The translations under genes were made by a program, and so were the position numbers. A stretch of DNA of 40,129 nucleotides from Candidatus Woesearchaeota archaeon (lineage in GTDB: Archaea; Nanobdellota; Nanobdellia; Woesearchaeales; UBA119): the NCBI GenBank assembly GCA_030156615.1, contig JASGME010000010.1:1-40129 (forward strand), read 5' to 3'. The notes under the pieces were generated by a model. It was not told where the DNA came from and did no database searches. It saw only the letters and a program-made list of their open reading frames with translations. The stretch's first letter is position 1. Each line of letters starts with the position of its first letter. Of this stretch, positions 1 to 40,129 are shown piece by piece.

Positions 1-13
1 ATTTTTGGCATCC

Positions 14-93
14 TAAAAATCCACTTGTCAAAGCGAGTGTCACGTCATACCCCTACCTTTAGGTTGGGGTGTGACATTCGCAGTGGATTTTTA
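14..93. repeat. Long imperfect hairpin (possible structured RNA or element end)
   Basis: TAAAAATCCACT (14-25) is the exact reverse complement of AGTGGATTTTTA (82-93). GCGAGT (33-38) pairs with ATTCGC (76-81) with one GU. GTCATACCCC (44-53) pairs with GGGGTGTGAC (66-75) with one GU. ACC/GGT closes a TTTA loop. Confidence 0.7.
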
Positions 94-212
94 TGATTTT
101 AAACCGTTTTAAACATTTATTGGCAGATAAAGAATAAGAAAATAAAATAGAAATAAAATAAAAAACAAAAAGAGGTGCGATAACTTGGGAGTGTTATATT
201 AATATATAACGC

Positions 213-293
213 TTACCAATCCTCGTCATCATCAAATGAGTCTTCTTCTTCAAAATCATCTTCGTCTTCTTCATCCTTAAAGGCAAAGTTCAT
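213..293 (-). CDS. Acidic 26-aa microprotein MNFAFKDEEDEDDFEEEDSFDDDEDW
   Basis: Hand-translated; preceded by AGGAGGTGAG (Shine-Dalgarno-like) about 5 nt before ATG. Below the ORF-track size cutoff. Confidence 0.55.
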   Translation of the reverse strand: MNFAFKDEEDEDDFEEEDSFDDDEDW

Positions 294-312
294 CTCAACT
301 CACCTCCTGTTC

Positions 313-405
313 TCACTTTTTCTTTCCTTTTCCCTTATCTTTCTTTTTATCTTTTGGCATTTCTTCACCTCCCTTTTTCATTGAGGCATGAGAATTTGTG
401 TTCAT
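313..405 (-). CDS. Lys-rich basic microprotein (30 aa from 405, or 15 aa MPKDKKKDKGKGKKK from ATG at 358-360)
   Basis: In-frame ATGs at 403-405 and 358-360. GGGAGGTGA just upstream of the inner ATG favours the 15-aa form. Lies directly upstream of the acidic microprotein. Confidence 0.45.
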   Translation of the reverse strand: MNTNSHASMKKGGEEMPKDKKKDKGKGKKK

Positions 406-634
406 GATATTATTAATACTTCCTTTTTCAACTTCAAAACAGGATAAATTGATATAATGCTAAAAAACAGATAAAATTTAGTGAAAACAGGAAATAAAGA
501 ACCAATTTGAAGATAAATTTGCTATATGTTTAAATGAACTATAACACAAAATGCGTTTCCGAATTTTTCAAAAACATCCCCTGCAAAAATAAAAAAAACA
601 ACTTGTTTAACAAAATCTTTGGTTAAATATAGTA

Positions 635-1372
635 TCAAGAATATTTACCTTTCCTGTTATTTTTTCTAACTTTAATCAATTCCTTTAATGTAATTAAATA
701 ATCTCTTATATGAACTGTGCTCTCTTCTTCATGTTTCCATTCCACAGGAAGTTCTTTTATCTTAAATCCAGATTTATTCGCAATGAACATAAGTTCAAAA
801 TCTACTCCAAATCTGTCAATTGTTCTTTTTTCGTAAACTTTTCTCGCAATATCTGTTTTATATAGCTTAAATCCACATTGTGTATCTGAGAGGTTTAGTT
901 TTAAAGATGATTTAATTATAGAGATAGAAAGCAAACTCATAATCTTTCTAAAAGGATTGTCTTTAATTCTACTTTTATCAAGCCATCTTGAACCTATTAC
1001 TATATCAAACTCAGGCACAAACTTTGAAAAATGATACAATTCTTTTAGAGGAGTTGAAAGATCAAAATCAGAAAACAAAACATATTTTGTTTTAACATTA
1101 TCTAATCCTTTATTCATTGCATAACCAATACCTCTGTTTTCTTTGTATTCAACAATCTTTGAATAGTTTGAAACAATTGAATCCTTTAATGCATTCTTCA
1201 ATATTGATTTTGTATTATCAGTGCAACCATCCAAAACAAAGATTATCTTAGGAAAAGAATTGATTTTCTCATAAAAAGCATTCAGGCGCCCAATAGTATT
1301 CTGAACTCGCTTTTCTTCATTATACATAGGGAATACTATTGTTAAATTATTCAATAATTCATTTGTCTTCAT
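635..1372 (-). CDS. Family 2 glycosyltransferase (dolichyl-phosphate sugar synthase-like)
   Basis: N-terminal TIVFPMYNEEKRV, VLDGCTDNT, SDFDLSTP and QCGFKLY motifs. Confidence 0.85.
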   Translation of the reverse strand: MKTNELLNNLTIVFPMYNEEKRVQNTIGRLNAFYEKINSFPKIIFVLDGCTDNTKSILKNALKDSIVSNYSKIVEYKENRGIGYAMNKGLDNVKTKYVLFSDFDLSTPLKELYHFSKFVPEFDIVIGSRWLDKSRIKDNPFRKIMSLLSISIIKSSLKLNLSDTQCGFKLYKTDIARKVYEKRTIDRFGVDFELMFIANKSGFKIKELPVEWKHEEESTVHIRDYLITLKELIKVRKNNRKGKYS

Positions 1373-1431
1373 TTTTATCTAAATATTCGAATTAATTGTA
1401 TTAATCTTTTTATCTTTTTTGTTTCATATCT

Positions 1432-2628
1432 TTGCCGAAAATAGGAAAAGATATAAAAGGAAAGAAAATTAATAAAATAAAAAGTAATCACAAGACAAAA
1501 ATGAAAGATTCTAGTTTAATATCAACTTATAATTATTTTGAAAAGCTTTTAGAGCACTTAAATGGAGACACTAATAAAATATTCTCTGGAGAACTAGTTT
1601 TGCCTCGTCAGTTGGAGATTCATTTGCCAGGAAATCGAGTTGTTCCTTGCAATTTTAACTGTTCTTTCTGTGAGGGCAGATTTCTTATAAAAACATTAAG
1701 CCATTATGAAGAAAAAGCAATTAAGCTGGTTAGAGAACTCTCAGGAAGAATCCCCTTCATAATTCTTGGAGGAATTTATTCAGAGCCTTTGCTAAATCCT
1801 TTTGCTCTTGAAATTATTAAAGAAACAAAAAAGAGTGGTTCTTTCTTTGGTATACATACAAACGGCTCATTACTTAAAAGACTTGAGGAAAGCAAAGGTT
1901 TCATAAAAAAGATATGCGAAATCTCAACATCTCCCGAAGATTATGTTTCCATAAGTTTGGATGCAGGTACTCCACACACTCATCGTCTAGTTAAAGGGAC
2001 TGTTATTTCACACTTCAATGAAATCATAGAAGGCATAAGAATGATATCAGAAACAAGAAAAGAAAATTCTCCTACAATAAGAGTAACATATCTAATTAAC
2101 GATGATAATTCTTCTGAAGAAGATATTGGAAGCATAGTGAAAATTGCAAAAAATCTTAAAATAGATTCTTTAAGATTTTCAATTCCATACGAAGCATTCG
2201 GAAAAGATTTCTCAGATTTGAAGAAGTATAAAGAAGAGTTTGAAGATTCAAAATCTGATTTTTACGAAAAAAGGCTAAAACCTTATTTGTCAAAGAACGA
2301 GGATGAAAGGCCATACATCTTTTATATGCCTCCGATTTATCAGGCAATAGATAAAATGAACTTCAACAAATGTGTGATGGGCTATTATCAAATAACTATG
2401 GGCACAGATGGATATTTATATAGATGCAGTAGTACCGCCTCTCAAAGTTTTTCTTTCAACAGGCTCGGAAAGATTCCTGATAACTTTGATGACTTCAAAG
2501 AAATGATAAGAAAAAATCAAGATAAAGATTTCAATCCAAGGGAATGCTTTAATGCAGGAGCAAGATGCGATAGGATAGGATTAATGATAAACTATTCTTG
2601 GAGCAATCTTAAACAAGGAGATAAATGA
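1432..2628 (+). CDS. Radical SAM protein
   Basis: CNFNCSFC (CxxxCxxC) and GGIYSEPLLNP motifs plus C-terminal Cys-containing region. TTG start in the track; ATG at 1501 is an alternative. Confidence 0.8.
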   Translation: MPKIGKDIKGKKINKIKSNHKTKMKDSSLISTYNYFEKLLEHLNGDTNKIFSGELVLPRQLEIHLPGNRVVPCNFNCSFCEGRFLIKTLSHYEEKAIKLVRELSGRIPFIILGGIYSEPLLNPFALEIIKETKKSGSFFGIHTNGSLLKRLEESKGFIKKICEISTSPEDYVSISLDAGTPHTHRLVKGTVISHFNEIIEGIRMISETRKENSPTIRVTYLINDDNSSEEDIGSIVKIAKNLKIDSLRFSIPYEAFGKDFSDLKKYKEEFEDSKSDFYEKRLKPYLSKNEDERPYIFYMPPIYQAIDKMNFNKCVMGYYQITMGTDGYLYRCSSTASQSFSFNRLGKIPDNFDDFKEMIRKNQDKDFNPRECFNAGARCDRIGLMINYSWSNLKQGDK

Positions 2629-2630
2629 AA

Positions 2631-3329
2631 TCAACTCAATGAAAGAAGAAAATCCTCTTTGTTTTGTTTTTTCATATAGAAATGTTTTGCATGCTCAACT
2701 AGCAGTGCATGATATTCTTGATATAATCTGAAATCTCTCGGCAGAGTTGATTCAAATAATCTTTGTATTTCGCCGTATGAAGAATTTTCATTAATTAATG
2801 AAAGATTTGATAATATTCTTTTAGTGTAGGCATCAACAACAAAGCTAGGAATACTAAAACCATAGAGCAAGATTGAATCCGCTGTTTCTTCTCCTATGCC
2901 TTTCAAAGTCAATAGTCCTTCTCTAGTTGGATCTTTTTTCAAAGAGTTAAACCATTCTGCAAAAATCTTTAATCTTTCTGATTTTTGATTGTAATATCCT
3001 GATGGCTTTATTAATTCACCAATGGTTTCCTTATTTGCTTTAATGATTGAATCACAATTAAGCATTTTGGCATTCTTGAGATTTATTAATGCCTTTTCAA
3101 CATTCTTCCAAGAAGTGTTCTGAGTTAAGATAGCCCCAACGCAGATCTCAAATAACTCATCTTTATTTTTTGGAAAAGAAAAATCATTCTTATGATAAAA
3201 ACATCCGAATTCCCCTTTTTTTATTTGCTTAATAACAGGCCACCATCCCTGAGGTCCATATCTATCAGATAATGCATCATAAATTTTAATAATCCTGTCT
3301 TTTACCATTGACAGAAAGATGAAAATCAT
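2631..3329 (-). CDS. Endonuclease III-related HhH-GPD DNA glycosylase
   Basis: ILTQNTSWKNVEKAL, LKGIGEETADSILLY (HhH), VVDAYTKR (conserved Asp). No C-terminal Cys cluster. Confidence 0.8.
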   Translation of the reverse strand: MIFIFLSMVKDRIIKIYDALSDRYGPQGWWPVIKQIKKGEFGCFYHKNDFSFPKNKDELFEICVGAILTQNTSWKNVEKALINLKNAKMLNCDSIIKANKETIGELIKPSGYYNQKSERLKIFAEWFNSLKKDPTREGLLTLKGIGEETADSILLYGFSIPSFVVDAYTKRILSNLSLINENSSYGEIQRLFESTLPRDFRLYQEYHALLVEHAKHFYMKKQNKEDFLLSLS

Positions 3330-3593
3330 GTTTAATAATCTTACGATATTATCGTTTTTTGATAATTTTAATAGAAAAAGAAAACATAAAAAATTCTTTA
3401 TTTTTTTTAACAGAAAGTTTTTTATACTTGCCTATCTTAGAAGAGTTAGCTTGAGTTTTTATATTTTTAACTAAAAAATCATAATTTGATTAAATAAATG
3501 ATTTTGAAGTAAAATATATAAATAAGAAAGATAAAAAATGAATTATATCTAAAAAACAAGAATAAAACTGATAAAAATCAGAGGTGGTGGATA

Positions 3594-4418
3594 ATGGCAA
3601 AATCAAGTACGAATAAGAAAAAATCAACGAATGCATCAAAATCAAAGAAGACAAATGCTGGAAAAAAATCATCTAAAAGTACTTCTTCTAACAAAGTTAA
3701 AGGAAAGAAAAGGACAACTAAAAAAGCGGCACAAAAAAAGACGGCACAGATGAAAAATGCATCTCAGGTTAAGGTAAAGAAGACTCCTTCGAAAAAAGAA
3801 AAGAAACAATCAAAGATCTCTGAAACTGAACAGAACAAGCTTAACTACACTTTTTTTGGGAAGGTTAAGAATATTTTTGCAAATCCAAGAGAATTCTTTA
3901 GCAATCTTAACGAACAAGGGATTGGAAAAGCATTCTTCTATTCTTTTATCTTTATATTGATTTATCAGGCAATATTGTCTTTAATCTTTACTGGAGGTGC
4001 TCAAGTAAGAGCATTTACTGTTCTTGGAGAAGCAAGAATAAGCATATTTTACGGCTGGCAAATGTTCTTAATGCTTTTCATTGGAAGAGTTATATGGAGT
4101 ATCCTGATGCTATTCATCTTTTCACTACTACTTCACCTTTGGATTATGATATTTAGAGGAAAAGGAAACTATGACAAAACTTTTCAGCTTGTAGTTTATT
4201 CAAGAACACCTGTATGGCTTCTTGGCTGGATTCCAATTGTAAGAATACTTGCCTTGGCTTATAATGTTATATTGTTGATTGTCGGCACAGAAAAGATGCA
4301 CGGAATAGAAAATAAAACATCAACATGGATGTATCTCGGGCCAATACTTATTTTTGTATTAATTGCAGCATTAAGTTGGCTCTTCTTATTCACAAATGTA
4401 TATAGATTTATTTTTTAA
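3594..4418 (+). CDS. Yip1-domain-like membrane protein with Lys/Ser/Thr-rich N-terminal tail
   Basis: About 80-aa H1-like basic tail, then FGKVKNIFANPREFFSNL and several hydrophobic segments. Confidence 0.6.
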   Translation: MAKSSTNKKKSTNASKSKKTNAGKKSSKSTSSNKVKGKKRTTKKAAQKKTAQMKNASQVKVKKTPSKKEKKQSKISETEQNKLNYTFFGKVKNIFANPREFFSNLNEQGIGKAFFYSFIFILIYQAILSLIFTGGAQVRAFTVLGEARISIFYGWQMFLMLFIGRVIWSILMLFIFSLLLHLWIMIFRGKGNYDKTFQLVVYSRTPVWLLGWIPIVRILALAYNVILLIVGTEKMHGIENKTSTWMYLGPILIFVLIAALSWLFLFTNVYRFIF

Positions 4419-4518
4419 TCTTTATTTTTTCATCTTCGTGTCAGAAAAATCAGAATCTTTGCGTAAATCAGAAGGACAAATTTAAAAATAATAAAACGTA
4501 TTTAGCTGTTGAGTATAA

Positions 4519-4920
4519 ATGAGCACGAAAACTGATACACGGAAGTCAAATTTAAAGAGAAGAATCTTTTCTTATCTGGCTGTTCCTGCACTTAGCTTTG
4601 GTATTTTAGTTGGAACAAGTGGTTGCACTTCAGCTAAGATTGAGCCACAAACAACAAAAAAGATAGTTGATGAATTGTATTCTGAATGGAAAGAAAACAC
4701 AGAAAATTATCTTGAATTATACAAATACTCATCTTCGAAAAAAGACGAAAAATTAACACAAATGATCGAAGGCTACCTATTGAATTCAGCGTCGAAGGGA
4801 AATGAATACAAAGGTCAGATTTCTATTCTTGAAAAGGAGCTTGGTTTGAATTATAAGAATACTATTGATTCTATCGATAAAACAATTCAAGATATTTATA
4901 AAAAACTGTATGAGAGATAA
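4519..4920 (+). CDS. Putative small lipoprotein or membrane-anchored protein
   Basis: Basic n-region, hydrophobic core ending GILVGTSGC, then a hydrophilic helical domain. Confidence 0.5.
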   Translation: MSTKTDTRKSNLKRRIFSYLAVPALSFGILVGTSGCTSAKIEPQTTKKIVDELYSEWKENTENYLELYKYSSSKKDEKLTQMIEGYLLNSASKGNEYKGQISILEKELGLNYKNTIDSIDKTIQDIYKKLYER

Positions 4921-4974
4921 ATTTAATGATAAGCAAACTAAAATTTAATGAAATTTAAAAGAAATAAAGTGAAT

Positions 4975-5724
4975 TTAATAATATTCTTCTTTGTTAAGCA
5001 AATGATTAACTAACTTTGAGTAATCATCTGCTCCTCTGGATCTTTTCGCATAATCAAAGATGCTCAAGCCTGAGCGTGGCATTTCTTTCAGTTTAGAGTT
5101 AACTCTTATAGGTTCTACAACTTCTCCATTAAAACCTCTTTTTATTTCATTGAGACTTTCATTGCAAATCTTATTTCTTCTATCGAACATAGTAGGTATG
5201 ACATTTGAGATTTTAATTTTATGATCAAACAACTCATTAATCTCATCAAGAATCTCAACAATCCTTCTGAGTCCAACTATCCCAAGATAGTCTGTTGATA
5301 CAGGAACAAATGCTTCATCTGCGTAAAGTAATGCATTATAATTCAGCAATCCGTTTGAAGGAGGACAATCTATGATAACATAATCATAATTGAATACAGG
5401 TTCCATTGCTCTTCTTAATATTGTTTCTCTTGAAGGCATTCCTGCCATAATCAACTCGCCATTAGATAATCTTTTATCAGAAGTTATTGCATCTAAGAAA
5501 TCATTAACCCTTAGAATCACCTCAGATGGATGCACTTTATTTATCAACAAATCATAGATTGTTTTATCATTTCTCAAAAACAATGCTTCAGTTAAATTCG
5601 CCTGCGGATCCATATCAATAAGGAGAACTCTTCTTTTATTATTTGATAATCCTACTCCAATATTAATTGAAGTAGTTGTTTTTCCGACGCCACCTTTAAG
5701 GTTTATTACTGCAATCTTCCTCAT
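4975..5724 (-). CDS. ParA/MinD-family ATPase
   Basis: KGGVGKTTTSINIG (deviant Walker A), LLIDMDPQANL, YVIIDCPPSNG. Probable start MRKIAVINLKGG at 5724; the track ORF extends to 5799. Confidence 0.9.
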   Translation of the reverse strand: MRKIAVINLKGGVGKTTTSINIGVGLSNNKRRVLLIDMDPQANLTEALFLRNDKTIYDLLINKVHPSEVILRVNDFLDAITSDKRLSNGELIMAGMPSRETILRRAMEPVFNYDYVIIDCPPSNGLLNYNALLYADEAFVPVSTDYLGIVGLRRIVEILDEINELFDHKIKISNVIPTMFDRRNKICNESLNEIKRGFNGEVVEPIRVNSKLKEMPRSGLSIFDYAKRSRGADDYSKLVNHLLNKEEYY

Positions 5725-5866
5725 AGAAAACATCCTCGCTACTCTGGTGGAGTAAAAAAGCTTCATTATAAATCTTTCTATCTTATTTTTATCTAACAAC
5801 TATTTTTTAAGTTAATCAATTAACTCTAAGAAAAATAATAAAAAAGAAAAAGAACAAATTAAAAAT

Positions 5867-6106
5867 CTAAACTAGTTTAACGTTCTTAGATCCTTTTGGT
5901 AAAGGAACTATCTTTGTTTTTACAACTGCGTCCTTTTTTCTGCTTGAAATGTAACTAAGTTTTACTCCATATACATTTCCGTCTTTCCTTCTATAACTCC
6001 TCGGAACTGCAGTCACTTCAACATTAATTGCTTTATCCGGTATTGAAACAGTTTTCTTTTTCTTCAATCCATTAACTTCGTATCTAATTTCTTTTTTCTT
6101 TGCCAA
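5867..6106 (-). CDS. Conserved-looking small basic protein (DUF5622-type or unknown)
   Basis: 79-aa ORF with upstream AGGTGAG Shine-Dalgarno-like sequence; MAKKKEIRYEVNGLKKKKTVSIPDKAINVEVTAVPRSYRR. Confidence 0.6.
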   Translation of the reverse strand: MAKKKEIRYEVNGLKKKKTVSIPDKAINVEVTAVPRSYRRKDGNVYGVKLSYISSRKKDAVVKTKIVPLPKGSKNVKLV

Positions 6107-6224
6107 GTTAAACTCACCTCTTTAAAACTATATTTCTATTTTATTTTAGATATTATTTAAAACTTTTGATTTTTTAGAATATTTTGTAAACAAGAAAAGG
6201 CAAATAGAAAAAACTAAAAATGAA

Positions 6225-7457
6225 TTAATTTATTATTGCATATCCAATCAAACGCCACCTGTTGTCTATTACTCTTGAGATTGTTACTCTTGATTTCTTT
6301 TCAGCACAGACAGGAATTCTAAGTTTACATCTTATTGAATCTTTATTTATTGAATTGATAATGCCCATTGTTGCTGCAGAATTTACATTCAACATAATTG
6401 GTTCATTAATCTTTAAAGGTTCAACTTTTAGATCTTTGGCTGTTCCTGCAACTCTATCTAATAAGTGAACTTCAAGAGAGAGTTCATCAAATACAGGAGG
6501 CATTTTTCCTTGATGTCCGACAACATTTCCCATCAATCCATCTGCTCTTACATAAAAAGGATCAAGAAGTGTTTCTATTGCAACAGAACCACCAGGAGAT
6601 GCTTCATCTATTTTTATCTCTCCTGTTTGAATAGAACATATCTTTGTTTTTAGGGGTTGCCAATACACCCTTCCCTTCTTGTTGATTTTTACCCCTGGCT
6701 TTATCTCGATTTCATCTCCGATTTTTAAAACTCCTTGCTTAAGAGCTCCTCCTATAATGCCTCCATGAATTTTTTCAATCTGAGTTCCAGGCCTATTTAT
6801 GTCAAATGATCTTGCAACAACCATCAACGGCTCTTTTGTTTTATCTCTCTTAGGAACTGGAAAATAATTAACTATTGTTTCAATAAGCAGATTTAGATTT
6901 GTTCCATAAAAAGCAGAAATAGGAATTATTGGACTATCCTCAAAGGATGTTCCTTTTAAGAATTCTTTTATCTCCTTATAATTCTCAAGAGCTCTTTCTT
7001 TCCCAACTAAATCAATCTTGTTCTGGACAACAATAATCTTCTTTATTCCAGCAATATCAAGAGCCATTATATGCTCTCTTGTTTGAGGTTGAGGACACTT
7101 TTCATCAGCAGCAATTAACAAAAGAGCACCATCCATAATAGTTGTGCCTGCAAGCATTGTCGCCATTAATGATTCATGGCCTGGCGCGTCAACCAGCGAG
7201 AAAGCCCTAACCAACTTTCCTTTTGTTCCACAAACAGGACATTTTTCACTCACAGAATACTTATTTGGACTTTCGCATTTTGGGCATTCATATATTGCAA
7301 CATTTGCATAGCCTAATCTTATAGTGATCCCTCTCTTAATCTCTTCAGAATGAGTATCAGTCCATTTCCCGGATAGCTTGCTTACCAGAGTTGTTTTTCC
7401 ATGATCAACATGACCAACAAGGCCAAGATTAAATTGAGGAATAATCTTTGTATTCAT
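6225..7457 (-). CDS. eif2g: Translation initiation factor aIF2 gamma subunit
   Basis: GLVGHVDHGKTTL, KRGITIRLGYANV, zinc-knuckle Cys pairs, DAPGHE, NKIDLV. Confidence 0.97.
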   Translation of the reverse strand: MNTKIIPQFNLGLVGHVDHGKTTLVSKLSGKWTDTHSEEIKRGITIRLGYANVAIYECPKCESPNKYSVSEKCPVCGTKGKLVRAFSLVDAPGHESLMATMLAGTTIMDGALLLIAADEKCPQPQTREHIMALDIAGIKKIIVVQNKIDLVGKERALENYKEIKEFLKGTSFEDSPIIPISAFYGTNLNLLIETIVNYFPVPKRDKTKEPLMVVARSFDINRPGTQIEKIHGGIIGGALKQGVLKIGDEIEIKPGVKINKKGRVYWQPLKTKICSIQTGEIKIDEASPGGSVAIETLLDPFYVRADGLMGNVVGHQGKMPPVFDELSLEVHLLDRVAGTAKDLKVEPLKINEPIMLNVNSAATMGIINSINKDSIRCKLRIPVCAEKKSRVTISRVIDNRWRLIGYAIIN

Positions 7458-7870
7458 TCGGAATTATCCTCCTTTTGAGTCTCATCTTTTTTATCTTCTT
7501 TTATTAAAGGCTTCTTTCCCTCTTTTATTACCTTTAGATTTACTTGGGATGTTTTCTCATAAATAATGCTTCCTGCAACACTCTTCTTTTTTCTTAGACC
7601 TTTTCTCTTGAGATTAAAGCCACGACTCTTCCTTGATAAGAGTTTCATCTTCCCTGCTATAGGGATATCCTTTCTCATTGGAAAGCCGGAGCTATCAGAA
7701 CCTCCAGTAATCTCAAACTCGTATCCTTCTAAATCATCAATTCCAAGCTCTTCTCCTTTGACTTTTTCTCCTATCTTCTTGCTGTAGAGGTTTGGAGCAT
7801 ATTCGTCGCTAACCTTAATCTGCAAAGATTTTCCATCCTTTTGTCCGATAACAACTTTAATTTCTGCCAT
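7454..7870 (-). CDS. rps6e: 30S ribosomal protein S6e
   Basis: EFEITGGSDSSGFPMRKDIPIAGKMKLLSRKSRGFNLKRKGLRKKKSVAG. Confidence 0.95.
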   Translation of the reverse strand: MAEIKVVIGQKDGKSLQIKVSDEYAPNLYSKKIGEKVKGEELGIDDLEGYEFEITGGSDSSGFPMRKDIPIAGKMKLLSRKSRGFNLKRKGLRKKKSVAGSIIYEKTSQVNLKVIKEGKKPLIKEDKKDETQKEDNSE

Positions 7871-7935
7871 ATTTCATTACCTTTTTATTTTAATTTATTA
7901 ACAACTATAATAAGCCATCAAGAGAGATTTCTGTT

Positions 7936-8355
7936 TTGTATTTAAAGTTTATGATTCTAAAATCAAAGATATCAAAAAGCTTTAATATTGAATACTTTTT
8001 TGCAAAAATGGTGAATCTTAAAATGGATTTTGATGAATATCAAAAAGAGGCTTTAAAAACGGATCTGAAAACATCTATAAATGGGAATTATTTAATCTAT
8101 CCAGTTCTTGGACTTGCTGACGAAACAGGAGAAGTTGTTGGAAAATTTAAAAAGCTTTATAGAGACAAGAATGGCATAATCGATGAAGAATACAAAACAG
8201 AAATATTAAAAGAGTTGGGCGATGTACTTTGGTATATGGCAGTTATCTGCGACAGGCTTGATGTTAAATTGTCTGATGTTGCTGAAAAGAATATTGAAAA
8301 ATTAAGTTCAAGAAAGATGCGAAATGCTATCCACGGGAATGGAGATAACAGATGA
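7936..8355 (+). CDS. MazG-like nucleotide pyrophosphohydrolase
   Basis: YPVLGLADETGEVVGKFKKLYRD and ELGDVLWYMAVICDRL (EExxE/ExxD all-alpha NTPase pattern). True start may be the internal ATG (MDFDEYQKEA). Confidence 0.8.
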   Translation: MYLKFMILKSKISKSFNIEYFFAKMVNLKMDFDEYQKEALKTDLKTSINGNYLIYPVLGLADETGEVVGKFKKLYRDKNGIIDEEYKTEILKELGDVLWYMAVICDRLDVKLSDVAEKNIEKLSSRKMRNAIHGNGDNR

Positions 8356-8386
8356 TTATGTGAGTCTATTATTTTATTAGATTCTT

Positions 8387-10783
8387 TTATTCAACTTCAA
8401 TCTTTTCTTCTTCAGTGTATTCTATTGATTCTGGATGATGCAGAGAACGAATATCTTCTTCAATACATTTGAATTTATTGTTAATACTTAGCCTTTTTAC
8501 ATTTTCTTTAAGCTTTATTCCGTGTTCATTTTTGTATTTCCATACCTCACTATTTAATTCAACAATATCTTCTGTTGATAGCTTGTTCTTTATTTCTTCA
8601 TATTTGGGAAATTCAAGATCAGCAGGATCTTTCTCGTATATCGTTAAAAAGAGCTTTGTTGTTATTATAGGAATGATTGGATAAAAAATCTGAAGAATTC
8701 TTTGCAAAACATAATTAAGTGTTGCTAGAGCTCCTTGCTGTTCTTCTTTACTGAATCTTTTATCACCATTGTATGCTCTGGCCTTCACCATTTCAAGATA
8801 ATTAGATGCAAAGCTCTCCCAAAGAAAATTCTTCAGAGTCGTTGCCGGATTATGAAAGTCATACTCAAAGAAGCATTTATCTGCATACTCAACTATTTCA
8901 TTTATCTCGTGCATAATCCAATTGTCCAGTTCGTTAAATTCAGGCTTAACTGATTCATCTAAGTTTCTATTTAAAATGCTTACAAATCTTGCAACATTCC
9001 AAAGTTTATTTATAGTCTTACCAGCTCCTTCAATTCTTTCGTAACTGCAACTGAAATCCCCTTTGTCTAAATTCCCTTCTATAACAGCCCATAATCTGAA
9101 AGGTTCAGCTCCGTATTTCTCTAAAATTTTATGAGGATCAATAACATTGCCCAAGGACTTAGACATCTTCATCCCATTAGGATCAAGAATATGATGATGT
9201 ATCCAGACATCTTTGAATGGAGGCTTTCCAGTTTGGTGATAACATCTCAATATTGAATAATATAACCAAGTTCTAACAATCTCCTTTCCTTGAGGCCTTA
9301 ATGAAACAGGATATGCCTTTTTAAAAAAATCATCATCATAAGAATACTTTGTTATATACAAAGGTGATATAGAACTATCGAACCATGTGTCAAAAACTCT
9401 GGTATCGCCTATAAATTCTGTACTGCCACATTTAGGGCATTTCTCAATAGAAGGATCTTCTTTCCACGGTTGATAATACCTTCCTTTCTCTTTTGGAACT
9501 ATTACTTCTCCACATTTCTTACAATACCATACAGGGATCTCTGTAGCATATATTCTCCTCCTAGATATTGGCCAGTCTGTCGTTAAAGAATCAATCCAAT
9601 CGTCTAAAATTTTCTTTGAAGACTTATCGTAGAAATTCATTTCTTCAGAAATTCTTCTTAATTCATCAATAAAATCAAGCTGTTTTAAGTAAAATTCTTC
9701 CATGCCGATAAATTCTATTTCATCTCCGCTTCTCTCACATATTGGAGTTTTATGAAGAATCTTTTCTTGTTTAATAAGCAAGCCCTCCTCCTTTAACTTC
9801 TCTATTATCTTCTCTCTTGCTTCCCTCATTTTAAGTCCTTTTAAAAAGCCTGCATTTTCATTCATCCTTCCATCAATCCCTATTGCAATTATCGGCTCTA
9901 AATTCTCATCTCTAAAAAATCTTATATCTGAAAGATCACCAAAAGAAGACATCATTACTAAGCCTGTTCCTTTATCAATTGATGCTTGTGGATGGGCTTT
10001 TATAGGAACCTCTCGATTATATATTGGAAGAATTGCAGTTTTTCCCTCCAAATGCCTATACCTTTCATCTTCTGGATTGAATATTATCATCTGCGTAGAA
10101 CAGATGAGCTCTGGTCTAGTTGTGGCAATAATAAGATTCTCCCCAGTTTCTTTGCATTTGAAAATGATGTGATTGAATGTGCTATCCAGATTTTTATATT
10201 CTATATCTGAATCCGCAAGGGTTGTTCTGCATCCTGGACAATAATTATTTATTCTCTGAGCTTTTATGATTAATCCCTTATTCCAAAGGTCAATAAAAGT
10301 GTTTTGTGTTAAAATTCGATACTCTTCTGAATCAGTGTAATAAATCTGTCCTGGCCTGTCTCCTTTTTCAAAACTATTGAAGCTTATCCCTAATCTGTAG
10401 AAAGAGTCTATGGAACTTTCTGAGCTCTCTTCAAGAATCTTTTTGCAGTATTCAATAGCCTTTTCTCTTGGGATACCTATGAGGCTAACCCCGAACCTTT
10501 TCTCTGCAGCAGTTTCAATAGGAATCCCGTTCCTGTCTAAGCCAAGTGGAAAAAGAACTTCGTATCCCTTTTGTCTTCTGTATCTTGCAATCATATCCAT
10601 TATTGAGTATGTTGTAGCATGACCAATATGTATAGGAGTATTGACGTATGGAGGAGGAGTATCTATAGAATAAATCTCCTTTTTCGAATCCTCATTGAAC
10701 TCAAACTTCTTGCTATTCTTCCATCTTTCTAAAATGGAAATTTCAAGGCTTTTATCCCATGCCTTTTCTTTTATCTCTCCCAT
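8387..10783 (-). CDS. valS: Valyl-tRNA synthetase
   Basis: PPPYVNTPIHIGHATTY (HIGH) and KMSKSLGNVIDP (KMSKS); editing and zinc-binding segments. Confidence 0.93.
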   Translation of the reverse strand: MGEIKEKAWDKSLEISILERWKNSKKFEFNEDSKKEIYSIDTPPPYVNTPIHIGHATTYSIMDMIARYRRQKGYEVLFPLGLDRNGIPIETAAEKRFGVSLIGIPREKAIEYCKKILEESSESSIDSFYRLGISFNSFEKGDRPGQIYYTDSEEYRILTQNTFIDLWNKGLIIKAQRINNYCPGCRTTLADSDIEYKNLDSTFNHIIFKCKETGENLIIATTRPELICSTQMIIFNPEDERYRHLEGKTAILPIYNREVPIKAHPQASIDKGTGLVMMSSFGDLSDIRFFRDENLEPIIAIGIDGRMNENAGFLKGLKMREAREKIIEKLKEEGLLIKQEKILHKTPICERSGDEIEFIGMEEFYLKQLDFIDELRRISEEMNFYDKSSKKILDDWIDSLTTDWPISRRRIYATEIPVWYCKKCGEVIVPKEKGRYYQPWKEDPSIEKCPKCGSTEFIGDTRVFDTWFDSSISPLYITKYSYDDDFFKKAYPVSLRPQGKEIVRTWLYYSILRCYHQTGKPPFKDVWIHHHILDPNGMKMSKSLGNVIDPHKILEKYGAEPFRLWAVIEGNLDKGDFSCSYERIEGAGKTINKLWNVARFVSILNRNLDESVKPEFNELDNWIMHEINEIVEYADKCFFEYDFHNPATTLKNFLWESFASNYLEMVKARAYNGDKRFSKEEQQGALATLNYVLQRILQIFYPIIPIITTKLFLTIYEKDPADLEFPKYEEIKNKLSTEDIVELNSEVWKYKNEHGIKLKENVKRLSINNKFKCIEEDIRSLHHPESIEYTEEEKIEVE

Positions 10784-10849
10784 ATTCGGTGCGAATGAAC
10801 ATTACTTATATAAAAGAATTTCCATCCTTTTCTAATCAATATTCCTGTT

Positions 10850-12409
10850 TCATTCAGTGATCTGTTCAGAATTATTATCAAGATTGTTTAGAATCTCTTT
10901 AGCTTGAATGTCTGATATATATTCAATAATTTTCTGCTTTATCATTTGATTTATCCTATTCTCTTCCTCATTCTTCTCATAACCTTTCTTTTCTTTCAAA
11001 AACTCATTAAAATAACTTATCAATTCATCTTCGGAAATCTCTTTTATTCTCTCATGAAAGAAATGCCTCTTTTCTATATAGCTTTTCCTCATTAGAGAAC
11101 TAGGGAAATCATAAAGAAGTTTATCTAATAAATAACTTTCAACTCCTTGTTTAACATCCCTTCCGGAAAGCTTGTTTTTTAAGCAGATATCAGCTAACCC
11201 TGAATAATCTTTGCTTTCCTGATCATAGCCAAGCCAGTCATTTAGACAATCTTTTATCTCTTTGTCTATCATTTTCGAGTAGGATTTGCTATCAGCAAAG
11301 GGATTGAAGTAAAATTCTCTTGATCTTGAATGTAAGGCACTTTCAATTCCAGAATATGGGTTATTGGTAATAAACAATGATACAAAATTTCCGTAATTAT
11401 CATTGTTAATCCCTTCTAATTCTTCTAAGAGAAGTCCTCGCAAAGAATTTTCCAAACTTCCATCCTGTGCATAACCGAAAAGAGAATCAGCCTCATCAAA
11501 AACAATCATACCAATTCCTTTTGGATCTTTCACCTTTGAGAAACTTCTTTTAAGAATCTTCTCACTCTCCCCGTACCATTTGTTTTTAATAGTTGAATCA
11601 ATAACAATATAATTAAACGCAATTCCAGCCTCTGAACTGTTCCTTACAAGATAATCCCTCATAATCTTTGCCATGAATGTTTTTCCTGTTCCTGGCGGCC
11701 CAGAAAATATTAATGAATTTGGTATTTTCAATATGTTTGATTTCTTTTCAGGGGAATATAAAAGAAGGGAGTCACAAATTTTTTTAATACCATCAATCAA
11801 AGATTGATCCCCTATGAAATCAGAGAAGTTATAGCCCCTTCTGAGAATATTTTCATTAGATTCATCATCCTCAAGAGAATTTAATCTCTCTTGCTTACCG
11901 CTTGGATTTTTATAATGATCACTTTCAACAAGATATTTCTTTAAAAATGAGAAAAACATCTCTGATTTATCCTGAAACTTTGGATTCACGTCTTTCCTAT
12001 ATGAGAATCTTATGAATTCTATAAACTTCTCTACAAAATAATCAAAGAATTTTCCATTCTCATTCAAAAGGTTCTTTTGTTCTTCTAATTTATCAATTTG
12101 TTTATAGAATTGTTTCCTCTCCTTTTTGTATCCATCATATTTGTCAATCTCTAATTGATGATATTGATTTTCGTAAGATTCTAATATATTCTCAAGTGCT
12201 AAGTAAAAAGAATCATCTGATTTATCTCTTTCAGATAATCTTGTTTCCATCTTTGTTGTTACATCTGCTCTTGCGATTATTCTACTAATTTCTTCGCTAA
12301 TCTTGTCCGCCTTATCTTCTTCATTTGATCTTATCACAAGATTCCTGAATACAGCGCCGTGACGCAAATTGTAATATAATGCTTCTTTTTCTATATCTTT
12401 CTCAAGCAT
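10850..12409 (-). CDS. AAA+ ATPase with N-terminal coiled coil
   Basis: SGPPGTGKTFMAK (Walker A), GMIVFDEADSLFG (Walker B), HSRSREFYF arginine-finger-like segment. Confidence 0.85.
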   Translation of the reverse strand: MLEKDIEKEALYYNLRHGAVFRNLVIRSNEEDKADKISEEISRIIARADVTTKMETRLSERDKSDDSFYLALENILESYENQYHQLEIDKYDGYKKERKQFYKQIDKLEEQKNLLNENGKFFDYFVEKFIEFIRFSYRKDVNPKFQDKSEMFFSFLKKYLVESDHYKNPSGKQERLNSLEDDESNENILRRGYNFSDFIGDQSLIDGIKKICDSLLLYSPEKKSNILKIPNSLIFSGPPGTGKTFMAKIMRDYLVRNSSEAGIAFNYIVIDSTIKNKWYGESEKILKRSFSKVKDPKGIGMIVFDEADSLFGYAQDGSLENSLRGLLLEELEGINNDNYGNFVSLFITNNPYSGIESALHSRSREFYFNPFADSKSYSKMIDKEIKDCLNDWLGYDQESKDYSGLADICLKNKLSGRDVKQGVESYLLDKLLYDFPSSLMRKSYIEKRHFFHERIKEISEDELISYFNEFLKEKKGYEKNEEENRINQMIKQKIIEYISDIQAKEILNNLDNNSEQITE

Positions 12410-12436
12410 TTTTAAGCCTCCATTATTACTTCTCTC

Positions 12437-13696
12437 TTAATAATCTTCATCTTCATCTTTAAAGTTAGTATATTCAATGTCATCAGCAGAGCTTTCCAGT
12501 CTTTTTTCAGTATCTTCAAATATATTGTATTGTTTCATTTTGAAAACATCGTTAATTTCATTTATTCTTTTTAATACAGAATTGTCATAAACATCTTTAT
12601 TATTTGATGTCTCTGCTATATCGGATAAAACACTCATCGAGTTTAATGCTTTCTTCCATAATAATGAAAATGTATCGCTTAGTTTTTCTACATTATCCTT
12701 AGTTAGATTGGCGACTTTTGAGCCATGATCCATGCTTTTAAACGCAGGTCTTAATGTTTCGCAATCTTCATAAGCGTCCCTTGCAGAATTTACAGTGTCT
12801 GTTAGCAGATCTTTGTATTTCATAATTAATTCATTTGATTTTTTTAATTCGTTTATTTGTCTCGTGCGAACATCTATACGTTTTTCTGTTTGCACGATCA
12901 AAGAATCTAATTCAGAGATTCTGTTGTCGTATTCCATAAGTTTTCTTTTAATAGAAGAAACCTTGGAGGTTTCACTAGCTGTAAGTTCTTTCAGGGATGT
13001 ATAGAGTTGCTTTCCTATTGTTTGTCTTTCTATCCTTTCATTTCTGTATTTCTTTTGCTCTTCTTCAAATTTGTTTTTTTCTTCGAATATCTTATTTAGC
13101 CTTAATAGGTTTTTATCTATAATGTATTCTGCTTCCTTTAATAGTTCTTTTCCTCCATCTATGCATGTACGAAGACCGCTCATTTCTCTTCCTATTAACT
13201 CATCTTCAGTATATTCTGAAAAATTTTTTCCAAGAATTTTATATAAGCCTTTTTTTGTATAATATCCTATCTTTCCAATAGTTGAAGACTCCGCGAGATA
13301 TTTCTTATTCAATTCTTGTTGTATTGCATCAACTTGTTCTAAGCCATTCTTAAATTTACTATAACTATTTTCAAATGAGAAATTTCTAGGGAGTGTGGTG
13401 ATTTGGCTTTTTGGTTTTTTTGAATTTATTTGATATTTCTTGTCAACTTCATCAGCCTCCTTAAGTAGTTCATCCAAGCTTTTTTCCTCAGACTCTTCTT
13501 CTAATAACTCCTCTTCTTCATTCGTTTCATTATTTCTTTCAAATATGTCTCGTTCAAATCCAAAATCAGAATTAGTCTCTGTTTTTTGATTGTTTTTTAA
13601 TAATTCTTCATTGTAAAGCTTCCTTACTCCTTCGGCCATGTCTTTAAAATTGCCAGAATTTTTATTATCTTTAAATCCTCCAGACATAGAGATCAC
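12437..13696 (-). CDS. Coiled-coil protein with acidic C-terminal tail, directly upstream of the AAA+ gene
   Basis: Long Glu/Lys/Leu-rich helical stretches; C-terminus ADDIEYTNFKDEDEDY. Confidence 0.65.
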   Translation of the reverse strand: MISMSGGFKDNKNSGNFKDMAEGVRKLYNEELLKNNQKTETNSDFGFERDIFERNNETNEEEELLEEESEEKSLDELLKEADEVDKKYQINSKKPKSQITTLPRNFSFENSYSKFKNGLEQVDAIQQELNKKYLAESSTIGKIGYYTKKGLYKILGKNFSEYTEDELIGREMSGLRTCIDGGKELLKEAEYIIDKNLLRLNKIFEEKNKFEEEQKKYRNERIERQTIGKQLYTSLKELTASETSKVSSIKRKLMEYDNRISELDSLIVQTEKRIDVRTRQINELKKSNELIMKYKDLLTDTVNSARDAYEDCETLRPAFKSMDHGSKVANLTKDNVEKLSDTFSLLWKKALNSMSVLSDIAETSNNKDVYDNSVLKRINEINDVFKMKQYNIFEDTEKRLESSADDIEYTNFKDEDEDY

Positions 13697-13849
13697 CTTT
13701 TTTGTTTATCAAATTGATTTTTTGCTTCAACCTATTTCATTATCTAGTTATCTTTTAATAAGAAGTTTTTCGACATCTTTTTGTGATTCTTCCGTATATT
13801 GAAGTTAATTAATGTAAAATTTATAAACAAGCAGATTCTATTACGAATT

Positions 13850-15097
13850 ATGTCAAATGAAAAGAATTGGATTTCAGAATATGCTCCGAAGAAAATTTCA
13901 GATATAGAAGGGCAAGACAAAGCAATTTTAACAGCGATAAAAGAGATTGAAAGTTTCAAAAAGACAAGGAAGGCTGTATTGCTTTATGGCCCTCCCGGCA
14001 CTGGAAAAACCTCTTTTGCTTATGCATATGCAAAGGAGAAAAATCTAGAGATTGTTGAGCTTAATGCTTCAGATTTTCGCAGTAAGACTGACTTAGAAAA
14101 GAATCTCTTTGAAGCCATGATTCAGGGCTCTTTATTTCACAAAGGAAAACTTATCCTAATAGATGAAATAGACGGCCTCTCTGGAAAAAAGGACAGGGGA
14201 GCAATCCCTTATTTATCAAAGATAATAGAAAAATCGCCCTTTCCGATAGTTATGACTGCAAATGATATCTTTGATTCTAAGTTTTCAACTATAAGAAGAA
14301 AGAGCGTCTGCATAGAATTTCATAGATTAAATTATTTGTCTGTAAAGAAGATCCTTAAGAAAATTTGTGAAGAAGAAAACCTTGAATATGATGAAGCTGC
14401 AATAAGTTCTTTAGCAAGAATGGCAGGCGGGGATGCGAGAGCTGCAATAAACGATCTTCAGATTTTAGCTTCTTCAAGCAAAGAGATTACTTCTGAACTA
14501 GTAAAAGAACTGGCACCAAGAGATTTAAAAGGAGAGATCTTTGATTCTATGCGAATTATCTTGAAGACGACTTCTTTTGCGAATGCATCTGGAGCTCTCG
14601 ATTCTTTAGATGAAAAGAATGACGAGATTATACTCTGGCTTGATAAAAACATTCCTTATGAATATAAAAAGCCTGATGATTTACTAAGAGCCTATGAGGC
14701 TTTGGCTAATGCGGATGTGTTTACATCAAGAATAATTAAAAGGCAATATTGGAGACTGCTTGTTTATGTATATCTTGAAATGAGCGTAGGTGTTGCACTT
14801 GCCAAGAAAGAAAAGAATAGCAATTTCGTAAGATATCAGTCACCAAGCAGAATTTTAAAGATGTGGATATATAACCAAAAGTTAAAAAAGATTAACGAAA
14901 TATCTAAACAGATTGCAGATAAGTATTTCATGTCACCAAAAGATATTAGGCAGAATCTATTGCCTTTCATTTCAATAATCTTCAACTCTAAAACTCCAAA
15001 AGGAAGGGAAATGGCAAAAAAGATAAAAGAGGAATTAGACTTGGATAGCCAGCAGATAAGCTCAATTATGAAGTTAGCTAAACCGAATAATAGGTGA
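13850..15097 (+). CDS. rfcL: Replication factor C large subunit
   Basis: MSNEKNWISEYAPKKISDIEGQDKA, LLYGPPGTGKTSFAYAYA, LIDEIDGLSG. The track ORF starts at 13799; MSNEK is the likely start. Confidence 0.93.
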   Translation: MSNEKNWISEYAPKKISDIEGQDKAILTAIKEIESFKKTRKAVLLYGPPGTGKTSFAYAYAKEKNLEIVELNASDFRSKTDLEKNLFEAMIQGSLFHKGKLILIDEIDGLSGKKDRGAIPYLSKIIEKSPFPIVMTANDIFDSKFSTIRRKSVCIEFHRLNYLSVKKILKKICEEENLEYDEAAISSLARMAGGDARAAINDLQILASSSKEITSELVKELAPRDLKGEIFDSMRIILKTTSFANASGALDSLDEKNDEIILWLDKNIPYEYKKPDDLLRAYEALANADVFTSRIIKRQYWRLLVYVYLEMSVGVALAKKEKNSNFVRYQSPSRILKMWIYNQKLKKINEISKQIADKYFMSPKDIRQNLLPFISIIFNSKTPKGREMAKKIKEELDLDSQQISSIMKLAKPNNR

Positions 15098-15101
15098 AAG
15101 A

Positions 15102-16628
15102 ATGGTAGGAAACAATAGAAAAGGCAAAAATGATGTTACAATAGAAGAGATGGCAGCTTTCTGCAAGAAGAAAGGATTTGTTTTTCCAACAGCAGAGATA
15201 TATAGCGGGTTAGCAGGATTTTTTGACTTTGGTCCTCCGGGAATGATTCTTAAGAAGAATATAAAAGAAGCCTTTTGGGAGCATATGGTAAGGAAGAGAA
15301 GTAATATTCTTGGTATAGATGGTTCTTTAATATCCCCATTCAAGGTATGGAAAGCCTCAGGACATGTAGATAATTTTGTAGATCATCTTATAGTATGCGA
15401 AAAATGTAAACTTCAGATGAAAGCAGAGGAATTCATTGAAGATGCATTGAATATTGATGCCGATGGCTTAACAGATGATGAAATAGAAAAAATCGTTAAG
15501 GAAAATGATCTGAGATGCCCGAAATGCAATAGTGAGCTCCATATTGAGAAACCATTAAACCTTATGTTTTCAACAAGTGTTGGCTCAGGAAAGGATGCTG
15601 TAAAAGCTTATCTTAGGCCAGAAACAGCTCAGTCAATTTTTATCAATTTCAAAAACATTGTTGAAAGTCAAAGGGTGAAGCTACCTTTTGGTATTGCCCA
15701 GCAAGGCAAAGCATTCAGGAATGAAATTTCACCAAGAAATTTCCTCTTTAGGACAAGGGAATTTGAGCAAATAGAGATAGAGTTTTTTGTTCATCCTGAA
15801 AAGGTAGATGATGTGGCAGGATTCAACGAAATTGAAGATCAGGAAATAAATCTGCTTACTCGGGAGGAACAGGCAAAAGAAAATCCTAAGGAAATAAAAG
15901 TTCCTGTTAAAGAAATTGCAAGTAGAGGAAACAAATGGCAGGCCTACTTCGTATATCTTTCTTATGTATGGTTCCTGAATCATGGAATAAGCAGAGATCA
16001 TCTTAGAGTCAGGGAACATCTTAAAGAGGAATTAGCTCATTATGCAAAATCCTGTTTTGATATTGAATACAAGTTTCCTTTCGGCTGGAAAGAGATTATG
16101 GGCAATGCAGACAGAGGTCAATATGATTTAAAACAACATGCAAAGGAATCAAAAGAAAAGTTAGAGATTTATGATGAAGAATCAAAGACCAAGGTCATTC
16201 CCTATGTTGCTTCTGAGCCTTCCTTCGGTGTAGAAAGGGCATTCTTGGCTTTCTTGTTTGAGGCTTTTGAATACGATGAAGAGCGTGAGAACAATGTTCT
16301 TCATTTTAATCCTAAGCTCGCACCGTATAAATTCGGCGTATTTCCTTTGATAAAAGATGAAAAGCTAATAAAAATTGCCAAAGAAATCTTCAATAATCTG
16401 AATGAAAGATACAATACAGAATACGATGAATCTGGAACAATTGGAAGAAGATATGCAAGGCAGGATGAATTAGGAACTCCATTCTGTATCACGGTTGATT
16501 TTGATTCCTTAAAAGATGAATCAGTAACAATCAGGGACAGAGATACAAAGAATCAGATTCGCGTTAAGATTTCAGAGATTAATGAGATAGCAAATGATCT
16601 GATTGAAGGAAAAAGAAGGATATCATAA
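15102..16628 (+). CDS. glyS: Glycyl-tRNA synthetase (archaeal/eukaryotic type)
   Basis: SGLAGFFDFGPPGMILKKNI, LRPETAQSIFINF, PSFGVERAFLAFL, GRRYARQDELGTPFCITVDF. Confidence 0.97.
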   Translation: MVGNNRKGKNDVTIEEMAAFCKKKGFVFPTAEIYSGLAGFFDFGPPGMILKKNIKEAFWEHMVRKRSNILGIDGSLISPFKVWKASGHVDNFVDHLIVCEKCKLQMKAEEFIEDALNIDADGLTDDEIEKIVKENDLRCPKCNSELHIEKPLNLMFSTSVGSGKDAVKAYLRPETAQSIFINFKNIVESQRVKLPFGIAQQGKAFRNEISPRNFLFRTREFEQIEIEFFVHPEKVDDVAGFNEIEDQEINLLTREEQAKENPKEIKVPVKEIASRGNKWQAYFVYLSYVWFLNHGISRDHLRVREHLKEELAHYAKSCFDIEYKFPFGWKEIMGNADRGQYDLKQHAKESKEKLEIYDEESKTKVIPYVASEPSFGVERAFLAFLFEAFEYDEERENNVLHFNPKLAPYKFGVFPLIKDEKLIKIAKEIFNNLNERYNTEYDESGTIGRRYARQDELGTPFCITVDFDSLKDESVTIRDRDTKNQIRVKISEINEIANDLIEGKRRIS

Positions 16629-16751
16629 AAATCAGCTGGTTTGTTAATTGAAGTAATAGTTAAATTTAAATATCCATTATTCGAAATTTAATAATAAATC
16701 AATCAAAATACTAAATAATCATAATGATATGAAAATTATCGGGGTGGAAAG

Positions 16752-17501
16752 ATGTTTGAACTTGGAATATCAACGATTGTTTTTATTGTAGTCCTTATTA
16801 TTGGTATAATTATGCTAAAGAATGTGTTTAAAATAATAGTTTTCATTGTTTCGGCGGCATTGATCTTCATGTTGGTTGGTGGAGCTCTCGTTTTCTTAGA
16901 TGTTCAGTCTTTTAGTAACAACTTTTTCAGTCAGCAGAGTCAGATTCTTCTTCTTGAGCCTAGCGAAGACAAGATAATCAGCTCGCTTGTTATTGACTTT
17001 GATAACGAATCAGAAGGAAACTTATTGCTTCAAACAGATGAGATGATAATGAGAGCAGACGGGTTCTATAGCACAAATACTCTTAGAGAGCAACCTGGTT
17101 TTTATAAGCACATAATCTTTAAGACAACAGGAATGCCCAAAGAATACGAACTCTATGGCGTTAAATTATCTATTGAAGAAATGATTGAGGTTATGAAGGC
17201 AAATGACCCAATCGTTGAGTTAAGGAGATTGCTGTCTGGAAAGTTAGGAGAAGAAAGAGCTGATAGCATAATTTCTTCAATTTTAAGAGAAATAAGCAGG
17301 GAGAATAAGCTAAGAAGTTATCTTTTCCTTGAAATGATTTCAGAGATGCCCGAGGAATTCACAGTATCTTATCTTATGGATAGCGTTGCAGATAAAAATG
17401 TTAGTATTGTGCCAGAGACTCCAGTATTTGTTCTTGCAAGATATTTCCCAAGGATAATTGATTGGGCATCTCAAAAGATTGAGAAACAATTTGAAATCTA
17501 A
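16752..17501 (+). CDS. N-terminally membrane-anchored protein of unknown function
   Basis: Two N-terminal hydrophobic segments followed by a soluble domain; GGGGTGG-type Shine-Dalgarno upstream. Confidence 0.6.
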   Translation: MFELGISTIVFIVVLIIGIIMLKNVFKIIVFIVSAALIFMLVGGALVFLDVQSFSNNFFSQQSQILLLEPSEDKIISSLVIDFDNESEGNLLLQTDEMIMRADGFYSTNTLREQPGFYKHIIFKTTGMPKEYELYGVKLSIEEMIEVMKANDPIVELRRLLSGKLGEERADSIISSILREISRENKLRSYLFLEMISEMPEEFTVSYLMDSVADKNVSIVPETPVFVLARYFPRIIDWASQKIEKQFEI

Positions 17502-17523
17502 TTTTATGATTTAGGAGGCTAAA

Positions 17524-17877
17524 ATGGCATTGTTTAAAAAAAAGAAGAAATACGAAATAGACATTGACAGCATTAAAAAGGATTCAGACTTACATGATGA
17601 AACAGGACTTGGCAATCTCAATCTTGAAAATGAAAAAGAAGAGCATAATGATATGTTTAGCAAAGATTATTTTGGACAATATAATCCTGTTCAAAAAGAA
17701 ACATTTGAACATCAAAGCCAACCTTTTTCTCCATACGATGAAAGCCTGAAGAGAGAATACGAAATAATATCCTCAAAGATTGATACACTTAAAGCAATGC
17801 TTGAATCTATTTCTCAGAGATTAAGCAATATTGAGAGAGAACTTTATGAAAAGGAAAAAAGAAACAAGCTCTGGTAG
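17524..17877 (+). CDS. Small coiled-coil protein upstream of and overlapping lspA-like gene
   Basis: Upstream AGGAGG; C-terminal coiled coil DTLKAMLESISQRLSNIERELYEKEK. Confidence 0.55.
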   Translation: MALFKKKKKYEIDIDSIKKDSDLHDETGLGNLNLENEKEEHNDMFSKDYFGQYNPVQKETFEHQSQPFSPYDESLKREYEIISSKIDTLKAMLESISQRLSNIERELYEKEKRNKLW

Positions 17878-18346
17878 GAAAAAGGCAATCTTGCTGACTC
17901 TTTTGATTTTTGCTTTAACTTTCATCTCTTTAATTATAAATAATCAAATAAGAGAAATCCTTCCGAGTAAGGAGTTCATGCCTTTTATAAGCATAGAAGT
18001 TGTATTCAACGAAGGGGCAAGTTTCGGGATCCTTGGAAGTTATCCAAATCTTGTATTAATCTTATCGCTTCTAATTGTTGCAGGATTAACCTTCTATCTT
18101 TTTTACCTTATCTTTCATGAATCCAGCAAAAACACTTCCTTAGTTAATATCATCAGCCTTTGTCTGATGATTTCAGGAGGCCTTAGCAACTTAATAGAAA
18201 GGATTATTTATGGAAATGTTGTAGACTACTTCAGAATAGGAGCTTGGCCTAACTTCAACATAGCTGATTCTCTAATCTCCATAGGTGTTGCCCTTCTGAT
18301 TTTTTCTGTTATAAAAGAAGAAAAAGGAATGAAAAAGAACCGATAA
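17846..18346 (+). CDS. lspA: Signal peptidase II (LspA)-like membrane protease
   Basis: FNEGASFGIL, GGLSNLIERI, GNVVDYFRI, NFNIADSLISIGV match the LspA conserved blocks; both candidate catalytic Asp residues present. Start chosen at MKRKKE. Confidence 0.85.
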   Translation: MKRKKETSSGRKKAILLTLLIFALTFISLIINNQIREILPSKEFMPFISIEVVFNEGASFGILGSYPNLVLILSLLIVAGLTFYLFYLIFHESSKNTSLVNIISLCLMISGGLSNLIERIIYGNVVDYFRIGAWPNFNIADSLISIGVALLIFSVIKEEKGMKKNR

Positions 18347-18348
18347 AA

Positions 18349-19200
18349 TTATCTAACGCAAAAATGAGACTTAAGGCCCGCCGCCTCTGCTTTTTCCTTA
18401 CTATCATAAAATCTTTTTTTCTTAAGGCGTTTTGCTACTGGACAATCCAAAGAATGGTAATATTCTGAGTTCCTGCCCGCAACATAACTTATTTTTTTAT
18501 CCTGTTCCTTCCCCTTTTCTGTTTCCTTTGCCTCTTTTATATTATTAATCTCTTCAGCTTCAACTGCAAGAGGTTTATGCTTCGTACTAACAATTCCTTT
18601 TATCTCCTGATTGAGCTCCTCTGCTTTCTGCTCAATCTCCTTTAATAGAGTTTTTACTGTCTTGTTCTCAGTTTCGTCATGTTTAAGATCTTCAATCTCT
18701 TCTTCATTATCCTCAAAATCTTTGTATGGCTCTATAATTGGTTTTTTTAGAGAAGAAACACCGATTTCCTTTTCAATAGCGTCTTTTTTGCTTTGTAGTT
18801 GTCTTTTGTCTTTATCTGAAGACGCTGATTTTTCTGATGTCGGTTCAGGGAAAAAAACCCTTTTTTTTGGTTCAGGGCCAATCTTAAGAATGCAATCAAT
18901 TACACCCATTAGAGAGAGAATGCATGATAATGCAATCAGCATACTTCTCTGACCATTTACAATCTCAAGAGTTATTAAGAATAGATTTAGAAAAAAGGCA
19001 TTTAAAAGGAAGAAAGAAGAAAGATTGAAATTAATACTATACATAAGGAAAGAGAATGCTGCAACTATTATTGTAGCATAAAATAAAAACTCGTCAAAAG
19101 GAGAATCATAATGAATTCCAAATGTCCTTAAATCAATCAAAACAACAATTGCGAATAAAATATACGTCCAAAATAGAGATTTGCCTTTCATACAAAACAA
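18349..19200 (-). CDS. Membrane protein with C-terminal Ada-like metal-binding motif
   Basis: Four or more N-terminal TM segments; C-terminus YVAGRNSEYYHSLDCPVAKRLKKKRFYDSKEKAEAAGLKSHFC. Confidence 0.65.
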   Translation of the reverse strand: MFCMKGKSLFWTYILFAIVVLIDLRTFGIHYDSPFDEFLFYATIIVAAFSFLMYSINFNLSSFFLLNAFFLNLFLITLEIVNGQRSMLIALSCILSLMGVIDCILKIGPEPKKRVFFPEPTSEKSASSDKDKRQLQSKKDAIEKEIGVSSLKKPIIEPYKDFEDNEEEIEDLKHDETENKTVKTLLKEIEQKAEELNQEIKGIVSTKHKPLAVEAEEINNIKEAKETEKGKEQDKKISYVAGRNSEYYHSLDCPVAKRLKKKRFYDSKEKAEAAGLKSHFCVR

Positions 19201-19254
19201 AGAATCATAGAACTATATAAATTTTTTTATCTTTCAGTGGTAACACAAGCTCTA

Positions 19255-19803
19255 TTAACCTTTAACAAACCATCTTTTTGGCAATGCCTTAACAATTTCT
19301 TCTGCAACCTCTTCAATAGTTTTTCCTTTTGTATCAATTATTAAATCAAATCTGTCAAGTTGAGGGAAATCAATATTGTAGTATTTCTTATACCGAAGCT
19401 TCTGTGATTCCTCTCTTAATCTTATATTTTTTAGAATCTCTTCAAAACTCAATCCCCTGTTCTCTTCTCTTTTCTGCTTAAATATTCTTTCGGCTGCTTC
19501 TCTCTCACCGATGTCCAGAAATATCTTAATTGAGTCAGGAATAAAAAAATAGCCAAGTCTTGCATCTACTATGAAATTATCTTCCTTTTCTCCAAGTTCT
19601 TTCAGCCAGTCATCTATTTTCTTATCATATTCGTTATTCTCTTCAGCAATCCTTGAAAATTCCATTAAGCCCATTTCCTTCTCTCTTGCCAATTCCCTCA
19701 TATATTCTCCAGCTGAATAATATCTTAATCCAAGTTTTTTAGAGAGCTCCCTTGCCACACTGCTCTTTCCTGCTCCTATCCTGCCAGAAATTGTTATTTT
19801 CAT
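19255..19803 (-). CDS. cmk: Cytidylate kinase (archaeal type)
   Basis: MKITISGRIGAGKSSVARELSKKLGLRYYSAGEYMRELA; DARLGYF. Confidence 0.9.
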   Translation of the reverse strand: MKITISGRIGAGKSSVARELSKKLGLRYYSAGEYMRELAREKEMGLMEFSRIAEENNEYDKKIDDWLKELGEKEDNFIVDARLGYFFIPDSIKIFLDIGEREAAERIFKQKREENRGLSFEEILKNIRLREESQKLRYKKYYNIDFPQLDRFDLIIDTKGKTIEEVAEEIVKALPKRWFVKG

Positions 19804-19897
19804 TAATCATCACCTTTTTAAACATCAAAACTAATATTTAAACATATATAAAATCAAATGAAAGATTAAATAAAACTAATGATTATACTAATTAAAA

Positions 19898-21202
19898 ATG
19901 GATACAAAATGTGTTTTTTGTAAAGGCAGGCTGTACTGCGGAAGGCCTTTTTGTCCTATTGCTGCAAAGATAAAGCATATGGAAAAAAGGGTCAGCTCAC
20001 TGAAGCAGGAATACGAGGCAGAGGCTCCAAACATTTTCGTTGGCAGATATGGATATCCAGATGTTAATGTGGGCGTGCTATCTGTTGAACATTACAAAGA
20101 TAATGATGAGCCAAAGAAATGGGCAAAAGACTATTATTCTATAAATCAGATAATTGGATTAAGAGAAGAACTAATAAATAGCGGTAAAAAGTTAAGCGTT
20201 CATACACCCAAGGTTAATCATTCTAAGGCTTTAACCAAACAAGGCTCTGAAAGATTGAGAGATAGTGAAGAACATAACGAAAGCTCAAAATTAAAGCAAG
20301 AATTACAGGATATTTCTATGGCGCAAAAGCCGTCTAATGTTGAGGTTAAACTAAGTGAGATGCCAAAGCCTAAGCTTAATTTTAACCAGCATCTTGCACC
20401 AACAAACATAATGGCAGGGCTTTCGCAGTTGAAGATAATCTCAAACCCTGATATAAAAAAAGCAACGTATAATGTTAATGATGCAGATGATATGAAAACA
20501 GAGGATGCTGTTGAATACCTTATGAAGAAGAACTACGATGAATATTCTATCCAGAAATTGCTCGCTGGCGGCGTTTTAGGTTCAAAGGAAGAGAGACGGT
20601 TCGTACCTACAAGATGGGCGATTACTGCTACAGATGATATGATGGGTAAAAAGATAAAGGAAAAAATTAGCGAAAATCAGGAGCTTGATTATACATTGTT
20701 CTTCGGCGGATATCTTGGAAACTATTACATGATTCTTTTCTTTCCTGCTCCTTTTTCTTATGAGTTATATGAGATGGCAATAGAACAAAATAATACAGCT
20801 GAAAGGATTAAAGGAATTGTTCCTAAATATATGCATGATTATGAAGGCTTCAATGGCAGGAAAGATTATGCTTCTGATACTGCAGGAGGATATTATGCTG
20901 CAAGGCTTTCAATCTTAAAGAAATTAGATGCCCTTAAGAAAAAAGCCAGTGTTCTTGCTTTAAGATTTGTTACAAATGAATATTGGGCTCCTCTCGGTGT
21001 TTGGGTAGTTCGGGAAGCAGTTGGAAAAGCTCTTGATAGCAGAGGAATAAGATTTGCCTCAAAAGAACTGATGTTAGAATATGCTGCTTCTCTCAGCTTT
21101 AGGAAATACAATGTTGATTTAAAAAGATTGTTGGCCAATAGTTTCCTGTTAAATAATATTTTGAAGCAGCGAACACTAAAAGATTTTGAGATGAATAATT
21201 GA
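19898..21202 (+). CDS. nre: Nre-family DNA repair protein
   Basis: N-terminal CVFCKGRLYCGRPFCPI zinc motif and PNIFVGRYGYPDVNVGVLS; C-terminal QRTLKDF PIP-box-like motif. Confidence 0.88.
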   Translation: MDTKCVFCKGRLYCGRPFCPIAAKIKHMEKRVSSLKQEYEAEAPNIFVGRYGYPDVNVGVLSVEHYKDNDEPKKWAKDYYSINQIIGLREELINSGKKLSVHTPKVNHSKALTKQGSERLRDSEEHNESSKLKQELQDISMAQKPSNVEVKLSEMPKPKLNFNQHLAPTNIMAGLSQLKIISNPDIKKATYNVNDADDMKTEDAVEYLMKKNYDEYSIQKLLAGGVLGSKEERRFVPTRWAITATDDMMGKKIKEKISENQELDYTLFFGGYLGNYYMILFFPAPFSYELYEMAIEQNNTAERIKGIVPKYMHDYEGFNGRKDYASDTAGGYYAARLSILKKLDALKKKASVLALRFVTNEYWAPLGVWVVREAVGKALDSRGIRFASKELMLEYAASLSFRKYNVDLKRLLANSFLLNNILKQRTLKDFEMNN

Positions 21203-21212
21203 TTATTGAATT

Positions 21213-22253
21213 TTAGGTATTCAATTCACAAATCCCACCTGTTTTTGTGCATTTAAAAGTTCCTTTCTCGCATTTGTTCCAACACTCACCATTGCATAAA
21301 ATAGTATCATTTTTGCATTCAGTTTCTTCCAAGCCATATTTCCTTCTCAAATCGAGCCATAATTCATATTTTTCAACATTTTTATAGTTCTCATTTTCTT
21401 CTAAGAATTTTTCTAATTCTATATATTTTATCATATCGTTATATTCTATATTCACTGATTCAAAAGAATATCCATCGCTTATTACAATTACTTCAGGATC
21501 ACTGTATAATTTACCGACATTTCTATATTCTCTTTGAGAATCAGTAATTATTGTAGGAGCGGTTGATTCTACAAAGCAATATCCTGTATTTTTATAACTG
21601 TATTCTAATGGACACTTAATACCAACAGCATCGTGATTTTCAGGACCAAATCTAAAGATTGCAGTTCCATATCCTAGTTCTCTTAATAGATATACAAGCA
21701 ATTTTGATTTTTCTGAACATACCCCTGACATAGTATACATCACTTCATAAGGATATTTTCCTGTAATGTTTCCTTCTTCTAAACCTTTGTAATCGTAGGG
21801 AATATTTTGTACTAGACTGATTACTATTCTTGCTTTATCATCGCGACTTAAAGACAGATTTTCTATGTAATTAACAAATGGTTTAAGAAACTCCTTTTGG
21901 TATTTGTTGTTGAGGTCGCGCATAATAAAATCTTTATCTGTAACTTTTTCTCCTTGATGAACCTTAATAGTTCTACTAAGTCCTTTAAGATAATCATTTA
22001 ATCCTTCATACAAAGTGTAATTTATCTCCCAACGTGTTCCGTTGAAAGTGAATACAAACTTGTTTTCTTTTGGGCCCTTCATTAATTCTTCATTCGTAAT
22101 AAAAGGGCTCGATTCGTAATCAAGAATATTTGAAGTATAATTTATATTGTCGCCATAAATCAAACATATTATTATTAAAATCAAAAATAAGGAAAATATA
22201 AGAGATACTATGAATTTTACAAACGAAATTATTTTCTTAATGAATTCCCTCAT
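21213..22253 (-). CDS. Membrane-anchored transglutaminase-like protein
   Basis: N-terminal TM; VQNIPYDY, MSGVCSEKSKLLVYLLRELGY, ENHDAVGIKC (Cys-His pattern); Cys-rich C-terminus. Confidence 0.75.
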   Translation of the reverse strand: MREFIKKIISFVKFIVSLIFSLFLILIIICLIYGDNINYTSNILDYESSPFITNEELMKGPKENKFVFTFNGTRWEINYTLYEGLNDYLKGLSRTIKVHQGEKVTDKDFIMRDLNNKYQKEFLKPFVNYIENLSLSRDDKARIVISLVQNIPYDYKGLEEGNITGKYPYEVMYTMSGVCSEKSKLLVYLLRELGYGTAIFRFGPENHDAVGIKCPLEYSYKNTGYCFVESTAPTIITDSQREYRNVGKLYSDPEVIVISDGYSFESVNIEYNDMIKYIELEKFLEENENYKNVEKYELWLDLRRKYGLEETECKNDTILCNGECWNKCEKGTFKCTKTGGICELNT

Positions 22254-22466
22254 CTTTATAACTTATTCTAAAACTCTATTTAAATTATATGTTTTTTCTG
22301 ATTGTTGATCCTTGCCTCGTAATTTTCTCTTTTTCTTCTTTTGAAAAAAGAGTCTCCAAAATTAAATATTAAAAAATTGCAATTCAGTAAATATGAACGA
22401 CAAGAAAACTTTATATAGACTGATTAATAATCAGCGCGAGATGTAGGCAAAATATGCTATTAAATT

Positions 22467-24317
22467 ATGCATACAACAATAAAGGGGATTTATATGAGTG
22501 ATATGAAAAACGAGAAAACATTGCTAGATTTCTCTGATTCAAAAGGAGATAATCTAAAAAATGATGCTAATTCTGAAGTAGAATCTCTTGTTGAAACAAA
22601 AGCAAACAATCCTGAAAAGAACAGCCAAAGGCAAAAAAAAGAGAAAGTGATAGATGCTGAGGACTTAGGAAAAAAGCAGAGAGAGATCTCTATTGCAGAA
22701 TTCTTTGAGAAAAACAGGCATCTGCTTGGATTTGATAATAAGAGGAAAGCTCTCCTGACTTCAGTGAAAGAAGCAGTTGATAACTCTTTGGATGCTTGCG
22801 AGGATGCTCGAATCCTGCCTGAAATTATTGTAGAGATCATACAAATGGACGATGAAAGATACAGGGTTGTTGTTGAAGATAACGGGCCAGGAATAGTTAA
22901 AGAACAGGTGCCAAAGATTTTTGGAAAGCTTTTATATGGTTCAAGATTCCATTCTATGAAACAGAGCAGAGGACAGCAGGGCATAGGTATCTCAGCAGTT
23001 GCTCTTTATAGCCAGCTAACAACAGGAAGACCTATTAAGGTTCAATCAAGAACTTCTCCGAACTCAAAGGCTCATTACTTTGAGATTAGCATCGATACAT
23101 TAAAGAACACTCCGCTTATTAATAAATATGAGGAGATTGAATGGAAAAAAGAAAGGGGAACGAGAATAGAAGTTGATATAGAAGGGAATTATTACAGAGG
23201 AGCTCAGTCTGTTGATGAATATCTGAAGCAGACGGCAATAGTTAATCCGCATGCAACTATAATCTATCTAAGCCCAAAAGGAGATCAGCAGATATTCGCA
23301 AGGGCTACAGAAGAGCTCCCGGAAGAAGCTAAAGAGATAAAGCCGCATCCACAGGGGGTTGAGTTAGGAGTATTCTTAAGGGTGATCTCTTCAAATCCTG
23401 CAAAGACAATTCATTCTTTTCTTACATCTTCGTTTTCTAGAGTTAGTGCAAGTATTGCATCAAAAGTCTTGGAGTCTGCTGGCATTGATCCGAAAAAAAA
23501 GCCTTCTTCTCTTTCCCGGGCAGAATGCATAACACTCTACAATATTATACAAAAAACAAAATTCATGGCTCCTCCAACAGATTGTCTTTCTCCAATAGGC
23601 AAAGAAGAATTTGAAAAAGGGCTTAGGAAGGAGGTAAATGCAGAGTTCTACGATGTTGTATCCCGCCCAGCATCAGTTTACAGAGGCAATCCTTTTAAAA
23701 TAGAAGCAGGAATTGCTTATGGAGGTAAGCTTTCTTCTGAGGATCCAGCAACAATCTTAAGATTTGCAAATCGTGTTCCTCTGCTTTATCAGGCAGGGGC
23801 ATGTGTCTTTACTAAGGCAGTAATTTCAACAAATTGGAGAGCATATGGATTAAATCAGCCAAAGGGAAGTCTCCCTGTAGGTCCTATAGTTATAGCCTTG
23901 CATATTGCCTCTGTCTGGACTCCATATACAAGTGAGGCTAAAGAAGCGATTGCATCTTATCCAGAAATTCTTAAGGAAGTTAAATTAGCATTGCAGGATT
24001 TAGGGAGAACTCTTAAATCCTATATTAACAAAAAGAATAAGACAAAGATTGAGGTAAAGAAGCGTTCATATATCTCAAGGTTTATTCCTCATATTGCAAA
24101 TTCAATAGATAAAATCCTTGGAGAGAATAATGAAAAAGAACTGGAGGAAAAGTTGAGTTTCATACTTGAAGAAAGACGCGGAAAACTCGGTAACATAGAA
24201 TTTGATGAAAAGGCAAATAAAGATTTTGATGATAGCTTTGCAATAACTCGGGGCACAGGACTTATTGAAGATTCCCTTGAAGAGGACGAAACAAACAATG
24301 AAGAAGATAAATCTTAA
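22467..24317 (+). CDS. top6B: Type II DNA topoisomerase VI subunit B
   Basis: GHKL motifs [62 protein letters not shown]. Confidence 0.96.
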
Positions 24318-24344
24318 GAACTAAACTATAAAGAGGTTGGATTT

Positions 24345-25451
24345 ATGAGCAAAAAAGAAACCGAAATTGAAGATAATGTTTTAGAGAAGATAAAGATTAT
24401 TTGCGAAGATATTAAAGAGAGTATTCTGAGGATGAAAGCTCCATCATTAAACATTCCGGTTAGGGCTTTATCAAATGTAGAATATGATCCTAATGTAGGC
24501 TATTTGAAACTAAAGAATCTAAAGAAGAAAAGAACATTGACTGCTTCAACAGCAAGATCCTTTGCACAAAGCATGAGAATGCTTGAATTATCACATCAGT
24601 TGATTAAAAGCAACGATATTGCTACCAAGAGAGAAGCCTATTATACTGCCTATAATTGGGAAGATGCGAGTTTCAAAAATCAACCAGAGTCAGACAATAT
24701 TATGGATGACATAGAAGCAACACTTGGCCTGAACAGGGAGCAGCTAGGATTCATACCTGAAGAAAAAGGAGGGGATGTTGCAGGAGATCTCATAGTTATA
24801 GATAGAGATCCAGAGACAAATGAAGAGATAAGGATTGATTGCAAAAGGATGGGAAGTGGTGCATATTCTATTCCAAGCTCTGTTGAACACCTTAAATTTG
24901 AAACTAATGCAAAGGCAATACTTGCTATTGAAACGGCAGGTATGTTTCAAAGGCTTGTAAAACATAAATACTGGGAAAAATCAAAGACAATTCTGATTTC
25001 AATGGGAGGCGTGCCTACAAGGGCATGTAGACGATTCATAAGAAGGTTGTCTGATGATAAAAATCTGCCTGTTTATGCCTTTACAGATGGAGATTTTTAT
25101 GGTTATATGAACATATACAGGACTTTGAAGGTAGGTTCAGGCAATGCTGCTCATATAAACAGATTCTTTTGCGTGCCAAATGCCCGCTTTATTGGAGTTA
25201 CTCCAGATGATATTATTGAATACAAACTGCCGACACATCCTTTAAAAGAGGTTGATATCAAGCGAGGGAAAGATGCATTGAAGAATGATCCTTTTGTCAG
25301 ATATCATAAAGAGTGGCAGGAAGCCATTAAAAAGCAGATTGCTCTTTCAAAAAGGGCAGAGCAGCAGGCCTTTGCTAAGTATGATTTAAACTATGTAATA
25401 AGCAAATATCTGCCTGAGAAACTTGCAAATCCAAAGAAATGGCTGCCTTAA
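24345..25451 (+). CDS. top6A: DNA topoisomerase VI subunit A (Spo11-like)
   Basis: TARSFAQSMRMLELSHQLI, KREAYYTAYNW (catalytic Tyr region), YAFTDGDFYGYMNIYRTLKVGSG (Toprim). Confidence 0.96.
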   Translation: MSKKETEIEDNVLEKIKIICEDIKESILRMKAPSLNIPVRALSNVEYDPNVGYLKLKNLKKKRTLTASTARSFAQSMRMLELSHQLIKSNDIATKREAYYTAYNWEDASFKNQPESDNIMDDIEATLGLNREQLGFIPEEKGGDVAGDLIVIDRDPETNEEIRIDCKRMGSGAYSIPSSVEHLKFETNAKAILAIETAGMFQRLVKHKYWEKSKTILISMGGVPTRACRRFIRRLSDDKNLPVYAFTDGDFYGYMNIYRTLKVGSGNAAHINRFFCVPNARFIGVTPDDIIEYKLPTHPLKEVDIKRGKDALKNDPFVRYHKEWQEAIKKQIALSKRAEQQAFAKYDLNYVISKYLPEKLANPKKWLP

Positions 25452-25512
25452 CGAATATAAACAACTTTTCCCTTAGAAAAAAATAAAAACATCTTCTTAT
25501 GAAAACTCGAGC

Positions 25513-26067
25513 ATGAAAAAGAGAAAGGTTGTCTTTCACGGGACATCTGAGAAGAGCCTTGAAGGAATTCTAAATGATGGAAAGATACTCCCTTCAGGGG
25601 GAAGATATGGAACTGGAGTTTATTGTAGGAGTAGTTTAAGCAAGACCTTTAATGATTATCAGTGCTTCTTAGGAATTCGTTTGAGAGGACTCGAAGAGAT
25701 TGCTGCAGTGCCCGGTAATAAAAAGGGCAAAGAACTCCCAGGAAAATGGGTAGTATTTACAGATGAGGTCCCTCTTGATTTCATCCATGTTGCTGTCCAT
25801 TCATTTCATGTAGGAGAAAACGAGCCTAATGAGATAAAATATTATAATGTTGATGGGATTCGTTTCTATGAAGTCCCTTATTTAAATGAATTTGATAAGC
25901 AGAATAAGATGTTGTATGTATCGAATGACATAAATAAGTTATTTCAAGAGATTCCTTTTCCTAGGTATGATGAAATAAGTATCTGCGATAATTATTCTAT
26001 AACTGAAAAAAATATAGATTGGATAACACAAAAAAATAAAAATCATAATTATGAAAATCTATTGTGA
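25513..26067 (+). CDS. PARP/ADP-ribosyltransferase-fold-like protein
   Basis: VVFHGTSEKSLEGILNDGKI...GGRYGTGVYCRSSLSKTFNDY resembles the PARP His and Tyr motifs; GKWVVFTDEVPLDFIHVAV resembles the C-terminal strand. Confidence 0.5.
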   Translation: MKKRKVVFHGTSEKSLEGILNDGKILPSGGRYGTGVYCRSSLSKTFNDYQCFLGIRLRGLEEIAAVPGNKKGKELPGKWVVFTDEVPLDFIHVAVHSFHVGENEPNEIKYYNVDGIRFYEVPYLNEFDKQNKMLYVSNDINKLFQEIPFPRYDEISICDNYSITEKNIDWITQKNKNHNYENLL

Positions 26068-26085
26068 TCAAAAATAGATCAATTT

Positions 26086-26451
26086 TTGAATAGTTTAGAA
26101 TATAACTTTGAAAATCTATATCTGAAAGGCATACTTCTCCCTCATCAGTCATTTCCCGGAGTTTACAGGAAAGGTATTCTGATTAAGAACATAGAGAAGG
26201 ATGACGAGCTATATATGACTTTTATAAATAATGAAAATTACGATCTATTCGGTTCAGATGGATCTTATTTTGGTATAGTTAATATATCTGAAATGACAAT
26301 GAATCATTATGAATTGTTTAATCTTGTTGACAGAATCAGGGATTACTTGGAAAAAAGCCCTATTGCTCCTGAGATGAAGCAAATAAATCTCAAAATGAGA
26401 GAAAGAGATGATTTTATTGCTGAGAAGAAACTTGAGGAGTTGATTAATTAA
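26086..26451 (+). CDS. Hypothetical protein following the PARP-like gene
   Basis: 121-codon ORF from a TTG start; no family recognised. Confidence 0.45.
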   Translation: MNSLEYNFENLYLKGILLPHQSFPGVYRKGILIKNIEKDDELYMTFINNENYDLFGSDGSYFGIVNISEMTMNHYELFNLVDRIRDYLEKSPIAPEMKQINLKMRERDDFIAEKKLEELIN

Positions 26452-26505
26452 TTCTTATCAAAAGTTTTATATAAGATTAAAACAGACTCTAGTATGGTGT
26501 TTTAA

Positions 26506-26952
26506 ATGAAAGTTGTAAAAGAAGATTCAGTAGTAACATTTGATTATGTTGGGAAACTAAAAGATGGCAAGGAATTTGATAGCACAGAAGGAAAAAAGCC
26601 TTTTAAGGTTGCCCTTGGTAAAAAAGCAATTATTCCTGGTCTTGAAGATGCCTTGATTGGAAGAAAGGAAAACGAAGAATTTGATGTTGTTATAAAGAGC
26701 GATGATGCTTATGGCCCAAGACAGGAAGGGCTTAGCCAAGAAATTCCGATGGATATTTTACCAAAAGATATCCCAAAAGAAGAAGGGGTTGTTATGCAAT
26801 TAAATTATCCTGATGGAAAAGCTGTTCTTGCCACAATTACAAAAGTTGAGAAGGATAAGGTTACAGTAGATATGAATCATCCTTTGGCTGGAGAAGATGT
26901 TAGTTTTCATGTAAAGATTTTAAAGGTTGAAGAGCCTCAAAATAATGACTGA
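26506..26952 (+). CDS. FKBP-type peptidyl-prolyl isomerase (SlyD-like, with insert-in-flap)
   Basis: VTFDYVGKLKDGKEFDST, IIPGLEDALIGRKENEEFDVVIKSDDAYG, VDMNHPLAGEDVSFHVKI. Confidence 0.92.
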   Translation: MKVVKEDSVVTFDYVGKLKDGKEFDSTEGKKPFKVALGKKAIIPGLEDALIGRKENEEFDVVIKSDDAYGPRQEGLSQEIPMDILPKDIPKEEGVVMQLNYPDGKAVLATITKVEKDKVTVDMNHPLAGEDVSFHVKILKVEEPQNND

Positions 26953-27233
26953 ATAAGTTCAGCGAGCCATGGTTTGTCAATTCTCTTTTTATCTTTAAAA
27001 TTTTCTTCTTTTGTATATCTTTTAAATCTGTCTGATGCAATCTCATCTATTAATAATAGACTCGCTAAATCTTCTCTATCTTCTTCTTCAATAGGACGCA
27101 TCTTTGATCCGTTTTCTTCAATATAAATATTAGTTTTATTATCTGCTCTGCCATAAAGGAAAGTTTTGGAGTTGTATTCTCCAATGAAATAGAATTCATC
27201 ACCTTTGTTATTATCCAGATATTCCATTTTCAT
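26937..27233 (-). CDS. Hypothetical protein convergent with FKBP gene
   Basis: 98-codon ORF; 16-bp overlap of 3' ends with FKBP. Confidence 0.45.
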   Translation of the reverse strand: MKMEYLDNNKGDEFYFIGEYNSKTFLYGRADNKTNIYIEENGSKMRPIEEEDREDLASLLLIDEIASDRFKRYTKEENFKDKKRIDKPWLAELIQSLF

Positions 27234-27373
27234 TCCGCTATCTTTCGCTTACTTAAAAACTTTATGCTTCTTGATTATTAGTTTTTTTAATCTTAAGGCG
27301 TATAATCTTTATCTAGAATCATAAATGTTCTGTAATGTCCAGAAGGAAAATTTTTGAGTTTGCCAAGCAGCCC

Positions 27374-28243
27374 CTATCTTGCATACCTTTCACATACATT
27401 CTCTTTATGTATAAATGGTCCAGTACCTCTGTAATCAGGACAAATTGTTGAATCCCTTTTAAATATGGCAAATGCAAGATAGCAACCTTCTTTTCCAGAA
27501 CTTAAATAATAAGAAAGGTCAATATTCTCACAAATCGAAACATCTTCATTTCTTAAAATATCTAATGTTTCTTTACATTCGCGGATTTCCCAATCATCTC
27601 CATAATTACATAGAGCTTCATCATTATTTCTAAAGGCAAAATAATGCATGCATCGTCCTTGGAAAACATCATTTGAAATATTTAAACAAATTTCTGGGTC
27701 AAGATTAGCTGTAGCAAGAAGTCCAAAACACTCATCTCTCTTATGCTCTTCTTCGAATGAGTTACAATCAATATTTATTGTTGTGTTTTCATTTGATTTT
27801 GAAATAAATGCAAGCAGGCATTCCTCTTCAACAAAATTAACGCATTCTGGGGAAGGTTCATCAAAATCAAATTCTGCTAATTCTGCCCATCTCACACATA
27901 TTTCTTCGTTTATTTCTTTGTTCGAACATAAATCCTGATTATCCTGCCTTACTGCTATGCTACTAATACAAGATATCATATAATGTCTATAAAATTGACC
28001 TAAATCCATACATGACCAAGTATTGAAACTTTTGGAGCATTCAGGACCTAGTTTCACAATTTGTTCTGAAATAGACTTACACTCTTCAATAGTATCCGCT
28101 TCATTTAATTCCGCCAATAATCTCTCTCTTTCTTGTTTATGTGTATCCGGATTTTTATTTTTAATAATTAAACTAACAACTAAGATTAGAATTATAATTG
28201 AAGTAATGCTAATGATTCTTTTTTTACTCATGTTGTTATTCAA
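27374..28243 (-). CDS. N-terminally anchored Cys-rich secreted protein
   Basis: N-terminal TM, then repeated modules around DxxxC...RDEC patterns. Probable start MSKKRIIS at 28231. Confidence 0.6.
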   Translation of the reverse strand: MNNNMSKKRIISITSIIILILVVSLIIKNKNPDTHKQERERLLAELNEADTIEECKSISEQIVKLGPECSKSFNTWSCMDLGQFYRHYMISCISSIAVRQDNQDLCSNKEINEEICVRWAELAEFDFDEPSPECVNFVEEECLLAFISKSNENTTINIDCNSFEEEHKRDECFGLLATANLDPEICLNISNDVFQGRCMHYFAFRNNDEALCNYGDDWEIRECKETLDILRNEDVSICENIDLSYYLSSGKEGCYLAFAIFKRDSTICPDYRGTGPFIHKENVCERYAR

Positions 28244-28419
28244 TATTTTGAGTTATATAAATTTATCTACAAATCTGCTATTGAGTTATCTTCCTCTTAT
28301 TATCTGTATGCAGGATAAAAGGAAAATTAAAGTATACTGGCTGCCCTGAGTAATTATTGTATGGCAAATGAATGTAAAGAGGCCCGCGAACTCGATTCTT
28401 TTTTAAAATATTAAGAACG

Positions 28420-28455
28420 CTTTTTAGAAACCTTTATAAATTAGTTTCCTAAAAG
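28420..28455 (+). promoter_or_regulatory. Inverted repeat bracketing a TATA-like box
   Basis: CTTTTTAGAAAC (28420-28431) and GTTTCCTAAAAG (28444-28455): 10/12 complementary, flanking TTTATAAAT just upstream of the 28473 start. Confidence 0.45.
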
Positions 28456-28472
28456 AATAAATGGAGGTTAAA

Positions 28473-29165
28473 ATGTCCGCTGATCAAATCAAAGAGAAGA
28501 AAGATTTGGAGCCTGATTCTGAGGAAACTGATTATGTCATAATCTCAAGAGAAGAACTGGATACCTTGAAAAAAGAGATAGAGAAATTAAAGAAGAGCTA
28601 CAAAGGTTATGCTCCTGTAACTATTGAAGAGCTAAACGATTCAATACTTAATTTAAATCATTCAATTCATATGCTCTTAGAGCTATTTGAAGGCGCTGCG
28701 AAAGAGTTTAAGGAAAGGCATGAAACAAATGAAGATGACAGCACGGATAGAATAGTTTCAAGACTTGAAGCATTAATAGATCAGAATAAGGCAATAGCCA
28801 AAGGAATCCTTTATTTAGTTAAATCAGATAAAGAGGAAAAGGATAGATTAGAGAAGCAAAGAGAGGAACAAAGGAAGCTTAGAGAAGCCTTAATGAGGAA
28901 TGAAAGGCCTAAGAGCTTCACTCAAAGTAATCCTGCTTTCACACCAAAAGAAAATCCAATTCAGAATCCTTTCCCGGAGCAGTCATCAGGAAATCCCCAG
29001 TTTAATGCTCAGAAGAGAACTCCTCCATCTTTTTTAAATGATTTAGAAGAGTTTGATGAATTACAAAAACAAGATACAAATCCAGCTGTAAACTCTTCTG
29101 ATGAAGAAAAAGATGAGCATAAAGGAAGGTTTCCTTTTCACCTTAATATGCCGCCAAAGAAGTAG
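28473..29165 (+). CDS. Coiled-coil protein with disordered C-terminus
   Basis: GGAGGT Shine-Dalgarno lies inside the track ORF start (ATGGAGGTTAAAATG), so ATG at 28473 is the likelier start. Confidence 0.6.
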   Translation: MSADQIKEKKDLEPDSEETDYVIISREELDTLKKEIEKLKKSYKGYAPVTIEELNDSILNLNHSIHMLLELFEGAAKEFKERHETNEDDSTDRIVSRLEALIDQNKAIAKGILYLVKSDKEEKDRLEKQREEQRKLREALMRNERPKSFTQSNPAFTPKENPIQNPFPEQSSGNPQFNAQKRTPPSFLNDLEEFDELQKQDTNPAVNSSDEEKDEHKGRFPFHLNMPPKK

Positions 29166-29173
29166 TTAACGAA

Positions 29174-29494
29174 ATGTCAGAATCAAAAATTCTCTTGGAC
29201 TTCTTAGAATGTATAGCTCATCAGTACAATGAGCTATCAGAACTTAATATAATTAACCTTGAGTCGAATGTAAAGAAAATCAAACCAAAAACAAAAATTA
29301 CAGTTAGAAATGTAAAATCTTCATCTAAAAAGAGTATAGAATCAAAAAAAGAAGAACTTATTTCAAAGATAGAAAGTTTAGAGAAGAAACTAAACAAAAT
29401 CAAATCAAGCAAAGATTCTGAAAGAATTAAACAGTTAAGGAGAAAGCTCAAAATGCTGAAAAATAAACTCCTGAAATATTATCCTGATAATTAA
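29174..29494 (+). CDS. Small basic coiled-coil protein
   Basis: 106-aa ORF; Lys-rich heptad-like C-terminal half. Confidence 0.5.
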   Translation: MSESKILLDFLECIAHQYNELSELNIINLESNVKKIKPKTKITVRNVKSSSKKSIESKKEELISKIESLEKKLNKIKSSKDSERIKQLRRKLKMLKNKLLKYYPDN

Positions 29495-29513
29495 TCTAGA
29501 TTCTTGCGACTTC

Positions 29514-29684
29514 TTATAGATCCTTTGGCATCAAAGTTTTTCTTCTGTTTGCCTTAGCCCTTAAACAGGCCTTAAGCACAGCCTCTTTTACCAGAAGGTT
29601 CAAAGCCTCCTCAAAATCCTTGCCAATAGCATAGCCCTTAGCCAATTCCCTTACATGACTTTTTACAATATAGTATTTTTCCAT
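29514..29684 (-). CDS. Minimal histone-fold-like protein (56 aa)
   Basis: Hand-translated: MEKYYIVKSHVRELAKGYAIGKDFEEALNLLVKEAVLKACLRAKANRRKTLMPKDL; RRKTLMPKDL resembles the archaeal histone GRKTVKADDI segment. Below the ORF-track cutoff. Confidence 0.65.
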   Translation of the reverse strand: MEKYYIVKSHVRELAKGYAIGKDFEEALNLLVKEAVLKACLRAKANRRKTLMPKDL

Positions 29685-29777
29685 TTTACATTATATGCCT
29701 ATTTCCTATTTTAAAATATTTCCTTTTTAAGAAAGAATGGCAAAGATTAAATAATAAAACCGATAAATCATATAAAA

Positions 29778-30332
29778 ATGGCTGATTCATCATTAGAATC
29801 AAATGATTATGAAGAGAAATGCATCTTCTGTAATATTGCAAAAGGCAATATAAAAGCCAAGAAAATCTATTCAGATGATAAAATTACAGCCTTTTTGGAC
29901 ATAAATCCTGCAAATCCGGGTCATGTTTTAATAATTCCAAATAAGCATGTTTTAATGTTTCCACTATTAGATGATTCTCTCGTTGGTTATATCTTTGCAA
30001 TGGCAAAGAATATCTCGCTTATTATGTTAAAAGTTTTAGACTCAAAAGGAAGCACAATTCTCGTTGGAAACGGAGCAATTGCTGGCCAAAAAGCTCCTCA
30101 TGCACTTCTTCATCTAATCCCAAGGTATCCTGACGATGATATTGGGCTAGTCCCTCCAATAAAGCAAATTGATGATAAAAAAATCAAAGAATTAAGATCC
30201 GCCTTAACAGAAGCTATGAAGAAGTTTTTAGATGAGAAAAATATCATAGAGAAAAAAGAAGAGCAGAATGAAGAAGAAACAGATGATGAATTTGATGCTG
30301 ACAGGGTTTCAAAATTATTTTTAGGGAAGTAA
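29778..30332 (+). CDS. HIT-domain protein 1
   Basis: CIFCNIAKGNIKAKKIYSDDKITAFLDINPANPGHVLIIPNKHV; C-terminal HALLHLIPR in place of HxHxHxxPR. Confidence 0.9.
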   Translation: MADSSLESNDYEEKCIFCNIAKGNIKAKKIYSDDKITAFLDINPANPGHVLIIPNKHVLMFPLLDDSLVGYIFAMAKNISLIMLKVLDSKGSTILVGNGAIAGQKAPHALLHLIPRYPDDDIGLVPPIKQIDDKKIKELRSALTEAMKKFLDEKNIIEKKEEQNEEETDDEFDADRVSKLFLGK

Positions 30333-30333
30333 A

Positions 30334-30861
30334 ATGGTTGAATGCGAACTTTGTAAACTGATGCAGAACGATGAAAATCTTGTATACAAAGACGATAAGG
30401 TAGGAGTAATGTTTAACATGGAACCTTCTGCTTTAGGTGAAATGATAGTTGTCCCGTTGAAGCATGAGGTTTTGTTCGAGAATCTAACAGATGAACTAGC
30501 TGCTCATATGGCAGTTATAGCAAATAAGGTTTCTATGGCTCAGGTCGCAGCTCTTCATTGTGAGGGCACGAACCTATTAGTTCAGAGCGGAGAGCAGGCA
30601 GGACAAAGACATGCTCATACTTTTATCAGAGTAATTCCAAGATTTGATGGAGACGGAATTGATTTAAGTTGGAATCCAAAAAAACTGAATGATGAAGAAA
30701 TGTCGGTTATTGAGATTAAGTTGAGGGATGCCTGCCAAAAAATCTTTTTCAAGGCCGAGAAAAAGGCTCCTCAGGAGTTTAAAGTTAGTGAAGAGCATGC
30801 AGATTCAAAAGAATCTGAAAAATATAAATATATGTTAGAACAGTTAAACAGACTTCCTTAA
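30334..30861 (+). CDS. HIT-domain protein 2 (tandem paralogue)
   Basis: CELCKLMQNDENLVYKDDKVGVMFNMEPSALGEMIVVPLKHEV; HAHTFIRVIPR at the HIT motif. Confidence 0.85.
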   Translation: MVECELCKLMQNDENLVYKDDKVGVMFNMEPSALGEMIVVPLKHEVLFENLTDELAAHMAVIANKVSMAQVAALHCEGTNLLVQSGEQAGQRHAHTFIRVIPRFDGDGIDLSWNPKKLNDEEMSVIEIKLRDACQKIFFKAEKKAPQEFKVSEEHADSKESEKYKYMLEQLNRLP

Positions 30862-30871
30862 AATCGAATAA

Positions 30872-30882
30872 TTTATAATATA
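30872..30882 (+). promoter_or_regulatory. TATA-like box upstream of first hairpin unit, locus 1
   Basis: TTTATAATATA about 25-35 nt upstream of the hairpin start at 30907. Confidence 0.4.
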
Positions 30883-30906
30883 TCCTCTTTATCACATTTT
30901 TATATT

Positions 30907-30956
30907 GTCGAGGTCGCATACACAAACTTCCCTTCGGTCGTTTGGTCGCGACCTCT
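30907..30956 (+). repeat. tRNA-Ser-associated 50-nt hairpin unit, locus 1 copy a
   Basis: GTCGAGGTCGCATACACAAACTTCCCTTCGGTCGTTTGGTCGCGACCTCT; GAGGTCGC/GCGACCTC and CAAAC/GTTTG inverted repeats. Confidence 0.9.
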
Positions 30957-31011
30957 GGATAAGCAAAACTCATAACTATCTATGTTGTTTCGATTAGAAT
31001 TGCTTGAAACT

Positions 31012-31061
31012 GCCGAGGTCGCATACACAAACTTCCCTTCGGTCGTTTGGTCGCGACCTCT
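31012..31061 (+). repeat. tRNA-Ser-associated 50-nt hairpin unit, locus 1 copy b
   Basis: GCCGAGGTCGCATACACAAACTTCCCTTCGGTCGTTTGGTCGCGACCTCT, exactly 105 bp after copy a. Confidence 0.92.
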
Positions 31062-31116
31062 AGATAAACAGAAGATATTAATATTTACAATATTTTGTTT
31101 TGTTCAGCTAAATATT

Positions 31117-31199
31117 GCCGAGGTCGCATAACTTGGTATTGCGCAGGCCTTGAGAGCCTGTCCCTTTCGGGATTCTGGGTTCAAATCCCAGCCTCGGCG
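31117..31199 (+). tRNA. tRNA-Ser (anticodon UGA)
   Basis: Acceptor GCCGAGG/CCTCGGC, anticodon stem CAGGC/GCCTG with loop CTTGAGA, long variable arm TCCC/GGGA, T arm CTGGG TTCAAAT CCCAG, discriminator G. Confidence 0.93.
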
Positions 31200-31225
31200 T
31201 TATCTTTTTATCTCAGAATAATTCT

Positions 31226-31630
31226 TTAATCTTTCTCACTCTTTTGGCTGGCTTCAGAATTGTTTACTTCTTCATTTTCTTGATTAATCTCTTTAACCTC
31301 TTCTGTCTCTTCCTTCTTAGGCTTTTCTTCCTTTTTGCTTTCCTTTGTCTTTACTCCAAACAATTCAGCTCTTACCTTCCCTTCATTATCCTTCTTGGCC
31401 ACTACTTTTATATGATGTGGAGGATTTTCACCGCCATTGTGCCATATAGCCATATTGATTGAATTATCAATTATAACATCCTCAGATTTCATATGCTTGG
31501 TTAAGAATTCTCTAACAGCCTTAACGGCCTTTTTGCTTCTCTTATACTTAGGAACCTTAAGGAATTCTCGTCTTAAAGGAATATTATAGATTCGCTCAAG
31601 CTCATTATCTTTTGATTTCTTGTCGGCCAT
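31226..31630 (-). CDS. rpl31e: 50S ribosomal protein L31e
   Basis: ERIYNIPLRREFLKVPKYKRSKKAVKAVREFLTKHMKSEDVIIDNSINMAIWHNGGENPPHHIKV. Confidence 0.93.
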   Translation of the reverse strand: MADKKSKDNELERIYNIPLRREFLKVPKYKRSKKAVKAVREFLTKHMKSEDVIIDNSINMAIWHNGGENPPHHIKVVAKKDNEGKVRAELFGVKTKESKKEEKPKKEETEEVKEINQENEEVNNSEASQKSEKD

Positions 31631-31644
31631 TTATTTCACCTGTT

Positions 31645-31818
31645 TTAAACCTTAGATTTTGCTCTCTTCCAGCTTCTCTTAATCCTTGTATGCCTTGCCG
31701 GATGCACTCTCCTGCCAGTTCCATATATCTTCATGACTGTCCAGAAAGGAGCCCATTTCGTTCTACTATTTAACTTTGCTAATGTCTTCTTTTTGGATAG
31801 ATGTTTATTCCTTCCCAT
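31645..31818 (-). CDS. rpl39e: 50S ribosomal protein L39e
   Basis: MGRNKHLSKKKTLAKLNSRTKWAPFWTVMKIYGTGRRVHPARHTRIKRSWKR; start taken at MGRNK. Confidence 0.9.
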   Translation of the reverse strand: MGRNKHLSKKKTLAKLNSRTKWAPFWTVMKIYGTGRRVHPARHTRIKRSWKRAKSKV

Positions 31819-32017
31819 TTTGTCCTCTTTGGTTTGATTTAGCAATCAAAAGTTCTTTCGTTAGATCTGGCATTAATTCTTCCACTAAATGCTTTTCAAT
31901 CAATTCAGTTTTTCCATCTGATGACTCAATCAATCTGGAAAAAAACTCGTTTGAGTTGTAGTTAAGCATAGAATTTTTAGAATCTAAGATTCTTTTTATG
32001 AGCATATTTGAGTTCAT
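31805..32017 (-). CDS. Small unknown protein between S19e and L39e (position usually held by PDCD5 homologue)
   Basis: 70-aa ORF overlapping neighbours by a few nt; no clear PDCD5 sequence pattern. Confidence 0.55.
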   Translation of the reverse strand: MNSNMLIKRILDSKNSMLNYNSNEFFSRLIESSDGKTELIEKHLVEELMPDLTKELLIAKSNQRGQNGKE

Positions 32018-32598
32018 TCCTTCTTCACCTCTTTTTTCTTCTTAGAACTCTTAGATGTCTTTTTAACATTTGTTGAATCCTTCTTTGCTTTATCCTTGTT
32101 GTCTTTCTTATCGCTCTTTGTCTCTTTTTTAGTTGTTTTTGGTTTTTCTTCCTTAGGCTTTTTTTCTTTCTTCTCTTTTTCTATCTCTTTTGAAATCTTT
32201 CTCAGAAAATCATGCCCTTTGCGTGTAACTATTCTACCCTTATGAATTCCCTTCTTAGATTGTTCAATTAACCCTTCTTTTTCTAATTGTTGAAGCATCA
32301 TTCTTATATGACTTCCACCACTTTTATAAAACTTTTCAGGAGCATCTCCCCTGTTCTTTCTATTGCCGTAATATCTTCTAAGTTTAGAAACGCCTATTGG
32401 TCCATAAAAATAGATTTTCCTAAGAAGAGAAGCACATCTGACATACCACCAGTCTGGATTGTTTGGAGGTCTTTCGTTGCCTGCACCAGTCTTTACATAT
32501 AAAGCCCATTCCGGAGCTTTTACCGATTCTAATTTTTTTAATTCCTCTGAGCATCTTTTGATGAGCTCTTCTGAATCTGCTGAATAAACAATGTCCAT
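32014..32598 (-). CDS. rps19e: 30S ribosomal protein S19e with long Lys-rich C-terminal tail
   Basis: APEWALYVKTGAGNERPPNNPDWWYVRCASLLRKIYFYGPIGVSKLRRYYGNRKNRG. Confidence 0.95.
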   Translation of the reverse strand: MDIVYSADSEELIKRCSEELKKLESVKAPEWALYVKTGAGNERPPNNPDWWYVRCASLLRKIYFYGPIGVSKLRRYYGNRKNRGDAPEKFYKSGGSHIRMMLQQLEKEGLIEQSKKGIHKGRIVTRKGHDFLRKISKEIEKEKKEKKPKEEKPKTTKKETKSDKKDNKDKAKKDSTNVKKTSKSSKKKKEVKKE

Positions 32599-32754
32599 AT
32601 CTATCCCTCAATTATTGATAGGTTGCATTTCAACTAATGCAATCCTCCAGAACCTCTAAACCATTTGTGGAGAGCAATAGCCTATTTATAAATCTTACTG
32701 TTATTTTTTAATTATATTTTAGATAAGTAATACAGAAATCTTAATAACGATTTT

Positions 32755-33348
32755 CTAATTATAATGAACACTAGAATACTTTTTTATCTCTTCTTCAAGG
32801 CTGGCTATCCTTGAAGAATCCTTAATTCCTTTGTCTTTAAGATATGCCACTTCTTTAGATAAAGCTTCTACCAGCGTTTCTATGCATTCTTTTGTTGGTT
32901 TCAATCCTTTATAGAACCTTGAATTAACTTCCAAATCTTTAATTTCACCCTCTAGAACAGCAGTAGCATAAGGAAAATCACCCTTTTCTATTGCTTCTCT
33001 TGAATTTTTTACTTTGAGATCCATATTTTCTTTTTTATACTTTGTAGATACTTCAAGAGCATCATGATATAATTGATTAATCTCCTCAGGAACTTCTAAA
33101 CCATTTTGCTTCATATCTTCTATCGCTGAGTATAACTTCTTTGATATATCGTTAAATGCTGAAAGACCACCTATCTCCTTAAACGCATCAATCTTTACCC
33201 TTTCCATTTCATTAATTCTCTCATTGATATAATCTAAAGAATCTTTAATTCTCTCATCATTGTATAACTCTTTAATACTTTTAACTTGTTCTTTAAAGCG
33301 ATATGCATCGTCTTCTTTATTCTTATACTCTTCAGCCATTTTAATCAC
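32755..33348 (-). CDS. Helical protein, local paralogue family member 1
   Basis: NSREAIEKGDFPYATAVLEGEIKDLEVNSRFYKGLKPTKECIETLVEALSKE shared pattern with the ORFs at 35436 and 36029. Confidence 0.55.
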   Translation of the reverse strand: MIKMAEEYKNKEDDAYRFKEQVKSIKELYNDERIKDSLDYINERINEMERVKIDAFKEIGGLSAFNDISKKLYSAIEDMKQNGLEVPEEINQLYHDALEVSTKYKKENMDLKVKNSREAIEKGDFPYATAVLEGEIKDLEVNSRFYKGLKPTKECIETLVEALSKEVAYLKDKGIKDSSRIASLEEEIKKYSSVHYN

Positions 33349-33498
33349 ATCTTAAAAAGCAGGATTCTAATATTTTTAAGTTCTTCTATGAAACTGTCTG
33401 GAAAAGATAAAATAGAATAAATCAATTCTCTTATTAACTTCAATGGATATGGGAATTATAGCAAAGAATAAATACAAATATTATTTTAAATACAACAT

Positions 33499-34027
33499 GA
33501 ACTACAAATTATTCGCAATTCCTATCCTTGGAATACTTCTGATTATAAACTCTGTTTATGCAGTCCCAAAACCTTGCGGTGAAGAGAAATTATTGAATAC
33601 TTCTGATTTCGCAATAGAAGGTTATGTCATAAATATTGAATGCGGAGAACCATATGATTCAGGACAATGCTTTCCTTTTCCCGGAGAATCAAGCGAATTT
33701 AAATCTGAATTAGTCTCAAAGTGCATAGCAACAGTTGAGGTAACGAAAAATTTGAAAGGAGAATATGATATTGGAGAAAAAGTAAATATTTCTTTTATAA
33801 AAGAGGTTCAGGATTGTAAAAATGGTATTGAGAATATTCCCGGCGTCCCTCTGAATGATTTCAAATTAAATTCTAAGATTAGATATTATCATTCTACTTC
33901 TTGCCGTTTTTCTAATTATGAAGTGATAGAATGGCCCAATCAAAAACCAGAAGTAGAAGAAAACAATAGACTGAATTTTTTAATTCCTTTTCGGAGGTTT
34001 TTTCAAAGGATTTTCTCGTTCTTATAA
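33499..34027 (+). CDS. Secreted Cys-containing protein
   Basis: Signal peptide MNYKLFAIPILGILLIINSVYAVPKPCGEE; true start probably 33499 rather than 33443. Confidence 0.55.
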
Positions 34028-34092
34028 CTCTGTCAATATAAATAATCAAATCACAAAATATATAAAACTAAACAAAAAAGGAAACAGACATT

Positions 34093-35430
34093 TTGAGAAT
34101 GAATATTGGCTTAATCCACTTCAGAGTAGGAGACATTGACGGAGTTTCTTTAGAGATGGAGAAATGGCTTGATGTATTGAAGAGAATGCATTTTAAGGCA
34201 TATCTGATTGCAGGAGAAACAGGCTCTGCAGTTGGTTTCAAGATTCCTTCTATTGCTTATCTTGATAAAAGAAACAATATTATAAAACAGAAATCTTTTG
34301 TTTCTCTAGGTGATTGGACCGAAGAGAGATTAATAAATGAAATTAATAAGCAAATCTCAATCATATACAATGAATTAGAACAGATGATTGATTTAGATAT
34401 CTTACTCGTGAATAATATTTTTTCATTGGCTCATAATCCTGCGGCAGCAGTTGCCATATATCGCTATTGCAAATACAATGGCATAGAGATGATCGGTGTT
34501 CATCATGATTTCTATTGGGAGCGGGATTTTTATATGCATCCAACATCAAAATATATAGAAAAGATTCTAGAACTTTATTTCCCTCCAATGGACATTACGC
34601 ATATAGTCATAAATTCTTTTGCTCAAGAGAAGTTAAGAATGAAGAAAGGAATTGAAAGTTATGTTGTTCCGAATGTCTTTAATTTCAACCAGCCACCATG
34701 GCAGTTAGATGATTACAATATTAAGCTTTATGATAAACTGAATATATCTAAAAACGATATAATTTTTCTTCAAGCAACACGACTTGTGAAGAGAAAGGCA
34801 GTTGAGTTAGCAATAGATACGATTTCAATCGTTCAGAATAAATTAAAGGATTATCTTGGAAATATAACATATAATGGTAAAAAAATCACAAAAGATACAA
34901 AAATTGTTCTTTTGCTTCCCGGTCTTCCAGAAGAAGCTGATTATGTAGAATCTATAACAAAATATGCAAAAGAGAAAAATGTTAATCTAAAACCAGCGTT
35001 TTCTATTTCAAATGATATTAGGCATGAAGAACAGGAGATTTTCTCATTATGGGACTTTTATGCCATAGCAGATTTTATAGCATATCCAAGCGTTATCGAA
35101 GGATTTGGAAACCAGCTCTTGGAAGCAATATTCTCAAAAAAACCAATAATGATGTTTGAGTATCCAGTTTATAAGAAGGATATCGCTCCTTTTGGATTTG
35201 ATATTGTAAGTCTTGGAAGTTCTTTTAAGCAAGACAATGGTTTTTTTAAACTAAGTCAGGATGAACTTAATAGAGCAGCCGAACAGGTTCTAAATATTTT
35301 ATTTGATTTCAAAAAAGCTTCTAGTATGGTAAGAAAGAACTTTGAGCTAGGTAAGAAATATTTTTCATATAATACTCTTGAAAAAAAGTTAAAGAAAATT
35401 TTCATAGATGAGGGTTTAATCAGTAAATAA
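34093..35430 (+). CDS. Family 4-like glycosyltransferase
   Basis: IGLIHFRVGDIDGVSLEMEKWLDVL at N-terminus; ATRLVKRKAVELAIDT and YPSVIEGFGNQLLEAIFSKKPIMMFEYPVY donor-site motifs. Confidence 0.88.
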   Translation: MRMNIGLIHFRVGDIDGVSLEMEKWLDVLKRMHFKAYLIAGETGSAVGFKIPSIAYLDKRNNIIKQKSFVSLGDWTEERLINEINKQISIIYNELEQMIDLDILLVNNIFSLAHNPAAAVAIYRYCKYNGIEMIGVHHDFYWERDFYMHPTSKYIEKILELYFPPMDITHIVINSFAQEKLRMKKGIESYVVPNVFNFNQPPWQLDDYNIKLYDKLNISKNDIIFLQATRLVKRKAVELAIDTISIVQNKLKDYLGNITYNGKKITKDTKIVLLLPGLPEEADYVESITKYAKEKNVNLKPAFSISNDIRHEEQEIFSLWDFYAIADFIAYPSVIEGFGNQLLEAIFSKKPIMMFEYPVYKKDIAPFGFDIVSLGSSFKQDNGFFKLSQDELNRAAEQVLNILFDFKKASSMVRKNFELGKKYFSYNTLEKKLKKIFIDEGLISK

Positions 35431-35435
35431 TGAGG

Positions 35436-36032
35436 TTAAAAATCTTCTTTCAGCCATTCCTCCGCCTTTGAAAGGAAAAAATCATAATCCTTATTGTTTT
35501 CAGAACCAAATTCACTCATAATGACAGAAGCTTTTTTCAAAAGTTCAATCCCCTCCTTCTTTGGTATAATATTCAAATAAAGAGGATTGCTTTTTAACTC
35601 TCGTATATCGTCGTAGAGCAGATTAATAGCTTTATCAAATTCTTTCCTTTCTGTAAGATTCTTCGCTTCCTCAATCCTTTCTTCATGGATTTTTTCTCTG
35701 TAATAGGTTAAGGCTTTAGCATTTTCATTGTAGAGCTCGACAATCCCTTTTGGTATCTCTTTTTCGTCATAAGTCATATCCTTAATCAGATAAGAAAGAG
35801 TTTCTCCAATTGTTAAAGAAGCAATATACGCATTCTTATCTTTTCTTAAAGATCTTTCATATTGATTAATCTTTTGCATTATATTGCCTAAGATTGTATC
35901 AATTGTTACATATTTCTTTAATTCCTTAACTCCAATATGCTCTTTTAAAGCGTCTTCGCTCAGAGAATTCTTAACATAAGCAACTTTCTTAGCATATTGT
36001 TCAAGAATATCCATTTTTCTTCCCTTCTTCAA
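35436..36032 (-). CDS. Helical protein, local paralogue family member 2
   Basis: AKNLTERKEFDKAINLLYDDIRELKSNPLYLNIIPKKEGIELLKKA. Confidence 0.6.
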   Translation of the reverse strand: MKKGRKMDILEQYAKKVAYVKNSLSEDALKEHIGVKELKKYVTIDTILGNIMQKINQYERSLRKDKNAYIASLTIGETLSYLIKDMTYDEKEIPKGIVELYNENAKALTYYREKIHEERIEEAKNLTERKEFDKAINLLYDDIRELKSNPLYLNIIPKKEGIELLKKASVIMSEFGSENNKDYDFFLSKAEEWLKEDF

Positions 36033-36616
36033 TAAAACTTATCTAACTTTTTAAGAATAGATTTATAGAATTCCTGACTTCTTTTTCCTTTGTTTTTCTC
36101 AGTATGATCTATTCTTTCCGATACAAGATCCTTAAGAAGATTGACGCTTTCTTCAAGAGGCGGCATATTTCCATATAGTTTTGAATTGTCCCTTAGTTCT
36201 GAGATGTCAGAGTTAAGAAGATCTATCGCATGATCAATATTGCCAATTCTTTTATCTTCTTTTGCTTCCTTAAGAGTGTCATATCTTGCTTCTCCCCTGT
36301 ATTCTATTAAATATTTCGCGGTAGTTTCCTTAAATTCCACAAGTTCATTTGGCAGTTCCTCTTTAGAATATTCCAGTTCTTTGATTAGCCAAGAAAGATT
36401 ATCGTTAATTAAGTATAAAGAATACCACGCTCTCTTAGCGCTATGGTCTTCTGATTCTTTATAGTCATTAAGATTAACATAACTCTCATTAATAAAATCC
36501 TCAATATTCTGTGATTTCTCAAAAATCTTAGAACCAATTGGCTTCCTCAGGGTATTCTCATCAAGAGAATTATACAATTTATCAACTTCCTTTACATATT
36601 CTTCTAAATCTTTCAT
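36029..36616 (-). CDS. Helical protein, local paralogue family member 3
   Basis: AKEDKRIGNIDHAIDLLNSDISELRDNSKLYGNMPPLEESVNLLKDL; 4-nt overlap with member 2. Confidence 0.6.
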   Translation of the reverse strand: MKDLEEYVKEVDKLYNSLDENTLRKPIGSKIFEKSQNIEDFINESYVNLNDYKESEDHSAKRAWYSLYLINDNLSWLIKELEYSKEELPNELVEFKETTAKYLIEYRGEARYDTLKEAKEDKRIGNIDHAIDLLNSDISELRDNSKLYGNMPPLEESVNLLKDLVSERIDHTEKNKGKRSQEFYKSILKKLDKFY

Positions 36617-36696
36617 ATCTATTTAGGAAAGATACTCCTTTTATAAGGATTTCGTTTGGTTTTTTCTTAAAATAGTATAGAAAATGACCGAATCTT

Positions 36697-36987
36697 TCAA
36701 TCTTCCTTATCTATGACCTCTGCTTCAACATCATATATCTTTTGGCTATCTCTTTTGTCTTCTCCTCTTTTCTTTCCTCTTTTATTATTTTCCTTTGTAG
36801 TTTTCTCGATTTTCCTCTTTTGCCTTGAAATCATAGTTCTGATTCTGATATAAGAAATGAGAGCAATAATAGCCCCTACAATAAATATAATTAAAAGCAG
36901 GATTACTTCTATCACAAATTTAAGAATTCGTAAAATCCACAAGCCAAGCCATTTAAGGAAGTCTATAATTCCGTTGAGCAATCTCAT
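36697..36987 (-). CDS. Small membrane protein with charged C-terminal tail
   Basis: Two adjacent hydrophobic segments followed by an RKKR-rich tail. Confidence 0.5.
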   Translation of the reverse strand: MRLLNGIIDFLKWLGLWILRILKFVIEVILLLIIFIVGAIIALISYIRIRTMISRQKRKIEKTTKENNKRGKKRGEDKRDSQKIYDVEAEVIDKED

Positions 36988-37011
36988 TATTCTAAAAAGA
37001 ATGATTTCATC

Positions 37012-38019
37012 TTATTTAACACTTGCTCTTCCAGCCAGAAAAATCTTGTTGCATTCATCAAGATAAGCCTGAGCAATCTCTTCATTATGTATGATTAAGA
37101 CATTTTCATCGTTTTTTTCATAGCCATTCTTAGAAGGGTTTGCCGAACCAGTAATTACGCTTTTGTTATCAATAACAAAAAATTTATTATGCATATTTGC
37201 CTTATTGCTATCAAGTCTTAATAAAATGTTCCCCTGCTCTTCTAGAACTGATACCTTGCTCCCAAGAATATTAACATTTCTGCTTTCTATAGTTCCATAT
37301 ACATTAATTCCAGAAGAAGAAAGCTCAATCAATTCATCGCTTAAGGCCTCATCTGTTAAGGCAAAAGCGGCTATACAGATATTCTGCTCTGCATTATTCA
37401 GTGTATCTAAAACCTCTTTCCGACAATTATCTTCTGGGCAAAAGTAGAATTCAATTATCTCTTTACCATCAACAATGATTTTATTGAATTCATTGATTTC
37501 CTTTAATCCTGAATTAGAGTTTTCACCTTTTAATATCTCATTAAATTCATCAAAATAAGCCTCTGCGAGACAACCCGAGTTAATTATTAAAACATTGTTA
37601 TTATTCTTAAAGAAACCATTTTCTGTAGGGTTCAGCGAGCCAGTCAATACTGTTTCATTATCAAATATACAAAATTTGTTATGCATTAATCCACTTCCAT
37701 AAATACATTCTGAGTTGTACTCATTAATACAATTGTCTTCATCTATTAGAAGACTTAAATCAGTTGATTCTTCAATCACTTTATAAATTTCATAATCTAA
37801 GTCATAAAAAGCACAATAGACTTCATCTGAAGACGAGAAAAGTTGAATTACCCTGTTATAGCAGTCATCTGAAGGGCAGAATAAAATTTCCATAGAAAGA
37901 TTTTCTTCAATGCAGGCATCAGTTAGATAAAAAAATCCAGTAATTCCTTCCTCTCCAAAAAAGGTACAGAGAATAAGAATAACTATTATTGAAACAACTA
38001 TGAATCTTTTTCTCATCAT
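37012..38019 (-). CDS. Secreted or membrane-anchored phospholipase D-superfamily protein (two HKD motifs)
   Basis: HNKFCIFDNETVLTGSLNPTENG and HNKFFVIDNKSVITGSANPSKNG; N-terminal signal anchor. Confidence 0.9.
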   Translation of the reverse strand: MMRKRFIVVSIIVILILCTFFGEEGITGFFYLTDACIEENLSMEILFCPSDDCYNRVIQLFSSSDEVYCAFYDLDYEIYKVIEESTDLSLLIDEDNCINEYNSECIYGSGLMHNKFCIFDNETVLTGSLNPTENGFFKNNNNVLIINSGCLAEAYFDEFNEILKGENSNSGLKEINEFNKIIVDGKEIIEFYFCPEDNCRKEVLDTLNNAEQNICIAAFALTDEALSDELIELSSSGINVYGTIESRNVNILGSKVSVLEEQGNILLRLDSNKANMHNKFFVIDNKSVITGSANPSKNGYEKNDENVLIIHNEEIAQAYLDECNKIFLAGRASVK

Positions 38020-38095
38020 AGTTGTTTTTAAATCATTGCTGCTTTAAGAAGATTTTTAATGTTTATTCGTGATTTTTACTTCTTCAAAGAATAAT

Positions 38096-38106
38096 TTATT
38101 ATATAA
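38096..38106 (+). promoter_or_regulatory. TATA-like box upstream of first hairpin unit, locus 2
   Basis: AT-box TTTATTATATAAC, centre about 27 nt upstream of the hairpin start at 38129. Confidence 0.4.
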
Positions 38107-38128
38107 CTTATGTATCTTCTTTTTCATT

Positions 38129-38178
38129 GCCGAGGTCGCATACACAAACTTCCCTTCGGTCGTTTGGTCGCGACCTCT
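38129..38178 (+). repeat. tRNA-Ser-associated 50-nt hairpin unit, locus 2 copy c
   Basis: Identical 50-nt unit to copy b. Confidence 0.92.
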
Positions 38179-38233
38179 AGATAAACAGAAGATATTAATA
38201 TTCACAACATTTTGTTTTGTTCAGTTAAATATT

Positions 38234-38283
38234 GTCTGGGTCGCATACACAAACTTCCCTTCGGTCGTTTGGTCGCGACCTCT
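38234..38283 (+). repeat. tRNA-Ser-associated 50-nt hairpin unit, locus 2 copy d
   Basis: GTCTGGGTCGCATACAC... diverged only in the first 7 nt; rest identical; exactly 105 bp after copy c. Confidence 0.9.
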
Positions 38284-38338
38284 AGATAAGCAAAACTCAT
38301 AAATATCTATGTTGTTTCGATTAGAATTGCTTGAAACT

Positions 38339-38421
38339 GCCGAGGTCGCATAACTTGGTATTGCGCAGGCCTGGAGAGCCTGTCCCTTTTGGGATTCTGG
38401 GTTCAAATCCCAGCCTCGGCG
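38339..38421 (+). tRNA. tRNA-Ser (anticodon GGA)
   Basis: Same fold as 31117-31199 with two differences: T34 to G34 and one base in the variable-arm loop. Confidence 0.93.
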
Positions 38422-38422
38422 T

Positions 38423-39184
38423 TTAATTTTTTATTATCTCCTTAAACAAATCTTCTTTGAGTTTTGAGTAACAAAAATCTGCAACAGGTTCAAGATTAAC
38501 TATGTCTGCTCTATTGTATTCTATCAATTTCTCCAAATAATTCTTATTCCTTGTAGAATAAAACATCTCCCAAAGATAAACAGCATCTCCTCCTCTAACC
38601 TCTTTGATTTTATTATCTCTCTGTATATTAAGCATCTTTTCAATATTCTTCAATCCTCCTTTTAATCCTAATCTATTGCAAGCAAAACGAAGATCAATGT
38701 GAGGCACTCGTGGAAAAACATCTCCAAATTTTCTCTTTATAAGAGGTAAATCAAAGCATGAGCCATTGAATGTTATAATAATTTTGAAATCCTTTAAAGC
38801 TTCTTTCAAATTATGCCTATCAAGATTATAGCCCTTGACAAAACTGATTGATTGTTCTCCATCGTATAATCCAATTACAGTGATGTCTCCATAATATACA
38901 GAGGTTTCAATATCGAGATAAACAGCCTCATTCTTAAAGGTTTTAAACAACCTCCATGACTCAGAGCTTGGAAAATTGAAGAAAAAGAAAGAAGCGTCTC
39001 TCTCTTCCAAGGCTAAACTAGAATGTTCCAGTTCAATATCATGTTCCATTTTTCTCTCTTTTGAGATTCCTTTTATCTCTTTTGCATCTATAAAATCTCT
39101 CCAATTAATAATTCCTCTTCTCCAAAGATTAGCCTCCTTCTGTCTCCCGAATCCTTTTAAATGAATGAAGCTTGAATCAATCAT
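38423..39184 (-). CDS. YprB-like RNase H-fold exonuclease (DEDD type)
   Basis: AVYLDIETS, ITFNGSCFDLPLIKRKF, HIDLRFACNRLGLKGGLKNIEKML, YNRADIVNL. Confidence 0.85.
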   Translation of the reverse strand: MIDSSFIHLKGFGRQKEANLWRRGIINWRDFIDAKEIKGISKERKMEHDIELEHSSLALEERDASFFFFNFPSSESWRLFKTFKNEAVYLDIETSVYYGDITVIGLYDGEQSISFVKGYNLDRHNLKEALKDFKIIITFNGSCFDLPLIKRKFGDVFPRVPHIDLRFACNRLGLKGGLKNIEKMLNIQRDNKIKEVRGGDAVYLWEMFYSTRNKNYLEKLIEYNRADIVNLEPVADFCYSKLKEDLFKEIIKN

Positions 39185-39235
39185 CTTGCTTAGAAAGTAG
39201 CAATCTTTTTATAGTTTTACTACCCTATTTGTCCA

Positions 39236-40129
39236 ATGGTTGAAAAAAATAAGCTAATATCTCAATATGATAAGTTTGAAAAGGTAAATGACATCTTTGT
39301 TGTTAAGTATAAAAAGCCAATATCTAAATACGCTAGTGGCTATATGTTTGAGCTTCGTGTTGGCGATTCTTCAAAAGAGATTAATCTAAAGTATTGGGGT
39401 CCAGATAATCAGGAGGCCGTAGAAAAGCTCTATGATTCAATAAAGCCAAACTCTGTTGTTCTCGTTGAAGGAATAATAAAGGATTATAAAGGCAAGTTAG
39501 AATTGAATGCTTCATCAATAAATGTATTGAAAGAAGGAGAATATCCAGCTGATGCCTTTCTAAGAAAAAGCGATGAGGATATTGAAGCAATGTTGAAAGA
39601 GCTTAATACCTTCATTTCAAAAATAGAGAATCCACAATTAAAAAAACTAATTTATTCTTTCTTTTCAGATAAGGAATTCTTAGAGCAGTTTAAGAATCAT
39701 CCGGCTTCAATTTATAAGCATCAGGGATATTTAGGCGGGTTGCTTGAGCATACTTTGCATGTAATTAAAATCTGTGATTTAATGAGCACAATTTATCCAA
39801 AGCTTAACAGAGATTTGCTTATCACTGGTGCTGTTTTACACGATATCGGTAAGCTGAGAGAGTTAGATTATACAAATAATGTATTTGCTACTGAAGAAGG
39901 AAGATTAATAGGACATCTCATACAAGGTTTTCAAATGATTTCAGAAAAGATGAATCAATTAGCAATAGATGAAACCATTAAGAATAAGGTACTTCATATG
40001 ATTTTAGCTCATCATGGGAAGAAGGAGTATGGTTCTCCAAAAGAACCGATGTTCCCGGAAGCTCTATGCCTCTATCTTGCAGATGAGATGGACGCAAAAT
40101 TGTTTTCTATGATTGAGTTCAAGGATAAG
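39236..40129 (+). CDS. YhaM-like OB-fold + HD-domain 3'-5' exoribonuclease (partial, runs off the window)
   Basis: Hand-translated MVEKNKLISQYDKFEKVNDIFVVKYKKPISKYASGYMFEL...; HQGYLGGLLEHTLHVIKICDL, TGAVLHDIGKLREL, LAHHGKKEYGSPKEPMFPEA. Missing from ORF track because no stop occurs in the window. Confidence 0.85.
   Translation, partial: MVEKNKLISQYDKFEKVNDIFVVKYKKPISKYASGYMFELRVGDSSKEINLKYWGPDNQEAVEKLYDSIKPNSVVLVEGIIKDYKGKLELNASSINVLKEGEYPADAFLRKSDEDIEAMLKELNTFISKIENPQLKKLIYSFFSDKEFLEQFKNHPASIYKHQGYLGGLLEHTLHVIKICDLMSTIYPKLNRDLLITGAVLHDIGKLRELDYTNNVFATEEGRLIGHLIQGFQMISEKMNQLAIDETIKNKVLHMILAHHGKKEYGSPKEPMFPEALCLYLADEMDAKLFSMIEFKDK

Follow-up and report, generated by a model that had tools for sequence, protein, structure and literature searches.

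The attC sites of integrons have conserved R boxes (RYYYAAC / GTTRRRY) that do not copy the neighbouring gene, and cassettes lie between the sites. REP elements and REPINs (TnpA-REP, RAYT) are short imperfect hairpins with an internal irregularity, and are plausibly recognised in single-stranded form (PMC8266576, PMC3116915). Single-strand transposons of the IS200/IS605 family carry hairpins with unpaired bases that are recognised by structure, and they insert after a short fixed motif (PMC6006769). Some integrative elements use tRNA genes as targets and restore the gene, with a partial and a complete gene copy flanking the insertion (PMC9897764). The hairpin units described here are apparently an undescribed family of tiny insertions, and an open-access literature search found no paper joining Woesearchaeota with tRNA-Ser or mobile hairpins.

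The window (the whole stretch of DNA that was analysed, 40,129 nt) contains four 105-bp units, two located 5' of tRNA-Ser(UGA) and two 5' of tRNA-Ser(GGA), and the two tRNA-Ser loci are 7.2 kb apart. The initial annotation had described the first array, with unit starts at 30907 and 31012, the tRNA gene at 31117 and a spacing of exactly 105 bp, together with a TATA-like box and one change from the tRNA 5' end in the first copy. All of this was confirmed: the box, TTTATAATATAT, is at 30872-30883, 24-35 nt 5' of the first unit, and the single base change in unit 1 is C2 to T. The array is real but not unique, as a second one of equal period starts at 38129 and 38234 and leads into tRNA-Ser(GGA) at 38339. 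The 50-nt unit at 38129 is identical to the 50-nt unit at 31012, and 0 chance matches to the unit pattern are expected in the window. In the features below, E is the core hairpin, X1 and X2 are the outer and inner copies of the gene end, and X' can pair with either of them; followed inward to the gene, these parts always come in the order X1-CA-E-X'-filler-X2-CA-gene.

30872..30883, + strand: TATA-like promoter box 5' of the first array (sequence; aligned with other unit/tRNA upstream regions)
30907..30918, + strand: X1 of unit 1, which repeats tRNA-Ser positions 1-12 on the outer side, with one change
30919..30947, + strand: core hairpin E of unit 1, TACACAAAC..GTTTGGTC (fold; covariance models R1/R2)
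30948..30955, + strand: X' (anti-X) of unit 1, the complement of X1 and of the tRNA 5' end (fold; covariation)
30956..31011, + strand: spacer type A, first array
31012..31060, + strand: unit 2 of the first array (X 31012-31023, E 31024-31052, X' 31053-31060)
31061..31116, + strand: spacer type B, first array
31117..31199, + strand: intact tRNA-Ser(UGA), with X2 as its first 12 nt
38095..38106, + strand: TATA-like promoter box 5' of the second array
38129..38177, + strand: unit 1 of the second array
38178..38233, + strand: spacer type B, second array
38234..38282, + strand: unit 2 of the second array, X1 with three changes
38283..38338, + strand: spacer type A, second array
38339..38421, + strand: tRNA-Ser(GGA), intact; X2 of the second array

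The spacers follow in the order A-B in the first array and B-A in the second, which suggests exchange between the two loci. They do not align with the region upstream of the first unit (z about 0), and hence the full duplication length cannot be shown in the window. An Rfam search of the window at gathering scores returned tRNA only, and a permissive search gave a best match of E 0.71. Two HIT-domain protein genes (window 29778-30861) lie directly upstream of the first array and show no sign of belonging to it. Elsewhere in the window's own genome (G000), a third array consists of one unit 5' of tRNA-Ser(CGA), of which the 5' arm GCCGACGTCGCA equals its own tRNA and the 3' arm is altered in step, while tRNA-Ser(GCU) is without a unit; according to model and pattern searches, units in this genome are located solely at tRNA-Ser sites. 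The congener G001 has units at its tRNA-Ser GCU and CGA genes. Four G001 contigs (C52, C64, C71 and C75) terminate at tRNA-Ser genes or close to them, as would fit longer arrays that an assembler could not pass. Missing RNase P was considered as a cause of the odd tRNA leaders and was ruled out, because G000 has an RNase P RNA.

Each unit folds as GAGGTCGC..AT..AC.CAAAC-loop-GTTTG.GT.C.GCGACCTC, and the computed fold of the 50-nt unit (-22.8 kcal/mol, z about -5 to -6) agrees with the pairing drawn in the initial annotation. The core conserved across sites is CA followed by T-N-C-W-CA..stem..TG-G-N'-C. In an alignment of 57 units, 93% of pair cells pair and double changes occur in 11 of 15 pairs, with 120 double-change cells as against 33 after shuffling and no more than 27 in the slid controls; the stems thus keep their complementarity in homologues, the loss of which the initial annotation had named as the evidence against an RNA function. 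The 3' arm covaries with the 5' arm, which copies the adjacent tRNA. The copy had been put at 14 nt; positions 1-12 are indeed copied, whereas from position 13 onward the sequence belongs to the hairpin. Position 13 of the units is T even where the tRNA has C, GCAT being kept where the tRNA has GCAC. Immediately above the AT/C internal loop the pair can be A-T, C-G or G-C, a variation independent of the tRNA, in which position 14 remains A; the insert therefore begins after the CA of the target. Among the tRNA units, X1 equals X2 at 838 of 873 positions (96%) and X' pairs at about 82%, being complementary to both copies.

Two covariance models were used, the first built from seven units and the second (R2) from 57. 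The first model detected units in 31 of 288 genomes of the order (Woesearchaeota), and the second in 70 of 353 genomes and in 38 of 180 good genomes; the value of 70/353 (about 20%) is a lower bound, as about 16 candidates per genome were scored. The genomes are metagenome-assembled, and some are incomplete. In a phylum-wide sample, matches were confined to this order except for one weak match (G523, E 0.007), and a search of viral contigs and of plasmid and phage records for the unit gave no match. Units are nearly always directly 5' of tRNA-Ser, and sometimes of tRNA-Thr or tRNA-Arg. A tRNA with a matching acceptor strand follows 110 of 125 unit matches, 81 of the 110 being exact over 11 nt; mismatches to the unit's own tRNA amount to 33 of 1,155 positions, compared with a mean of 314 when the tRNAs are shuffled (42 distinct tRNA 11-mers). 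All four Ser anticodon classes occur among the unit-bearing tRNAs, for which ARAGORN labels of intron-bearing genes are unreliable.

Other irregularities were observed at tRNA-Ser genes of the order. Downstream of many of them, a second copy of the tRNA 3' end is located within 40-110 nt (L073 1672-1800, L065, L021, L099, L013, L019, L076, L078 and L084), often with a hairpin complementary to the T-arm, and at L084 the repeat extends past the tRNA end into the flank; these duplicated 3' ends possibly reflect a related insertion at the 3' side. Intron-like insertions are present in the D-loop, anticodon loop and T-loop of tRNA-Ser genes (L065, L067, L068, L093, L024, L181 and L205). At L057 (1569-1640), a truncated tRNA-Ser copy, from the 5' half to the variable arm, is located between a unit and a full, intron-bearing tRNA-Ser.

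Units were not restricted to tRNA-Ser. A generic-arm model, with the core alone fixed and the arms represented by random complementary sequence, was run over 40 genomes; it recovered the known tRNA-Ser units as well as tRNA-Arg (G048) and several protein-gene loci (G155, G170, G315). The tRNA-Thr sites in G086, G116 and G278 were found with R2, and those in G086 and G278 were also matched by the generic-arm model. A leader RNA specific to tRNA-Ser was rejected on these findings. The same core, with arms that match each target, occurs at the genes for AlaRS, RNase Z, Rrp41, dph5, L34e, PAN and others, the names being a reading of translated ORFs rather than curated annotation. The core pattern had 13 matches in G155 and 4 in G210, compared with 0 for the reversed control; the genome-wide scatter once envisaged as a sign of a generic repeat is thus found in one genus and not in the window's own genome. 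In 14 of the 17 matches the arms, which were absent from the query, are complementary at 6-9 of 9 positions, and two of the remaining three are the L255 pair, with cross-paired arms. Of these 14, 12 are at protein-gene ends, one is at tRNA-Ser and one is intergenic. The core has the sense orientation where the unit is at a 5' end (AlaRS, RNase Z, RluA-like, L267) and the antisense orientation where it is at a 3' end (L34e, dph5 of G155 and G210, ferredoxin, AI-2E, SMC, Lrp, RlmN), the latter weakening the earlier proposals of an RNase P mimic or a leader RNA.

The direct repeats X1/X2 comprise 83 nt at the AI-2E gene, 52/52 nt at L255, 40 nt at AlaRS and 18/18 at L34e, and the duplicated length ranges from 11 to 83 nt. 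In two cases the duplication reaches the non-coding flank (L003, z 4.3; L276, z 6.2). At protein-gene sites, X1 and X2 are 47-191 bp apart. L255 (G155 contig C3) has two tandem cores with crosswise complementary arms, A-E-B'..B-E-A'..A, in which B is the same gene end recoded. At L280 (G155 contig C75), the dph5 3' end is present three times in a row, neighbours differing by synonymous codons and the first and third being alike. On codon reading by hand, L255 and the G155 dph5 gene both show a-b-a alternation of two gene-end versions along the array.

Across three species of one genus (G084, G155 and G210), a unit at a given site is mostly present in one genome, the site being empty and unduplicated in the other or others examined; at about 50-65% protein identity, these congeners are too distant for their intergenic flanks to be aligned. 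This holds for the RNase Z, RluA-like, RlmN, AI-2E, SMC, Lrp and ferredoxin gene ends. AlaRS has a unit in G155 and a variant one in G084, and dph5 has units in G155 and G210, each of the two genes being empty in the remaining genome of the three. Likewise, tRNA-Ser(GCU) is occupied in G001 and empty in G000. Such sporadic occupation favours insertion over a conserved regulatory role. Because each neighbouring gene end is present twice and most sites are empty in at least one congener, what had been read as a mimic of the tRNA 5' end is a target duplication, and the unit resembles an insertion that regenerates the gene end.

X1 often encodes the terminal peptide of the gene, including its own stop codon. 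At dph5, 8 of 11 codons in G210 and 14 of 19 in G155 differ between X1 and X2, all of them synonymously, and in G155 three Ser codons are all switched between AGY and TCN; pooled over the two genomes, there are 22 synonymous and 0 nonsynonymous codon differences. All protein sites examined at codon level (those with the CATACTCA..TGGTCG core and a few model matches) gave 36 synonymous differences, of which dph5 contributes 22, and 15 nonsynonymous ones, of which SMC and RlmN account for 13; with dph5 left out, the ratio becomes 14 to 15. In a drifting copy, about one quarter of changes are expected to be synonymous. The coding capacity kept at protein sites, together with the 96% identity of X1 to X2 at tRNA genes against X' pairing of about 82%, suggests that X1 is, or recently was, in use, whether via precise excision, via RNA removal or via gene ends moved with the element between species.

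On balance, we lean towards each unit being a DNA-level insertion after CA(T) near a gene end, with a duplication that restores the gene. The element would consist of the E hairpin of roughly 25-40 nt (T-N-C-W-CA..stem..TG-G-N'-C) followed by X', 8-16 nt complementary to the target. It would enter after CA, usually CAT, inside the gene and close to its end, and the stretch from the insertion point outward past the gene end would be doubled, X1 being the outer, displaced copy and X2 the inner copy that restores the gene. The evidence for this consists of the anatomy, the covariation, the X1/X2 duplication, the presence or absence of units among congeners, and the coding capacity of X1 at several protein genes. 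Beyond these, the units presumably move as DNA; E, with its bulged W and AT/C internal loop, may be a structure recognised by an enzyme; X' could be made by fold-back copying of X as the unit forms; and precise loss of the unit, by which the gene goes back to X1, would be frequent enough to keep X1 functional. The tandem 105-bp arrays and the A/B swap in the window may represent repeated insertion, or exchange between two tRNA-Ser loci. One option listed in the initial annotation, a small mobile element for which the tRNA-Ser 5' end is both the target and the part rebuilt, comes close to this reading, except that tRNA-Ser is just the commonest of several targets. It is probably the commonest because a GCAT in its D-arm lies 12-13 nt from the gene end and because insertion leaves the tRNA restored; the tRNA-Thr and tRNA-Arg matches also carry GCAT.

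Several observations stand against the insertion reading. Nearly all protein-gene copies are at gene ends, which selection explains only if intergenic insertions are rare; there is one clear intergenic case, L266, and L258 fits poorly. Moreover, simple one-way insertion does not account for the saturated synonymous X1/X2 difference seen at dph5 while the peptide is unchanged. No transposase or integrase linked to the units and no autonomous copy was seen, and we know of no transposition mechanism that fits long variable duplications together with an inverted target copy. We tentatively propose, as an extension that is plausible although less than probable, a reversible and self-effacing insertion, in which the hairpin enters essential genes, provides them with a second copy of the end and is lost again, through precise excision from DNA or removal from RNA, often enough for purifying selection to act on both ends. 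The dph5 ends, almost fully recoded for the same peptide and with Ser AGY/TCN switches, would suggest selection for the two copies to differ.

The same properties of X1, namely its tRNA sequence kept better than the pairing of X' and its coding capacity with own stop codons, could also be expected if E-X'-filler-X2 were an intron removed from tRNA and mRNA by an unidentified or relaxed splicing, with X1 the real terminal exon and X2 serving in unspliced transcripts; many tRNA-Ser genes of the order do have other introns. We regard this as unlikely, since the fold is not a bulge-helix-bulge (the 5' strand carries most of both unpaired features), X1 competes with X2 for pairing with X', and units at gene 3' ends have the conserved core in antisense to the transcript. 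A similarly low probability, placed next, is given to the units being scars, or else minimal attachment sites, left by larger elements that integrate at conserved gene ends and bring a replacement end with them, E then being a folded, attC-like recombination site. Gene ends are re-created, L255 alternates two gene-end versions with cross-paired arms as after cassette-like insertion at E, and the bulge and unpaired spacer recall attC imperfections (PMC8946536); however, no larger element is seen between X1 and X2, the arms have no shared consensus beyond CA(T), and the phage, plasmid and viral searches gave no match. Also doubtful is a cis-regulatory leader in which X' pairs with either the decoy X1 or the gene's X2 and so switches folding of the tRNA-Ser (or of a start codon) on and off. 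The complementarity of X' to both copies fits such a switch, and the units, to judge from short spacers of other families that lack a TATA-like box, may often be co-transcribed, yet their sporadic presence (the lower bound of about 20% of genomes), their antisense occurrence at gene 3' ends and the duplication of sequence outside the gene all speak against it. A plain tandem duplication of the region upstream of tRNA-Ser, in which a hairpin happens to be present by chance, would fit the 105-bp period and the identical neighbouring units in some arrays (L085, L067), but is very improbable and is refuted by a core that is conserved and covarying across about 35 families and present at non-tRNA sites such as protein genes.

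If the insertion reading is true, the units are minimal mobile elements that draw their arms from the target and interrupt essential genes without killing them, and the family has spread through a large order of uncultured archaea. The tRNA-Ser fragments, duplicated gene ends and assembly breaks met in annotating these genomes would then have a common source.

As compared with known systems, the family would be set apart by failed feature tests for the families considered, and not by a demonstrated mechanism. Like REP elements and REPINs, the units are short irregular hairpins dispersed near genes, but they have no GTAG-type tag, the foot being CA-T in aligned units, they are not high-copy, their arms copy the neighbouring gene, and the gene end is duplicated. 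A PF01797 search for Y1 (HUH) transposases found none in G000, G155, G210, G151 and G170, and mobilisation of the Y1/REP type was rejected because no such enzyme was found in G000, G155 and G210; of 20 genomes with units about half were positive, as were a fifth of 20 without units, some genomes being incomplete. With IS200/IS605 transposons the units share hairpins with unpaired bases placed after a short fixed motif. That family, to our knowledge, makes no target duplication, whereas the units have X1/X2 repeats of up to 83 nt and empty congener sites with one X, and a search for the transposase found none in half of the unit-bearing genomes tested. The attC sites also have a stem, an unpaired central spacer, an extrahelical base and a variable terminal stem, but the arms of the units follow the target gene, and no ORF-bearing cassettes were seen between units. 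Archaeal bulge-helix-bulge introns occur in the same tRNA-Ser genes, and removal of a unit would likewise leave an intact gene; the unit fold, inspected by eye, is without that motif, on which ground such an intron was rejected, and its orientation relative to transcription varies. Finally, a unit resembles the tRNA-targeting integrative elements in being flanked by a partial and a complete gene copy; those elements are of kb size and encode an integrase, whereas a unit consists of tens of bp with a covarying hairpin and is also found at the 5' and 3' ends of protein genes.
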